From positions 4,760,084 through 4,824,083 of the forward strand of contig NC_087072.1 in assembly GCF_026151205.1 (NCBI RefSeq): a stretch of DNA of 64,000 nt. The letters run 5' to 3'. The position numbers and the translations under genes were made by a program. Below are positions 1 to 64,000 of the stretch, in pieces. Position 1 is the first letter of the stretch. Every line of letters starts with the position of its first letter. The stretch is from Bolinopsis microptera. Taxonomy: Eukaryota > Ctenophora > Tentaculata > Lobata > Bolinopsidae. Under the pieces are notes generated by a model. It did not search any database and was not told where the DNA came from. It worked only from the letters and a program-made list of their open reading frames with translations.

Positions 1-3000
1 CTTGTTGAGATCTTTTCTGACGATTACCAGCCAGACTCTGTTGATCAGCTCTGTAAGATGATGGACCCCATTGTCATGATGCAGTACGAGAACGATCCGG
101 ACTTTGAGTTTGGAAGCGTCAACAATATCATGAAGGAGACCGAGTCAGGCCCAGAGATTGATCCTGCCGCTTTGAGAAAACTGTTCAAAGCTACGAAGAA
201 ACCCAAGAAGTCTGAGTGTCTGGATGCGGTCGCCATGATGAAACTGTTCGCTAATCCAAATCTGATTAAGGAGAAGCGGCAGTCTGCCATCATCGATGGT
301 GAAGCACTTAACAGCCTGTTCGACGAGGCAGTGGAGACATGTGATGTGGAACAACTCTACAAAGCTCCGGACTCCGAGGGGAGGATTGTTACGGAGAAAG
401 AAGCGACTACCTTTCTCAGACGATCTTCTCTGGCCCTCCGCAAAACTCTTCTTCCTGGTGACCTTAGTAGGCTGTTCACTGTAGAAAACTATTACACAGA
501 TTCAGATGGTAGTGAGGATGAAGAACCCTTGCATTTAGATGAGACACTTCGAGAATTTGAAGAAGAAATTTACGAGAACATTGAAGAGAAGATGGAGGAC
601 ACGAATGACGAGTCAGTAGAACTTAAGGAAAACATAAATGAAAAAATGAAAGAAATTGATGAGGAGATAGAGGAATCAGATGAGAAGGTAGGGGAAACTG
701 AAGAAATAACGGACGAAACTGCTGACAAAGCTGTTGACGTCCTGAATGAATTTGACAATCAGGAACCTCAAGAAGCTTGCGATGAACTGCAAGAAGATAA
801 CGCTACGCCAACTGGGGAGGATACTTTTGACGAACTTGTTGTTGCTGATGATTCTAACAAAGAAAACGAAGAGCCAATGGTGATTGAAGAAGAACCATCT
901 GAAGAAGTACCCGAATCTTCAAAGAAAATCGAGAATATTGATACAGAGCCCGATAATCTTGTCATCTCTGATGGAGAAGAAAAATTAACTGATGTGATCA
1001 CAGATGACGCTGAGCCTACAGTTGATGAAGAGGCTCCACTTGAAATTGAAGAGGGAGTTGACGCTGAGAAGGTAGAAGACAGCGAGTCTGACGAAGAAAG
1101 CGATTCTGAGGAAGAAATGGGCGAGGAAGATCCAGAGTTACAACAGCAAGTTAACACTCTGTGTGCAGTCATCACCCCCATGGTCAGAAGACGCTGGTCC
1201 CAAAACAAGAGCTACGATTTCGGCGCTTTAAGCACTGTCCTGACGTTGGAGGATGACGACCAACATCCTGAGGTTGACCCCATTTCTATGAGAAAAATGT
1301 TCGGAATACCCAGAAAAATGACCTCTGCAAACGAGGAAATGGTCCTCGATCCTGTTTCTCTGATAAAGCTCTTCTTGAATCCCGATGTAACGAAGAAGAC
1401 CTCGGAGGAAGAGTTAGAACTTGATCCAATAGCGCTCCAGAATTTGTTTAGACTGCCCAAAGAACCAAAACAGGAGCAAGAGTCCGACCTGGACCCTGAA
1501 GCTCTGATAAATATGTTCCACTGTGAAGTTAAAGAAGAAGAGGTCACCAAACTTTACAAAACTCTAGAGGTGGAATCGGTGACAAAAGTGCTGGACAAGG
1601 CAAAGCGTACTAGCACATTGCCCGGTGACATATGCAAACTTTTCGTATCAGAAAATGTTCCTAATTCTCCTGGAGCCCCAAATGTAGATGAAGTCATTTC
1701 AAAGTTTGAGGAGGAAGTTAAAATTGAGCTTAGTAAGCCTACATCTAGACGAGGCGGAAGAAGGAAAAAACAAGAACCTGCTAATACAGAAAATGCAACA
1801 GCTATCAAACCAACGCGGGGTCGACGTGGGAGAAAACCAGCTGTTGAAAAAGATGGTGCTTTGGTGAAAGCTGAGGAAACTGTAGCTGTTACAGAAGATA
1901 TAGTGGTAGAGGTTGATCAACCTAAGCGCAGAGGTCGGAAAGCAGCCAAAGAAATAGTTAAACCTGAGGATATCTCCGTTCAGGTGCCAGCTATAGAACT
2001 GGTCGAAGACGCTCCTAAGAGGCGTGGGCGGGGAAGACCAGCAAAAATTGAGGAAATAGTTGCTGAACCCGAGACTGTTGAAGTAGCTGAACCAGAGACT
2101 ATAGAAGTAGCTGAACCGCCAAAACGTCGTGGGCGTGGAAGGCGAGCAAAATCGGAGGAGGAAGTAGAGACAAAAGAACCTGAACCACAGCCGATCACTG
2201 AACCTGAGGAATCTGACTTAACTGTAGAGAAAGATACCGAAGCTCAGCCGGCTTCAAGACGTGGAAGGAGGGGCAAAGTAGTAGAGTTTGCTGCAGTGAA
2301 CGTAGCCGAATCTGCAAAGCGTGGACGAAAAGTGACGGCTGAGAATGTAGAGAGTGAGATAATTACCGAGACTGAACCAGCCACAGAGGTCGTAGCACCA
2401 GCACTAAAACGTCGGGGGAGGCCCGCAAAGGTAGTCAAGGAAATAGAAGCACCTGGGCCAGAGAAACCAGTTTCAACCCGGGGCCGTAAAGGCAAGGCCG
2501 CTCTAGTCTCAATCAATGATGAAATCGAAACTCATGAAATTGAATCAGTGTCAGTTGAGAAAAGCGAGTCCATTTCAAAACCCACTCCAAGAAGAGGACG
2601 CAGAGCAAAGTCAGAGGAAGAGCCAAAACCAGTAACCCCTGCTAGAGGACGAAGAGCAAACTCAAAAGAAACACCAAAGGCTGAGAAAACCCCTGTCAAA
2701 GGCAGAAAAGCTAAAGCAGTCGAGATTTCTGAACTAGAGGTAACAGCTCCAACTCCAAGACGTGGTCGACGAGGCAAAGCTGCTGAGATCGAAGAGGAAG
2801 TTTCCGAAATGCCGGCAAAGAAAGCCCGACGAGGAAAAACGCCCACTCCTTCAGAAAAAGTGGAAAGCTCCTCGCCAGCACCAAACACCAAACGTGGTCG
2901 ATCTGCTAAGGAAGTTGAACCTACAGAAAAATCGGTAGGCAAAAAGAGAGCAACCAAAGGTAAGGAGCAGCCAGACTCGAAGAGAAACAAACAGGATGAT

Positions 3001-3552
3001 ACTGAGGATGAATTAGCTACCCTACAGAAAGCTTTGATTGCTCTAGAGAAAGAAGACCTCAATCTTACCATGGAGGAAGCAATGTTAGACGAGGTCATCG
3101 CAAAGTCACCGGCAGCAAAACCTGCTACTCGTCGTGGCCGCGCCGGTAAAGCAGCTCCCAGCCCTAAGAAACCTGCAAGCAAAAAGGTCGCCGCAAAAGC
3201 GACTCCTAGCCCAAAGAAGCCAGCTGCCAAAAAACCAGCCGCCAAGAAACCTGCTGCAAAGAAACCAGCCGCCAAGAAACCTGCTGCAAAAAAACCAGCT
3301 GCAAAAAAAGCTGCTGCTGCTAAATCAAAGAAAACTGCTGAAGTCGAGGAGTCATCCCGTTTAGTCAAAAAACCTAAACTATCCGTGATCAGAGAAGTGA
3401 ATACTCCTGCGAAGACTCCAGCGAAAAGGAAGCCGGCTCAGAAGAAAGGACCTGTGGTGGAGAAGAAGACCCCGGTGAAGAAAACCCCGGCTAAAAAGGC
3501 CACTCCGAAGAAGAGTCCTGCTCAGAGGGTCACAAGAAGTAGGCGCCGGTGA
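1..3552 (+). CDS. Ki-67-like / AT-hook chromatin protein, 5'-truncated by window
   Basis: One long frame is open from base 1 to a TGA at 3550-3552; the ATG at 58 is internal, because the codons before it are open and in the same style, so the true start lies upstream. About 160 residues at 1-560 recur at about 1218-1740: both copies carry repeats of the form D-P-x-A/S-L-x-x-L-F followed by K/P-rich linkers (for example ALRKLF, ALQNLF) and end with LPGD-I/L-x-x-LF. Between them lies a strongly acidic Glu/Asp block. From about 1745 to 2920 there are about 16 AT-hook-like motifs (KRRGRGR, RRGRRGK), separated by acidic spacers. The tail (about 3110-3345) has PAAKK repeats like a histone H1 tail. 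Together this predicts a nuclear, DNA-binding chromosome protein. The LF repeats and basic tail resemble Ki-67, but the FHA end is outside the window and I see no clear PP1-binding RVSF motif, so the family name is tentative. No intron is visible. Confidence 0.6.
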   Translation, partial: LVEIFSDDYQPDSVDQLCKMMDPIVMMQYENDPDFEFGSVNNIMKETESGPEIDPAALRKLFKATKKPKKSECLDAVAMMKLFANPNLIKEKRQSAIIDGEALNSLFDEAVETCDVEQLYKAPDSEGRIVTEKEATTFLRRSSLALRKTLLPGDLSRLFTVENYYTDSDGSEDEEPLHLDETLREFEEEIYENIEEKMEDTNDESVELKENINEKMKEIDEEIEESDEKVGETEEITDETADKAVDVLNEFDNQEPQEACDELQEDNATPTGEDTFDELVVADDSNKENEEPMVIEEEPSEEVPESSKKIENIDTEPDNLVISDGEEKLTDVITDDAEPTVDEEAPLEIEEGVDAEKVEDSESDEESDSEEEMGEEDPELQQQVNTLCAVITPMVRRRWSQNKSYDFGALSTVLTLEDDDQHPEVDPISMRKMFGIPRKMTSANEEMVLDPVSLIKLFLNPDVTKKTSEEELELDPIALQNLFRLPKEPKQEQESDLDPEALINMFHCEVKEEEVTKLYKTLEVESVTKVLDKAKRTSTLPGDICKLFVSENVPNSPGAPNVDEVISKFEEEVKIELSKPTSRRGGRRKKQEPANTENATAIKPTRGRRGRKPAVEKDGALVKAEETVAVTEDIVVEVDQPKRRGRKAAKEIVKPEDISVQVPAIELVEDAPKRRGRGRPAKIEEIVAEPETVEVAEPETIEVAEPPKRRGRGRRAKSEEEVETKEPEPQPITEPEESDLTVEKDTEAQPASRRGRRGKVVEFAAVNVAESAKRGRKVTAENVESEIITETEPATEVVAPALKRRGRPAKVVKEIEAPGPEKPVSTRGRKGKAALVSINDEIETHEIESVSVEKSESISKPTPRRGRRAKSEEEPKPVTPARGRRANSKETPKAEKTPVKGRKAKAVEISELEVTAPTPRRGRRGKAAEIEEEVSEMPAKKARRGKTPTPSEKVESSSPAPNTKRGRSAKEVEPTEKSVGKKRATKGKEQPDSKRNKQDDTEDELATLQKALIALEKEDLNLTMEEAMLDEVIAKSPAAKPATRRGRAGKAAPSPKKPASKKVAAKATPSPKKPAAKKPAAKKPAAKKPAAKKPAAKKPAAKKAAAAKSKKTAEVEESSRLVKKPKLSVIREVNTPAKTPAKRKPAQKKGPVVEKKTPVKKTPAKKATPKKSPAQRVTRSRRR

Positions 3553-4670
3553 AAAGCTTTCCTCTTAACTTCTAAAGAAGGACTTTAAATCTACTGTTCG
3601 AGTTGAAATGTCACGCCATTGTCGATTTCACTGTTATCAAGAACAGTCCGCGAAACAAGATCTACAGAAAACTTAAAAGCACAATTTCTTGATTTTGTTA
3701 ATTCATACTGGAACAGCTAGGTTATTGTTTTTTTTGTTGACGAAACAGCGTCCTTTCATGTGCGAATTGAAAGCAGCTTTGACCGAAATGTATTATTTGT
3801 GAGACCAAGATATCGACATAGGGAGTATTGAATTAAATTTTCGTATGGCACTACGCTTACAAGCTATAAGTTAGAAAATTTACTTTTAATAATTTTATTT
3901 CAGCAATTTGTATTTATAATGTTAGTTATTGAATTGCTCGATGTAGAATGCAGTGGATGCGTGTTATTTAATGATCTATAATAATTATTTATAATTAAGG
4001 TTAGAGGGATATGTGAAAGGGCTTCGAGCCTGAGAAAAGAGGATGCGATCTTCAATATGATTACGTAACTACTTAGTTTAACAGATTAGTTTTGATCACT
4101 TGGTGTCAGGGTTAAATTATTTTCAGAATTTCTAGAAATTTGAATCTTGATTTCAGAATTAGCACCGTAAAATGTGGGAATACGTAAGATAAGTTCCGGT
4201 CTCCTGAAACAGTTATTATAAACTAATCAATCGTAATCTTATTGATTGGACGACGCTTAATAAAACTGCGACATCGTTTATTTTGACATTTCACTCATTT
4301 GACTGACAATGTAATGTAATGATTGAACGGACGGGAAGCTGACTATTTTTATTATTAACTGTATTGTAATCATTGCAACAATTATATCGGTTTTCAATTT
4401 AGCAAGATATACTTTTTTCCTTTTCCATGGGTAAATTAGTGTAAAGATCACAGACTAGATAAATTGCAATTATCCTAAATCGAAGACAATGATACCGAAA
4501 GCGGAAAGATACGACCACAAAATTCCATAACTCTTTAGTCCGATTCAAAGTCTAGGGAAACTTCACATTATCCTTGCGGGTTAGGTGCTCTGAATCCATC
4601 CCTGTACAAGAACTAGAATTATTGGATCATGGATATCTCTTGGCATTGCAGATAAGTTACAGACTCTAGT
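3553..4670 (+). other. 3' UTR and intergenic tail of the chromatin gene
   Basis: AT-rich non-coding sequence after the stop codon. No open frame or repeat is evident. The canonical polyadenylation hexamer at 4259-4264 is the likely end of the mRNA, giving a 3' UTR of about 0.7 kb. Confidence 0.5.
4259..4264 (+). promoter_or_regulatory. Polyadenylation signal AATAAA
   Basis: Exact AATAAA about 710 bases after the stop of the chromatin-protein frame, in AT-rich context. Its position suits the 3' end of that gene; I cannot see transcript evidence. Confidence 0.4.
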
Positions 4671-4740
4671 GGGGGGGGGGGGGGGGGGGGGTGGGTACAC
4701 TACACTTTTTTACACCATAAAAGGCAAAAGTGTAGTGTAC
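4671..4740. repeat. 21-base poly-G tract followed by a short hairpin
   Basis: A pure run of 21 G at 4671-4691 is followed by inverted repeats at 4695-4710 and 4726-4740 (GTACACTACACTTTTT and AAAAGTGTAGTGTAC). It may be the remnant end of a G-capped mobile element like the one at 15289-15971. The next 490 bases to 5230 contain only short, unconvincing frames. Confidence 0.6.
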
Positions 4741-5230
4741 AAAAGTGTGGTGTAAAATAGCCTAAAATAGCCTAAGGCTGGTGTCTGAGGTTCAAAGTGT
4801 AAATTATATTTTCGTCCCCAAATCATTAGGTCATCGGAATTATGTCTGACATAAATATGTCTCGTAAGGTATTTAAACATTTTTTTGTACGTGAGCGCAT
4901 ACCCGCTTTGACAAAGATCACGTTTGTGATTAGATTGCACCTCCCTTTATTTTACCGGCTTGCACGCACACAGGACATGCAACGTGGAGCAAATACCCGC
5001 TGCAAAAGCAAAATTTCCTTTCGGCGTCTTTCGTCCTTTTTGTTGTTATGATTACGATAACTCTCATTAAATATTGTTATTCAATATAACAATGACTGGA
5101 GTGTGGAGGCTTCCCACTTCGGGGAATGCTAATATAATAGTAGTACTAGGAATTTCATTGGTCATTGGCCGCAATAATATTGCATTATGCAATTGTTTTA
5201 CTTTTGAGTGCGAACACTTGTTTTAAGTAA

Positions 5231-5557
5231 TTTGACCAAAACCCATAATCATGGGTAGAGTGAACCGCTGCCAGTGTCTCTCTTTTCCAAACAAAAGAAA
5301 ATGATATTAATTTGAGGAACCGTCCGCAAATGCAAATTGATACCGAGAATGAAATCGGTCGCTCGCTTTTCCCATTCAATAAGCTTTATTACAATACGTA
5401 AGCCGTGAATGAATGGGAAAAGCGAGCGACCGATTTCATTCTCGGTATCAATTTGCATTTGCGGACGGTTCCTCAAATTAATATCATTTTCTTTTGTTTG
5501 GAAAAGAGAGACACTGGCAGCGGTTCACTCTACCCATGATTATGGGTTTTGGTCAAA
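5231..5557. mobile_element. Foldback (hairpin) element, copy 1
   Basis: Two arms of about 150 bases are nearly perfect inverted complements, starting TTTGACCAAAACCCATAATC and ending with its complement, separated by about 25 bases (AAGCTT-containing loop). This is the layout of a foldback MITE. I see no flanking target duplication, because the element is now part of a tandem unit. Confidence 0.85.
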
Positions 5558-6569
5558 TATCATCTCTTTTTGATTATAATGTCAGGATAATTTACACAGT
5601 CGAAACTTAATAAGGAGGTAATTTCAACGATTTCGAAATTTTACCTTTGAAAACGTTTCCTTGTGTTTAGGTAGGCATATCTGTCAATAACAGACTGAAT
5701 ATAGCACTTTTTACTCATTCAAGTTGGCATTAAATTCATATATAATGCCATTTTAATATCGTGGGAAAGCAGAATATATTCGAAATCACGAATGAGCAAA
5801 ATTCTCACCTTTCGCACGTGCAAACTTTGAGCGGACGTTGCGTGCGCATAAAATATTGAATCACCATAAATTTTTGCATAGTGTTATTTAATATATAGTT
5901 TGATAAGCATGAAAAGTTTCAGAAGATTTCAAAAAGAACTTGGATCACAACGGGACTCCAAAGTTGGTAAAAATCGTGAAAATAACAATTTTTAGTGATT
6001 TTAGCTATTTTAAATGAATTTGGGCGTGTCCCCACGTGTGCAACTTTTCGATTTTCAACTTTAAAACTAGCCTATAACACAATTTAGACCTTTAGGAAGC
6101 AAAATTGAGCTCCACAACCCAAGGGATGGCCCAACACCAGAGAATACTAATTCACAACTTTTGTGTTTTTATAAAATTATTCTTCAAAAAAGCACAAACT
6201 TCAATAGCGAATATCTTTATGAAGGAGCAAGGTAGGAAAACTTTCCGGTAGATTTTCAGAATGCTTGAACAATTATCTAAGATAAAAATGTCCTCAGATT
6301 TTGAATAAAATTACTCCTTAATGCTTTAAAATCGATTTGAAAAGTTGTTATTTTGTCAAAAATCAAGTTTTAAAAACACTTAAATTGATGACGTCATCAA
6401 GTGATGATGATGACGATAAATTATTTTTCGATATAATGTAAACTAAAGTATAAACAATTATCTTTAAAACCTGTGGTTCGAAATGACTGTATCTTTTATA
6501 CTTTTGAATCTACGGACACTTAAATGTAGGCTACAATTTACTGCAAAAGCGTCTATACATATATATATA

Positions 6570-6896
6570 TTTGACCAAAACCCATAATCATGGGTAGAGT
6601 GTACCGCTGCCAGTGTCTCTCTTTTCCAAACAAAAGGAAATGATATTAATTTGAGGAACAGTCCGCTAATGCAAATTGATACCGAGAATGAAATCGGTCG
6701 CTCGCTTTTTCAAATCAATAAGCTTTATTACAATTCGTAAGCCGTGATCGAATGGAAAAAGCGAGCGACCGATTTCATTCTCGGTATCAATTTGCATTAG
6801 CGGACTGTTCCTCAAATTAATATCATTTCCTTTTGTTTGGAAAAGAGAGACACTGGCAGCGGTACACTCTACCCATGATTATGGGTTTTGGTCAAA
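6570..6896. mobile_element. Foldback (hairpin) element, copy 2
   Basis: Same structure and length as the hairpin at 5231-5557. Several substitutions are shared by both arms (for example a T replacing A at the mirrored GCGGACTG position). Such mirrored changes suggest either arm-to-arm conversion or a different source copy rather than independent decay. Confidence 0.85.
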
Positions 6897-7917
6897 TATC
6901 ATCTCTTTTTGATTATAATGTCAGGATAATTTACACAGCTAGTCGAAACTTCATTAACAAGGAGGTAATTTCGACGATTTCGAAATTCTGCCTTTGAAAA
7001 CGTTTCCTTGTGTTTAGTTAGGTATTTCTGTCGATAACCGACTGAATATGGCACTTTTTACTCATTCAAGTTGGCATTAAATTCATATATAATGCCATTT
7101 AAATATCGTGGAAAGCAGAATATATTCGAAATCACGAATGAGCAAATTTCTCACCTTTCGCACGTGCAAACTTTGAGCGGACGTCGCGTGCGCATACAAT
7201 ATTGAATCACCGTAAATTTTTGCATAGTGGTATTTAATATATAGTTTGATAAGCATGCAAAGTTTCAGAAGATTTCAGAAAGAACTTGGATCACAGCGGG
7301 ACTCCAAAGTTGATAAAAATCGTGAAAATCAAAATTTTTAGCGATTTTAGCTATTTTAAATGAATTTGGGCGTGTCCCCACGTGTGCAACTTTTCGATTT
7401 TTAACTTTAAAACTAGCCTATAACACAATTTACACCTTTAAGAAGCAAAATTGAGCTCCACAACCCAAGGGATGGCCCAACACCAGAGAATACTAATTCA
7501 CAACTTTTGTGTTTTTATAAAATTATTCTTCAAAAAAGCACTAACTTCAATAGCAAATATCTTTATGAAGGAGCAAGGTAGGAAACTATTCCGGTAGATT
7601 TTCGGAATGCTTGAACAATTATCTAAGATGAAAATGTCCTCAGATTTTGAATAAAATTACTCCTTAATAGTGTAAAATCGATTTAAAAAGTTGTTACTTT
7701 GTCAAAAGTCAAGTTTTAAAAACACTTAACTTGATGACGTCATCAAGTGATGATGATGACGTTAAATTATTTTTCAATACAATGTAAACTAAAGCTTAAA
7801 CAATTATCTTTAAAACCTGTGGTTCGAAATGACTGTATCGTTTATACTTTTGAATCTACGGACACTTAAATGTAGGCTACAATTGACTGCAAAAAGCGTC
7901 TATACATACATATATAT

Positions 7918-8772
7918 CTTCACGACAATCTGTTGTAAAACAGGGGTTCCAGAAAACCCACTTCCCGATACTCCTGAAACATAAAATTTTTTTTACAGTC
8001 GATTTGGACAAGGTCTAGACGCCCTGCAAAGTTTCAGATCTCTAACTCAATTTTAACATGGTTTTTAAGGCACCTGAATATGGCGATTTTGGGTTTTTTA
8101 CCTAATTTCGTATAACATGCTGGCGCGTATTTTGCGCAAATTTCTTAAAAACCTCCATACAACTATTTCTTATTCCTGTCATCTTCAACATTGAATTAGA
8201 ATGTTTTGAACTTAAATGTACCTGCTGAACTACTTTCGATGAGTCTTAATGCCTGGAAAACAATAAAGGGGATATAATCGTATAGGGGGTAAATAGTGTT
8301 GTGAATATAAGGGCGACGGTAATGCTTGCCAGCATTGTGATATATATATCTTCACGACAATCTGTTGTAAAACAGGGGTTCCAGAAAACCCACTTCCCGA
8401 TACTCCTGCAACATGAAATTTTTTTTACAGTCGATTTGGACAAGGTCTAGACGCTCTGCAAAGTTTCAGATCTCTAACTCGATTTTAACATGGTTTTTAA
8501 GGCACCTGAATATGGCGATTTTGGGTTTTTTACCTAATTTCGTATAACATGCTGGCGCGTATTTTGCGCAAATTTCTTAAAAACCTCCACATAACTATTT
8601 CTTATTCCTGTCATCTTTAACATTGAATTAGAATGTTTTGAACTTAAATATACCTGCTGAACTACTTTCGATGAGTCTTAATGCCTGGAAAACAATAAAG
8701 GGGATATAATAGTATAGGGGGTACATAGTGTTGTGAATATAAGGGCAACGGTTATGCTTGCCAGCATTGTGA
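7918..8772. repeat. Tandem duplication of a 432 bp repeat
   Basis: Units begin at 7918 and 8350 with CTTCACGACAATCTGTTG and are almost identical for about 420 bases. Each is preceded by a TATATA run. A diverged third copy lies at about 53150-53470. No open frame or terminal inverted repeat is seen; the family is unrecognised. Confidence 0.85.
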
Positions 8773-9454
8773 TTTACTTGATTTGACTTTTGGTTTGTAC
8801 AAGTAAGACAGCTATATAAAATGTGGTGATTAGAATAGCGTCTCACATTAAAAGTGGTTCAAACATCCTCGATCTTATAAAGTTTGTCATCTTTTCTGTT
8901 TGTTTTTCCATCCATTTTTGATCGTCAAAACACACGTCCTCGTTAAAACATCCATCTTTAACTTTCCGCAGTCACTCCTGTCGACAGGATATAAATACCT
9001 TATCGGACCTTATTTAGACGGACATTAAATGAACGGACATAATTATGAACGGACATTAATATGAACGCTAGAAGGCATTCAAACCCACCAAGAATCCGAA
9101 TTTTTTCCCCCATTTTTTCTGACGTTTTTTATTTCAGCAAATTGTTTTTAAATCTATTTCTTATACAGTAAGTAAGAAATACAGTCGTTAAGCAGTAAAA
9201 ATGTTAAAATATGTGTACACGATCAGTGTCTAATATCACATATCACATTCATCAAATTTTTAGTTTTCGTGCATGAAATAGTCCATGCTTAAAGCATCAG
9301 TGATTTTTAGCTTTATGGAAACCTTTTTTTTGTCAAACTACGCTACCCCGGTCCTGCATTTCAGTGTGAACTTTTACAAGCCATTATATTCGGCGTGAAG
9401 TGGTTTTATCTTAGACAACTTTAGGCTAACCTTAACATCACGTGAAGCTTTCCT

Positions 9455-9491
<37 letters not shown>

Positions 9492-9838
9492 AGTAATATG
9501 AACTATAACAACGTCGGACAATGTCCTTGACAACACGATTTACCGTAATATCTAGAGGCTGGAACAAGTTTGTCATGTTATGTTAGCGGGGACTAGCTCA
9601 TGAACTATGTTGTTGAGTGCACCATAATTTCGTTGACTTTTTCCGCCAAGTGACCCTTGAAAACATCATATACTAGTACATAGTAGAGTTTTCTGTGCCT
9701 CCGGCAGACCAAGGAGAACCTTTACGTCGTTAACTTACGGCACAATAAAGTTCTCATATATTCACAATAATAGTTGTCATATTCTGGACAAGAAGTTCGA
9801 AGTGGAATTTATTAAATAAGGTCCGATAAGGTGTATAT
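8773..9838. other. Non-coding AT-rich stretch with a 36-base poly-C tract
   Basis: No coding potential is seen. The one distinct feature is a pure run of 36 C at 9456-9491. Confidence 0.6.
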
Positions 9839-10467
9839 TTGATTCACGATTGGATGTCAATCCTTCCCAGCTCGGCGAGGCCCGGTGGTGCATTTCGCCG
9901 ATCTACGGTGGTTACGAGAAGAATTATTTCATGCGCGGCCCAGTAGTGCATCGAGCTACGAGGTATAACTATATATGTACAATTGTGGACTCGAAGGTTC
10001 CCCTTGTAATCAGTAATGCGATTTCGGAAGGCAGGCCTCCCCTTTTGCAATTTGCCTTTGCAGTGCGAGCTCGGAAGCTGGAGCTCTGCCTTCAGCGGTA
10101 CGTATCGAGGATGACTCGAACCGAACTGCGAACATTTTTCTACATTTGAGTCAAAATCTTTTCAAAGTGTTTCTGGAAACTACTTTTGTTCACGTTTCAT
10201 GCTACCTTGATGGATGTTACTCGTCTAAATTTCTTCGAAGTAGCGCGCGCGCACCGCTTTCTTCTCGAAATATTATGGCCCGAATATGTCAAGTGCTACG
10301 AAGTAGCGCGCGCCGGGCCAAATCATTAACAATTAACAATGGTCAACATTTTGTACTATACATTGTAGCGCGATGCACTACTGGGTCGCGCCGCGTATCA
10401 AATAATTTTTCTCGCAACCACTCGTATGCAGATCGGCGAGATGCGAAGGATTGACATCGTGAATCAA
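9839..10467. mobile_element. 629 bp element with about 110 bp terminal inverted repeats
   Basis: The ends TTGATTCACGAT and ATCGTGAATCAA are the outer edges of imperfect inverted arms of about 110 bases. The interior is CpG-rich and includes GTAGCGCGCGC and a block with the motif GGTTCCCCTTGTAAT. Pieces of this block recur at about 10550-10620, 23640-23690, 59650-59690 and 62400-62500, so it belongs to a dispersed family. The short open frames inside look fortuitous. No transposase is visible; likely non-autonomous. Confidence 0.75.
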
Positions 10468-10655
10468 GTCAACATTGAACATGCTACCCTGATCATTATT
10501 AGGCGAAAATATTTTTCGATTTTCGAAGTCCGGACATAACACTACCCTCCGATATACGAGGGTTCCCCCTTGTAATGCGATCTCGGAACTCGAAAGGCAG
10601 GCCTCCCCTTTGCAGTAGGTAGTGCGCCATCGACAGTGAGCCGCGCGTGCCGACT

Positions 10656-11499
10656 GTAGGATGGTTTTTTAGCGCTAATTTCGGCCAGCACAATTTTCTT
10701 CAAACAAATGGATATTAAGTATCCTTTCCGACCTCCGATTGCAACAAAAATTGGTGAGATTACTCATAGACTTACAAGGAAGGTGTCCGAAAAGTTTAAA
10801 GCATATCCAACCATCAGACATTATGTTACAGTAGGGGGTGCACCATAAAAATAAACTTGCTCGGATTTTACAAATTTTTGCACCGTTGTTTTCTAGAGAC
10901 TGTGAGAATTTTCACAATACCAAATTTGTCATACCTTTTTGGAAAGATCAGTGAGTTTCGCTTAGGTGCCATACTTGATGGTGCGCGGCTTTTGGAGCAA
11001 AATTAGCTGTAAAAGTCGCGTAATTTGACCAAATTTGGCCAAATTCGTTGATTTTTGTCGTATTAGTTGGATATATCTTCAGTTCCTTGAATGAGATCAT
11101 TCTGAAAATTGGCAACGACCTTTCAATAGGGCTTTCACAACTGTCCGAAAAATTTGGTGGATATCGGAGTTGATTTGTCATACGTTGTATGACCCGCCGC
11201 GCACGAAGTGCGCGGCTCCCCCTGTAGCGTCGAAGACGCTACAGTGAAGCGACCGTGGGGGTCACCACGTGATACAAGGAGTTGATATAGTGATCAAAAT
11301 GGGGCAAAATACGCTGCTTTTAGCTGTAACATAATGTCTGATGGTTGGATATGCTTTAAACTTTTCGGACACCTTCCTTGTAAGTCTATGAGTAATCTCA
11401 CCAATTTTTGTTGCAATCGGAGGTCGGAAAGGATACTTAATATCCATTTGTTTGAAGAAAATTGTGCTGGCCGAAATTAGCGCTAAAAAACCATCCTAC
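10656..11499. mobile_element. Foldback element with about 175 bp terminal inverted repeats
   Basis: Left arm 10656-10830 (starting GTAGGATGG) and right arm 11325-11499 (ending CCATCCTAC) are close inverted complements. The spacer at 10832-11324 also occurs, inverted and without its arms, at about 23255-23640. The spacer here carries a nested 103 bp insertion at 11175-11277. No protein-coding frame is supported. Confidence 0.8.
11175..11277. mobile_element. 103 bp hairpin-rich insertion with 9 bp target duplication
   Basis: GGAGTTGAT occurs on both sides (11166-11174 and 11278-11286). The related sequence near 23280-23300 has a single GGAGTTGAT in the same context, which is the empty site. 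The insert starts TTGTCATAC and ends GTGATACAA. It contains consecutive perfect stems: TCATAC/GTATGA, CCGCGCAC-GAA-GTGCGCGG, and TGTAGCGTC-GAA-GACGCTACA, plus CTCCCCC able to pair with GTGGGGG. A 9 bp duplication suits a Mutator-like mechanism, but the class is an inference. Confidence 0.8.
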
Positions 11500-12393
11500 T
11501 AGTAGAGGCTCTTACGGGGATTTTCTGCTCGATACACCAGAGTCATCAGACATGTCTTAAAAGACGTATTTTTGGCCCCTGAATCGATTGGTGATAGTGG
11601 GGAGTGTTTAAAATGGAGGGAACCTGGTTTTATTTAGAAAAAACCGATTTTTGGCCCCAAAAATGGCCATTTTTTGAGGTTTTTTAGAAATTTCGACAGG
11701 TTAATTCAATCGAAAAGCTTGGATATTTTGGTTTCTTGTACATTTTTATTTGCCGCACTAGCTTATACCAATATAATAACCATACAAAAGAGTTAACCTG
11801 GTCAAAATTTTAAAAAACCTCCCAAAAAAATGTTTTTTTGCGCGCTAAATTTTTTCTGCTCTTTATACATCCACAATGAAATATTTTTGCCCACAAAGTG
11901 TTTTAATACTGTTCAATAATAGTATTTGATAGTTTTTCAGCGTCAAAACAAGTTTTGAAAGCGGAAGAAAAAATTATATTTTTCGTGGTGCTGAGCACTT
12001 TGAAAATTTTTGAATAAAATCGAGCGCTACCGTAAAATTTTAGTTACCCTTCCCTGAAACTCATTTAAGTTTTTGTACCGGTATTGTTTTGTCCTTTTCT
12101 GAAGTTCATGCCTTCTCTGGCTTAATTTCATTTAATATTGTTTAATACAGTACAGTTAAGTGTTTTATAATAGTAGAGTGCCATTTCTAATACTTCAATG
12201 TTATATTGTTGAGATACCTTTACTTGGCTGATTACCTTTTGTTAATACAATTTCACCAATTTAGTATTGCATTGCTTATGTGACTATTTGGATTTATAAT
12301 TTATCGATTGTGGGTATGAATAAACTTTTGGTTCACAATCAACAATATAATGTCTACTGTGTGGTACCCTTACAAGATTAATTATAGATCTTT
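11500..12393. other. Non-coding AT-rich interval
   Basis: No coding frame, repeat boundary or RNA gene is recognisable here beyond simple T- and A-rich runs. Confidence 0.5.
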
Positions 12394-12812
12394 TGACAGG
12401 AATGCCTGACTTAAACCCCCTCATCCATCACTCATTCCGTGTTACCTGTTGGATGTGGAGGAACCCTACCACAAACTAAAATATTGTAAAGGTACCCTTC
12501 AGTACATAAATAGAGCACTGTAAATAATATAGATTAGTTACTGCTATCTTCTCAATGCAATTTTGAATACATGTCAGGAATACCTGACTTAAACCCCCTC
12601 ATCCATCACTCATTCAGTGTTGCCTGTTGGATATGGAGGAAATCTACACCACAAAGTGGAATATTGTAAAGGCACTCTTCAGTACACATAAAATAGAGCA
12701 CTGTAAATAATATAGATTAGTTGCTGCTATCTTCTTAACATGATTTTGAATTTATAAATAGTAGTAGAGTAAATGTCAGGAATGCCTGACTTAAACCCCC
12801 TCATCCATCACT
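12394..12812. repeat. About 180-200 bp tandem repeat, 2.2 copies
   Basis: Copies begin at 12394, about 12572 and 12775 with GNCAGGAAT-A/G-CCTGACTTAAA and share a CCCCCTCATCCATCACTCATT block. Spacing is about 178 and 203 bases. The third copy is cut after about 38 bases. Its nature is unknown. Confidence 0.85.
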
Positions 12813-13060
12813 AATTTCGAATAAATGTATAGATGCTGCATTGAATTCATGAAGATATCATTCGTTTTGAGCAATCATTCCCTTAGCTCCCCCGTTCTTT
12901 GATTGTTTCAAAGAAGTAATCAAACTACAATATGTATTGTTTAGTTACATCTATTGCTTGTTATTTAAGCCATTTCATCTCTAGTAGATTCAAATAATTT
13001 CTGTAATTCTGAATTATGTTGCTGAACAAACTTGACAATCACCATTAGAAAGAAGGTGAC

Positions 13061-13255
13061 ATGTTTATGGACCCAGAACTAGCTAAGACAGTTCTCTGTG
13101 TACATGCGAATCACTTCAAGAATCTTCTTGATGAAAGAAGCTTGTGTGGTTTGTTAAAAGACTTCGATCCGCTCACAGCCATGCAGATTAAGACGAATTT
13201 AGAACGACATTATTTTGATAACAATGAAAACTCAAATGGTTTGATTTTTAGCTAA
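13061..13255 (+). CDS. Small unrecognised ORF, possible last exon
   Basis: A 64-residue frame follows an AG at 13048 that could be a splice acceptor and ends in TAA. Its composition (NLLDERSLCGLLKDFDPL) looks protein-like rather than repeat-derived, and it contains no obvious transposon motif. I recognise no family. It could be the terminal exon of a gene whose upstream part has been lost among repeats, or chance. Confidence 0.25.
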   Translation: MFMDPELAKTVLCVHANHFKNLLDERSLCGLLKDFDPLTAMQIKTNLERHYFDNNENSNGLIFS

Positions 13256-13523
13256 ATTACCATTATTATTATAATTAATTAAATACAGGCTGACAATGTT
13301 TCATTTCACAAACTGTATATGAATAATGTAAGCTGTTCAAACAGCTTTGTTAGATGATGTTATCGATGCTGTATAAGTTGAAACCTTTTGATGATGAGAG
13401 GTACATGAACAAACCTACACTAAACAATACTACATTCCAGCTTGAAACGAAATGAGTGGAGTTGAACGACGCCCTGTTTATCGAAACTACATCAATCAAC
13501 TTTTCAACTATGCAGGTTATTAA

Positions 13524-13900
13524 TGAAATGAAATGAAATACTACTACTTTGTCGGAACTAAGTCCGATCTACGCCAGATAACCCCCTCCATATATCCCTG
13601 TCCCGCAACCAGGGTTCACAGTTCCTCTTTTGAGTTTGTCCCAATTTCCTTCAGTAACATAGACAAGTAGCTTTGTCTTGGTCGGCCTTGCTGTGCTCTA
13701 CCATGCATAGGTTTCCATAAGACTAAATCACTGGCAAGTAGCTCAGGATGTCTGATGCAGTGTCCCGCCATTTTTAGTCTCCTGCTTCGTAACTTGTTTG
13801 ACAGCCTTGGTAGACTACCATACAAAGTTATATGGCTGACCTTGTCCTTCCATGAGATACCCAGCACCATACGTAGCATCTTTGTGTATGTCCCGTCCAA
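13524..13900 (-). mobile_element. LINE ORF2 C-terminal tail and 3' end
   Basis: The minus-strand frame 13900-13616 reads DGTYTKMLRMVLGISWKDK, then SRRLKMAGHCIRHPELLASD and GRPRQSYLSMLLKE. This is the characteristic tail after the reverse transcriptase in a common invertebrate LINE type. It ends in a short UTR and an (ATTTC)n-like simple repeat at about 13524-13545, the expected LINE 3' tail. The reverse transcriptase itself is missing. Confidence 0.8.
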
Positions 13901-14064
13901 TACAAATGAAACAAATTATTTTTATCCCGCTTATATCAACAATCAAAATTAAAAACTTATGGACGTATATCACTCATTATTATGTATCACTCTCTAACAT
14001 CTTGTCCTCACTACAAATATTACCACTTCTGATATAATAATGTTTTTTTGTGTCTTCTTTGGCT

Positions 14065-14348
14065 CAGGCATGGCTCCAGCTCAAAATCTTTGGGTGGGTG
14101 CAGCTTGGCGCACGGCGGGGGGGGGGGGGGGGGGGGTTGAAGCCCCCTAGAAAATTTTGCAATTTTACTCTCCTAAACGTATTTTAATATCTTCAAAACA
14201 GTCTCAATTGATTACAGAAGTCAATTGACCCTTAGTTTATACAAAATTTGACAATTTTTGTGTGAACATTTTCAAATCGTTTGGGTGGGTGCAACACCCT
14301 TTGGGTGGGTGCGCACCCACCCGAACCTACACGGTGGAGCCATGCCTG
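14065..14348. mobile_element. hAT-like MITE inserted in LINE ORF1
   Basis: Perfect 14 bp terminal inverted repeats (CAGGCATGGCTCCA and its complement) bound 284 bases. The flanking octamers CTTTGGCT and CTTTAGCT match at 7 of 8 positions, as expected of an aged 8 bp hAT target duplication. The interior holds a run of 20 G (14117-14136) and repeats of TTTGGGTGGGTGC. It splits the minus-strand LINE ORF1 near its C-terminus. Confidence 0.8.
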
Positions 14349-15188
14349 CTTTAGCTATCTGTTTCATTTCCAAGACCAACCGCTGATGGATAACTCGATC
14401 TTCAGGTGATCGATCTGGAGAGATGAAAACAGTCTTATGATCTTCACATAGTCTCAGCTTTTTGGCATTTACTAATATCTGATGAACGGTTAGTTAGAAT
14501 TATCTAGCGAAACTTTGACTGGTCTCGTCTTGTTGGCTGATTTTCTCCCAACCCAGATAGCTTCAAAACGTGGTTTTTCTTCAATCTGCTGAAAAATCAC
14601 GGTAGCTTTATTGCACAGTTCCTCTTCATCAGTCTCCTTCAAACCAAAGATGAACACATTCCTACTGCGATCCTCTTCCGATACAGCATTCTGTACAACC
14701 TTTTTAAAATTATCTTCTGCAAGCGCAGGTGCATTTTTAGTCACAGCTTGACTGTATGACTTCATCTCAGCTTGGACAGTGTCTTGAACGGCGGTCTTGA
14801 CGGTGGAGTGCATGGATTCCAACTGCTTTGATTTAGTTTCCAGAAGTTCAGCCTGCAGCTTGATAACAGTACTTTGCGATCGGATAAGATCGCTCTTCAA
14901 CTCCTCCATATCTTTCTTGTTATCCAGAAACGTACTTACATGATTATCGGTAGTCTGGTACGCAGAATACAAATTATAAATGTTTTACTGAAACTGACTT
15001 CACTGGCTTTTTGAACGTTTCAACTGAAAACTCAGATTTATTGTCACAGTTCGTAGCTTACGCGAGTTCAGTAATCCAACCGTTATAGACCTCATACTCT
15101 TCAGTAATGTAGGTAGAATAAACTGACAATCTTTGAAGAGTATCCATTTCCTCCATCGTTTACTTGTACTTGTATAAAGTAAAAACAC
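14349..15188 (-). pseudogene. LINE ORF1 (coiled coil plus RNA-binding type), frameshifted
   Basis: The minus-strand frame 14972-14490 encodes a coiled coil (KKDMEELKSDLIRSQSTVIK and following) and the block EEDRSRNVFIFGLKE, typical of ORF1 proteins of L2/CR1-like LINEs. After a break near 14482 the protein resumes in another frame as VHQILVNAKKLRL...SPDRSPEDR...LVLEMKQIAK, the expected C-terminal domain, until the hAT-like insertion at 14348. A short upstream minus-strand frame near 15147 begins MEEMDTLQRLSVY and may be the original N-terminus. With the ORF2 tail at 13524-13900 it probably formed one element, with most of ORF2 deleted. Confidence 0.8.
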
Positions 15189-15288
15189 AGTACCAGCAAA
15201 ATGGCAGTTGTAATGTAGCGATAAAATAGAGATAAGAGCTAGATTATCAACACGTAAAAAAACTGTAAAACTGTATCATAATATTATT

Positions 15289-15971
15289 GGGGGGGGGGGG
15301 GGGGGGGGGGGGGCAACCATATTAAAGTATATTAAAATGTAGGATTTTTCCCGATTTTAACCCGGGGATATACTTTAATATACTTTAATATACCTACAAT
15401 ATACTTTAATATATCCCTATCTCCTTGGAGGCCTACATCAAAAATTGTTGCCCAAAATAAGCTTGAAATGCAATTCTTAATCGATTCCAAAAAGTTCTTG
15501 AAAAAATATTGAAAACTGATGGAGTTATTTCAATTTTAATGAAGTCATTTTGGCTAGTATTCCGAACCGAGATATTATGTGCAATTTGCCCAATTTTGTA
15601 CAACAAAACACTGAGTTATATCTTTCACACAGAGTTAGTCTCATTAAAAAATATTGAAATTTTATCATATTTCAAGGGTAAAAGCGAATTTGGGCAAAAG
15701 CGTATGCCCAAATATGGGCACATTTTTTTAAGCTCATAGCTCAGCCAATTTTTGACCAATCTGGATGGAAATTCATGTACTAGTCCTAAAACAGGCTTAT
15801 CTTGCGAATCTGAGTGAAAAATATAGTTCATCATGTAAATCTTAACGAAGAATATAAATCTTCTAATTGTAGGTATATTAAAGTATATTAAAATGTAGGA
15901 TTTTTTCCGATTTTGACCCGGGGATATACTTTAATATACTTTAATATGGTTGCCCCCCCCCCCCCCCCCCC
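15289..15971. mobile_element. Poly-G/poly-C-capped foldback element
   Basis: The element starts with 25 G (15289-15313) and ends with 19 C (15953-15971), so the homopolymers are the outermost part of the inverted repeats. ATTATT lies directly outside both ends, a possible 6 bp target duplication in AT-rich DNA. Next to the caps are CAACCATATTAAAGTATA and its complement. An inner block of about 40 bases (ATGTAGGATTTTT to CCCGGGGATATAC) lies in the same orientation in both arms rather than inverted. The central spacer contains TGCCCAAATATGGGCA, shared with the hAT-like element at 59318-60468. Confidence 0.75.
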
Positions 15972-16122
15972 ATTATTATGCTTTTAACATCATCTGTTGT
16001 GATATACATGACAAAGGGTTGGAAATGTACAGTAACCTTACTATATTGCAATTACACAATATTATGTGAACGACCCCTAACCCCTTATAGGCTCTATAAG
16101 TGTTGAATAATGATAACTGCAG

Positions 16123-16266
16123 GATTTCAAAATGTACAAGGCATCATATCAAAGATTGCATATGCCCGAAAGAAGGACAAATCCAATTTGGCTCTCTGGA
16201 TGTATGGAAAGCTCTCAACCTTCCAGAAAAGGACTGTTCAAAGGAACACTTAAATCGCTCCGACAG
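16123..16266 (+). CDS. Possible internal exon, family unknown
   Basis: A 144-base block lies between a CTGCAG acceptor and a CAG|GTAATT donor. Two frames stay open for most of it: one throughout, with CxxxHH and CICP residues and GSLDVWKALNLPEKD, and one reading KIAYARKKDKSNLALWMYGK that stops shortly before the donor. Good splice sites and protein-like composition suggest an exon. It could belong to the zinc-finger gene continued at 18448, but the reading phases do not join directly. Confidence 0.3.
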
Positions 16267-16557
16267 GTAATTATTATAAATAATAATTTAGTCTACACTT
16301 CATTATGTCAAACCACCTACTATAATGAAGAACTAAAATTGTTGTGTTAACCAAGTTTAATGTGACTCAATTTTGGTGGAACTTTAGAATTTGGACGTTA
16401 TATCTATCATGTTCATCTTAAATCTCATATTATATACTCAATATTCAATTAAACAGACAAATATAACCTCTCTAGGCCCTCTAGTGGTGACGTATAAGTG
16501 CTTTCTCAGTACTTTTCTCGCTTTTGGACAAATCCAGTGAGTTAACTTTTTATTTTA

Positions 16558-17600
16558 GGGCCTACTTTATTTATACTTTTTCTTAATGACATTACAGAGG
16601 ATTTGTCACCGGAAACAAATATAACCATGTATGCTGATGATACAAAAATATGGCGTAGAATCACGTCCCAGGATGACCATTGGCTGCTCCAGCGGGATAT
16701 TAACAGTCTTCAAAGTTGGGCTCATCATAATAAGATGGTGTTTCACCCTTCAAAAAGTCACGTTCTTTCTATTACCCGAGCATATTCTATGAATCGTAGT
16801 GTTAATTTTGTGTACTCAATGAATGAAACGGCTATCGAATACACAGATATTGAAAAAGATCTTGGAGTACATATCAATAGTAAGTTAGATTGGTCACATC
16901 ACTGTGATATGATATACTCTAAGGCTAGTCAGAGGTTAGGCCTTCTAAAAAGAACATGTTACTTCACCAAGAACACTAAAAAACGTCGGGCCTTCTATCT
17001 ATCTCAGGTTAGAAGTCATTTCGAACACTGCACAATTGTCTGGCGGCCTCATTCAGAAACCTCGGTGGAGAAACTTGAATCGATACAAAAAAAGAGGTAT
17101 CAAGTGGATCCTTAATGATATTTACTTGAGCCTTAGGGACAAAAAAAGGTATTTCATAGCGTGTAAGGAACTAAATATCCTTCCACTCTCGGTAAGGTTT
17201 GATTACAAGGATATATTATATTTTCATAATATTTTTTATGACATGTCAGTTGTGACATTTCCACCTTACTTACGACGTTTCATGGGAAGTAGGTTAAGGC
17301 GATCACATCTAGACGATCTCAGTATGATTAGTGACATTTCTCCTCAAGTTCCACAAAACCTTACGTCAAGCCAGACCAGATGTTCAGGCATATCTAAGTC
17401 TTACTTTTACAGAGCACACATTCTTTGGAATAAACTCCCTTATGAATTAAGGGAAATCTCAAGGCCATCCGTGTTTAAAACCCATTTAATTAAGTACCTC
17501 TGGACAGTTCTAAACGACCATATAACATCCTCTGACAGTTAAACAATTTACCTTAATGTAACTATATTGTCTAAATATAAATTGATATGAAGTATAATTA
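16558..17600 (+). mobile_element. CR1/Jockey-like LINE, 5'-truncated, frameshifted
   Basis: The sequence enters mid reverse transcriptase with GPTLFILFLNDI and reaches the catalytic motif TMYADDTKIW near 16626, so the active-site Asp pair is intact. The frame 16603-17100 continues through the thumb region (KDLGVHINSKLDWSHH). It shifts by one base in an A-run near 17090 and resumes in the frame to 17542 (FYRAHILWNKLPYELREI). The polymerase fingers and any endonuclease are absent, as in a typical 5'-truncated insertion. It sits between the possible exon at 16123 and the exon at 18448. Confidence 0.85.
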
Positions 17601-17927
17601 ATAAAATATGTTAAATAAAGTGTGTTTATAATTATGATTTATGGTACATTGTTATTTATTATATTTATATTTTAGGCTGTAACCTTATTAGTTCAATGGA
17701 ATAAACCTAGCATGCCTTGGTTGCAGCATCGCTTCACTTATAGGTGCATTTAGGGCCCGATGTAATTGCTATGATCAGTTTACTGGTCAACTGGTGTTTC
17801 GGTGTCCCTTATTTTGTTTACACTCGGTCACTTGTCAAGGCATGTAAGGTCATTCGGCGATATTTTCTTTGAAATAAAATGATGTATTTGTGTAACAATT
17901 TGAAAGTTTATTGATTAAAAAAAAAAT
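17601..17927. other. Non-coding stretch after LINE 3' end
   Basis: AT-rich sequence with no recognisable feature, ending in an A-run before the GC-rich insertion. Confidence 0.5.
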
Positions 17928-18099
17928 CAGTGGTCGACCGGGGGCAGGATTCTGACCGGGGCCGGGGAGCCCCAATATAGCCGGGGGCCGGGGCTGACCA
18001 CTGAGAATTGGCCGGGGCCAGGGTTTACCCCCGGCGAATTGCCAATTTTTGGCCGGGGCTGGGGGTTGTGATTTTGGCCGGGGCACCGGGCGACCACTG
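17928..18099. mobile_element. GC-rich 172 bp MITE
   Basis: Ends CAGTGGTCG-ACCGG and CCGG-GCGACCACTG form imperfect terminal inverted repeats. The interior is a run of GGCCGGGG-type repeats, very GC-rich against AT-rich flanks. A simple palindromic insertion is likely; no target duplication is clear. The next 350 bases to the exon at 18448 show nothing else. Confidence 0.65.
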
Positions 18100-18447
18100 C
18101 TTTTTATGTCACGATTTTTAAAACTTTATTCATAAGTTTATGAAACATCAAAACTTTGCATGCTCTGCATTATGTAAAGTCAGTCATGCACTAGAGCACA
18201 GTTCACATATAATAACCTAATCCAGCCTAGGGGAGGGGGTTTGGAATCGCTTGTGCTAGAGTGATTTATACTCAATAGCTATGTGAAAAGTGGCTCAAGG
18301 AGGGGAGACCGACGTAAACAATTTTGAATTGGTAGAAGTTAAGTTTAGGCTTTAATAAAAAACTATTTAAAGAATATCATTCTTTTACCACAGACATAAG
18401 ACTTTGCCGTAGGGTATACAAAAATGTGACCATTCATCAATTTTCAG

Positions 18448-21400
18448 AGTGCTGTATCTGTACCCGAATAGAAATAAAGGATTCAAATGGCACAGTTTTC
18501 TTCCGCTCTGAAAGTGAACGAATGACAAAACAGTCTAGAGAATTCCTCGCCCTGCTGCAGAAGATCAATCCTGGGTTGTGCTCACCAAAGCAAACCTATT
18601 TTTTGTGTATTCAGTGTCTTAACTATGTAAAAGACAACTATAACAGGGTGAGTGGTTTCCTCCTGTTTTACTAACATTTAAAAACATTATTATTCAAAGG
18701 TAAATAGACAGCGAGTAGTAATTTTTAATCCTAGTACAGGGAAATCCGTCTGAAAAAATCGATTTGCCGACACACAAAGCTTACAAAGGATTTTTGACGT
18801 TTTTGTGTCCTAATAGGTGTCCTTTATGGCTGACCAACTTTTCCAAACTTTTCCACGTGTCTTAAGGCCACTTTTTGCCACTTTACCACTTTTTACCACC
18901 TTTCTTGTTTGTCAAATATCTTTAGTTGTGAACATCGTAGAAAGTTGCAGATTAAACGAGGGTGTTCATATTATCAAGATGAAAAACTTTTGTTGAGACA
19001 ATTTTTTCCTCAGATAATCAATTAATTGGATAATTATCAATTAGCTAATTAGCAAAAATTTAAAAAATTTTTATTGGCTCTAAATGATTGGAATAGCTTA
19101 AAACACGGAGAAAAGTAGTTTTTAGAAAAACTTCGAAAATTTTTCACTTACATTTTTTTTTCAAGACTTGGAAAAAAATTTCGAATTTTCGAAATTTTTT
19201 TTCGCCAAAAGTTATCAAATTGCATGAAACGTAGAGAAAAATGCTTCTAAAAAAAACTTCGTGAATTTTTGTTTTCAAGAATACTAAAATCACTTATATT
19301 TGTAGTTGGAGTTCAGTAAATCTCGGCAGATTTTAGTAATCAGGAATTATTAAATCGAAATAGATAAAAGGACTGAAACTGAAAAACGTTAACCACAGGA
19401 TATTAGAGTTTTATAATTAATTACAGTATATCCTTATCGATTTTTACAGAAACTGCACCAAAGGCACATTTAAGATCGAGCCGATAGCCTGCTGTACTAC
19501 GATAATATGTAATAAATAAAACATCTCTGAGTCTGTACCGTCAATCGTGCTAATCTGAACCAGCCTACCTGGATTACCAGCTACCTCTTCTTTTCATCAA
19601 TAATTAGACCGAGTTGTGCAAGAAATGTGATTTATCATAGCTCATATTGCATTTAGTGGGTGATGTAAGTACTTATCGAGCTGTATTCAATCACAATAGT
19701 AATATACGACACAATACCTTTGTATTAAATGGCCCTTAATGCGGTATATGAAACGCTTTATACCTCGATAGACCCGGTATAGTTTATCACGAAAACGTCT
19801 CCTTGGCCTCATGGCTCATTTACAGCTCGAAGAAGGCAAGAAGAGACCATGGATACCAAGGAAGAGCTAGGAAGTAGGAAACAAGTGTAAATACACCTTC
19901 CAACATCTATTGTGACTTGTTTTCTATTGTTCTGCATACCACTTCATTCGCTATGCGAGATACCTCATACCTCAAATCACCCCCATATGTCAGGGTTGGC
20001 TAAATTCAAAAAGAGTAATATACGGGCAAAGATAAGATCTAGATACGAGCGTCGGACATGGGCAAGAGCCGTGGGGTAGTCAAGAAACGGTAATGATTAT
20101 GCTGGTTTGCAATCCGGATGTTATGAAGTAAAAAGACAGGTTCTTGCCGCAGGATATTTGGGGGCCATGATGATAAGCTCGGGATCAATGTGGGACGGAT
20201 CGAAGAACATTAAAATGAGCGAGTTGACATTTTAGGCTTTCTGATGTTTTCTTGCCTTCTTCGAGCTGTCAATGAGCCATGAGGACAAGTAGAAGTTTTC
20301 GTGATACAGTAAAACCTCTCTATACCGGCCTTTCGCGGGAGAAACGAGAAGTGTACGGTATAGTCTATAGATTTATAGAAACACCCCGATAAAGAGCGTT
20401 TCATATACCGCATTAAGGGCCATATGATGTACACGTATTGTGTTTTATTGTGATAGTGTGATTGAAAACAGCTCGATATTATTTACAGACCCATCAAATG
20501 CGATATGACTCATATTGCATTTGGTGGGTGATGTAATTATTATGAGCTACAATAAATCACATTTCTTGCACAACTCGGTCTAATTATTGATGAAAAGAAG
20601 AGGTAGATGGTAATCCAGGTAGGCTGGTTCAGATTAGCACGATTGACGGTATAGACTCAGAGATGTTTTATTTATTACATATTATCGTAGTACAGCAGGC
20701 TATCGGCTCGATCTTAAATGTGCCTTTGGTGCAGTTTCTGTAAAAATCGATAAGGATATATTGTAATTAATTATAAAACTCTAATATCCTGTGGTTAACG
20801 TTTTTCAGTTTCAGTCCTTTTATCTATTTCGATTTAATAATTCCTGATTACTAAAATCTGCCGAGATTTACTGAACTCCAACTACAAATATAAGTGATTT
20901 TAGTATTCTTGAAAACAAAAATTCACGAAGTTTTTTAGAAGCATTTTTCTCTACGTTTCATGCAATTTGATAAGTTTTGGCGAAAAAAAATTTCGAAAAT
21001 TCGAAATTTTTTTCCAAGTCTTGAAAAAAAAATGTAAGTGAAAAATTTTCGAAGTTTTTCTAAAAACTACTTTTCTCCGTGTTTTAAGCTATTCCAATCA
21101 TTTAGAGCCAATAAAAATTTTTTAAATTTTTGCTTATTAGCTAATTGATAATTATCCAATTAATTGATTATCTGAGGAAAAAATTGTCTCAACAAAAGTT
21201 TTTCATCTTGATAATATGAACACCCTCGTTTAATCTGCAACTTTCTACGATGTTCACAACTAAAGATATTTGACAAACAAGAAAGGTGGTAAAAAGTGGT
21301 AAAGTGGCAAAAAGTGGCCTTAAGACACGTGGAAAAGTTTGGAAAAGTTGGTCAGCCATAAAGGACACCTATTAGGACACAAAAACGTCAAAAATCCTTT

Positions 21401-22628
21401 GTAAGCTTTGTGTGTCGGCAAATCGATTTTTTCAGACGGATTTCCCTGTACTATCCATTTCTATCGGATTTGCAAACTTTTAAAATGATATTACACTTGT
21501 ACGATTTCAAACTTATGTGATATGATACTGTTGATATAAATGTGGGAAGTAATAAAGTATTTGCAGGTGTACAGTGCTGTTTCTGAAATTGACGAATCCT
21601 CTTGTGATGAAGATTGAAGAAGCTATTGCCATCCAAGTGGAAAAAGTCCCGCCTTTGTCACCCTCCTCGAATAGAACTAAGAAAATGTGGAGACTTCTTC
21701 ATTTAGTTCCCAATCAAGTGGACCAGATGTTGATTTGTTTGAAATGGACTGAGACTTGTGTTTCATATGCCAGGTTGAACAGGTTTGTGTGAAACTTGCT
21801 CGCAAATATAATTATTATACATATTATCTCGATTTAATTTTAAGAGTATGAGAGGTTATTCTTCTTTAACAATACGAATTTCCCTAGACGTTAGAAACGA
21901 AAAAGGATAGTCTGATTCAAGGAAAAGATAAAAGTTTCTTCGTCGATTTCGCAACATACTATCTGTGGACATCTACAGAAATCGTCAGGATCTGTGCAAC
22001 ATCGATGTTAATCCTAATTCGCACATGAACAAGTGCCCTGTTCTTAACCCGGAGAGTCTCGGAAAATATCTCTATGGCAAGCTAGGTAGATATCACAAAA
22101 CATGTCGTTTGAGGTACAGCAACTCGAGGGTGAAACAATTGAAGGGTAAATTATCTGAAGCTGTAAGTTTAAAACCTGTCTCTAAGGCAGGTTTTAAAAT
22201 GGAAAGACACGTGTCCACGCACGACAACACCAATGCTGCATTAATGAGTGCAGGTATTGATGCTGTACGGACCTTTTAACTGGAGCAGGAGAATGTTTTA
22301 CCAGAACTGTACCTCGTGTCTGACCTGAAGCTTAAGTACAATGACTATGTGACGTCTAATTTATCTGAGAACGCTGCAAACTCCAGCAATGTTTAATCTG
22401 ATCACATCAGTTCTCAGAAAGACAATGTCGGTAAGACGAGTTTGTTTCGACAGCAGGATCGTATCTAATCTTGCCGCAACAATAGATGCGGATAGAGATG
22501 ATAACACTTTAACAAAGACAGCACTCATAAAGGAGATTAGAAAAGAAATCTTTCAATGTAGAAACGAATTCTATCAGAAGATTTATCTTCAAAAACATGT
22601 TCGATTTACTGATCGGTGGCATCTGTAG
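18448..22628 (+). pseudogene. Broken zinc-finger gene (CCxC...YHKTC type)
   Basis: The first exon, 18448-18647, has a TTTTCAG acceptor and an AGG|GTGAGT donor. It encodes ECCICTRIEI and later FLCIQCLNYVK, a spaced Cys-pair zinc-binding module. After an intron holding a 2.7 kb inverted repeat, coding resumes at about 21568 (TTTGCAG acceptor) but needs several frame changes and hits stops: VYSAVSEIDESSCDED, then SSFSSQSSGPDVDLFEMD, then DLCFICQVEQ. Frame 21965-22279 contains LGRYHKTCRLRYSNSRVK, resembling the W/Y-H-K-S/T-C-R motif that follows a CxxC pair in a zinc-finger family widespread in invertebrate genomes, often linked to mobile elements. A further frame at 22389-22628 (RDDNTLTKTALIKEIRKEIF) may be its continuation. 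The multiple shifts indicate a pseudogene. Confidence 0.55.
18737..21448. mobile_element. 2.7 kb giant inverted-repeat element in intron
   Basis: Arms of about 1.1 kb (18737 to about 19847 and about 20258-21448) are close inverted complements around a 400 base loop. Ends are CAGGGAAATCCGTC and GACGGATTTCCCTG, each flanked by TA, which suits a TA-duplicating (Tc1/mariner-type) insertion. No transposase frame is visible. The right arm holds about 60 bases not matched in the left arm, beginning CAGTAAAACCTCTCTATACC, a pogo/Tigger-like end. It lies wholly inside the intron between the exons at 18448 and about 21568. Confidence 0.85.
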
Positions 22629-23215
22629 AAATATAGTGTTTATGTGGATTAATCTGTTAAAGCAGGGCTATTGTATCATTTTAACATTAACTTTGCATAG
22701 TATAGTGATGATACGTTTATTGTGTCTCTTGTGATTATCTATTTCTACAGTGTTACTATACGGTACCACGAGGTTTCTGGCGCAGTGACGCGCTTTCGAG
22801 CAAATATCGTGCTAGATACGTCACGCGCCGCAACCGAATCAGATTTAAGTGCACTTTTTCTATTGTAAACACTACATACGACGCGCAACACGTTCTACGA
22901 GGTCGAAATTTTCGAGGTCTCTAACACCAAAATGGAGCAATATTTAAACGATCTGACACTTTCTAGGGCTTAAGCAACCTAAGAGAAATTAGGGGAACAA
23001 CTCAGAAAAAATTTTTAGTCGATATTCCGGTGTCTGTAGATGTCCGAAGTTTTGGCAGTAAAGTGCTCACAACACAGCTTCTGAAGGCTCTAGAAGGTTC
23101 CCGATACCGTCAGAGTGTTCAGTACAATCCATACTATCATATAGGATCCCTAAAAGAAGTCCCAGGGCTCGTGCAGAAAAGCGTGATATTTGCCCGTAAC
23201 AGCCTCTACTATACA
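22629..23215. other. Unrecognised stretch with one short frame
   Basis: Includes a CpG-richer patch at about 22750-22920 and the start of a frame (23030-23215, MSVDVRSFGSKVLTTQLLK) that runs into repeat sequence. No family is recognised and splice signals are not convincing. Confidence 0.4.
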
Positions 23216-23640
23216 GTCGGCACGCGCGGCTCACTGTCGATGGCGCACTACATAGTTACAGCTAAAAGCAGCGTATTTTGCCCCATTTTGATCACTATAT
23301 CAACTCCGATATCCACCAAATTTTTCGGACAGTTGTGAAAGCCCTTATGGAAGGTCGTCGCCAATTTCCAGAATGATCCCATTGAAGGAACTGAAGATAT
23401 ATCCGAATACTACGACAAAAATGGTCAAATTTGGACGAATTTGGTCAAATTACGCGACTTTTACAGCTACTTTTGCTCCAAAAGCCGCGCACCATCGAAT
23501 ATGGCACCTAGGCGAAACTCACTGATCTTTCCAAAAAGGTATGACAAATTTGGTATTGTGAAAATTCTCACAGTCTCTAGAAAACAGTGGTACATGACAA
23601 AATTTTAAAATCCGAGCAAGTTTATTTTTATCGTGCACCC
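23216..23640 (-). mobile_element. Inverted, arm-less relative of the 10656-11499 element
   Basis: Reverse complement matches the spacer of the 10656-11499 element from about 10832 to 11330, but lacks the 103 bp insertion and so gives its empty site. A CpG-rich block (GCACGCGCGGCTCACTGTCG) precedes it, as near 10640. Small differences throughout show that it is a separate old copy. Confidence 0.75.
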
Positions 23641-23701
23641 CCTATTTGCAGTGCGAGCTCGGAAGCGGGAGCTTTGCCTTTAATATAAAGGCCCTTAATA
23701 T

Positions 23702-24343
23702 AAAGGTACGTGTCGATTAACGGGTGATACTCGTATAATATTTGTTCCAGGACTGTCGATGAGTCCAACTCGGCGCGCGTCCTGGTAGGTTGTAAACCAA
23801 CAACGTGTCGAGGATGACTCGGACCGAAAATTGTCGAAGTCAAAAAAGTTATTTTGATTATTATGACTATGAGCCAAAAATATTTTTCGGAACCTTAAGA
23901 ATTTTTTCTAAAAATTAATGAAATTTCTGATTGATATTCGGCCAATCACCTTTTGATATATAACTACTTACTATTATATATAGCCGGATATCCGAACGAT
24001 TTCTAAATTGTATATCACTATCAGAGTGAAATTGAGTGGAATTTGAATTGCAAAATGGTCGAATCGATCTTGGCCTCTAGTAGTAGTAGCCTGTTAATTG
24101 ACAATGTCAATTTAGCGCCGATTAAGCGAGAAGCATAATTGAGTGCGCGGCGCGGCCCATTAACGCATCGCGCTACAAGTAGCCTGGTATTTGACGGATG
24201 TTATTCGTCAAAATTTCTTCGAAGTAGCTTGTAGGTTTACAACCTACCAGGACGCGCGCCGAGTTGGACTCGTCGACGGTCCTGTATATATATATATTCC
24301 AATATATGGAACAGATATTTTACGAGTATCACCCGTTAACGAA
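23702..24343. repeat. Inverted repeat pair with CCTACCAGGACGCGCGCC core
   Basis: Arms 23702-23793 and 24233-24343 are inverted complements (CCTACCAGGACGCGCGCCGA in the right arm), apart from an AT microsatellite in the right arm. The same core followed by CACCCGTTAACGA recurs at about 29680-29755 and 45785-45860, so the arm is a dispersed repeat. The spacer holds CGCGGCGCGGCCCATTAACG, similar to the 9839-10467 element. Confidence 0.75.
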
Positions 24344-24629
24344 GTAGCGTGCGCTGCTGTCTTCTCGAAATGGCAAGTGCTACGAAGTAGTGCGCGCCGG
24401 GCCTGATCATTAACAATAGTCAACCTGGTATGTGTCTCTAGTTGCCTGGCATGAGCCTCTAGTAACTTCGTATGAGCTTTGAGTAGCCTGGTATGCGAAA
24501 ATAAACATGTTAGTGCATAGTGTGTCCAAGTAAGCTGCCACATACCGAATTCAATGATCAAAATTCATGGCATAAAATGAAGAATTATTTAAGGGTTTTT
24601 ACTTTTTCCATTTTCTCCATAGAGAAAGT

Positions 24630-24734
24630 CTCTTAATTTATGCCATTTTATCCTTGCCCAGGGGCCATGCTAATCTTTTCTGTATCGTTCCAATTTTACT
24701 TTTAGTTTAACTATATGCACTACCGAAGTAGTAC
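24630..24734 (-). pseudogene. U6 snRNA-derived pseudogene
   Basis: Reverse complement contains AATTGGAACGATACAGA, AGATTAGCATGGCCCCTG and GCAAGGAT, the most conserved U6 snRNA stretch, in order. The 5' part TACTTCGGTAGTGCATATA matches the U6 5' stem-loop loosely and is separated by about 13 extra bases. The 3' part after GCAAGGAT is diverged and no terminal T-run follows. This is a U6-derived copy, not a functional gene. Confidence 0.85.
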
Positions 24735-24767
24735 AATTTGGGTGGATATGGATGTCTCACCTTCGGC

Positions 24768-24847
24768 TACCTGGGGACCTCAGGCTATCATGTTCAGTAA
24801 CATAGAGATTCGGCGGAATGACAGGCTGCAGAGCGCCGCCCAGTAAA
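24768..24847 (+). mobile_element. Short dispersed repeat, TACCTGGGGACC family, copy 1
   Basis: About 80 bases from TACCTGGGGACCTCAGGCTA through GGCGGAATGACAGGC to CCCAGTAA. Other copies are at 43564-43644, 58757-58840, 60696-60720 (5' part only) and 62866-62942 (minus strand). The ends TTACCTGGG and CCCAGTAA are imperfect inverted repeats. It lies about 35 bases from the U6-derived sequence. Class unknown; MITE-like. Confidence 0.7.
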
Positions 24848-25065
24848 CCTTTGGGTGAGACATTTTTAGAGAAACACAGTTTTCTCCTGGAGACGCTGCA
24901 TGGTTGCTGCTATTCGACTTCGACCAGCCCCCCGACACAGTGCCCGATCCAAAAGGTCTTAGTACCTGTCCGGTGAGGGTAATTGCAGATGCTGCACGCC
25001 ACGTCCCCAACACCAAAAAAAAAACAGGTAAAAATCATTATTAATATTACTCTGTTACTCAAATC

Positions 25066-25745
25066 AACCTTAAACGCAAGTACAACGCTTGGAAAACCCT
25101 GCTGGTGAACACTCATGGCAGGAAAAATCCTATTGTACTCGCGACTGAACCATACACCAATAACAAAAACCTAATCCCACCAATTGGCAAAGAACTAACC
25201 GAGTATTAATATTATTACCAAGGCGGGGACATTATGATTAGGCCCCGTGCCGCCATACTCATAGTAATACACAACAACCTAGCTGAAAAAAGTTGGGAAC
25301 TATCGCAATTCACAACCCCGGATCAGGTAGTTATTAAGATTCAACTTAGCTCGACAGAAGTAATTCTGGCAGCTTCGTACATGGATATTAATGGACCAGC
25401 TCCATCCCACGAAACCACACCTCTAGCCAAATACGATATAGACAACAAAATACCGCTCATAATAGGCTCGGACACCAACTCCAAACACACTCTTTGGGGT
25501 AACAGGCTGTGCAATATAAGAGGGGAGGAACTCCTTTACTTCCTGTCGTCGCTAGCAGCTAGGGCTCTCGATCCTGTTTTAACAAAGGTTAAACTCCAAC
25601 ATTCCTTAACTCATGCGGTCATAATTCCATCATTGACCTCACCATAACCAACCAACTGGGGGCTGAACTGATCAGCAACTGGCACGTTAGCGATCTTTAC
25701 TCAAACTCCGATCACAGATATATTATGTTCGATATTACATCTGGT
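25066..25745 (+). mobile_element. R1/I-like LINE endonuclease fragment, frameshifted
   Basis: Three frames together give an exo/endo/phosphatase-type endonuclease: QINLKRKYNAWKTLLV...LATEPY, then RPRAAILIVIHNNL...ASYMDI...PLIIGSDTNSKHTLWG and RGEELLYFL (frame 25234-25647), then SIIDLTITNQLGAEL...SDHRYIMFDI. The GSDTN and SDH motifs match catalytic elements of R1/I/Jockey-clade endonucleases. Stops and shifts between frames show it is dead. No reverse transcriptase follows. Confidence 0.8.
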
Positions 25746-26196
25746 CCCAAAAAAGAACCAAAACAAACACTGACTGGGTGAAATTTGACGAGATTCTTTA
25801 TAACAACATGAACAACGATCTCCAGCGCAACAGGCTACCGGACAACTGAACCCAATTTGGACTTTTCCTAGGCAGGGTAGCTTGGGAAAATAATTTTAAA
25901 CCGCATCAGTCTACCTGATCAACTTTGAAACGACAACTGCCTTTCGATCGCGAGATATGATCTAACAAGCTTACGTGTTCACGAAGCGTGCCAAAAAGGA
26001 TACGATCCACTGCTCCTCAAGCATCGAGATCCGACCCAAGGCTCGAGATCTGAACCATTGCAGGCCCTCCCAAAGCATCAGAAGAAACGAGATCTGACTC
26101 TGAGCCAATTAACCTGAACCACTTTATTGGCTAGTGTAATCATTCGGAAACCCCCCCTCAGCTGATAACGTAATACTAATATGTGAACGACCCTTA

Positions 26197-26517
26197 TCTT
26201 ACTATATATAAAGCGAGACGATATATATATATATATACATTTATCCGTGCCATTTTACTGACATCACGGCATCAACTTTAACGCAAATTTCTGCAAAAAC
26301 CGTCAAAGATATACAACTGAAAATTGTTTGACTGGGTCAAATGCTTTAATGGCCTCCAAATCAGCATGAAAAAATAAAAAATAGGCCAAGAAATAGGAGT
26401 TTTAGAGCCCAAAATTTGGTACCAGAAGTGGTGTCAAAAACGCGAATTAAATAGGTAATAATTGTTTTAGTCTCTTGAGTCTTGACACCATTTTAGGGTT
26501 AGACGGGTTCCTGCTAG
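26197..26517 (+). mobile_element. Helitron-like element, GCGAGACGATATATA family
   Basis: Starts TCTTACTATATATAAAGCGA after an A and ends GGGTTCCTGCTAG before a T, matching the 5'-TC...CTAR-3' ends and A|T target of Helitrons. The 321-base body has no coding frame. Related copies lie at 33251-33576, 33577-33893, 48393-48718 and 48719-49035, with reversed pieces at about 31010-31085, 32613-32780 and their unit 2 equivalents. Confidence 0.7.
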
Positions 26518-27301
26518 TAGTGATAATGACCACAGTCTCCTGCGAATAAGGAGAACCTGAAAATCCGATCGTTGGGTTCACTTGTCCATTGTCGTATTTC
26601 CGATTTCGGTGCAGTTGTGATATGACCTGGGTTCAGTTGTCGTTTTGGGATTTAAGCTGATTGGACACCCAATTAAGCTGATTGGGTGCGTGTTAACTGC
26701 GTGAGAACTAGGTTCAGTTGTCGGTCACCCCCACAACACTTATTTCTAGTGACGATTGGGTTCAGTTGTCGTTTCAAAGTTAATTGGGTAGACTGATTGG
26801 GTTTAAAATTATTTTCCCAATGCTGGCCCCCAAACTAACCTGAAAATCTGATCTACAAAAATTTGGGTTCAGTTGTCGCATTTCGGTACAATTTTGATAT
26901 GACCTGAGTTCAGTTGTCGTTTTTTTTACGCTGATTTTACGCTGATTGGTGATCACCCAATTAAGCTGATTGGGTGCCTATTAATTGCATGGGAACTAGG
27001 TTTAATTGGGTTCCGTTGTCGATTACCCGAGGACAGATCTTGCGATCGAAAGACACCTGAGACCTTTTCATCGCTTGTTATACAGATCGGATCAATTACA
27101 TAAGGAAGAGAGATGGTGGTCACAGTATCGAATCATGGTTGTCTTCAGCAAGTACACCAACGGACAAAGAGGAGCTCAACTACTTCTGGACACAGACGGT
27201 TTCTCTAACAGTAAAACCCGGAGAAAGGATCGAGATTTTAATATGATTTAAACATGTTTGTGGACAAAAATCAGTCGGTGGCTGTGGAAATATTATTATT
27301 A

Positions 27302-27746
27302 CTAGTGTAACCCGTGCCTTCGGCCGGGAATTTACTGTCACAGTTGCAATGTAAAAGTATACAACCGCATTATATATTTGATATCACGCATAATGCTGTC
27401 TTATGAAAGTATGAAATCTCCCTACAGTTAAAACAAAGCGGCCGCAAGAGTGAGCTCTGATATTACGTGGGGCTAAACTAATTACGGTACATGTTATCCT
27501 CCTCGTTCTCTCTCCCATCCATTTATGTCACATTTCTGGAACAAAATCATCAATTAAACCACTTACCACCGGCCGATTTTTATAAAATTTTCTTATGGGC
27601 TTCATCAGAGTTTTGTCGGCACTATACCGAAAAAACCAGTCCTGTAACTATTACCGTTTTTTTTGTATAACTGTTCGGAAATTACACACAGACACACAGA
27701 CACACAGACACACAGACACACACACATTCTGGTGTTATTAAGTTGA
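27302..27746 (-). mobile_element. Non-autonomous Helitron, (GT)n family
   Basis: On the minus strand it begins TCAACTTAATAACACCAGAA after an A and ends CCCGGCCGAAGGCACGGGTTACACTAG before a T in three pieces: stem CCCGGCCG, pairing CGGG, then CTAG. The 3' hairpin, CTAG end and A|T insertion site are the Helitron hallmarks. A (GT/GTCT)n microsatellite follows the 5' end. Non-coding, 445 bases. Confidence 0.8.
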
Positions 27747-28485
27747 TGGCTAGGAATTAGATTCTTAAATTCCTCACTTTATGCCACTGGGCCTCTAGGC
27801 TTGTGTTTTTCTGGCATTTTACCAGGCAGTAGCTAAACTAGAGCGGCATTTTGATACCTGTTTATCTGTTAATTATTTCTAGTGACGATTGGTTTCAGTT
27901 GTCGTTTCAAATTGTTAATTAGGTAGACTGATTGATAATTATTTTCCCAAATTGGGTTCAGTTGTCCGGTAGATCGGATCAATTATCGCATGTTTTGTTG
28001 TTAATGTTATTTTGTTGTTATTATGTTATTTTGCTATTATGTTACATTATGTTGTTATTTGTTTTGAGTTATTATTATTTGTTCTTTTGTTGTATCTTTG
28101 CATTAGTATTATAATTTTGGTGTTCAGTAATGTTTTTAAATGTTTAGTAAATTTTGTTTTCGTAATTATATTTATTCAGGACGTTACGGAAGGAATGTAT
28201 TTAATGTAGTTATCGAGGAGTCCTAACTCTCCTCCCGTCCGTAAATGGAGTTTTCTTTCTACCATATATAATATAATATATATAATAATATATATTATAC
28301 GACCGGGACCGGGATTGGGACCGGGATCGCATAGCTGAGCAAATTTACTTTCAATATTCTTTGATCTTTTTACAAACGTACCTTGATTGCTTGATGCTTG
28401 TTTACGATTAAACGAGTTTGTACTTTTTTGTTTCAACATCGATAGTGAACTCCCGGCCGTAGCTGCCTGGGTTACACTCAAGGAT

Positions 28486-28672
28486 CGACCGGGACCGGGA
28501 CTGGAAAAAAGTGCCGGGACCGGGATTAAGCCGTTAGCCGGGACCGGGAATAAGACCGGGACCGGGAATAAGACCGGGACCGGGAATAAGACCGTGACCG
28601 GGAATAAGACTGGGACCGCTGGGAATAAGACCGGGACCGGGAATAAGACCGGACCGGGATTGGGACCGGGAT
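28486..28672. repeat. GC-rich 18 bp minisatellite, unit 1
   Basis: About eight imperfect copies of GACCGGGACCGGGAATAA, with flanking half-copies at about 28300-28330. Because 18 is divisible by three, the + frame reads as repeating GTGNKT; this is a repeat artefact. The equivalent in unit 2 is shorter. A degenerate Helitron 3' end (CCCGGCCGTAGCTGCCTGGG) lies just upstream at 28453. Confidence 0.9.
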
Positions 28673-28679
28673 CATAGCT

Positions 28680-30468
28680 AAGAAAATTTTTTTAAATTTT
28701 CAATATTCTTTGATCTTATAAGGTATAATATAGCGTTAGGTACCTACAGTATTTTAACAATATTTTATGTCAGCAGTGTATTGGATTTCTAGAATATTCT
28801 ACATTTGATTTTAGCGTAAAACATACTACTGGTATTTGGTTATCCGTATCTACTGGAGTCCGAATAGCCGTCGCATTGTGGTTTATCAGAGCGACTCTTT
28901 ACCTACAAGTCTAAGAGAGAGGTAGGTTTCTGATAAAGAAAGAGTACAAGAATCAGTGTGGACGATGATATCGAGAAAGGAAAAACAATGATACTGACGA
29001 CTCAATCAGAGAGATTGGCGATGATGCAGCGACTTGGAACCACCTGACCAACTCCTACGCAGTACTTCAGACGAGCCCAGATCTCTGAACAACTTGCCCT
29101 TGGTATGGAACGAGGTTACCAGATATTTAAACATTAAAGGACAAGCTGGAGCCCCAGAGATGTAATCACCTAGAGTTCTATAACCTTGGTTATACATAAT
29201 ATATTGTATTTTCCAAATTGCGGAATTTTTATTTTTAATGAACCGCTTTTTATATTACAAACATGGTTCTACCCTGATTTTAAAATTTTCTACAGTTCTA
29301 TTACATTTACTGTATTTATTATAAGCATATATTGTTAAAGATGTCTAACTCGAGCGTGCCAAATCCAAATCACTCTACAGTCAATCTTTGAGCTTTTTAT
29401 AAAAGAGCCCCCGACAGTTAAAACCAACTTGAATCGATGTATTTTCGGACGCTGATTCCGAATCACCCCCATGGCATAGGGTTAAAATGCTCCCCTGACG
29501 AGATATTGGCGAAACATTGTCTCCATCACGTGATATAAGTCATAACCAGATAAGGAAGTTGGTCCAATTTCTCGTTAGGGTTAGTAGGGTTAGTAGGGTT
29601 TCACATGTGCTTTTGTTAGGGATTGGGTTAGTGGTTAGGGTTGGGGTCAGTGAAGAGGGTCAGGGTTTCAAAAAGTTTGTAGGTTTATAACCTACCAAGA
29701 CGCGCACCGAGTTGGAACAAATTACAAATATCTTACGAGTATCACCCGTTAACGAAAATTCAATCAGTGCTAACCATGCCATGCAGAGAACGGGTGTATA
29801 TTGTTTGAATAATAATTTTAAAAAAGCTTTAGATAATAACCAACCCCCTTTCGTCTATATGGGCATTAGTTGCACCCATAATTTTATAGTTTCAACCGGT
29901 TGAATTATTTTCTACCGATCAACAACTTCGCCGTCTAATTTTTCGCTGATCATGATTTTCACCTGCCAAATATTTTCCAGCTATCGTATTCTTTTATTGA
30001 ATTGTGTTCTGCAAATACGTTTTTCATATATTATTTTGAAAATTTGGTACGGTAGCTATGATATTATTACACTGTGCTTGGAGCACTCAAAGAATCTATA
30101 ACTTGTATCGGTCAATTGTTCTTCAAACCGAAGCTTGAAAAAATGATCTTTCAACAACCTTTCGAAAAGTACACACATCACATAAATAATAAAAGATCCA
30201 TGTATTTTGAAGGGCACGATGAAACTCAGGAACTAACATTTTCACTCAATTCGATTACTTTCGGTCGGGTATAAAAAGGTTTGAGAAATTAACAATTTGG
30301 CAACTCGCCCTATACCTAAAATAATTATAATACCTATATTTAGGTCTTTTTTTCAAAGTTCAAGCAGAAAGTGAAAGGTGCTGCAGTGCTATGAACGGGG
30401 AATACCAAATAGTAATCGAATCGGATAAAGAGGTAAGGGACCTATCACATCTTAAAGTTACACAATAA
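28680..30468. other. Unit 1 non-coding stretch with unrecognised frames
   Basis: Contains a patch at 28930-29200 with protein-like pieces (AQISEQLALGMERGYQIF) interrupted by stops, a degenerate telomere-like block at 29573-29665, and the CCTACCAAGACGCGCACC dispersed repeat at about 29680-29755. A 66-residue frame at 30074-30274 is identical in both units, but so is the surrounding non-coding DNA, so this is not evidence of selection. Confidence 0.45.
29573..29665. repeat. Degenerate TTAGGG-like block, unit 1
   Basis: Seven or more imperfect GTTAGGG/AGTAGGG/GTTGGGG-type words occur in about 90 bases, without an uninterrupted array. The same block is at 45682-45772 in unit 2. Confidence 0.5.
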
Positions 30469-30980
30469 TCTCAGAATTTGTGTCTGTATGTGTGTCTGTA
30501 TGTGTGTCTGTCTGTGCACGTGTAATTCCGAGCGGCCTTATAGAAAACGGTAAGAGTTACGGGACTGGTTTTTTCGGTATAGTTTCGACAAAACTCTGAC
30601 GAAGCCAAATGAATAAGGTTTTTCAAATTGGTCGGTGGTAAGTGGTTTAATTGGTCGGTGGTAAGTGGTTTAATTGTCACATTTTGTACCACAAATGTGA
30701 CAAAAAATGGCTCTCTTTTTCTCCCTCCTCGCTCTCTCTCCCATTACTGCATATTATGTAGCGTTGGTACATGAATCATAATTAGGTTAGCCACAAAATA
30801 ATACTATAAGCTTATTAGGGGGGATTGCACTCAATATTGCGGTCTGTTTGGACTGTAGAGTAGAGTTCATAGAGAGAGTTCATACTTTCATAAGACAATG
30901 TTATGCGTGTTTTAAAATATAATAGGCGGGTTTATAGTGCGATAATGAACTCCCGGCCGTAGCTGCACGGGTTACACTAG
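30469..30980 (+). mobile_element. Non-autonomous Helitron, (GT)n family, unit 1
   Basis: Begins TCTCAGAATTTGTGTC after an A and ends with CCCGGCCGTAGCTGCACGGG, then TTACACTAG before a T. The 5' GT-rich microsatellite and the CCGTAACTCTTACCG-type internal block match the copies at 27302-27746 and 61490-62124. Confidence 0.8.
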
Positions 30981-31322
30981 TATTACTAGCAGAAACCTGT
31001 CTATAACCCTAAATAACCTGTCTACAACCCTAAAATAGTGTCAAGACTCAAGAGACTAAAATAATTATTACCTATTTAATTGGCTGCACGACGGCCAGGC
31101 CCCCTCATTATTAGGGGTCCCACGGAGATCAGATCATGTCACCAATTAGTGACGTATAATTAGTGATGTGATCCATCAGTAGAATTTAACTGACCTAGAA
31201 ATGGGCTTAGGGCTAGATACAGGGTAGACTCTACGGTAGAGTTGATCACATGTCAACTCTGTAGTTTGTATCATAGCCTTATATTATAGTACGTTTGATT
31301 TATATTAACAAGTCAATACAGT

Positions 31323-31538
31323 TGAATACTGAATACTGAATACTGAATACTGAATACTGAATACTGAATACTGAATACTGAATACTGAATACTGAATACT
31401 GAATACTGAATACTGAATACTGAATACTGAATACTGAATACTGAATACTGAATACTGAATACTGAATACTGAATACTGAATACTGAATACTGAATACTGA
31501 ATACTGAATACTGAATACTGAATACTGAATACTGAATA
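31323..31538. repeat. (CTGAATA)n heptamer array, unit 1 left part
   Basis: About 31 almost perfect 7 bp copies. It is interrupted by the transposon at 31539-32497 and continues at 32498-32611. Confidence 0.97.
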
Positions 31539-32497
31539 TAGGTGGTAATCCTGCGCGGTCGATCGCTTATTTCGAGACGTAATACAGCTTAAAAGTTGAA
31601 GACAAGTTCAATCAAATGGATCTTTAGACACTTATTCATCTTTCGTGCAATTATCTTGAAGTAAAGTTTTTTAGAATGGAAATACTTTTAGCTTTACTGA
31701 TGGAAAGTTTCACGATGTTCTAGAGTCAACGTCATCCATTTAAGTGACAAAAGGACGCTACATGTCACAGAATGACTTGATTTTCCGTTAAAAGTAGCCA
31801 TTAGGTAACTTCATGGCCTTAGCAATGTTTATTTCGTGTTGGAAGTAAATTATAAGCTCTCTGTGGAATTTGGCTAAACGTGGTATTGACGAAATTTACG
31901 AAATTACGTATAAATTGACAAAATGGCGACAAAATGGCGTACAAGGTCAACATTCGTAACGGAAACAAAACAGCGCGCCAAACAAGGTAGACTGACTCGA
32001 ACATTTCTCACGTGCGAGAGCTCTACTGCGCGTTCCACAGACTCTCTGGCGCCATTTCACCGAAACTGCAGTTGTTTTGCGACGTTTGTAGCTCGAGTTA
32101 TAGTTCAAAATGTTTGCGAGTAGGCGTGTTTCTGACTTGACTTATATTATTGCGTTTATCAAATACACGGATATTTGTAAACTTATCATACTTTATGCTA
32201 TCGTTTGGAAAAGTTATTTGTACATAGATTCCAGAAATTTTCATGATTGCATCATTTTATTACAATTTATCATGAGCTTTTGAAAACAGTCCGACGCTGA
32301 GCCCAAATTTCAGCAAAATAACGCCGTTTTTTCGTAACACTTTTTTTGATTCAAGGCCGTTTTAAAATCACGATATTCCAACAATGCAAGTTTTCCCAGA
32401 ATTATGGCCGTGTGTTCTGATCTCATCATCGTTAGAACTATACCATGATACCAAAAATTTATAAATCCGAGAAACAAAATAATTATTGATTATCACC
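31539..32497. mobile_element. TA-flanked transposon inside the heptamer array (unit 1 only)
   Basis: Ends GGTGGTAATC and GATTATCACC are inverted repeats with one mismatch and are flanked by TA. The array parts on either side (about 216 and 114 bases) add to 330, and the uninterrupted array in unit 2 is 328 bases, which shows a clean insertion. The interior of about 957 bases has no convincing transposase frame; it includes a GC-richer patch (AATGGCGACAAAATGGCG) near 31920. Confidence 0.8.
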
Positions 32498-32611
32498 TAC
32501 TGAATACTGAATACTGAATACTGAATACTGAATACTGAATACTGAATACTGAATACTGAATACTGAATACTGAATACTGAATACTGAATACTGAATACTG
32601 AATACTGAATA
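32498..32611. repeat. (CTGAATA)n heptamer array, unit 1 right part
   Basis: About 16 copies continuing the array after the transposon. It is followed by a reversed Helitron-like fragment (32613-32780) that abuts the LINE 3' region. Confidence 0.95.
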
Positions 32612-32754
32612 TTCGCGTTTTTGACACCACTTTGGGGTCCAAATTTTGGGCTCTAAAATTCCTATTTCTTGGCCAATTTTGATTTTTTTCCCTCTGATTT
32701 GGAGGCCATTAAAGCATTTGACCCAGTCAAAAAGTGTTACTGTTCAGTTGTACA

Positions 32755-33172
32755 TCTTGTACGGTTTTTGCGGAAACTTTTTCTTGAGCCTTTGTCAGTG
32801 TCCAGGTTTCTGATCCGTAGAGCAGTACTGACTCACAAGCCGCTATGAACAATCTAATCTTTAGGCTCTTTGAGAGTTTGGATTTCCAGATATCCTTCAG
32901 TCTATGTAGGGCACCCGATGCTTTTCCCTTTTTAACCCTTATCTCCCTATCTGTGCTGTCAATCCAGGAGCCTAAGTAGATGAAATCATCCACATTTTCT
33001 ATGGCTTTCCCAGATCGACTTTGGAGGTCGCTAGATCGATCCTCCATATTCAATGTCATAACCTAATTGGTCTTGCCTTCGTTTATGTGAAGCCCCACGC
33101 TCGCTGCCGCCGATTCTACTCGGAGCAGGAACTCGTTAGCCATGTCCATGTCCTCAGATATAAGTGCTATAT
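32755..33172 (-). mobile_element. LINE reverse transcriptase C-terminal part (unit 1)
   Basis: Minus-strand frames read HIALISEDMDMANEFLLRVE, then SVGLHINEGKTN, then VDDFIYLGSWIDS, IRLFIAACESVLLYGSETWT. This is the palm-thumb and connector region of a common invertebrate LINE reverse transcriptase. It continues upstream at 35924 on the far side of an inserted DNA transposon. A TAG between GKTNQV and MTLNMED interrupts the frame. Confidence 0.85.
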
Positions 33173-33250
33173 GGACACGTTCATTGAAGTTTGAGGATAT
33201 TGGTAAATTCCTAAAATAGCGTTTTCGACGATAGTGGCTTAATTTTAGCA

Positions 33251-33576
33251 TCTATCTTACTATGTTACTATAATATATAAAGCGAGACGATAGTTTTCCG
33301 TGCCATTTTACTGACACCACGGCATCAACTTTAACGCGACTTTCCGCAAAAACTGTAAAAGATATACATCTGAAACTTTTTTAACTTGGTCAAATGCTTT
33401 AATGGCATCCAAATCAGCATGAAAAAATAAAAAAATGGCCAAGGAATAGTGATTTTAGAGCCCAAAATTTGGACCCCCAAGTGGTGTCAAAAACGCGAAT
33501 TAAATAGGTAATAATTATTTTAGTCTCTTGAGTCTTGACACCGTTTAGGGTTATATATTATACGGGTTCCTGCTAG
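33251..33576 (+). mobile_element. Helitron-like element, first of a tandem pair (unit 1)
   Basis: Starts TCTATCTTACTATG after an A, contains AAAGCGAGACGATA, and ends GGGTTCCTGCTAG before T. The next copy starts directly at the following base. Confidence 0.7.
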
Positions 33577-33893
33577 TATTATATAAAGCGAGACGATATA
33601 TATATATATGGATATATGGATCCGTGCCATTTTACTGACACCAGGGCATCAACTTTAACGCGACTTTCCGCAAAAACCGTAAAAGATATATAACTGAAAC
33701 TTTTTTGACTGGGTCAAATGCTTTAATGGCCTTCAAATCAGCATGAAAAAATTGAAAATTGGCCAAGGAATAAGAATTTTAGTGCCCAAAATTTGGACTC
33801 CCAAGTGGTGTCAAAAACGCGAATTAAATAGGTAATAATTATTTTATTCTCTTGAGTCTTGACACCACTTTAGGGTAGACGGGTTCCCGCTAG
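33577..33893 (+). mobile_element. Helitron-like element, second of a tandem pair (unit 1)
   Basis: Begins TATTATATAAAGCGAGACGA directly after the CTAG of the first copy and ends GGGTTCCCGCTAG before T. About 90 percent similar to its neighbour by eye. Confidence 0.7.
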
Positions 33894-34384
33894 TTAATCT
33901 AACGTGTTCATAAGTTCCGAACATTAGCCACGTGACCCATACTCCCATATGCACTGCTCAGAAATAAAATATATTGCTTTTAGGCACTATAATGTAAAAA
34001 ATGTCACATTATTGTGACATTGTTTACCATAGCTGCCCAATTAGCATTTTTTGGTCTAAAATATAGTAGATTAGGTCAATCTAACAATTATGATACAACG
34101 TAGGCCTTAAGGGCAGTGATCGAACGGCTTTAAGGCAATATTTCGAAACTTTGTCACACTCAGAATAAGAGACCTCTTTTCTACTGTGAGGTGTCCTCAA
34201 AATCCTTTCAACTCATTATTTGATGGTTCTTCTGCCAATCATAGCCCTAAAATATGTTGTTTGAAAAGTTAGCAAATACATGCACTTGGTTATTGGGAAA
34301 TGATGTAAATTCTGTCACATTATATGGAATTTGAAATTCTGGGTGAATTTCCGAAATCATTTATATATGATTTTGGTTTGGAAG

Positions 34385-34602
34385 GCGGGAAAACTCTATA
34401 TAAGGACGATACACGGATACAGTCGATTCAAGTATAGAGCAGTCGATGTAAACATCGTCACAAAATGATACGACATCGTAAATAGGTTAAATCTTGCGGG
34501 AAAACTTTATATAAGGACGATACACGGGTACAGTTGATTCAAGTATAGGGCAGTTGATGTAAACATCGTCACAAAATGACATCGTAAATAGGTTAAATTT
34601 GG
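34385..34602. repeat. 111 bp tandem repeat with TATA-like box (unit 1)
   Basis: Two copies starting GCGGGAAAACTCTATATAAG (34385) and GCGGGAAAACTTTATATAAG (34496), each followed by GGACGATACACGG and GTAAACATCGTCACAAAATG. The TATATAAG in a GC-rich lead looks promoter-like, but no coding frame follows. Confidence 0.85.
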
Positions 34603-35923
34603 AAACAATGATTATAGAATAAAATAGTCAGTGATTAACATATTACGCACATTATAAAATGGGTATGGGTTTTTATATTTCCTGCATCTCTGTATTAATC
34701 ATTTCAGACTGTAATAAGGACTGTTCACGTGAAAGAAATTGTATCTATATTTTACAATGACGTACGCGTATGTGACGAAATTTACACTTCTTGACCCTAT
34801 TTTGAAGAACCATACCTCGGTTAGAATTCAATGTTCTTCCAGGAATTATTGGTTGGTTATTTTTCAGCAAATTAGAACTCAAGTTTAACAATGCTGAGTT
34901 TAATTTTACTAAGTTACTGAAATGTGACAAAATTCACTTTTTCTGCCCCAACAGTATAATTTCAATGTGACGAAAAATTGGCATGGGTTTCTACATTTCT
35001 TGTATAAATCCATTCCGACTATAATAAGGACTATTGATATGAAAGAAAATCTATATACATTTTAAAATGACGTATATGAAGAAATTTACATTTCTTGCCC
35101 CCTATTTTGAAGAATCGTACCTCGAATAAGATATAATTTTACTTTATCACCATACCTATGTCGATAAACTAGTTATTTTGCCAACAAATAGCAAATAAAG
35201 GTATCATATTTTTTTACCATGTTCAGGTGTTGAAATTTTGCCAATGTTAACATATCACTGCCTTATACAAATTTATATGACCGGTGTGTGGTTGAAATAT
35301 TGTTAATTAATCCATAGTACGTAATACTAATATAGGGTGTTTAAGTTGGTATACTAATATTTACTCAATTTCACACATGTTGAGATATCATACAAATGTA
35401 TGTGACAAATTTGTCCTATTTCTGCCTTCTGTATTTGTATTTGCCTATAACAATGAAATATGTGAACAATTCCAAACACATTCAGCCCACATAACAATGC
35501 TAGACTATTCGGCATTTCTTGTCAGGATGTCATAAACATCCCTCATATAAATTTCTTAAATGTGTGACGGAGTTTACATGGTGCTACCATGGTGCTAAAT
35601 ATGTAGATAATAGTCATATGCGACTATCCTATAAATTTGAAATTGGAAAATTTGGTCAAACACGGCAACAAGGGGTCCATATAAACTCTGTCACGTTTTT
35701 ATAGTGTGACAAAGTTTACAACTCACTGCCGGCCGCATTTAAGCGATATCTTATCGTCTGATAAAGATATCGTTATGCGACAAAGTTTATCTAGAGGATG
35801 AAACGATTATCCTAGGCATAGAGGGTTTATATAGTTTCATAGTGTGACACATTTTACATCATCGTGCCATTTAGTAGGGTCACTAATATTTACCAATATC
35901 CTCAAACTTCAATGAACGTGTCC

Positions 35924-37620
35924 ATATCATCTGCAAAGTCCACATCGGTGATGATCTTGGACCCCACTCTTCTGCTTTTTCTACGTTCGAGACTCGAGAG
36001 TGAGTCCAAGTCATTCCGCATCATCACCTATCATGGCTTGCCTCATACAGTAGTTGATGACTATTGCAAAAAGGTAAGGTGCTAAGGTATCACCCTGTAA
36101 CACACCTGCTAGTATCTCGAACAATTCCGTTTCTCAGTCTGGAGTTAGGACTTTTGCCATTGTCTTCTCGTACATGAGCCGTATAAGCTCTACGATTTTG
36201 ACTGGAATGCCGTAAGCTTCTAGAATATTGAATATTTTCCCACGATGTACACTGTCGAAAGCCTTCTTAAAGTCTATAAATGTCAGAACAGCTGGCAGTT
36301 TCCGACTCTTGACCCTCTCTATTTGACGCCTCAGTAGTCAGTACCAATATCTGCTGGGCTGTTGACCTTCCTGTTCTGAATCCGTTCTGGTTTCTGCGCA
36401 GAATTGTCTCGATTTATGGTTTCAGTCGGTTTCAGATCAGGTACTAAGTTCTGTACGTGACGTCGACTAAGTGTAATTTTGGAATTTTGTCAAAAGATCC
36501 ACCCACCCCCTTCGCGGTACTAACTGTTTTTTCGGATAATAATTAAGACACCCACCCCCTTTTGCCGGCTTTTGTACCATGTACTAACTGTGTTTTGGAA
36601 GAAAATATGACCCACCCCCCAACGTCACGTACGGTACTAAGTGTATGATCCCCCCCCCCCCCCCCCCCCCCGTTTCTCGCCTTTCAATAGAGCATTGTTA
36701 CAGAAGTCTAAGACAATTTGATCAAGGTCGCATCGTTTTAAGACTTTTGGGGCTATGTTGTTGTCACCCCATGCTTTCCCTTCCTTTATACTGGACTTTG
36801 CTTTCCTGTACTCATCCAACGTGAACGCTTCTGTTTCGATATTCAGAGGTAGGTGGACTGGATCATCAATCAATATCCTTTTCCGCATTCGTTACTGTTG
36901 GTGCTGAGCCTAGAAGAGTAGCAAAATTGTCCTGCCATTTCTGAACTCGTTCCGTTGGTGAGTTGCCCTTGATTTTGCCAGTATACGATCGAGCTTTACC
37001 CGTAATCTTGTTGATCATGGTCGTAATCTTGTTTTAGCATGCCTGCCCCGCCAACTTGCCTCTTCCAGTTCCCGGACCTGCCCCTCCAGCAGTTGCTCTT
37101 GGGCTGCATGATAGGCATCGCCTAACTTCTGTTTGCCTTCTTGAACAGTTATACGGTTGTCCTCTGTAGTCTGTAGCATCTGAGTGGTATTTTATGCTAC
37201 ATTCCCTCAGCGCCTAGCAATCTCAACACTTGGAGTCGTTGAGATTTTTAAGTTTAGACCAGTCCAGAACCGGATCCCTCTTCTCCGTTTTGCTCATCCG
37301 GAGACTATAAGCTTAACCCTTGCTACAACTACTCTATGATCTGAGCCAATACTGTGGAAACTACCATATGCTTCGGAATTCTTGACGGAGTTCCTCCATT
37401 TCTTCCGACAAATGATGAAGTCGATTTGAGATCTACTCTGACTCATATCTGAAAGATATGTTCAGAGTTTCCTACGCATTGAGGTCTCCTACAACGAATA
37501 GTTAGTTGTGGGCTGGTATCTGATCGTTCTCTTATTGTTGGTACATTAAGAGTTCCTATAAGAATTTCCTTCTGGCCACATAGTAGTAGAGTGCCAGCCT
37601 TCGAAAGAGTTGGAGCAGGA
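35924..37620 (-). mobile_element. LINE ORF2: endonuclease end and reverse transcriptase (unit 1)
   Basis: On the minus strand, from 37500 down: QIDFIICRKKWRNSV and SDHRVVVARVKL (endonuclease C-terminus), a linker QEGKQKLGDAYHAAQEQLLE, then frame 36888-36660 with EAFTLDEYRKAKSSIKEGKA and NNIAPKVLKRCDLDQIV. An insertion lies at 36441-36671. Finger/palm segments follow (equivalent to TFIDFKKAFDSVHRGK) and VGSKIITDVDFADD at about 35950, where the DNA transposon interrupts it. Stops and shifts are common. The same family occurs in + orientation at 63140-64000. Confidence 0.8.
36441..36671. mobile_element. Poly-C-ended insertion within the LINE (unit 1)
   Basis: About 230 bases interrupt the LINE between its GFR and GEKP codon regions. 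The insert holds three degenerate copies of a unit with CACCCACCCCC followed by GGTACTAACTG, GTACGTGACGT near one end and ACGTCACGTAC near the other, and closes with 22 C (36650-36671). It is another insertion with a homopolymer end. Confidence 0.65.
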
Positions 37621-38453
37621 GATTTGGGTGTGACCCGCCGGTCGAGAGATTAAGGTCTGTGCCCGGGGTAAATACCCCACACACTATGTGTTGAGTCTAT
37701 GGCGGCGCCCGGCCAATAGGCAGGTCACAAATTGTTTGTTGTTGTTTATATATATTAAGATGCTAATCTTATTTTGCGTCATTAATTTGGTCATAGAATT
37801 CATATTATGATGCCACAAAACTAAAAACTTAGATTGCAATAAAAGTGTTGACAGCACGTATTGAGTATTCACTAGTCAGTCCTTATAGTAAGGCGTTTTA
37901 GCACAACGCACAGAAAAACTGAATAGTGTGGGAGCATTTTTCAATGCAGGGCTTAAATCAATCATTTCTTTTTCAAGAACACCAGCGGCCACTTTAAATT
38001 ATGGGTTTGGTCAACATATTGATTTACATAAATATTTTAATTAAATAACCCAGTCAATTTCCTATATTGGCAAATGTAATACTTCATTTGCACATATTCG
38101 GCAATTCTCTTAACTACATAATTTCTATCATTCATAATGCAGTGAAATTTGATAATTTTTAAATATAAAGATTCATTTACATTAATCTGACAATCGAAAG
38201 TTGAAATTAAAGATTTTGACTTAGATCTTCTCTGAGTTACCGGAGTCGCTTATGCTGGAAAATGTAGGGATGAAAAGTGATGTAGTAATAGTAACCGCAT
38301 AAATATGTATGGCCGTAAACAGTCATTTTTGCCACAGAACATAAAGTAATTGCCTCATCTCCTTTAGCAGTACCAGTAGTAAGTACACTAGTATTGCAGT
38401 ACATTTGAGTGTCGTTCAGCATTAACTTTAACAGCTTCTGTGATGACTTTGTA
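37621..38453. other. Upstream region of aquaporin copy 1
   Basis: AT-rich. From about 37890 to 38360 it does not match unit 2; identity returns at TAGCAGTACCAGTAGTAAGT (about 38365). The putative promoter and 5' UTR of the gene are here, but I see no clear TATA box or initiator. Confidence 0.5.
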
Positions 38454-40663
38454 ATGATCGTAGAGAATCCACTAACTGTGTCAGTTCAAGAAAATGTTGG
38501 TCAAACCATTTGTAATGGTGCTCTGCCGAATAAATATAATAAGGTTAGCGTCTTCTTTTTTATCATTAAAACTGATCCGCAGCTCGATCGGCTCAGATCT
38601 ATGATGCAGCTTGATAAATATAATGGTTTAACTATAACTGCACAACTAGCTGTTTTTGTTGATTAATCCTGGAAACATTATGAAATGTGTGTCTCATTGT
38701 TACGTGATGTTCATATGAACCACTACCTGGTTTAAATACGGAGGTAACCACTTATCAAACTTGTTAATCAACAGACTCGTTACTGATCAGTAGTGTATTT
38801 TATGATATATGTAAGTATTTTCCTTCTCTTTCAGCAGGCTACTAAAAGACAATGGAAACTTGGTAGTTTTAAGGAGTTCACAAATGAGGCGGGACTCAGA
38901 GCACTTTTTGCTGAATTTCTTGGAACCTTCATGCTCGTACTTTTCGCTACAGGTACAAATAATACAATGTCATCACTGGATTGTAAATTGAAACTTTAGA
39001 ATTATTGTCTCCTTCAGTGTTTCTCTACATCTACTTTTAGGCGGCATGTTTCAAATGCAGCTCAGGGCCGTAGTATAACTAAGTAACTATAGTAAACATA
39101 ATTCGAATAAATAAAAATCATAATAACTATATTACTATGTATTATAGATTATGTAGTATTGATCTTCAGGTGGAATAAACCCCAGGATCATAGCGAGATT
39201 AGATGACAGCGGAACCACGGATCTCTTTAACTTTTCCACATCCTTCGGAGTTGGGATGAGTAAGTAGATGTAATAAATATTCTTAGGACAGACGCTCGGT
39301 AATTGGTACTGGTAGTTCTAATTCTGTCAAAATAGTAATGTTTAAAAATCTTTCTTCCATCGCTATAGACTACTTATTTTCGTCAATATTAAGCATTATG
39401 ATGATACTATGATGATAACTGGTACCCCCCCCCCCAGCTGTATGTTTGATGATCTACCTATGTGCGGATGTGTCAGGAGGTCATGTGAACCCCGCCATCT
39501 CACTAATGTTCTTCCTGGATACTCAGATCTCCTTCATCAGAATGATTTGTTACATTTTCGTGCAGTTCTGTGGTGGTTTCGCTGCTGCAGGTATGAAACT
39601 CTGCTCTTTGGGCATACTTGAATGTCAATGAGGCGATTCATTCAAAATATATGGCATAACACTTGAGGTCGAGTAACCATGGCTTCAAGCAAACTCCAAA
39701 TAAAAGACTTTAATGGTTTTCTTTTTAGGTTTACTGTGGGGAATTGGTAATTTTGAGGGTCTTCCAGATTTCGCACCTCCAACATTTGAAAATTTTCCTT
39801 TTATCAAAGTGAGTACCTACTCTTTATTACCGTGATTATTTTTATACAAATACAATAAACTAACTGAATGATGGGAAGCAGACAATCTTTTAGTTGGCGC
39901 AGGTGATATAGTGTTACCATCGGAACTCCATATTGCAGGTAATAGTGTTCATGGTAGCTGGTAGCTGGATGTTGATACTGGTCACTCTGGCAGCAATTGA
40001 CACTAGAAGAGGTCATGCTGATTGTTTCCTTCAACCATTCGCTATCGGAATGAGTGTTCACGTTGCTCTCCTCTTCATGGTAAATACGCGTTATACGGTC
40101 TCAGTAACATCAAACTTGGACTATTATAGATTGAAAAATGCAAGTTTACAATATCAAGTTTGGATATGCAAGACTCACATTTTCAGGCTTTAAATCTGCG
40201 TAAGCCATAGCATTAGCAAGAGGTCTGGCGACCAATTTAATGAAAGTTTACCATAAACTATTTACTATGGTGATAAATATAAACTGTTAGTGTTTTTGAT
40301 CAAACATTACCTCCCATCAGGGACCATATGTCGTGACTGGTCTTAATCCAGTAGTGATTTGCTGGTATATAGTCTGCGGAGTCTGGACTCACCATCTATG
40401 GGTAAAAATAGGCACCCCTTAATTTTTAAGCTCTCGTTTCCGTTTCCAGATTTAAGGTCCGGTATTTCAGCACTTTGCTCATCGGACATATTCTATAAGT
40501 ACCACTGGTACTACCAGCGATCCACTATATTTAAACTTCTATCGATTACCATGACAACACATAAAATTGCCCTACTCCTCAGGCTTTTGGACTTCTTCCG
40601 TTTTTGGGGACAGCTACTGCAGTTGCTGTTTACAACGGAATCCTGCGTCCTTACAAGGCGTGA
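38454..40663 (+). CDS. Aquaporin-family channel (MIP), eight exons, copy 1
   Basis: Exons with GT..AG borders and matching phases: 38454-38543, 38838-38952, 39170-39259, 39438-39590, 39729-39808, 39939-40079, 40321-40401, 40583-40663. They join to 831 bases, a 276-residue protein plus stop, a normal MIP length. The start is the only in-frame ATG in exon 1; an upstream non-coding exon is possible. Features in order: LRALFAEFLGTFMLVLFATG (first membrane helix), GVGMTVCLMIYL (second), SGGHVNPAISL with the first NPA at 39488-39496, ICYIFVQFCGGFAAAG (third), VIVFMVAGSWMLILVTLAA (fourth), FAIGMSVHVALLFM (fifth), VVTGLNPVVICWYIV where the second motif is NPV and the usual Arg is Val (40345-40356), then FGLLPFLGTATAVAVY (sixth). 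It should transport water or small solutes across membranes, with altered selectivity. The acceptor of exon 4 is preceded by an 11-C tract. The frame is intact here, unlike in the unit 2 copy. Confidence 0.9.
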
Positions 40664-41239
40664 AGGATGAGCTACGTGTAAAAAATTATTGTATGGCATT
40701 CTTATCAGTTTTGTGGTTATCTACTTATTACGTTGTGTTTAGATTGTTTTACAAAATAATCGGCTGTATCTTCGGTAAGGGTGGATAATTTTTGATGCAA
40801 AAAAAACTGACTATCAAAAATGTATTTACTATTAGCTTCTTCCCTGTGACCCTGGGCTTTTAGTACATAGTAACATATAATACTCAATTGTTTACCGCCG
40901 AGTTCAACAAACGTTAACATAATTATCGATGATATATTTAAAATGTTTTATTATGCCTATGGTTTATTACAAATTTGAAAATATTCTGAATATTTCTCGG
41001 TCTGACTCCATTCCGATAATTAGCGAGGATTGCTTCTCTATTCGATTCTAGAGCTTTTTCTTTGCTTATTTGAAGTTCAGGTGGTTTGTAGCCACTAGCC
41101 AAAAATTTGGCCTCCGGCTACATACAGCCACAGGAATTAAACATGAAATGACCAAGGAGAACACATATGTAGTCAACGCTCTTTTCCTGTTCTGCCACGT
41201 TGGAGCATAGGGAATGCCTTTAAACACTTAACACATAAG
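40664..41239. other. 3' flank of aquaporin copy 1
   Basis: AT-rich non-coding sequence; no AATAAA very close to the stop. CCAAAAATTTGGCC-type words near 41100 are the only notable palindromes. Confidence 0.4.
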
Positions 41240-41625
41240 TGCTGTGGTCTTATTTGCGGTTTAGGTATCGTTTTAAATCAGTGGGTTTAACAAATACCGA
41301 TTTTTCCATTTCACCATCTTTTAAGGTCAACTTTACATCAAGGAATTCCACTTCTGAGTCCACATTTTCTTTTAACGTGAAACTATCCTCGCTACCTACT
41401 TGATTAAGTGTGTTTATGAAACTCCCAAACTGGCGCTCTGTCCCTCTCCACACAAACCAGATATCATCCAGAAAATGTTTCCTTGATGCCATTTTTTTCT
41501 TCGGAGTGATGGCAGGGTGAATCAGTAATCTCTTATCCAACATCCATTTCACGTATATATGTTAATTAGCGATAGACCCGGATTCAGGACCACCTGTTGC
41601 CACACCATCCTATGATTTGAACTGA
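41240..41625 (-). mobile_element. Penelope-like reverse transcriptase fragment (unit 1)
   Basis: Minus strand reads GVATGGPESGSIAN, then HFLDDIWFVWRGTERQFGSF, then VEFLDVKLTLKDGEMEKSVF and KPTDLKRYLNRK. The order GxxxGxPxSxxxAN, (Y/F)xDD, FLDV and KPTD is typical of Penelope-like element reverse transcriptases. Both catalytic Asp residues remain but an in-frame stop separates the first block. No GIY-YIG end is seen. Confidence 0.85.
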
Positions 41626-41779
41626 TATGATCACGTAACGTGACATGGACATATATAGGGACAAAAGAAAATCGCGATTATTTAGGGCAAAAATCGCGGC
41701 GCCGCGACATGCCAAACTAAGCAAAATTGCAGCGAAAATCTCCAAAATCGCGGCGAACGATTCGCAGAGCAAAGTTAAA

Positions 41780-42032
41780 TGTCATATATTCGTTAACTAG
41801 CTCGTTAGTCTAGTTAGATTAGCTATAAATACTGAGCAAAGGTTGCTTTTAGATCAGCCCTTCTAGACGATCTCGAAGGTTCCTCCCAGCTTGCCAGACC
41901 TCGCCAGAACGGAACTCGATGTTCCACTTCGAATCTGTACTCATATACATAATAGTATTAGTTAACTTGTGTTAATACTTTACCATAATACACGTAATCA
42001 AACAAATAAACCCTGTTTACAATGAGATAACA
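41780..42032. other. Possible solo LTR-like promoter/polyA module (unit 1)
   Basis: A 253-base block starts TGTCATATATTCG and ends GAGATAACA, with TATAAATACTGAG near the middle and AATAAACCCTG near the end, which is the layout of an LTR (TG..CA, TATA, polyA signal). Flanking bases do not form a clear target duplication, so it may instead be chance. Confidence 0.3.
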
Positions 42033-42492
42033 TCACGTGATCGAATCACGTGTTTTGATAACAAAGCTAGAGACTAAGGGAATTAAGGAGTACACTGATT
42101 TTCATGTGTTTTATAATTATAGACTGACCATAAGTTCCTTTTCACAAATTGTACTACTAGTCTTAACTGTTCTAAAGATTATCTTTTGTGGGGACCGAGG
42201 GCTCATCGTTCGAGAATAAAGTAGACACTTCGGCACTTTGAGTCAAGGATCGGGAAAAAATCAATAGCCTAAATCAAATTTCTAAGAATGCTATAACGGG
42301 CGCATTTCCTTTTTTCGACAACTTTGTTAAAACTCGCGGGTTTTCAACCCCATTTGCGAGCTGAAATTGGTCAGAACGAAGGGTCTGTTTTTGGTAAATT
42401 TTCAGTGTTTTTTAATGTCCTCGTTGCCGGGGAGATTTCGTCAGGTTTAAAATATATTATAGATGAACCTTTGTTAACATTGCTTTGATCAT

Positions 42493-42602
42493 TCCAACCC
42501 CACCCATATTCTTTCTACAGGCGGTCACCCATCCAAGTACTAAACCGGCCTGCAGTTGCTTAACTTCCAAGATCGAACGAGATGGGGTTATATATTCAGT
42601 GG
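42493..42602 (-). pseudogene. 5S rRNA-derived pseudogene (unit 1)
   Basis: The reverse complement contains ATCTCGTTCGATCTTGGAAG, TTAAGCAACTGCAGGCC and TAGTACTTGGATGGGTGACC in 5S rRNA order, including internal-control-region sequence. The first about 25 bases and the 3' end beyond GCCTG are not 5S-like, so the folded molecule could not form its terminal stem. Confidence 0.85.
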
Positions 42603-42914
42603 ATATGTATTATGTAGCTGTCTGATGGTTTAGGTGTCCGTGTAAGAATGAGTGTCTCTTTGCCAAGTATGTCAGCTGTTTCAAAGAGGGAGTATAGTGA
42701 TATAGGGGTTCTATATTTCAAGACCTTAAAGGCTAAAGATGTCATTAATACAATGGTAGAAGTACAGATTATGGGCGCCAAATCGGCGTTTGAATGTGGG
42801 ACAATTTCGAAAAACTTAACTACGGTATCATCTTAACTCTAAAATCATCTACTTTGTTCAATTTTAGGGAGGGGCGCCAAAATAGTAGGGGGCGTCAACA
42901 GGCAACGTTATGCT

Positions 42915-43560
42915 AACGTGTTGGATAGTCAGGAATTTGATTATTAGAGATAAAACTGTGATGTTAGCAATTTATAAATCTTTGATAAGACCACATCTTG
43001 AATGCTGGATAGTTAGTTGGATAGTCAGGAATTTGATTATTAGAGATAAAACTGTGATGTTAGCAATTTATAAATCTTTGATAAGACCACATCTTGAATG
43101 CTGTGTACAGTTGTGGAATCCATCTGCTGCTCATGGTAGTTGGTGACTCATCCTTGAGTTGGAAGCTGTCCAACGCTGGTTCACCCGGTTAATCGAGGGT
43201 ATTGGCACATTGCCATACAGCAGCAGGTTGGAAATTCTGAATTTAACTACATTAGCTGAAAGAAGAATCCGTGGGGATCTTATAGAAACCTTTAAAATAT
43301 CCAGTGGTTTAGTAGAATATGGTTCAGATATTTTCAATATTATTAGATCGGGTATGAATATTGTTTCAAAGATAAAGTGCAATATTACAAGCTCTAAATT
43401 AAGGAATCTTCGTAAAGCTTTTCTATCTGAGAGAGTTATATCTTATTGGAATGCCCTACCAATGGATGTTAAGAATTCTTATAGTGTTAATAATTTTAAG
43501 ATAAATCTAGAATATTTTAAAAAGGACTGTATTAATTGAATTTGAAGTTATTAGTATTAT
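42915..43560 (+). mobile_element. CR1-like LINE C-terminal tail (unit 1)
   Basis: Frames 42910-43146 and 43159-43539 read VRNLIIRDKTVMLAIYKSLI, RPHLECCVQLWNPSAAHGSW, then EAVQRWFTRLIEGIGTLPYS, LTTLAERRIRGDLIETFKI and YWNALPMDVKNSYSV. This is the standard end of CR1-like reverse transcriptases. A 97-base direct duplication repeats the VRNLIIRDKT...HLEC segment. A TGA follows HGSW. The element ends in an (ATT)n tail at about 43548-43565, the expected LINE 3' repeat. Confidence 0.85.
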
Positions 43561-43563
43561 TAT

Positions 43564-43644
43564 TACCTGGGGACCTCAAGCTATCATGTTCATTAACATA
43601 GAATAAAGATTCGGCGGAATGACAGGCAGAGCGCGGCCCAGTAA
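43564..43644 (+). mobile_element. TACCTGGGGACC-family repeat (unit 1)
   Basis: An 81-base copy directly after the (ATT)n tail of the LINE, flanked by TATTATTA-type sequence on both sides. Confidence 0.7.
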
Positions 43645-44222
43645 TATTATTAGTATTAAATTTTTTTATAAATAGTTCCTGTTCGTTGTGAAGGTTGTTG
43701 AAATTTTCCACACTAACTGTAAAACTTTATTTTGACATTAATTCCGCTATTACGTGCAGTGCTATTCAACATAATCAAAATGGATGATATCAAAATGGTA
43801 ATTTACTTCGATTATATTTATTATTATACAATTAATTCAAATCTTTAGTTTCTCAAAATTGCATGCATTAATTATATTTATGTAATTGATAATGTGGCAA
43901 CTGGCAGTGAAGTTAAAAATATAAAGATTAGATATTGGAATAAGTATACGTTATAATGAAACGTCTATAAGTATAAACTTTAAAAGCCCGCAAAGTTTGA
44001 CTGCTACCAATGACCATGGCCCTGGTCTCTTTCCGTCATCGACAACAGCCTTAAATCCCGTGTAATCATTGTTTAAACTAAATTTTTGGAAAAAAATTAT
44101 TTTCCCCGAAAATTTTAAAGTCAATAATTTTTTAAGTCAACAATTATAAATTATAAATTTTCTAAGTCAAAAATTTTCAAAGTTTTCTTGGAAACTACTT
44201 TTGTTCATGTTATATGCTAGAG
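43645..44222. other. End of unit 1, repeat-derived
   Basis: Matches 58841-59272 and then 59457-59585 of unit 2, and in part 60985-61428. From about 44079 it is interior sequence of the hAT-like element that is complete at 59318-60468. The duplication junction is at about 44220-44225. Confidence 0.8.
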
Positions 44223-44676
44223 CTATTATGTTACATTATGTTGTTATTTGTTTTGAGTTATTATTATTTGTTCTTTTGTTGTATCTTTGCATTAGTATTA
44301 TAATTTTGGTGTTCAGTAATGTTTTTAAATGTTTAGTAAATTTTGTTTTCGTAATTATATTTATTCAGGACGTTACGGAAGGAATGTATTTAATGTAGTT
44401 ATCGAGGAGTCCTAACTCTCCTCCCGTCCGTAAATGGAGTTTTCTTTCTACCATATATAATATAATATATATAATAATATATATTATACGACCGGGACCG
44501 GGATTGGGACCGGGATCGCATAGCTGAGCAAATTTACTTTCAATATTCTTTGATCTTTTTACAAACGTACCTTGATTGCTTGATGCTTGTTTACGATTAA
44601 ACGAGTTTGTACTTTTTTGTTTCAACATCGATAGTGAACTCCCGGCCGTAGCTGCCTGGGTTACACTCAAGGATCG

Positions 44677-44790
44677 ACCGGGACCGCTTTTTTGGCCGGG
44701 ACCGGGACTGGAAAAAAGTGCCGGGACCGGGATTAAGCCGTTAGCCGGGACCGGGAATAAGACCGGGACCGGGATTGGGACCGGGATCAT
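44677..44790. repeat. GC-rich 18 bp minisatellite, unit 2
   Basis: Two to three copies of GACCGGGACCGGGAATAA plus a short GGGACCGCTTTTTTGGCCGG segment not present in unit 1. A clear length difference between the two units. Confidence 0.9.
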
Positions 44791-45681
44791 AGCTAAGAAA
44801 AATGTTATTTTCAATATTCTTTGATCTTATAAGGTATAATATAGCGTTACTGTTAGGTGCAGTATTTTAACAATATTTTATGTCAGCAGTGTATTGGATT
44901 TCTAGAATATTCTACATTTGATTTTAGCGTAAAACATACTACTGGTATTTGGTTATCCGTATCTACTGGAGTCCGAGTAGCCGTCGCATTGTGGTTTATC
45001 AGAGCGACTCTTTACCTACAAGTCTAAGAGAGAGGTGGGTTTCTGATAAAGAAAGAGTACAATAATCAGTGTGGACGATGATATCGAGAAAGGAAAAACA
45101 GTGATACTGACGACTCGATCAGAGAGATTGACGATGATGCAGCGACTTGGAACCACCTGACCAACTCCTACGCAGTACTTCAGACGAGCCCAGATCTCTG
45201 AACAACTTGCCCTTGGTATGGAACGAGGTTACCAGATATTTGAAGGACAAGCTGGAGCCCCAGAGATGTAATCACCTAGAGTTCTATAACCTTGGTTATA
45301 CATATAATATATTGTATTTTCCAAATGGCGGAATTTTTATTTTTAATGAACCGCTTTTTATATTACAAACATGGTTCTACCCTGGTTTTAAAATTTTCTA
45401 CAGTTCTATTACATTTACTGTATTTATTATAAGCATATATTGTTAAGATGTCTAACTCGAGCGTGCCAAATCCAAATCACTCTACAGTCAATATTTGAGC
45501 TTTTTATAAAAGAGCCCCCGACAGTTAAAACCAACTTGAATCGATGTATTTTCGGACGCTGATTCCGAATCACCCCCATGGCATAGGGTTAAAATGCTCC
45601 CCTGACGAGATATCGGCGAAACATTGTCTCGATCACGTGATATAAGTTATAACCATATAAGGAAGTTGGTCCAATTTCTCG

Positions 45682-45772
45682 TTAGGGTTAGTAGGGTTAG
45701 TAGGGTTTCACATGTGTTTTTGTTAGGGATTGGGTTAGTGGTTAGGGTTGGGGTCAGTGAAGAGGGTCAGGG
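45682..45772. repeat. Degenerate TTAGGG-like block, unit 2
   Basis: Near-identical to 29573-29665. Confidence 0.5.
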
Positions 45773-46573
45773 TTTCAAAAAGTTTGTAGGTTTATAACCT
45801 ACCAAGACGCGCGCCGAGTTGGAACAAATTACAAATATCTTACGAGTATCACCCGTTAACGAAAATTCAATCAGTGCTAACCATGCCATGCAGAGAACGG
45901 GTGTATATTGTTTGAATAATTATTTTTAAAAAGCTTTAGATAATAACCAACCCCCTTTCGTCTATGGGCATTCGTTACACCCATAATTTTATAGTTTCAA
46001 CCGGTTGAATTATTTTCTACCGATCAACAACTTCGCCGTCTAATTTTTCGCTGATCATGATTTTCACCTGCCAAATATTTTCCAGCTATCGTATTCTTTT
46101 ATTGAATTGTGTTCTGCAAATACGTTTTTCATATATTATTTTGAAAATTTGGTACGGTAGCTATGATATTATTACACTGTGCTTGGAGCACTCAAAGAAT
46201 CTATAACTTGTATCGGTCAATTGTTCTTCAAACCGAAGCTTGAAAAAATGATCTTTCAACAACCTTTCGAAAAGTACACACATCACATAAATAATAAAAG
46301 ATCCATGTATTTTGAAGGGCACGATGAAACTCAGGAACTAACATTTTCACTCAATTCGATTACTTTCGGTCGGGTATAAAAAGGTTTGAGAAATTAACAA
46401 TTTGGCAACTCGCCCTATACCTAAAATAATTATAATACCTATATTTAGGTCTTTTTTTCAAAGTTCAAGCAGAAAGTGAAAGGTGCTGCAGTGCTATGAA
46501 CGGGGAATACCAAATAGTAATCGAATCGGATAAAGAGGTAAGGGACCTATCACATCTTAAAGTTACACAATAA

Positions 46574-47106
46574 TCTCAGAATTTGTGTCTGTATGTGTGT
46601 CTGTATGTGTGTCTGTCTGTGCACGTGTAATTCCGAGCGGCCTTATAGAAAACGGTAAGAGTTACGGGACTGGTTTTTTCGGTATAGTTTCGACAAAACT
46701 CTGACGAAGCCAAATGAATAAGGTTTTTCAAATTGGTCGGTGGTAAGTGGTTTAATTGGTCGGTGGTAAGTGGTTTAATTGTCACATTTTGTACCACAAA
46801 TGTGACAAAAAATGGCTCTCTTTTTCTCCCTCCTCGCTCTCTCTCCCATTACTGCATATTATGTAGCGTTGGTACATGAATCATAATTAGGTTAGCCACA
46901 AAATAATACTATAAGCTTATTAGGGGGGATTGCACTCAATATTGCGGTCTGTTTGGACTGTAGAGTAGAGTTCATATAGAGAGTTCATACTTTCATAAGA
47001 CAATGTTATGCGTGTTTTAAAATATAATAGGCGGGTTTATAGTTTATACTTTAGCATTTCTACTGCGATAATGAACTCCCGGCCGTAGCTGCACGGGTTA
47101 CACTAG
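46574..47106 (+). mobile_element. Non-autonomous Helitron, (GT)n family, unit 2
   Basis: Duplicate of 30469-30980 with the same TC start and CTAG end; about 20 extra bases near the 3' end (TTTATACTTTAGCATTTC) differ from the unit 1 copy. Confidence 0.8.
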
Positions 47107-47425
47107 TATTACTAGCAGAAACCTGTCCAACCCTAAAATAGTGTCAAGACTCAAGAGACTAAAATAATTATTACCTATTTAATTGGCTGCACGACGGCCA
47201 GGCCCCCTCATTATTAGGGGTCCCACGGAGATCAGATCATGTCACCAATTAGTGACGTATAATTAGTGATGTGATCCATCAGTAGAATTTAACTGACCTA
47301 GAAATGGGCTTAGGGCTAGATACAGGGTAGACTCTACGGTAGAGTTGATCACATGTCAACTCTGTAGTTTGTATCATAGCCTTATATTATAGTACGTTTG
47401 ATTTATATTAACAAGTCAATACAGT

Positions 47426-47753
47426 TGAATACTGAATACTGAATACTGAATACTGAATACTGAATACTGAATACTGAATACTGAATACTGAATACTGAAT
47501 ACTGAATACTGAATACTGAATACTGAATACTGAATACTGAATACTGAATACTGAATACTGAATACTGAATACTGAATACTGAATACTGAATACTGAATAC
47601 TGAATACTGAATACTGAATACTGAATACTGAATACTGAATACTGAATACTGAATACTGAATACTGAATACTGAATACTGAATACTGAATACTGAATACTG
47701 AATACTGAATACTGAATACTGAATACTGAATACTGAATACTGAATACTGAATA
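47426..47753. repeat. (CTGAATA)n heptamer array, unit 2, uninterrupted
   Basis: About 47 copies in 328 bases. Seven-base periodicity keeps minus-strand frames open, giving a meaningless repeated FSIQYSV peptide. Confidence 0.97.
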
Positions 47754-47894
47754 TTCGCGTTTTTGACACCACTTTGGGGTCCAAATTTTGGGCTCTAAAA
47801 TTCCTATTTCTTGGCCAATTTTGATTTTTTTCCCTCTGATTTGGAGGCCATTAAAGCATTTGACCCAGTCAAAAAGTGTTACTGTTCAGTTGTA

Positions 47895-48314
47895 CATCTT
47901 GTACGGTTTTTGCGGAAACTTTTTCTTGAGCCTTTGTCAGTGTCCAGGTTTCTGATCCGTAGAGCAGTACTGACTCACAAGCCGCTATGAACAATCTAAT
48001 CTTTAGGCTCTTTGAGAGTTTGGATTTCCAGATATCCTTCAGTCTATGTAGGGCACCCGATGCTTTTCCCTTTTTAACCCTTATCTCCCTATCTGTGCTG
48101 TCAATCCAGGAGCCTAAGTAGATGAAATCATCCACATTTTCTATGGCTTTCCCAGATCGACTTTGGAGGTCGCTAGATCGATCCTCCATATTCAATGTCA
48201 TAACCTAATTGGTCTTGCCTTCGTTTATGTGAAGCCCCACGCTCGCTGCCGCCGATTCTACTCGGAGCAGGAACTCGTTAGCCATGTCCATGTCCTCAGA
48301 TATAAGTGCTATAT
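47895..48314 (-). mobile_element. LINE reverse transcriptase C-terminal part (unit 2)
   Basis: Duplicate of 32755-33172, identical in predicted protein. Confidence 0.85.
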
Positions 48315-48392
48315 GGACACGTTCATTGAAGTTTGAGGATATTGGTAAATTCCTAAAATAGCGTTTTCGACGATAGTGGCTTAATTTTAGCA

Positions 48393-49035
48393 TCTATCTT
48401 ACTATGTTACTATAATATATAAAGCGAGACGATAGTTTTCCGTGCCATTTTACTGACACCACGGCATCAACTTTAACGCGACTTTCCGCAAAAACTGTAA
48501 AAGATATACATCTGAAACTTTTTTAACTTGGTCAAATGCTTTAATGGCATCCAAATCAGCATGAAAAAATAAAAAAATGGCCAAGGAATAGTGATTTTAG
48601 AGCCCAAAATTTGGACCCCCAAGTGGTGTCAAAAACGCGAATTAAATAGGTAATAATTATTTTAGTCTCTTGAGTCTTGACACCGTTTAGGGTTATATAT
48701 TATACGGGTTCCTGCTAGTATTATATAAAGCGAGACGATATATATATATATGGATATATGGATCCGTGCCATTTTACTGACACCAGGGCATCAACTTTAA
48801 CGCGACTTTCCGCAAAAACCGTAAAAGATATATAACTGAAACTTTTTTGACTGGGTCAAATGCTTTAATGGCCTTCAAATCAGCATGAAAAAATTGAAAA
48901 TTGGCCAAGGAATAAGAATTTTAGTGCCCAAAATTTGGACTCCCAAGTGGTGTCAAAAACGCGAATTAAATAGGTAATAATTATTTTATTCTCTTGAGTC
49001 TTGACACCACTTTAGGGTAGACGGGTTCCCGCTAG
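48393..49035 (+). mobile_element. Tandem pair of Helitron-like elements (unit 2)
   Basis: Copies at 48393-48718 and 48719-49035 duplicate the pair at 33251-33893. Confidence 0.7.
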
Positions 49036-49528
49036 TTAATCTAACGTGTTCATAAGTTCCGAACATTAGCCACGTGACCCATACTCCCATATGCACTGCT
49101 CAGAAATAAAATATATTGCTTTTAGGCACTATAATGTAAAAAATGTCACATTATTGTGACATTGTTTACCATAGCTGCCCAATTAGCATTTTTTGGTCTA
49201 AAATATAGTAGATTAGGTCAATCTAACAATTATGATACAACGTAGGCCTTAAGGGCAGTGATCGAACGGCTTTAAGGCAATATTTCGAAAACTTTGTCAC
49301 ACTCAGAATAAGAGACCTCTTTTCTACTGTGAGGTGTCCTCAAAATCCTTTCAACTCATTATTTGATGGTTCTTCTGCCAATCATAGCCCTAAAATATGT
49401 TGTTTTGAAAAGTTAGCAAATACATGCACTTGGTTATTGGGAAATGATGTAAATTCTGTCACATTATATGGAATTTGAAATTCTGGGTGAATTTCCGAAA
49501 TCATTTATATATGATTTTGGTTTGGAAG

Positions 49529-49746
49529 GCGGGAAAACTCTATATAAGGACGATACACGGATACAGTCGATTCAAGTATAGAGCAGTCGATGTAAACATC
49601 GTCACAAAATGATACGACATCGTAAATAGGTTAAATCTTGCGGGAAAACTTTATATAAGGACGATACACGGGTACAGTTGATTCAAGTATAGGGCAGTTG
49701 ATGTAAACATCGTCACAAAATGACATCGTAAATAGGTTAAATTTGG
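49529..49746. repeat. 111 bp tandem repeat with TATA-like box (unit 2)
   Basis: Duplicate of 34385-34602. Confidence 0.85.
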
Positions 49747-51067
49747 AAACAATGATTATAGAATAAAATAGTCAGTGATTAACATATTACGCACATTATA
49801 AAATGGGTATGGGTTTTTATATTTCCTGCATCTCTGTATTAATCATTTCAGACTGTAATAAGGACTGTTCACGTGAAAGAAATTGTATCTATATTTTACA
49901 ATGACGTACGCGTATGTGACGAAATTTACACTTCTTGACCCTATTTTGAAGAACCATACCTCGGTTAGAATTCAATGTTCTTCCAGGAATTATTGGTTGG
50001 TTATTTTTCAGCAAATTAGAACTCAAGTTTAACAATGCTGAGTTTAATTTTACTAAGTTACTGAAATGTGACAAAATTCACTTTTTCTGCCCCAACAGTA
50101 TAATTTCAATGTGACGAAAAATTGGCATGGGTTTCTACATTTCTTGTATAAATCCATTCCGACTATAATAAGGACTATTGATATGAAAGAAAATCTATAT
50201 ACATTTTAAAATGACGTATATGAAGAAATTTACATTTCTTGCCCCCTATTTTGAAGAATCGTACCTCGAATAAGATATAATTTTACTTTATCACCATACC
50301 TATGTCGATAAACTAGTTATTTTGCCAACAAATAGCAAATAAAGGTATCATATTTTTTTACCATGTTCAGGTGTTGAAATTTTGCCAATGTTAACATATC
50401 ACTGCCTTATACAAATTTATATGACCGGTGTGTGGTTGAAATATTGTTAATTAATCCATAGTACGTAATACTAATATAGGGTGTTTAAGTTGGTATACTA
50501 ATATTTACTCAATTTCACACATGTTGAGATATCATACAAATGTATGTGACAAATTTGTCCTATTTCTGCCTTCTGTATTTGTATTTGCCTATAACAATGA
50601 AATATGTGAACAATTCCAAACACATTCAGCCCACATAACAATGCTAGACTATTCGGCATTTCTTGTCAGGATGTCATAAACATCCCTCATATAAATTTCT
50701 TAAATGTGTGACGGAGTTTACATGGTGCTACCATGGTGCTAAATATGTAGATAATAGTCATATGCGACTATCCTATAAATTTGAAATTGGAAAATTTGGT
50801 CAAACACGGCAACAAGGGGTCCATATAAACTCTGTCACGTTTTTATAGTGTGACAAAGTTTACAACTCACTGCCGGCCGCATTTAAGCGATATCTTATCG
50901 TCTGATAAAGATATCGTTATGCGACAAAGTTTATCTAGAGGATGAAACGATTATCCTAGGCATAGAGGGTTTATATAGTTTCATAGTGTGACACATTTTA
51001 CATCATCGTGCCATTTAGTAGGGTCACTAATATTTACCAATATCCTCAAACTTCAATGAACGTGTCC

Positions 51068-52625
51068 ATATCATCTGCAAAGTCCACATCGGTGATGATC
51101 TTGGACCCCACTCTTCTGCTTTTTCTACGTTCGAGACTCGAGAGTGAGTCCAAGTCATTCCGCATCATCACCTATCATGGCTTGCCTCATACAGTAGTTG
51201 ATGACTATTGCAAAAAGGTAAGGTGCTAAGGTATCACCCTGTAACACACCTGCTAGTATCTCGAACAATTCCGTTTCTCAGTCTGGAGTTAGGACTTTTG
51301 CCATTGTCTTCTCGTACATGAGCCGTATAAGCTCTACGATTTTGACTGGAATGCCGTAAGCTTCTAGAATATTGAATATTTTCCCACGATGTACACTGTC
51401 GAAAGCCTTCTTAAAGTCTATAAATGTCAGAACAGCTGGCAGTTTCCGACTCTTGACCCTCTCTATTTGACGCCTCAGTAGTCAGTACCAATATCTGCTG
51501 GGCTGTTGACCTTCCTGTTCTGAATCCGTTCTGGTTTCTGCGCAGAATTGTCTCGATTTATGGTTTCAGTCGGTTTCAGATCAGGTACTAAGTTCTGTAC
51601 GTGACGTCGACTAAGTGTAATTTTGGAATTTTGTCAAAAGATCCACCCACCCCCTTCGCGGTACTAACTGTTTTTTCGGATAATAATTAAGACACCCACC
51701 CCCTTTTGCCGGCTTTTGTACCATGTACTAACTGTGTTTTGGAAGAAAATATGACCCACCCCCCAACGTCACGTACGGTACTAAGTGTATGATCCCCCCC
51801 CCCCCCCCCCCCCCGTTTCTCGCCTTTCAATAGAGCATTGTTACAGAAGTCTAAGACAATTTGATCAAGGTCGCATCGTTTTAAGACTTTTGGGGCTATG
51901 TTGTTGTCACCCCATGCTTTCCCTTCCTTTATACTGGACTTTGCTTTCCTGTACTCATCCAACGTGAACGCTTCTGTTTCGATATTCAGAGGTAGGTGGA
52001 CTGGATCATCAATCAATATCCTTTTCCGCATTCGTTACTGTTGGTGCTGAGCCTAGAAGAGTAGCAAAATTGTCCTGCCATTTCTGAACTCGTTCCGTTG
52101 GTGAGTTGCCCTTGATTTTGCCAGTATACGATCGAGCTTTACCCGTAATCTTGTTGATCATGGTCGTAATCTTGTTTTAGCATGCCTGCCCCGCCAACTT
52201 GCCTCTTCCAGTTCCCGGACCTGCCCCTCCAGCAGTTGCTCTTGGGCTGCATGATAGGCATCGCCTAACTTCTGTTTGCCTTCTTGAACAGTTATACGGT
52301 TGTCCTCTGTAGTCTGTAGCATCTGAGTGGTATTTTATGCTACATTCCCTCAGCGCCTAGCAATCTCAACACTTGGAGTCGTTGAGATTTTTAAGTTTAG
52401 ACCAGTCCAGAACCGGATCCCTCTTCTCCGTTTTGCTCATCCGGAGACTATAAGCTTAACCCTTGCTACAACTACTCTATGATCTGAGCCAATACTGTGG
52501 AAACTACCATATGCTTCGGAATTCTTGACGGAGTTCCTCCATTTCTTCCGACAAATGATGAAGTCGATTTGAGATCTACTCTGACTCATATCTGAAAGAT
52601 ATGTTCAGAGTTTCCTACGCATTAA
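51068..52625 (-). mobile_element. LINE ORF2: endonuclease end and reverse transcriptase (unit 2)
   Basis: Duplicate of 35924-37500. The far end is shortened by a 133-base deletion relative to unit 1, so TCTCCTA joins directly to TTTGGGTGTGACCC. The poly-C-ended insertion is at 51585-51814, with 21 C against 22 in unit 1. Confidence 0.8.
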
Positions 52626-52899
52626 GGTCTCCTATTTGGGTGTGACCCGCCCGTCGAGAGATTAAAGTGTGTGCCCGGGGTAAATACCCCACACGCCATG
52701 TGTTGAGTCTATGGCGGCGCCCGGCCAATAGGCAGGTCACAAATTGTTTGTTGTTGTTTATATATATTAAGATGCTAATCTTATTTTGCGTCATTAATTT
52801 GGTCATAGAATTCATATTATGATGCCACAAAACTAAAAACTTAGATTGCAATAAAAGTGTTGACAGCACGTATTGAGTATTCACTAGTCAGTCCTTATA

Positions 52900-53558
52900 G
52901 GCTAGCCAAGCACAGAACTGAATGTGTACGCATCTAATCGCTAAACTCATCTGTCGTTTCAAGAAAACATGAACTTGAGAATAATTTCTCAATTGTCGGG
53001 GGTCAATTGTCGCAGTACCATCATTTTGCATATGCGGACGGTCATTCAAATTAATATCATTTCCTTTTCTTTGGGAAAGATAGACACTGGCAGCGGTCCA
53101 CTTTACCCAATTATGGGTTTTGGTCAAATAGATACATATACTTCTTTTTACAGTCGATTTGGTCAATGTCTAACTCTAAACGCAATCGACTGAATATAGT
53201 GATTTTTTTACCGCACTTCGTATAAGTCTAACAGTGCTGGCGCGTATTTTGCGCAAATTTCTTAAAAACCTCCACATAATTATTTCTTATTCCTGTCATC
53301 TTTGACATTGAAATTTGAATTAGAATGTTTTGAACTTAAAATATGCCTGCTGAACGACTTACGATGAGTCTTAATGCCTAGAAAAACAGTAAAGGGGGTA
53401 TAATTATAGTATAGGGGATGAATAGTATAGTGAGTATACGGGCGGCGGTCGTGCTTGCCAGTACTGTGATATAGGTACGATAAAAGCTCGTTATTTGTCG
53501 ACAATGTAGCAAAAAGTTGCAATAAAAGTTAAATTGCCTTCTATTGACCCAGTCTCTT
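52900..53558. mobile_element. Repeat-derived block replacing the aquaporin upstream region in unit 2
   Basis: This block has no counterpart in unit 1. It holds a piece of the 5231-5557 hairpin (about 53023-53130, ending ATTATGGGTTTTGGTCAAAT), then a diverged copy of the 432 bp repeat of 7918-8772 (about 53150-53470). Homology to unit 1 returns near 53560, about 90 bases before the gene's first ATG. Confidence 0.75.
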
Positions 53559-53647
53559 TAGCAGTACCAGTAGTAAGTACACTAGCATTGCAGTACATTT
53601 GAGTGTCGTTCAGCATTAACTTTAACAGCTTCTGTGATGACTTTGTA

Positions 53648-55863
53648 ATGATCGTAGAGAATCCACTAACTGTGTCAGTTCAAGAAAATGTTGGTCAAAC
53701 CATTTGTAATGGTGCTCTGCCGAATAAATATAATAAGGTTAGCGTCTTCTTTTTTATCATTAAAACTGATCCGCAGCTCGATCGGCTCAGATCTATGATG
53801 CAGCTTGATAAATATAATGGTTTAACTATAACTGCACAACTAGCTGTTTTTGTTGATTAATCCTGGAAACATTATGAAATGTGTGTCTCATTGTTACGTG
53901 ATGTTCATATGAACCACTACCTGGTTTAAATACGGAGGTAACCACTTATCAAACTTGTTAATCAACAGACTCGTTACTGATCAGTAGTGTATTTTATGAT
54001 ATATGTAAGTATTTTCCTTCTCTTTCAGCAGGCTACTAAAAGACAATGGAAACTTGGTAGTTTTAAGGAGTTCACAAATGAGGCGGGACTCAGAGCACTT
54101 TTTGCTGAATTTCTTGGAACCTTCATGCTCGTACTTTTCGCTACAGGTACAAATAATACAATGTCATCACTGGATTGTAAATTGAAACTTTAGAATTATT
54201 GTCTCCTTCAGTGTTTCTCTACATCTACTTTTAGGCGGCATGTTTCAAATGCAGCTCAGGGCCGTAGTACTAGTATAACTAAGTAACTATAGTAAACATA
54301 ATTCGAATAAATAAAAATCATAATAACTATATTACTATGTATTATAGATTATGTAGTATTGATCTTCAGGTGGAATAAACCCCAGGATCATAGCGAGATT
54401 AGATGACAGCGGAACCACGGATCTCTTAACTTTTCCACATCCTTCGGAGTTGGGATGAGTAAGTAGATGTAATAAATATTCTTAGGACAGACGCTCGGTA
54501 ATTGGTACTGGTAGTTCTAATTCTGTCAAAATAGTAATGTTTAAAAATCTTTCTTCCATCGCTATAGACTACTTATTTTCTTCAATGTTAAGCATTATGA
54601 TGATATTATAATAATAACTGGTACCCCCCCCCCCCAGCTGTATGTTTGATGATCTACCTATGTGAGGACGTGTCAGGAGGTCATGTGAACCCCGCCATCT
54701 CACTAATGTTCTTCCTGGATACTCAGATCTCCTTCATCAGAATGATTTGTTACATTTTCGTGCAGTTCTGTGGTGGTTTCGCTGCTGCAGGTATGAAACT
54801 CTGCTCTTTGGGCATACTTGAATGTCAATGAGGCGATTCATTCAAAATATATGGCATAACACTTGAGGTCGAGTAACCATGGCTTCAAGCAAACTCCAAA
54901 TAAAAGACTTTAATGGTTTTCTTTTTAGGTTTACTGTGGGGAATTGGTAATTTTGAGGGTCTTCCAGATTTCGCACCTCCAACATTTGAAAATTTTCCTT
55001 TTATCAAAGTGAGTACCTACTCTTTATTACCGTGATTATTTTTATACAAATACAATAAACTAACTGAATGATGGGAAGCAGACAATCTTTTAGTTGGCGC
55101 AGGTGATATAGTGTTACCATCGGAACTCCATATTGCAGGTAATAGTGTTCATGGTAGCTGGTAGCTGGATGTTGATACTGGTCACTCTGGCAGCAATTGA
55201 CACTAGAAGAGGTCATGCTGATTGTTTCCTTCAACCATTCGCTATCGGAATGAGTGTTCACGTTGCTCTCCTCTTCATGGTAAATACGCGTTATACGGTC
55301 TCAGTAACATCAAACTTGGACTATTATAGATTGAAAAATGCAAGTTTACGATATCAAGTTTGGATATGCAAGACTCACATTTTCAGGCTTTAAATCTGCG
55401 TAAGCCATAGCATTAGCAAGAGGTCTGGCGACCAATTTAATGAAAGTTTACCATAAACTATTTACTATGGTGATAAATATAAACTGTTAGTGTTTTTGAT
55501 CAAACATTACCTCCCATCAGGGACCATATGTCGTGACTGGTCTTAATCCAGTAGTGATTTGCTGGTATATAGTCTGCGGAGTCTGGACTCACCATCTATG
55601 GGTAAAAATAGGCACCCCTTAATTTTTAAGCTCTCGTTTCCGTTTCCAGATTTAAGGTCCGGTATTTCAGCACTTTGCTCATCGGACATATTCTATAAGT
55701 ACCACTGGTACTACCAGCGATCCACTATATTTAAACTTCTATCGATTACCATGACAACACATAAAATTGCCCTACTCCTCAGGCTTTTGGACTTCTTCCG
55801 TTTTTGGGGACAGCTACTGCAGTTGCTGTTTACAACGGAATCCTGCGTCCTTACAAGGCGTGA
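53648..55863 (+). pseudogene. Aquaporin-family gene copy 2, 1-base deletion in exon 3
   Basis: Exons correspond one to one with copy 1: 53648-53737, 54032-54146, 54370-54458, 54638-54790, 54929-55008, 55139-55279, 55521-55601, 55783-55863. Exon 3 is 89 instead of 90 bases: ATCTCTTTAAC in copy 1 is ATCTCTTAAC here (about 54421-54430). The frame shifts before the first NPA motif and meets a TGA at the exon end. The other exons and splice sites are intact. One replacement is visible in exon 4, Ala to Glu before DVSGGHVNPA. Either a very recent pseudogene, a null allele or a sequencing error in a short T-run. Confidence 0.85.
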
Positions 55864-56439
55864 AGGATGAGCTACGTGTAAAAAATTATTGTATGGCATT
55901 CTTATCAGTTTTGTGGTTATCTACTTATTACGTTGTGTTTAGATTGTTTTACAAAATAATCGGCTGTATCTTCGGTAAGGGTGGATAATTTTTGATGCAA
56001 AAAAAACTGACTATCAAAAATGTATTTACTATTAGCTTCTTCCCTGTGACCCTGGGCTTTTAGTACATAGTAACATATAATACTCAATTGTTTACCGCCG
56101 AGTTCAACAAACGTTAACATAATTATCGATGATATATTTAAAATGTTTTATTATGCCTATGGTTTATTACAAATTTGAAAATATTCTGAATATTTCTCGG
56201 TCTGACTCCATTCCGATAATTAGCGAGGATTGCTTCTCTATTCGATTCTAGAGCTTTTTCTTTGCTTATTTGAAGTTCAGGTGGTTTGTAGCCACTAGCC
56301 AAAAATTTGGCCTCCGGCTACATACAGCCACAGGAATTAAACATGAAATGACCAAGGAGAACACATATGTAGTCAACGCTCTTTTCCTGTTCTGCCACGT
56401 TGGAGCATAGGGAATGCCTTTAAACACTTAACACATAAG

Positions 56440-56825
56440 TGCTGTGGTCTTATTTGCGGTTTAGGTATCGTTTTAAATCAGTGGGTTTAACAAATACCGA
56501 TTTTTCCATTTCACCATCTTTTAAGGTCAACTTTACATCAAGGAATTCCACTTCTGAGTCCACATTTTCTTTTAACGTGAAACTATCCTCGCTACCTACT
56601 TGATTAAGTGTGTTTATGAAACTCCCAAACTGGCGCTCTGTCCCTCTCCACACAAACCAGATATCATCCAGAAAATGTTTCCTTGATGCCATTTTTTTCT
56701 TCGGAGTGATGGCAGGGTGAATCAGTAATCTCTTATCCAACATCCATTTCACGTATATATGTTAATTAGCGATAGACCCGGATTCAGGACCACCTGTTGC
56801 CACACCATCCTATGATTTGAACTGA
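56440..56825 (-). mobile_element. Penelope-like reverse transcriptase fragment (unit 2)
   Basis: Duplicate of 41240-41625 with identical predicted protein. Confidence 0.85.
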
Positions 56826-56979
56826 TATGATCACGTAACGTGACATGGACATATATAGGGACAAAAGAAAATCGCGATTATTTAGGGCAAAAATCGCGGC
56901 GCCGCGACATGCCAAACTAAGCAAAATTGCAGCGAAAATCTCCAAAATCGCGGCGAACGATTCGCAGAGCAAAGTTAAA

Positions 56980-57232
56980 TGTCATATATTCGTTAACTAG
57001 CTCGTTAGTCTAGTTAGATTAGCTATAAATACTGAGCAAAGGTTGCTTTTAGATCAGCCCTTCTAGACGATCTCGAAGGTTCCTCCCAGCTTGCCAGACC
57101 TCGCCAGAACGGAACTCGATGTTCCACTTCGAATCTGTACTCATATACATAATAGTATTAGTTAACTTGTGTTAATACTTTACCATAATACACGTAATCA
57201 AACAAATAAACCCTGTTTACAATGAGATAACA
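56980..57232. other. Possible solo LTR-like module (unit 2)
   Basis: Duplicate of 41780-42032; the same uncertainty applies. Confidence 0.3.
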
Positions 57233-57692
57233 TCACGTGATCGAATCACGTGTTTTGATAACAAAGCTAGAGACTAAGGGAATTAAGGAGTACACTGATT
57301 TTCATGTGTTTTATAATTATAGACTGACCATAAGTTCCTTTTCACAAATTGTACTACTAGTCTTAACTGTTCTAAAGATTATCTTTTGTGGGGACCGAGG
57401 GCTCATCGTTCGAGAATAAAGTAGACACTTCGGCACTTTGAGTCAAGGATCGGGAAAAAATCAATAGCCTAAATCAAATTTCTAAGAATGCTATAACGGG
57501 CGCATTTCCTTTTTTCGACAACTTTGTTAAAACTCGCGGGTTTTCAACCCCATTTGCGAGCTGAAATTGGTCAGAACGAAGGGTCTGTTTTTGGTAAATT
57601 TTCAGTGTTTTTTAATGTCCTCGTTGCCGGGGAGATTTCGTCAGGTTTAAAATATATTATAGATGAACCTTTGTTAACATTGCTTTGATCAT

Positions 57693-57802
57693 TCCAACCC
57701 CACCCATATTCTTTCTACAGGCGGTCACCCATCCAAGTACTAAACCGGCCTGCAGTTGCTTAACTTCCAAGATCGAACGAGATGGGGTTATATATTCAGT
57801 GG
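57693..57802 (-). pseudogene. 5S rRNA-derived pseudogene (unit 2)
   Basis: Duplicate of 42493-42602. Confidence 0.85.
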
Positions 57803-58104
57803 ATATGTATTATGTAGCTGTCTGATGGTTTAGGTGTAAGAATGAGTGTCTCTTTGCCAAGTATGTCAGCTGTTTCAAAGAGGTAGTATAGTGATATAGG
57901 GGTTCTATATTTCAAGACCTTAAAGGCTAAAGATGTCATTAATACAATGGTAGAAGTACAGATTATGGGCGCCAAATCGTCGTTTGAATGTGGGACAATT
58001 TCGAAAAACTTAACTACGGTATTTAACTCTAAAATCATCTAATTTGTTCAATTTTAGGGAGGGGCGCCAAAAGGGTAGGGGGCGTCAACAGGCAACGTTA
58101 TGCG

Positions 58105-58752
58105 AATGTGTTGGATAGTCAGGAATTTGATTATTAGAGATAAAACTGTGATGTTAGCAATTTATAAATCTTTGATAAGACCACATCTTGAATGCTGGAT
58201 AGTTAGTTGGATAGTCAGGAATTTGATTATTAGAGATAAAACTGTGATGTTAGCAATTTATAAATCTTTGATAAGACCACATCTTGAATGCTGTGTACAG
58301 TTGTGGAATCCATCTGCTGCTCATGGTAGTTGGTGACTCATCCTTGAGTTGGAAGCTGTCCAACGCTGGTTCACCCGGTTAATCGAGGGTATTGGCACAT
58401 TGCCATACAGCAGCAGGTTGGAAATTCTGAATTTAACTACATTAGCTGAAAGAAGAATCCGTGGGGATCTTATAGAAACCTTTAAAATATCCAGTGGTTT
58501 AGTAGAATATGGTTCAGATATTTTCAATATTATTAGATCGGGTATGAATATTGTTTCAAAGATAAAGTGCAATATTACAAGCTCTAAATTAAGGAATCTT
58601 CGTAAAGCTTTTCTATCTGAGAGAGTTTTACCTTATTGGAATGCCCTACCAGTGGAATTTAGGAATTCTTATAGTGTTAATAATATTAATTTTAAGATAA
58701 ATCTAGAATATTTTAAAAAGGACTGTAATTGAATTTGAAGTTATTAGTATTA
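58105..58752 (+). mobile_element. CR1-like LINE C-terminal tail (unit 2)
   Basis: Duplicate of 42915-43560, including the internal 97-base repetition and the TGA after HGSW. It differs near the end (YWNALPVEFRNSYSVNNINF against YWNALPMDVKNSYSVNNF), more than most other parts of the units. Confidence 0.85.
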
Positions 58753-58756
58753 TTAT

Positions 58757-58840
58757 TACCTGGGGACCTCAAGCTATCATGTTCATTAACATGGAATGAA
58801 GATTCGGCGGAATGACAGCTGCTGAGCGCGGCCCAGTAAT
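58757..58840 (+). mobile_element. TACCTGGGGACC-family repeat (unit 2)
   Basis: Duplicate of 43564-43644 with a slightly different GCTGCTGAGCGCGGCC end. Confidence 0.7.
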
Positions 58841-59317
58841 ATTATTAGTATTATATTTTTTTATAAATAGTTCCTGTTCGTTGTGAAGGTTGTTGAAATT
58901 TTCCACACTAACTGTAAAACTTTATTTTGACATTAATTCCGTAATTACGTGCAGTGCTATTTAACATAAACAAAATGAATGATATCAAAATGGTAATTTA
59001 CTTCGATTATATTTATACAATTAATTCAAATCTTTAGTTTCTCAAAATTGCATGCATTAATTATATTTATGTAATTGGTAATGTGGCAACTGGCAGTGAA
59101 GTTAAAAATATAAAGATTAGATATTGGAATAAGTATACGTTATAATGAAACGTCTATAAGTATAAACTTTAAAAGCCCGCAAAGTTTGACTTTGACTGCT
59201 ACCAATTACCATGGCCCTGGTCTCTTTCCGTCATCGACAACAGCCTTAAATCCCGTGTAATCATTGTTTAAACTAGGATATCGTGTTAGAACCTTGTTAA
59301 GAACACATGCTGGTAGG

Positions 59318-59332
59318 CAGGGGTGTAGGAAG

Positions 59333-59400
<68 letters not shown>

Positions 59401-60366
59401 TCGCCCCCCATGAAACCTGGGCAAGGGGCCAAAAAGGGCCATTAATTTAGGGTTCTAAAAATTTTTGGGAAAAAAATTTATTTTCCCCGAAAATTTTAAA
59501 GTCAATAATTTTTTAAGTCAACAATTTTCTAAGTCACAAATTTTCAAAGTTTTCTTGGATACTACTTTTGTTCATTTTATATGCTACCCTGATCATTATG
59601 AGCCAAAAATATTTTTTTTCGGTTTTCGAAGTTCGATATACGATTTTGGACTCGAGGGTTCCCCTTTGTAATACGACCTCGGAAGCGGGAGCTCTCAAAA
59701 TTTTTCTGGAAATTACTTTTGTTCCTGTTTCATGCTACCCTGATCATTCTGAGCCGAAAATAGAGAATGTGTAGTATAGGCTTACCTTCCATATAAAGTT
59801 GGTTTCATTCAAAAATATTGATATTTGACCAATTTATAGGCCAAAATCGATCAAATTTGGTGCGTATGCCCAAATATGGGCATATGGTTTTTGGCTCATA
59901 ACTCAGTAATTTTTTGTTTAATCTTGATGAAATTTCATGTACGAGTTCAAAGGACCACTAGCTACAAGTAGAGCACCTAAAACCTGGGTTTCGGGCATGT
60001 TGAGGGTATTTGGCTTAATTGGGCCTAATTTGGACCAAACCCGCGGGCACCATTGGGGTCCGGGACCCCCTCTCAAAAGTTCGGTCACCGGTCCTAGTTT
60101 GTTGGTCAATTGGCTATCTCGAAACCAAGTTTCACAAAAAATCAGGGTGAACCCCCCCCCCCCCCCCCCCCTTAAAGGAAAATGCGCAATTTGACGCGGA
60201 GAACTGAAAAAATCGCGATTTGTCGTGAGGCCAGGATCTGAAAAATCGCGATTTGTCGCGGAAACGTGAAAAATCGCGATACTGCACATGCTGCAATTTC
60301 CTTTTGTCCTTACCCTCGAAATTCAGGCTTTATTGGCGCGAAGCAGCCAAAAAAAATTTAGAATTT

Positions 60367-60442
<76 letters not shown>

Positions 60443-60468
60443 ATGAAGAAAATCATTCCTACACCCTG
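59318..60468. mobile_element. hAT-like element with internal poly-G and poly-C tracts
   Basis: The octamer CTGGTAGG lies immediately before 59318 and after 60468, a perfect 8 bp target duplication as in hAT elements. Ends CAGGGGTGTAGGAA and TTCCTACACCCTG are terminal inverted repeats with one indel. Just inside are 65 G (59334-59398) and 74 C (60369-60442), and a further 20 C sits at 60152-60171. The interior shares CGTATGCCCAAATATGGGCA and flanking sequence with the poly-G-capped element at 15289-15971. No transposase is visible. The segmental duplication break (59585) lies inside this element. Confidence 0.85.
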
Positions 60469-60984
60469 CTGGTAGGCCATATTGTATTTTCTTGCATAAA
60501 TCGTTCAAGTCCAAAATATTCAGGGAGGACTTATACCCTGTGAATCGCAGTATTTAACGCTAAACTTTTCAGTTTCCTTCTCGTTTTTCGGGGGCGATCA
60601 GGGGGGGGGGGGGGGGTCGGCAACAGGCAATGAGGCAACGTTACACCACTGGAGTGATGTGGGAATGTTATCTTTAATTCTATTTAGCATGCCACTACCT
60701 GGGGACCCCAGGCTATTATATAATATATTACCTCTATGTGCTGTGCATTCCAGTTTAGGTACCGCACCGTCTCGATATTAAGCTTGTCATCAGCCATGGA
60801 CAGATCAATCTTCTGAACAAACTCATCTGAGCTGTAATATTCCCATACAGCGCACTTAATTGAGCGCAGTGCCAGTATTGAATTTGAAATACCCTCACGA
60901 ATACCACGTCACCGATATCAGATATTGATATCCCGACCCGCTCAAAGTCAACGTACCAGATCACTGATCGTAATACTAAATCAT
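60469..60984. other. Non-coding stretch with 16-base poly-G
   Basis: Contains 16 G at 60601-60616 and the 5' part of a TACCTGGGGACC-family repeat at 60696-60720. The minus-strand frame 60964-60755 has no recognised domain. Confidence 0.5.
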
Positions 60985-61428
60985 AAACAGTTTCTGTTCG
61001 TTGTGAAGGTTGTTGAAATTTTCCACACTAACTGTAAAACTTTATTTTGACATTAATTCGACGCTATTACGCGTCAGTGATATTCAACATAATCAAAATG
61101 GATGATATCAAAATGGTAATTTACTTCGATTATACAATTAATTCAAATCTTTAGTTTCTCAAAATTGCATGCATTAATTATATTTATGTAATTGGTAATG
61201 TGGCAACTGGTGGTGAAGTTCAAAATATAAAAATTGGATATTTTAATAAGTATAGTATACTGTATACGTTATAAATATAATGAAAAGCCTAAAAATTTTA
61301 TAAGCCCGCAAAAGTTGACTGCTACCCTGGCCCTCGTCTCTTTCCGTCATCGACAGCAGCCTTAAATCCCGTGTTATCATTGTTTAAACTAGGATATCGT
61401 GTTCGAATCTTGTTAAGAACACATTAGG
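60985..61428 (+). repeat. Third, diverged partial copy of the unit-end sequence
   Basis: Matches 43690-44078 and 58870-59308 (TTCTGTTCGTTGTGAAGGTT through AACTAGGATATCGTGTT and GTTAAGAACACAT) at clearly lower identity than the two units share, so this sequence is a dispersed repeat older than the duplication. Confidence 0.8.
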
Positions 61429-61489
61429 GGTTGGTTGTTACTTGTTGATTACGAAATCAAAATTTTCTTTTTTCATAGAATAATAACAA

Positions 61490-62124
61490 TCAACTTAATA
61501 ACACCAGAATGTGTGTGTGTCTGTGTGTGTGTCTGTGTGTGTGTCTGTGTGTAATTTCCGAACGGTTATACAAAAAAAACGGTAATAGTTACGGGACTGG
61601 TTTTTTCGGTATAGTGCCGACAAAACTCTGACGAAGCCAATAAGCAAATTTTATAAAAATCGGCCGGTGGTAAGTGGTTTAATTGATGGTTTTGTACCAC
61701 AAAATATGTTACATAAAATGGCTTGAGAAGAACGGCAAGAGTTACGGGGCTAGCTCTCTCTCTCTCTGCATATGTAGCGTATATATTACATGGCGTATAT
61801 ATTACATGGTCATATAATACTATAAACTTATTAGGGGAGGGAGTGCTCAAACGGTCTGTTTGGACTGTAGAGAGAGTTCATACTTTCATACGACAATGTA
61901 ATGCATGTTCACAAATATGATAGGCTGGTGTGGTGCATGGTGTTAAGGGTTAATTTCTATTGATTATTGATTAAGAATTACTATCTTTTAAGCATACTAT
62001 TGGATACGTGAGGGCACTCCGAATAGAATTGCTCGCCTAATCCGGGTTTTGACTCAGCGGGTAATTACTCCTACCCTTTTTAACTGCGGCAGTGAAATCC
62101 CGGCCGTAGGCCGGGTTACACTAG
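61490..62124 (+). mobile_element. Non-autonomous Helitron, (GT)n family
   Basis: Starts TCAACTTAATAACACCAGAA after an A, continues into (GTCT/GT)n, and ends CCCGGCCGTAGGCCGGG, then TTACACTAG before T. The terminal hairpin is a clean palindrome here. 635 bases, non-coding. Confidence 0.85.
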
Positions 62125-62865
62125 TTTGACATAATTTTAATTCAAATTCCACTCAATTTCACTCTGATAGTGATAAAATTTAGAAATTGATCGGATATCC
62201 GACTAAAGTAAGCAGTTTATAAGGTGTTTGGCCGGATATCAATCAGAAATTTCATTAATTTCCAGGAAAAAATTTCGACGGCTTATAGGTCCTGAAAAAT
62301 ATTTTCGGCTCATAATGATCAGGGTGACATGAACTGTGGAGAATAGTAGTTTCCAGGAAAGTTTTTGACCTAGAAAATTTTCGGCCCGAGTCATTCTCGG
62401 TATGTAAATTTAATGGCAGACTCCCTGCTTCCGACCTCGTATTGCTAAGGGAGGCCTGCCCTCAGACTCAGAGATCGCATTACAAAGGGGGAGCCTCGAC
62501 TCAAATATCGTATATCGAGGGTGGGGTGGCTGGTGGGGACTCTGAAATCGGGATAGAAAACATGAAAACTTATAAATTTCGGAAATATTTTTACTGGATT
62601 GTTTTCAGCTTGGAAAAGCAAAACTTTTAATTCCAAATTTTGTTGTCATAGTTTAAGTCAAGCTAATAGCTCAGTCACTGAGTGCCCAATTGAAACAATC
62701 ATTTTTTTGGTATGATTTACTACCACCACTGGTTCGAGGAATTTGTCAAATCGAAAAATATTCATTTTAATTCATTTTTTTCAAATGAAGGTTCATTTTT
62801 GCAATTATTTGATAGTTTGGATAGTCGGATCGAGCTACATTTTATTGAATTGTGTTTGGCCATTC
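62125..62865. other. Repeat-derived non-coding stretch
   Basis: About 62130-62300 is the inverted counterpart of about 23900-24060 (GGATATC, ACTCAATTTCACTCTGATAG). About 62400-62500 holds the GAGGCCTGCC and GGGAGCCTCGACTC block of the 9839-10467 family. No gene is supported. Confidence 0.6.
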
Positions 62866-62942
62866 TTACTGGGCCGCGCTCAGCCTGTCATTCCGCCTAT
62901 AATCTCTATTTATCAACATTAAAGCCTGGGGTCCTCAGGTAA
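62866..62942 (-). mobile_element. TACCTGGGGACC-family repeat, minus strand
   Basis: Reverse complement begins TTACCTGAGGACCCCAGGCT and ends GCGCGGCCCAGTAA; a complete, more diverged copy. Confidence 0.7.
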
Positions 62943-63139
62943 GGCCATTCGAACTACTTAACTATACATTTGTCCTGAATAAATTAGAGCTGTAGCTTCT
63001 CAGATGCAAGATGACCGAGATAAGAAGCATAACGATTTTATTCATTACGTGTGATCAGGTGAAATTGGCTTACCTAATCACGTGATTATGTGACCCCGTT
63101 ATGTGACCTCGAATTTTCAAATTTTGGCGACAGAATCCT

Positions 63140-64000
63140 CGAACAAGTAGGTAAAGTCCAGTATAAAGGAAGGGAAAGCATGGGGTGACGACAACATAGC
63201 CCCAGAAGTCCTAAAATGATGCGACCTTGATCAAATTGTTTTATGTTTTAGACTTCTGTAACAATGCTCTATTGAAAGGTGAGAAACCAGACCAATGGTC
63301 AACTGCCAACAATAAACATTATACCATTTCCAAAGAAGGGTGACCTTAGCGAACCAATGAACTATCGGGGAATAAGCTTGTCATCCCTAGTTGCCAAGGC
63401 TCTAAACAAAATGGTCCTAAACCGGTTGAAGCCAGAAATCGAGACAATTCTGCGCAGAAAGCAGAATGGATTCAGACCAGGAAGGTCAACAACTCAACAG
63501 ATATTGGTACTGAGGCGTCTTATAGAATTAGAGGGTGTCAAGAGTCGGAAACTGCCTGCTGTTCTGACATTTATAGACTTTAAGAAGGCTTTCGACAGTG
63601 TACATCGTGGGAAAATATTCAAGATTCTAGAAGCTTACGGCATTCCAGTCAAAATCGTACAGCTTATACGGCTCATGTACGAGAAGACAATGGCCAAAGT
63701 CCTAACTCCAGACGGAGAAACGGAATTGTTCGAGATACTCGCAGGTGTGTATTATAGGGTGATATCTTAGCACCTTACCTCTTTGCAATAGTTATCGACT
63801 ACTATATATATAACTATGAGGCAAGCCATAGGTGATGATGCGGAGCGACTTGGACTCACTCTCGAATGTAGAAAAAGCAGAAGAGTGGGGCCCAAGATTA
63901 TCACCGATGTGGACTTTGCAGAGGATATAGCACTTATATCTGAGGACATGGACAAGGCTAACGAGTTCCTGCTCAGAGTAGAATCGGCGGCAGCAAGCGT
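63140..64000 (+). mobile_element. LINE reverse transcriptase, continues past window
   Basis: Enters with GKAWGDDNIAPEVLK, carries early stops and a shift, then frame 63279-63770 gives NIIPFPKKGDLSEPMNYRGI, NGFRPGRSTTQQILVLRRLI, TFIDFKKAFDSVHRGK and TPDGETELFEILAGV. After another shift it reads RVGPKIITDVDFAEDIALIS, so the catalytic ADD is AED. Same family as the minus-strand copies at 35924-37620 and 51068-52625. 5'-truncated and inactive. Confidence 0.85.

Follow-up and report, generated by a model that had tools for sequence, protein, structure and literature searches.

The 103-bp insert analyzed here is very probably a very short MITE, moved by cut-and-paste by a transposase of the DDE type, with a middle that would have been rebuilt by fold-back copying. 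It lies in a window of 64,000 nucleotides from the ctenophore Bolinopsis microptera, the window being the whole stretch of DNA that was analyzed, and its features are collected in Table 1. What was observed directly comprises the ends, the duplication of the target and its symmetric motif, the number of copies, and how little the lineage of the window copy has diverged. The core of the family is unusually rich in hairpins and appears to have been rebuilt repeatedly, and hAT, Merlin and MULE were considered as candidate superfamilies.

Table 1. Features of the insert, its target site and its host repeat, in positions of the window.
Feature	Position	Strand	Basis
Non-autonomous DNA transposon, 103 bp, TTGTCATACG...CGTGATACAA	11175..11277	+	genome-wide matches and identical copies
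Target duplication GGAGTTGAT, left copy, 9 bp at the window element	11166..11174	+	
Target duplication GGAGTTGAT, right copy, 9 bp at the window element	11278..11286	+	
Empty target site, single GGAGTTGAT, in related repeat	23299..23307	-	alignment
Left terminus TTGTCATACGTTGTATGACCC, with hairpin 1 (11177-11183, loop GTT, 11187-11193)	11175..11195	+	1938 exact genome copies
Hairpin 2, GCCGCGCAC-GAA-GTGCGCGGC, perfect 9 bp	11196..11216	+	
Hairpin 3, CTGTAGCGTC-GAA-GACGCTACAG, perfect 10 bp, variable middle	11222..11244	+	
Right terminus, inward reading TTGTATCACGTGGTGACCCCCACGG	11253..11277	-	403 exact genome copies
Host repeat carrying the insert, with perfect 176-bp inverted arms (10656-10831 and 11324-11499)	10656..11499		

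The original prediction had proposed a 103-bp mobile element with a 9-bp target duplication and an empty site in the related sequence at 23216-23640. The element is borne out, in that GGAGTTGAT stands on both sides of the insert and family copies elsewhere carry duplications of their own. The empty site, on the minus strand, is also real, since the joined flanks of the insert match the reverse complement of 23216-23640 without gaps in the part of the alignment examined, with GGAGTTGAT occurring once. The 9-bp length holds for the window copy but is a minority form, found in three of 85 copies with exact duplications, the window copy included, while the other 82 have 8 bp. The host repeat, of which the sequence at 23216-23640 is a related copy, is possibly itself a mobile fold-back element.

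Copies of the family were abundant across the genome, as had been anticipated, with 1938 exact matches to the left 21-mer, 403 to the right 25-mer (reversed controls of each gave none) and 1988 to a broad right-end pattern. BLAST of the insert against its own 264.65-Mb genome gave at least 46 matches, the best 40 of 1780 candidates having been scored. After exclusion of eight loci (L001-L008) that duplicated later loci or the window, 145 pairings of left and right ends were read, 85 with an exact target duplication and 60 without, 17 of the latter being one base off an 8-bp repeat and the remainder including mispairings in nested copies and copies with no recognizable duplication. Copies with exact duplications were 74-269 bp long, with a mode of 103. 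The 82 distinct 8-bp targets share a weak motif that is dyad-symmetric about the center of the duplication (r 0.85, compared with at most 0.19 for other centers), and a fixed stagger together with a dyad-symmetric target are hallmarks of a DDE transposase. Nine of the 84 other exact-duplication copies are letter-for-letter the same as the window copy, and a further 26 full-length copies from the same lineage diverge from it by a mean of 0.78%, in a sample that is richer in window-like copies because 37 of the 85 came from 38 regions picked for their likeness to the window copy. Judged from this divergence, the lineage of the window copy appears to have spread recently. In L013, L043, L128 and L097 one copy of the family had inserted into or fused with another, and GC-rich repeats (TTCACATAGCCATGTGT... 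and TTAACGGGTGATACTCG...) occurred inside or just past the left ends at L066, L053, L061 and L063. A search of virus contigs with the left 19-mer returned no match.

Within the window copy, the two perfect GAA-looped hairpins that had been predicted are present with stems of 9 and 10 bp (11196-11216 and 11222-11244), and the predicted TCATAC/GTATGA palindrome can be read from the letters as GTCATAC-GTT-GTATGAC at 11177-11193. The proposed pairing of CTCCCCC with GTGGGGG is weaker than claimed, comprising five contiguous C-G pairs, and some of the right G run could instead pair with the left end (GACCC/GGGTC). The right terminus holds a 4-bp stem, TCAC/GTGA, at 11262-11272, and terminal inverted repeats are present in imperfect form (TTGTCATACGTTGTATGACCC against TTGTATCACGTGGTGACCCCC); the terminal ends of the family are denoted TTGTCATAC and TTGTATCAC. 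The high density of stems was confirmed by folding, which was well beyond chance with DNA parameters (z -6.3) as with RNA parameters (z -4.75), none of 200 shuffles doing as well in either case. It had been suggested that such density is unlike an ordinary MITE, and in stem density this is so, but a cut-and-paste MITE is indicated by the 8-bp duplication, the dyad-symmetric target and the imperfection of the terminal repeats.

Comparison of the 85 copies showed conserved ends around a variable middle. On the left, about 47 bases are conserved, with 69 of 85 copies within one edit of the left 47-mer; on the right about 34 are, with 66 of 85 within three edits of a right 34-mer that was typed from a lineage other than the window's. 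Among the 76 copies with both anchors, the nine that did not have the two together being left out, there were 48 distinct middles. Forty-seven middles were of testable length, of which 26 had a hairpin at a shuffle p of 0.05 or less and 21 had no significant hairpin. Tandem repeats occurred in L118 and L048, inverted copies of the right end in L110 and L137, and deletions among the printed copies. The largest lineage, that of the window copy, has the middle TAGCGTC-GAA-GACGCTA in 39 copies, 35 with right end CACCACGTG and three with another, and L114 is a hybrid joining this middle to right end CGCAACGTG. The middle TATCGTC-GAA-GACGATA occurs in three copies, all with right end CACCACGTG, and a TCGTCGAAACTCTA-like middle with loose pairing in 11, nine of them with that end, which is thus carried by 47 of the 53 copies in the loosely paired and two GAA-hairpin lineages. 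The middle TATCGTC-AG-GACGATA was found in 14 copies, 12 with right end CGCAACGTG, and 18 copies have other middles. A GAA loop in hairpin 2 accompanies the hairpin-3 lineages (53 of 56), and a GA loop is seen in six of the 11 loosely paired copies.

Conservation of the stems, which had been proposed as a check, gave a mixed result, with one compensatory pair swap in hairpin 3 but one-sided changes or deletions in hairpin 2, and hairpins that differ by lineage. A pattern of hairpin 3 with one stem pair left open matched 212 places, and among the 100 of these that were listed, a count by hand gave 65 G-C, 33 T-A, two T/C and no G/A pairs. The swap between G-C and T-A thus amounts to a single double change that was amplified in two lineages, and not to many events. 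Variants of hairpin 2, parsed in 76 of the 85 copies, were one-sided substitutions or deletions with no compensatory change. Hairpin 2 was missing from the first 60 bases in six of the 85 perfect-duplication copies; one of these, L128, is a fusion with hairpin 2 further in, and the other five are without it altogether. L004 (near 1316, minus strand), L023 (near 13, plus strand) and L083 (near 2980, minus strand) hold members of a sister family, 66-71 bp long and related in its ends (TTGACATACG...CATGTATCAA), with an exact 8-bp duplication in the first two and a CG-rich GAA-loop hairpin near the center. A hairpin common to both families was considered, but the CG-run stem of the sister family did not exceed dinucleotide shuffles (z -0.7 and -1.0).

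These patterns can be read as follows. The transposase would cut with an 8-bp, rarely a 9-bp, stagger at a weakly palindromic target, and the first 47 or so and last 34 or so conserved bases are presumably the parts that the enzyme needs. The middle would be a stretch re-synthesized or rejoined in gap repair or replication, where the growing strand may fold back on its own left arm and copy it, producing a perfect hairpin. Different lineages would acquire different loops in this way, such as those of TATCGTC-AG-GACGATA and TATCGTC-GAA-GACGATA, tandem duplications and deletions could also arise in the middle, and a later single swap from T-A to G-C would give the stem of the window-copy lineage. 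The middle hairpin thus looks to have been made at least twice by fold-back copying, with the ends unchanged. This is consistent with the left arm TATCGTC being common to lineages and the right arm differing, as expected if the left arm was copied. Both the fold-back copying and the order of events were deduced by comparing the copies among themselves, with no outgroup, and selection for a hairpin would leave the same trace.

It is possible, if short of probable, that the family belongs to hAT, Merlin or MULE, with an autonomous partner that was missed or whose ends have diverged, an explanation that concerns superfamily only and is compatible with the reading given above. Elements of hAT, MULE and Merlin typically make target duplications of 8 or 8-9 bp, and the 8-bp duplication of this family fits hAT, with 8-9 bp fitting Merlin. 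Transposase domains of all three occur in the genome, with at least 150 hAT matches (150 of 366 candidates scored), 88 MULE and 58 Merlin. Against this, in 33 loci read (15 hAT, six MULE and 12 Merlin, 12 of them second copies), a minority of the domain matches, no stretch came within four substitutions of either MITE end, and a left-like stretch with five mismatches in L099 was dismissed as weak and judged due to chance. Ends of hAT elements begin with CAG- or TAG-like letters (YARNG), and the edges found at a subset of the hAT loci, CAGTGGCG, TAGGGTTGCC and CAGGCTTGTCC, begin CAGTG, TAGGG and CAGGC; the MITE ends begin TTGT, unlike these. The MITE ends also lack the initial GG of this genome's Merlins, for which an edge GGCAGTC with an 8-bp duplication was found in L104 and L106 and GGCAA at one edge of L098. 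For MULE, the comparison covered the sequence of three groups (six loci) of the 88 matches. Searches for P-type (PF21787) and Zisupton/KDZ (PF18758) transposases gave no genome matches, and none in the control genomes either, so that both are uninformative. One hAT with open frames of 513-530 amino acids and the CAGTGGCG edge was present at seven places (C5:2520666, C12:6593751, C12:7057528, C13:15225551, C4:546338, C4:2710032 and C186:8560), and the two copies compared were 98% identical.

A longer relative was also sought from the ends themselves. With end patterns excluding the MITE letters, the 20 regions read held short, nested or truncated copies and no autonomous element, with a few left ends having no right end inside the fetched stretch. 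From the start of contig C1, pairing 100 left with 100 right ends yielded 60 short pairs and nothing that was convincing as a long element; the sole pairing above 400 bp, of 9.9 kb, was set aside, since the sequence around its right end is repeated and also found at L091. The 13 domain matches listed for the first 10.85 Mb of C1 all lay farther than 10 kb from any listed MITE end, and in the loci searched no autonomous element or transposase tied to the MITE ends was found.

Alternatively, the hairpins may be kept by selection as an aid to movement, for example as extruded hinges by which the two ends of a duplex of about 100 bp could meet, or as landing structures for the transposase. This is a variant of the explanation given above, compatible with a MITE, and we consider it unlikely. 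Perfect middle hairpins are indeed found in two lineages whose right ends differ, the change from T-A to G-C preserves the stem of hairpin 3, and DNA folding is weaker in the loosely paired lineage (mean z -3.05, nine sequences) than in the hairpin lineages (mean z -4.59 for 14 sequences, -5.13 for 3 and -5.78 for 17). However, seven of 58 distinct copies no longer than 160 bp fail to fold beyond z -2, compensatory changes are absent from the parsed copies of hairpin 2, and the sister-family hairpin does not exceed its shuffles. The five perfect-duplication copies without hairpin 2 point the same way, although they could have lost it by later deletion. Insertion into hairpins was ruled out, as stems averaged 3.5 bp at 64 joined target sites and 4.0 bp at 401 control places, although a few copies, L013 and L043 among them, do lie within other copies. 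The same hairpins are moreover expected from fold-back copying alone, and in view of the weak-folding copies, the copies lacking hairpin 2 and the non-hairpin targets, fold-back copying in a tolerant middle is preferred over selected hairpins. A more specific and quite improbable version is that hairpins with C(GAA)G loops, once extruded, serve as hinges that let the ends come together, that fold-back copying re-creates the hinges, and that a variant gaining a hairpin starts a burst. Its premise is that the element is below the persistence length of DNA, about 150 bp, so that its ends are hard to loop together.

The original prediction of a folded RNA was not supported, and a structured non-coding RNA gene or its retrocopies is highly improbable, for the RNA fold and the one compensatory pair in hairpin 3 would suit it but Rfam covariance models run on the window gave no match at the insert at the gathering threshold, the interior is fluid, five perfect-duplication copies are without hairpin 2, and a fixed 8-bp duplication with a symmetric target is not typical of retroposition. 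A pre-microRNA in particular is unlikely in a ctenophore insert, since Mnemiopsis, another ctenophore, is reported to be without microRNAs (PMC3563456). The only Rfam matches elsewhere in the window were a U6 snRNA (64.8 bits, 24615-24720, minus strand) and two 5S-like sequences at 42496-42604 and 57696-57804, accompanied by identical pairs at 42034/57234, 28272/44461 and 34000/49142; the spacing of 15-16 kb between the identical members of each pair suggests that a segment with the 5S-like sequence has been duplicated.

Like ordinary MITEs, the family is short, non-coding and present in many copies, with terminal inverted repeats, a fixed-length duplication and empty sites. It differs in that its terminal repeats are imperfect, its body is nearly all short stems, and its middle varies between most lineages and many copies. 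Helitrons and IS200/IS605 elements likewise have a hairpin near a transposon end, but elements with the Helitron 3′ hairpin or the IS200/IS605 hairpin ends are not known to leave a target duplication, and the 8-bp duplication seen here is unlike a Helitron. Derivatives of abortive gap repair are known for Ac/Ds and for Medicago PIF/Harbinger (PMC2213677), and these share with the present family ends that are kept, an interior that is rearranged, and tandem repeats tied to further rearrangement. In contrast to them, copies here are already about 100 bp, some rearrangements are perfect inverted copies, and no longer parent was found. Repetitive hairpin-forming elements in sponge mitochondrial genomes (PMC2800124) are similarly short spreading repeats that form hairpins, but those are mitochondrial, whereas the MITE family has an 8-bp duplication of transposase type and resides on nuclear contigs of chromosome scale. 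The GC-rich loop-anchor motif described in Mnemiopsis (PMC12221973) was considered as a possible link. The literature searched held no description of this MITE family, which is weak evidence of absence, and a limited search found no account of fold-back copying in MITEs.

The family has several implications. First is that it offers a natural record of apparent fold-back copying, in which many variants of one tiny transposon have fixed ends and target choice and a rebuilt core, several of the cores having become a new perfect hairpin. Secondly, it is a test bed for whether hairpins aid movement or merely tolerate it near the lower size limit. These data also caution against taking a compensatory stem change in a repeat as proof of a functional RNA. 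Finally, the family is an abundant addition to the repeats of an early-branching animal, Bolinopsis microptera.
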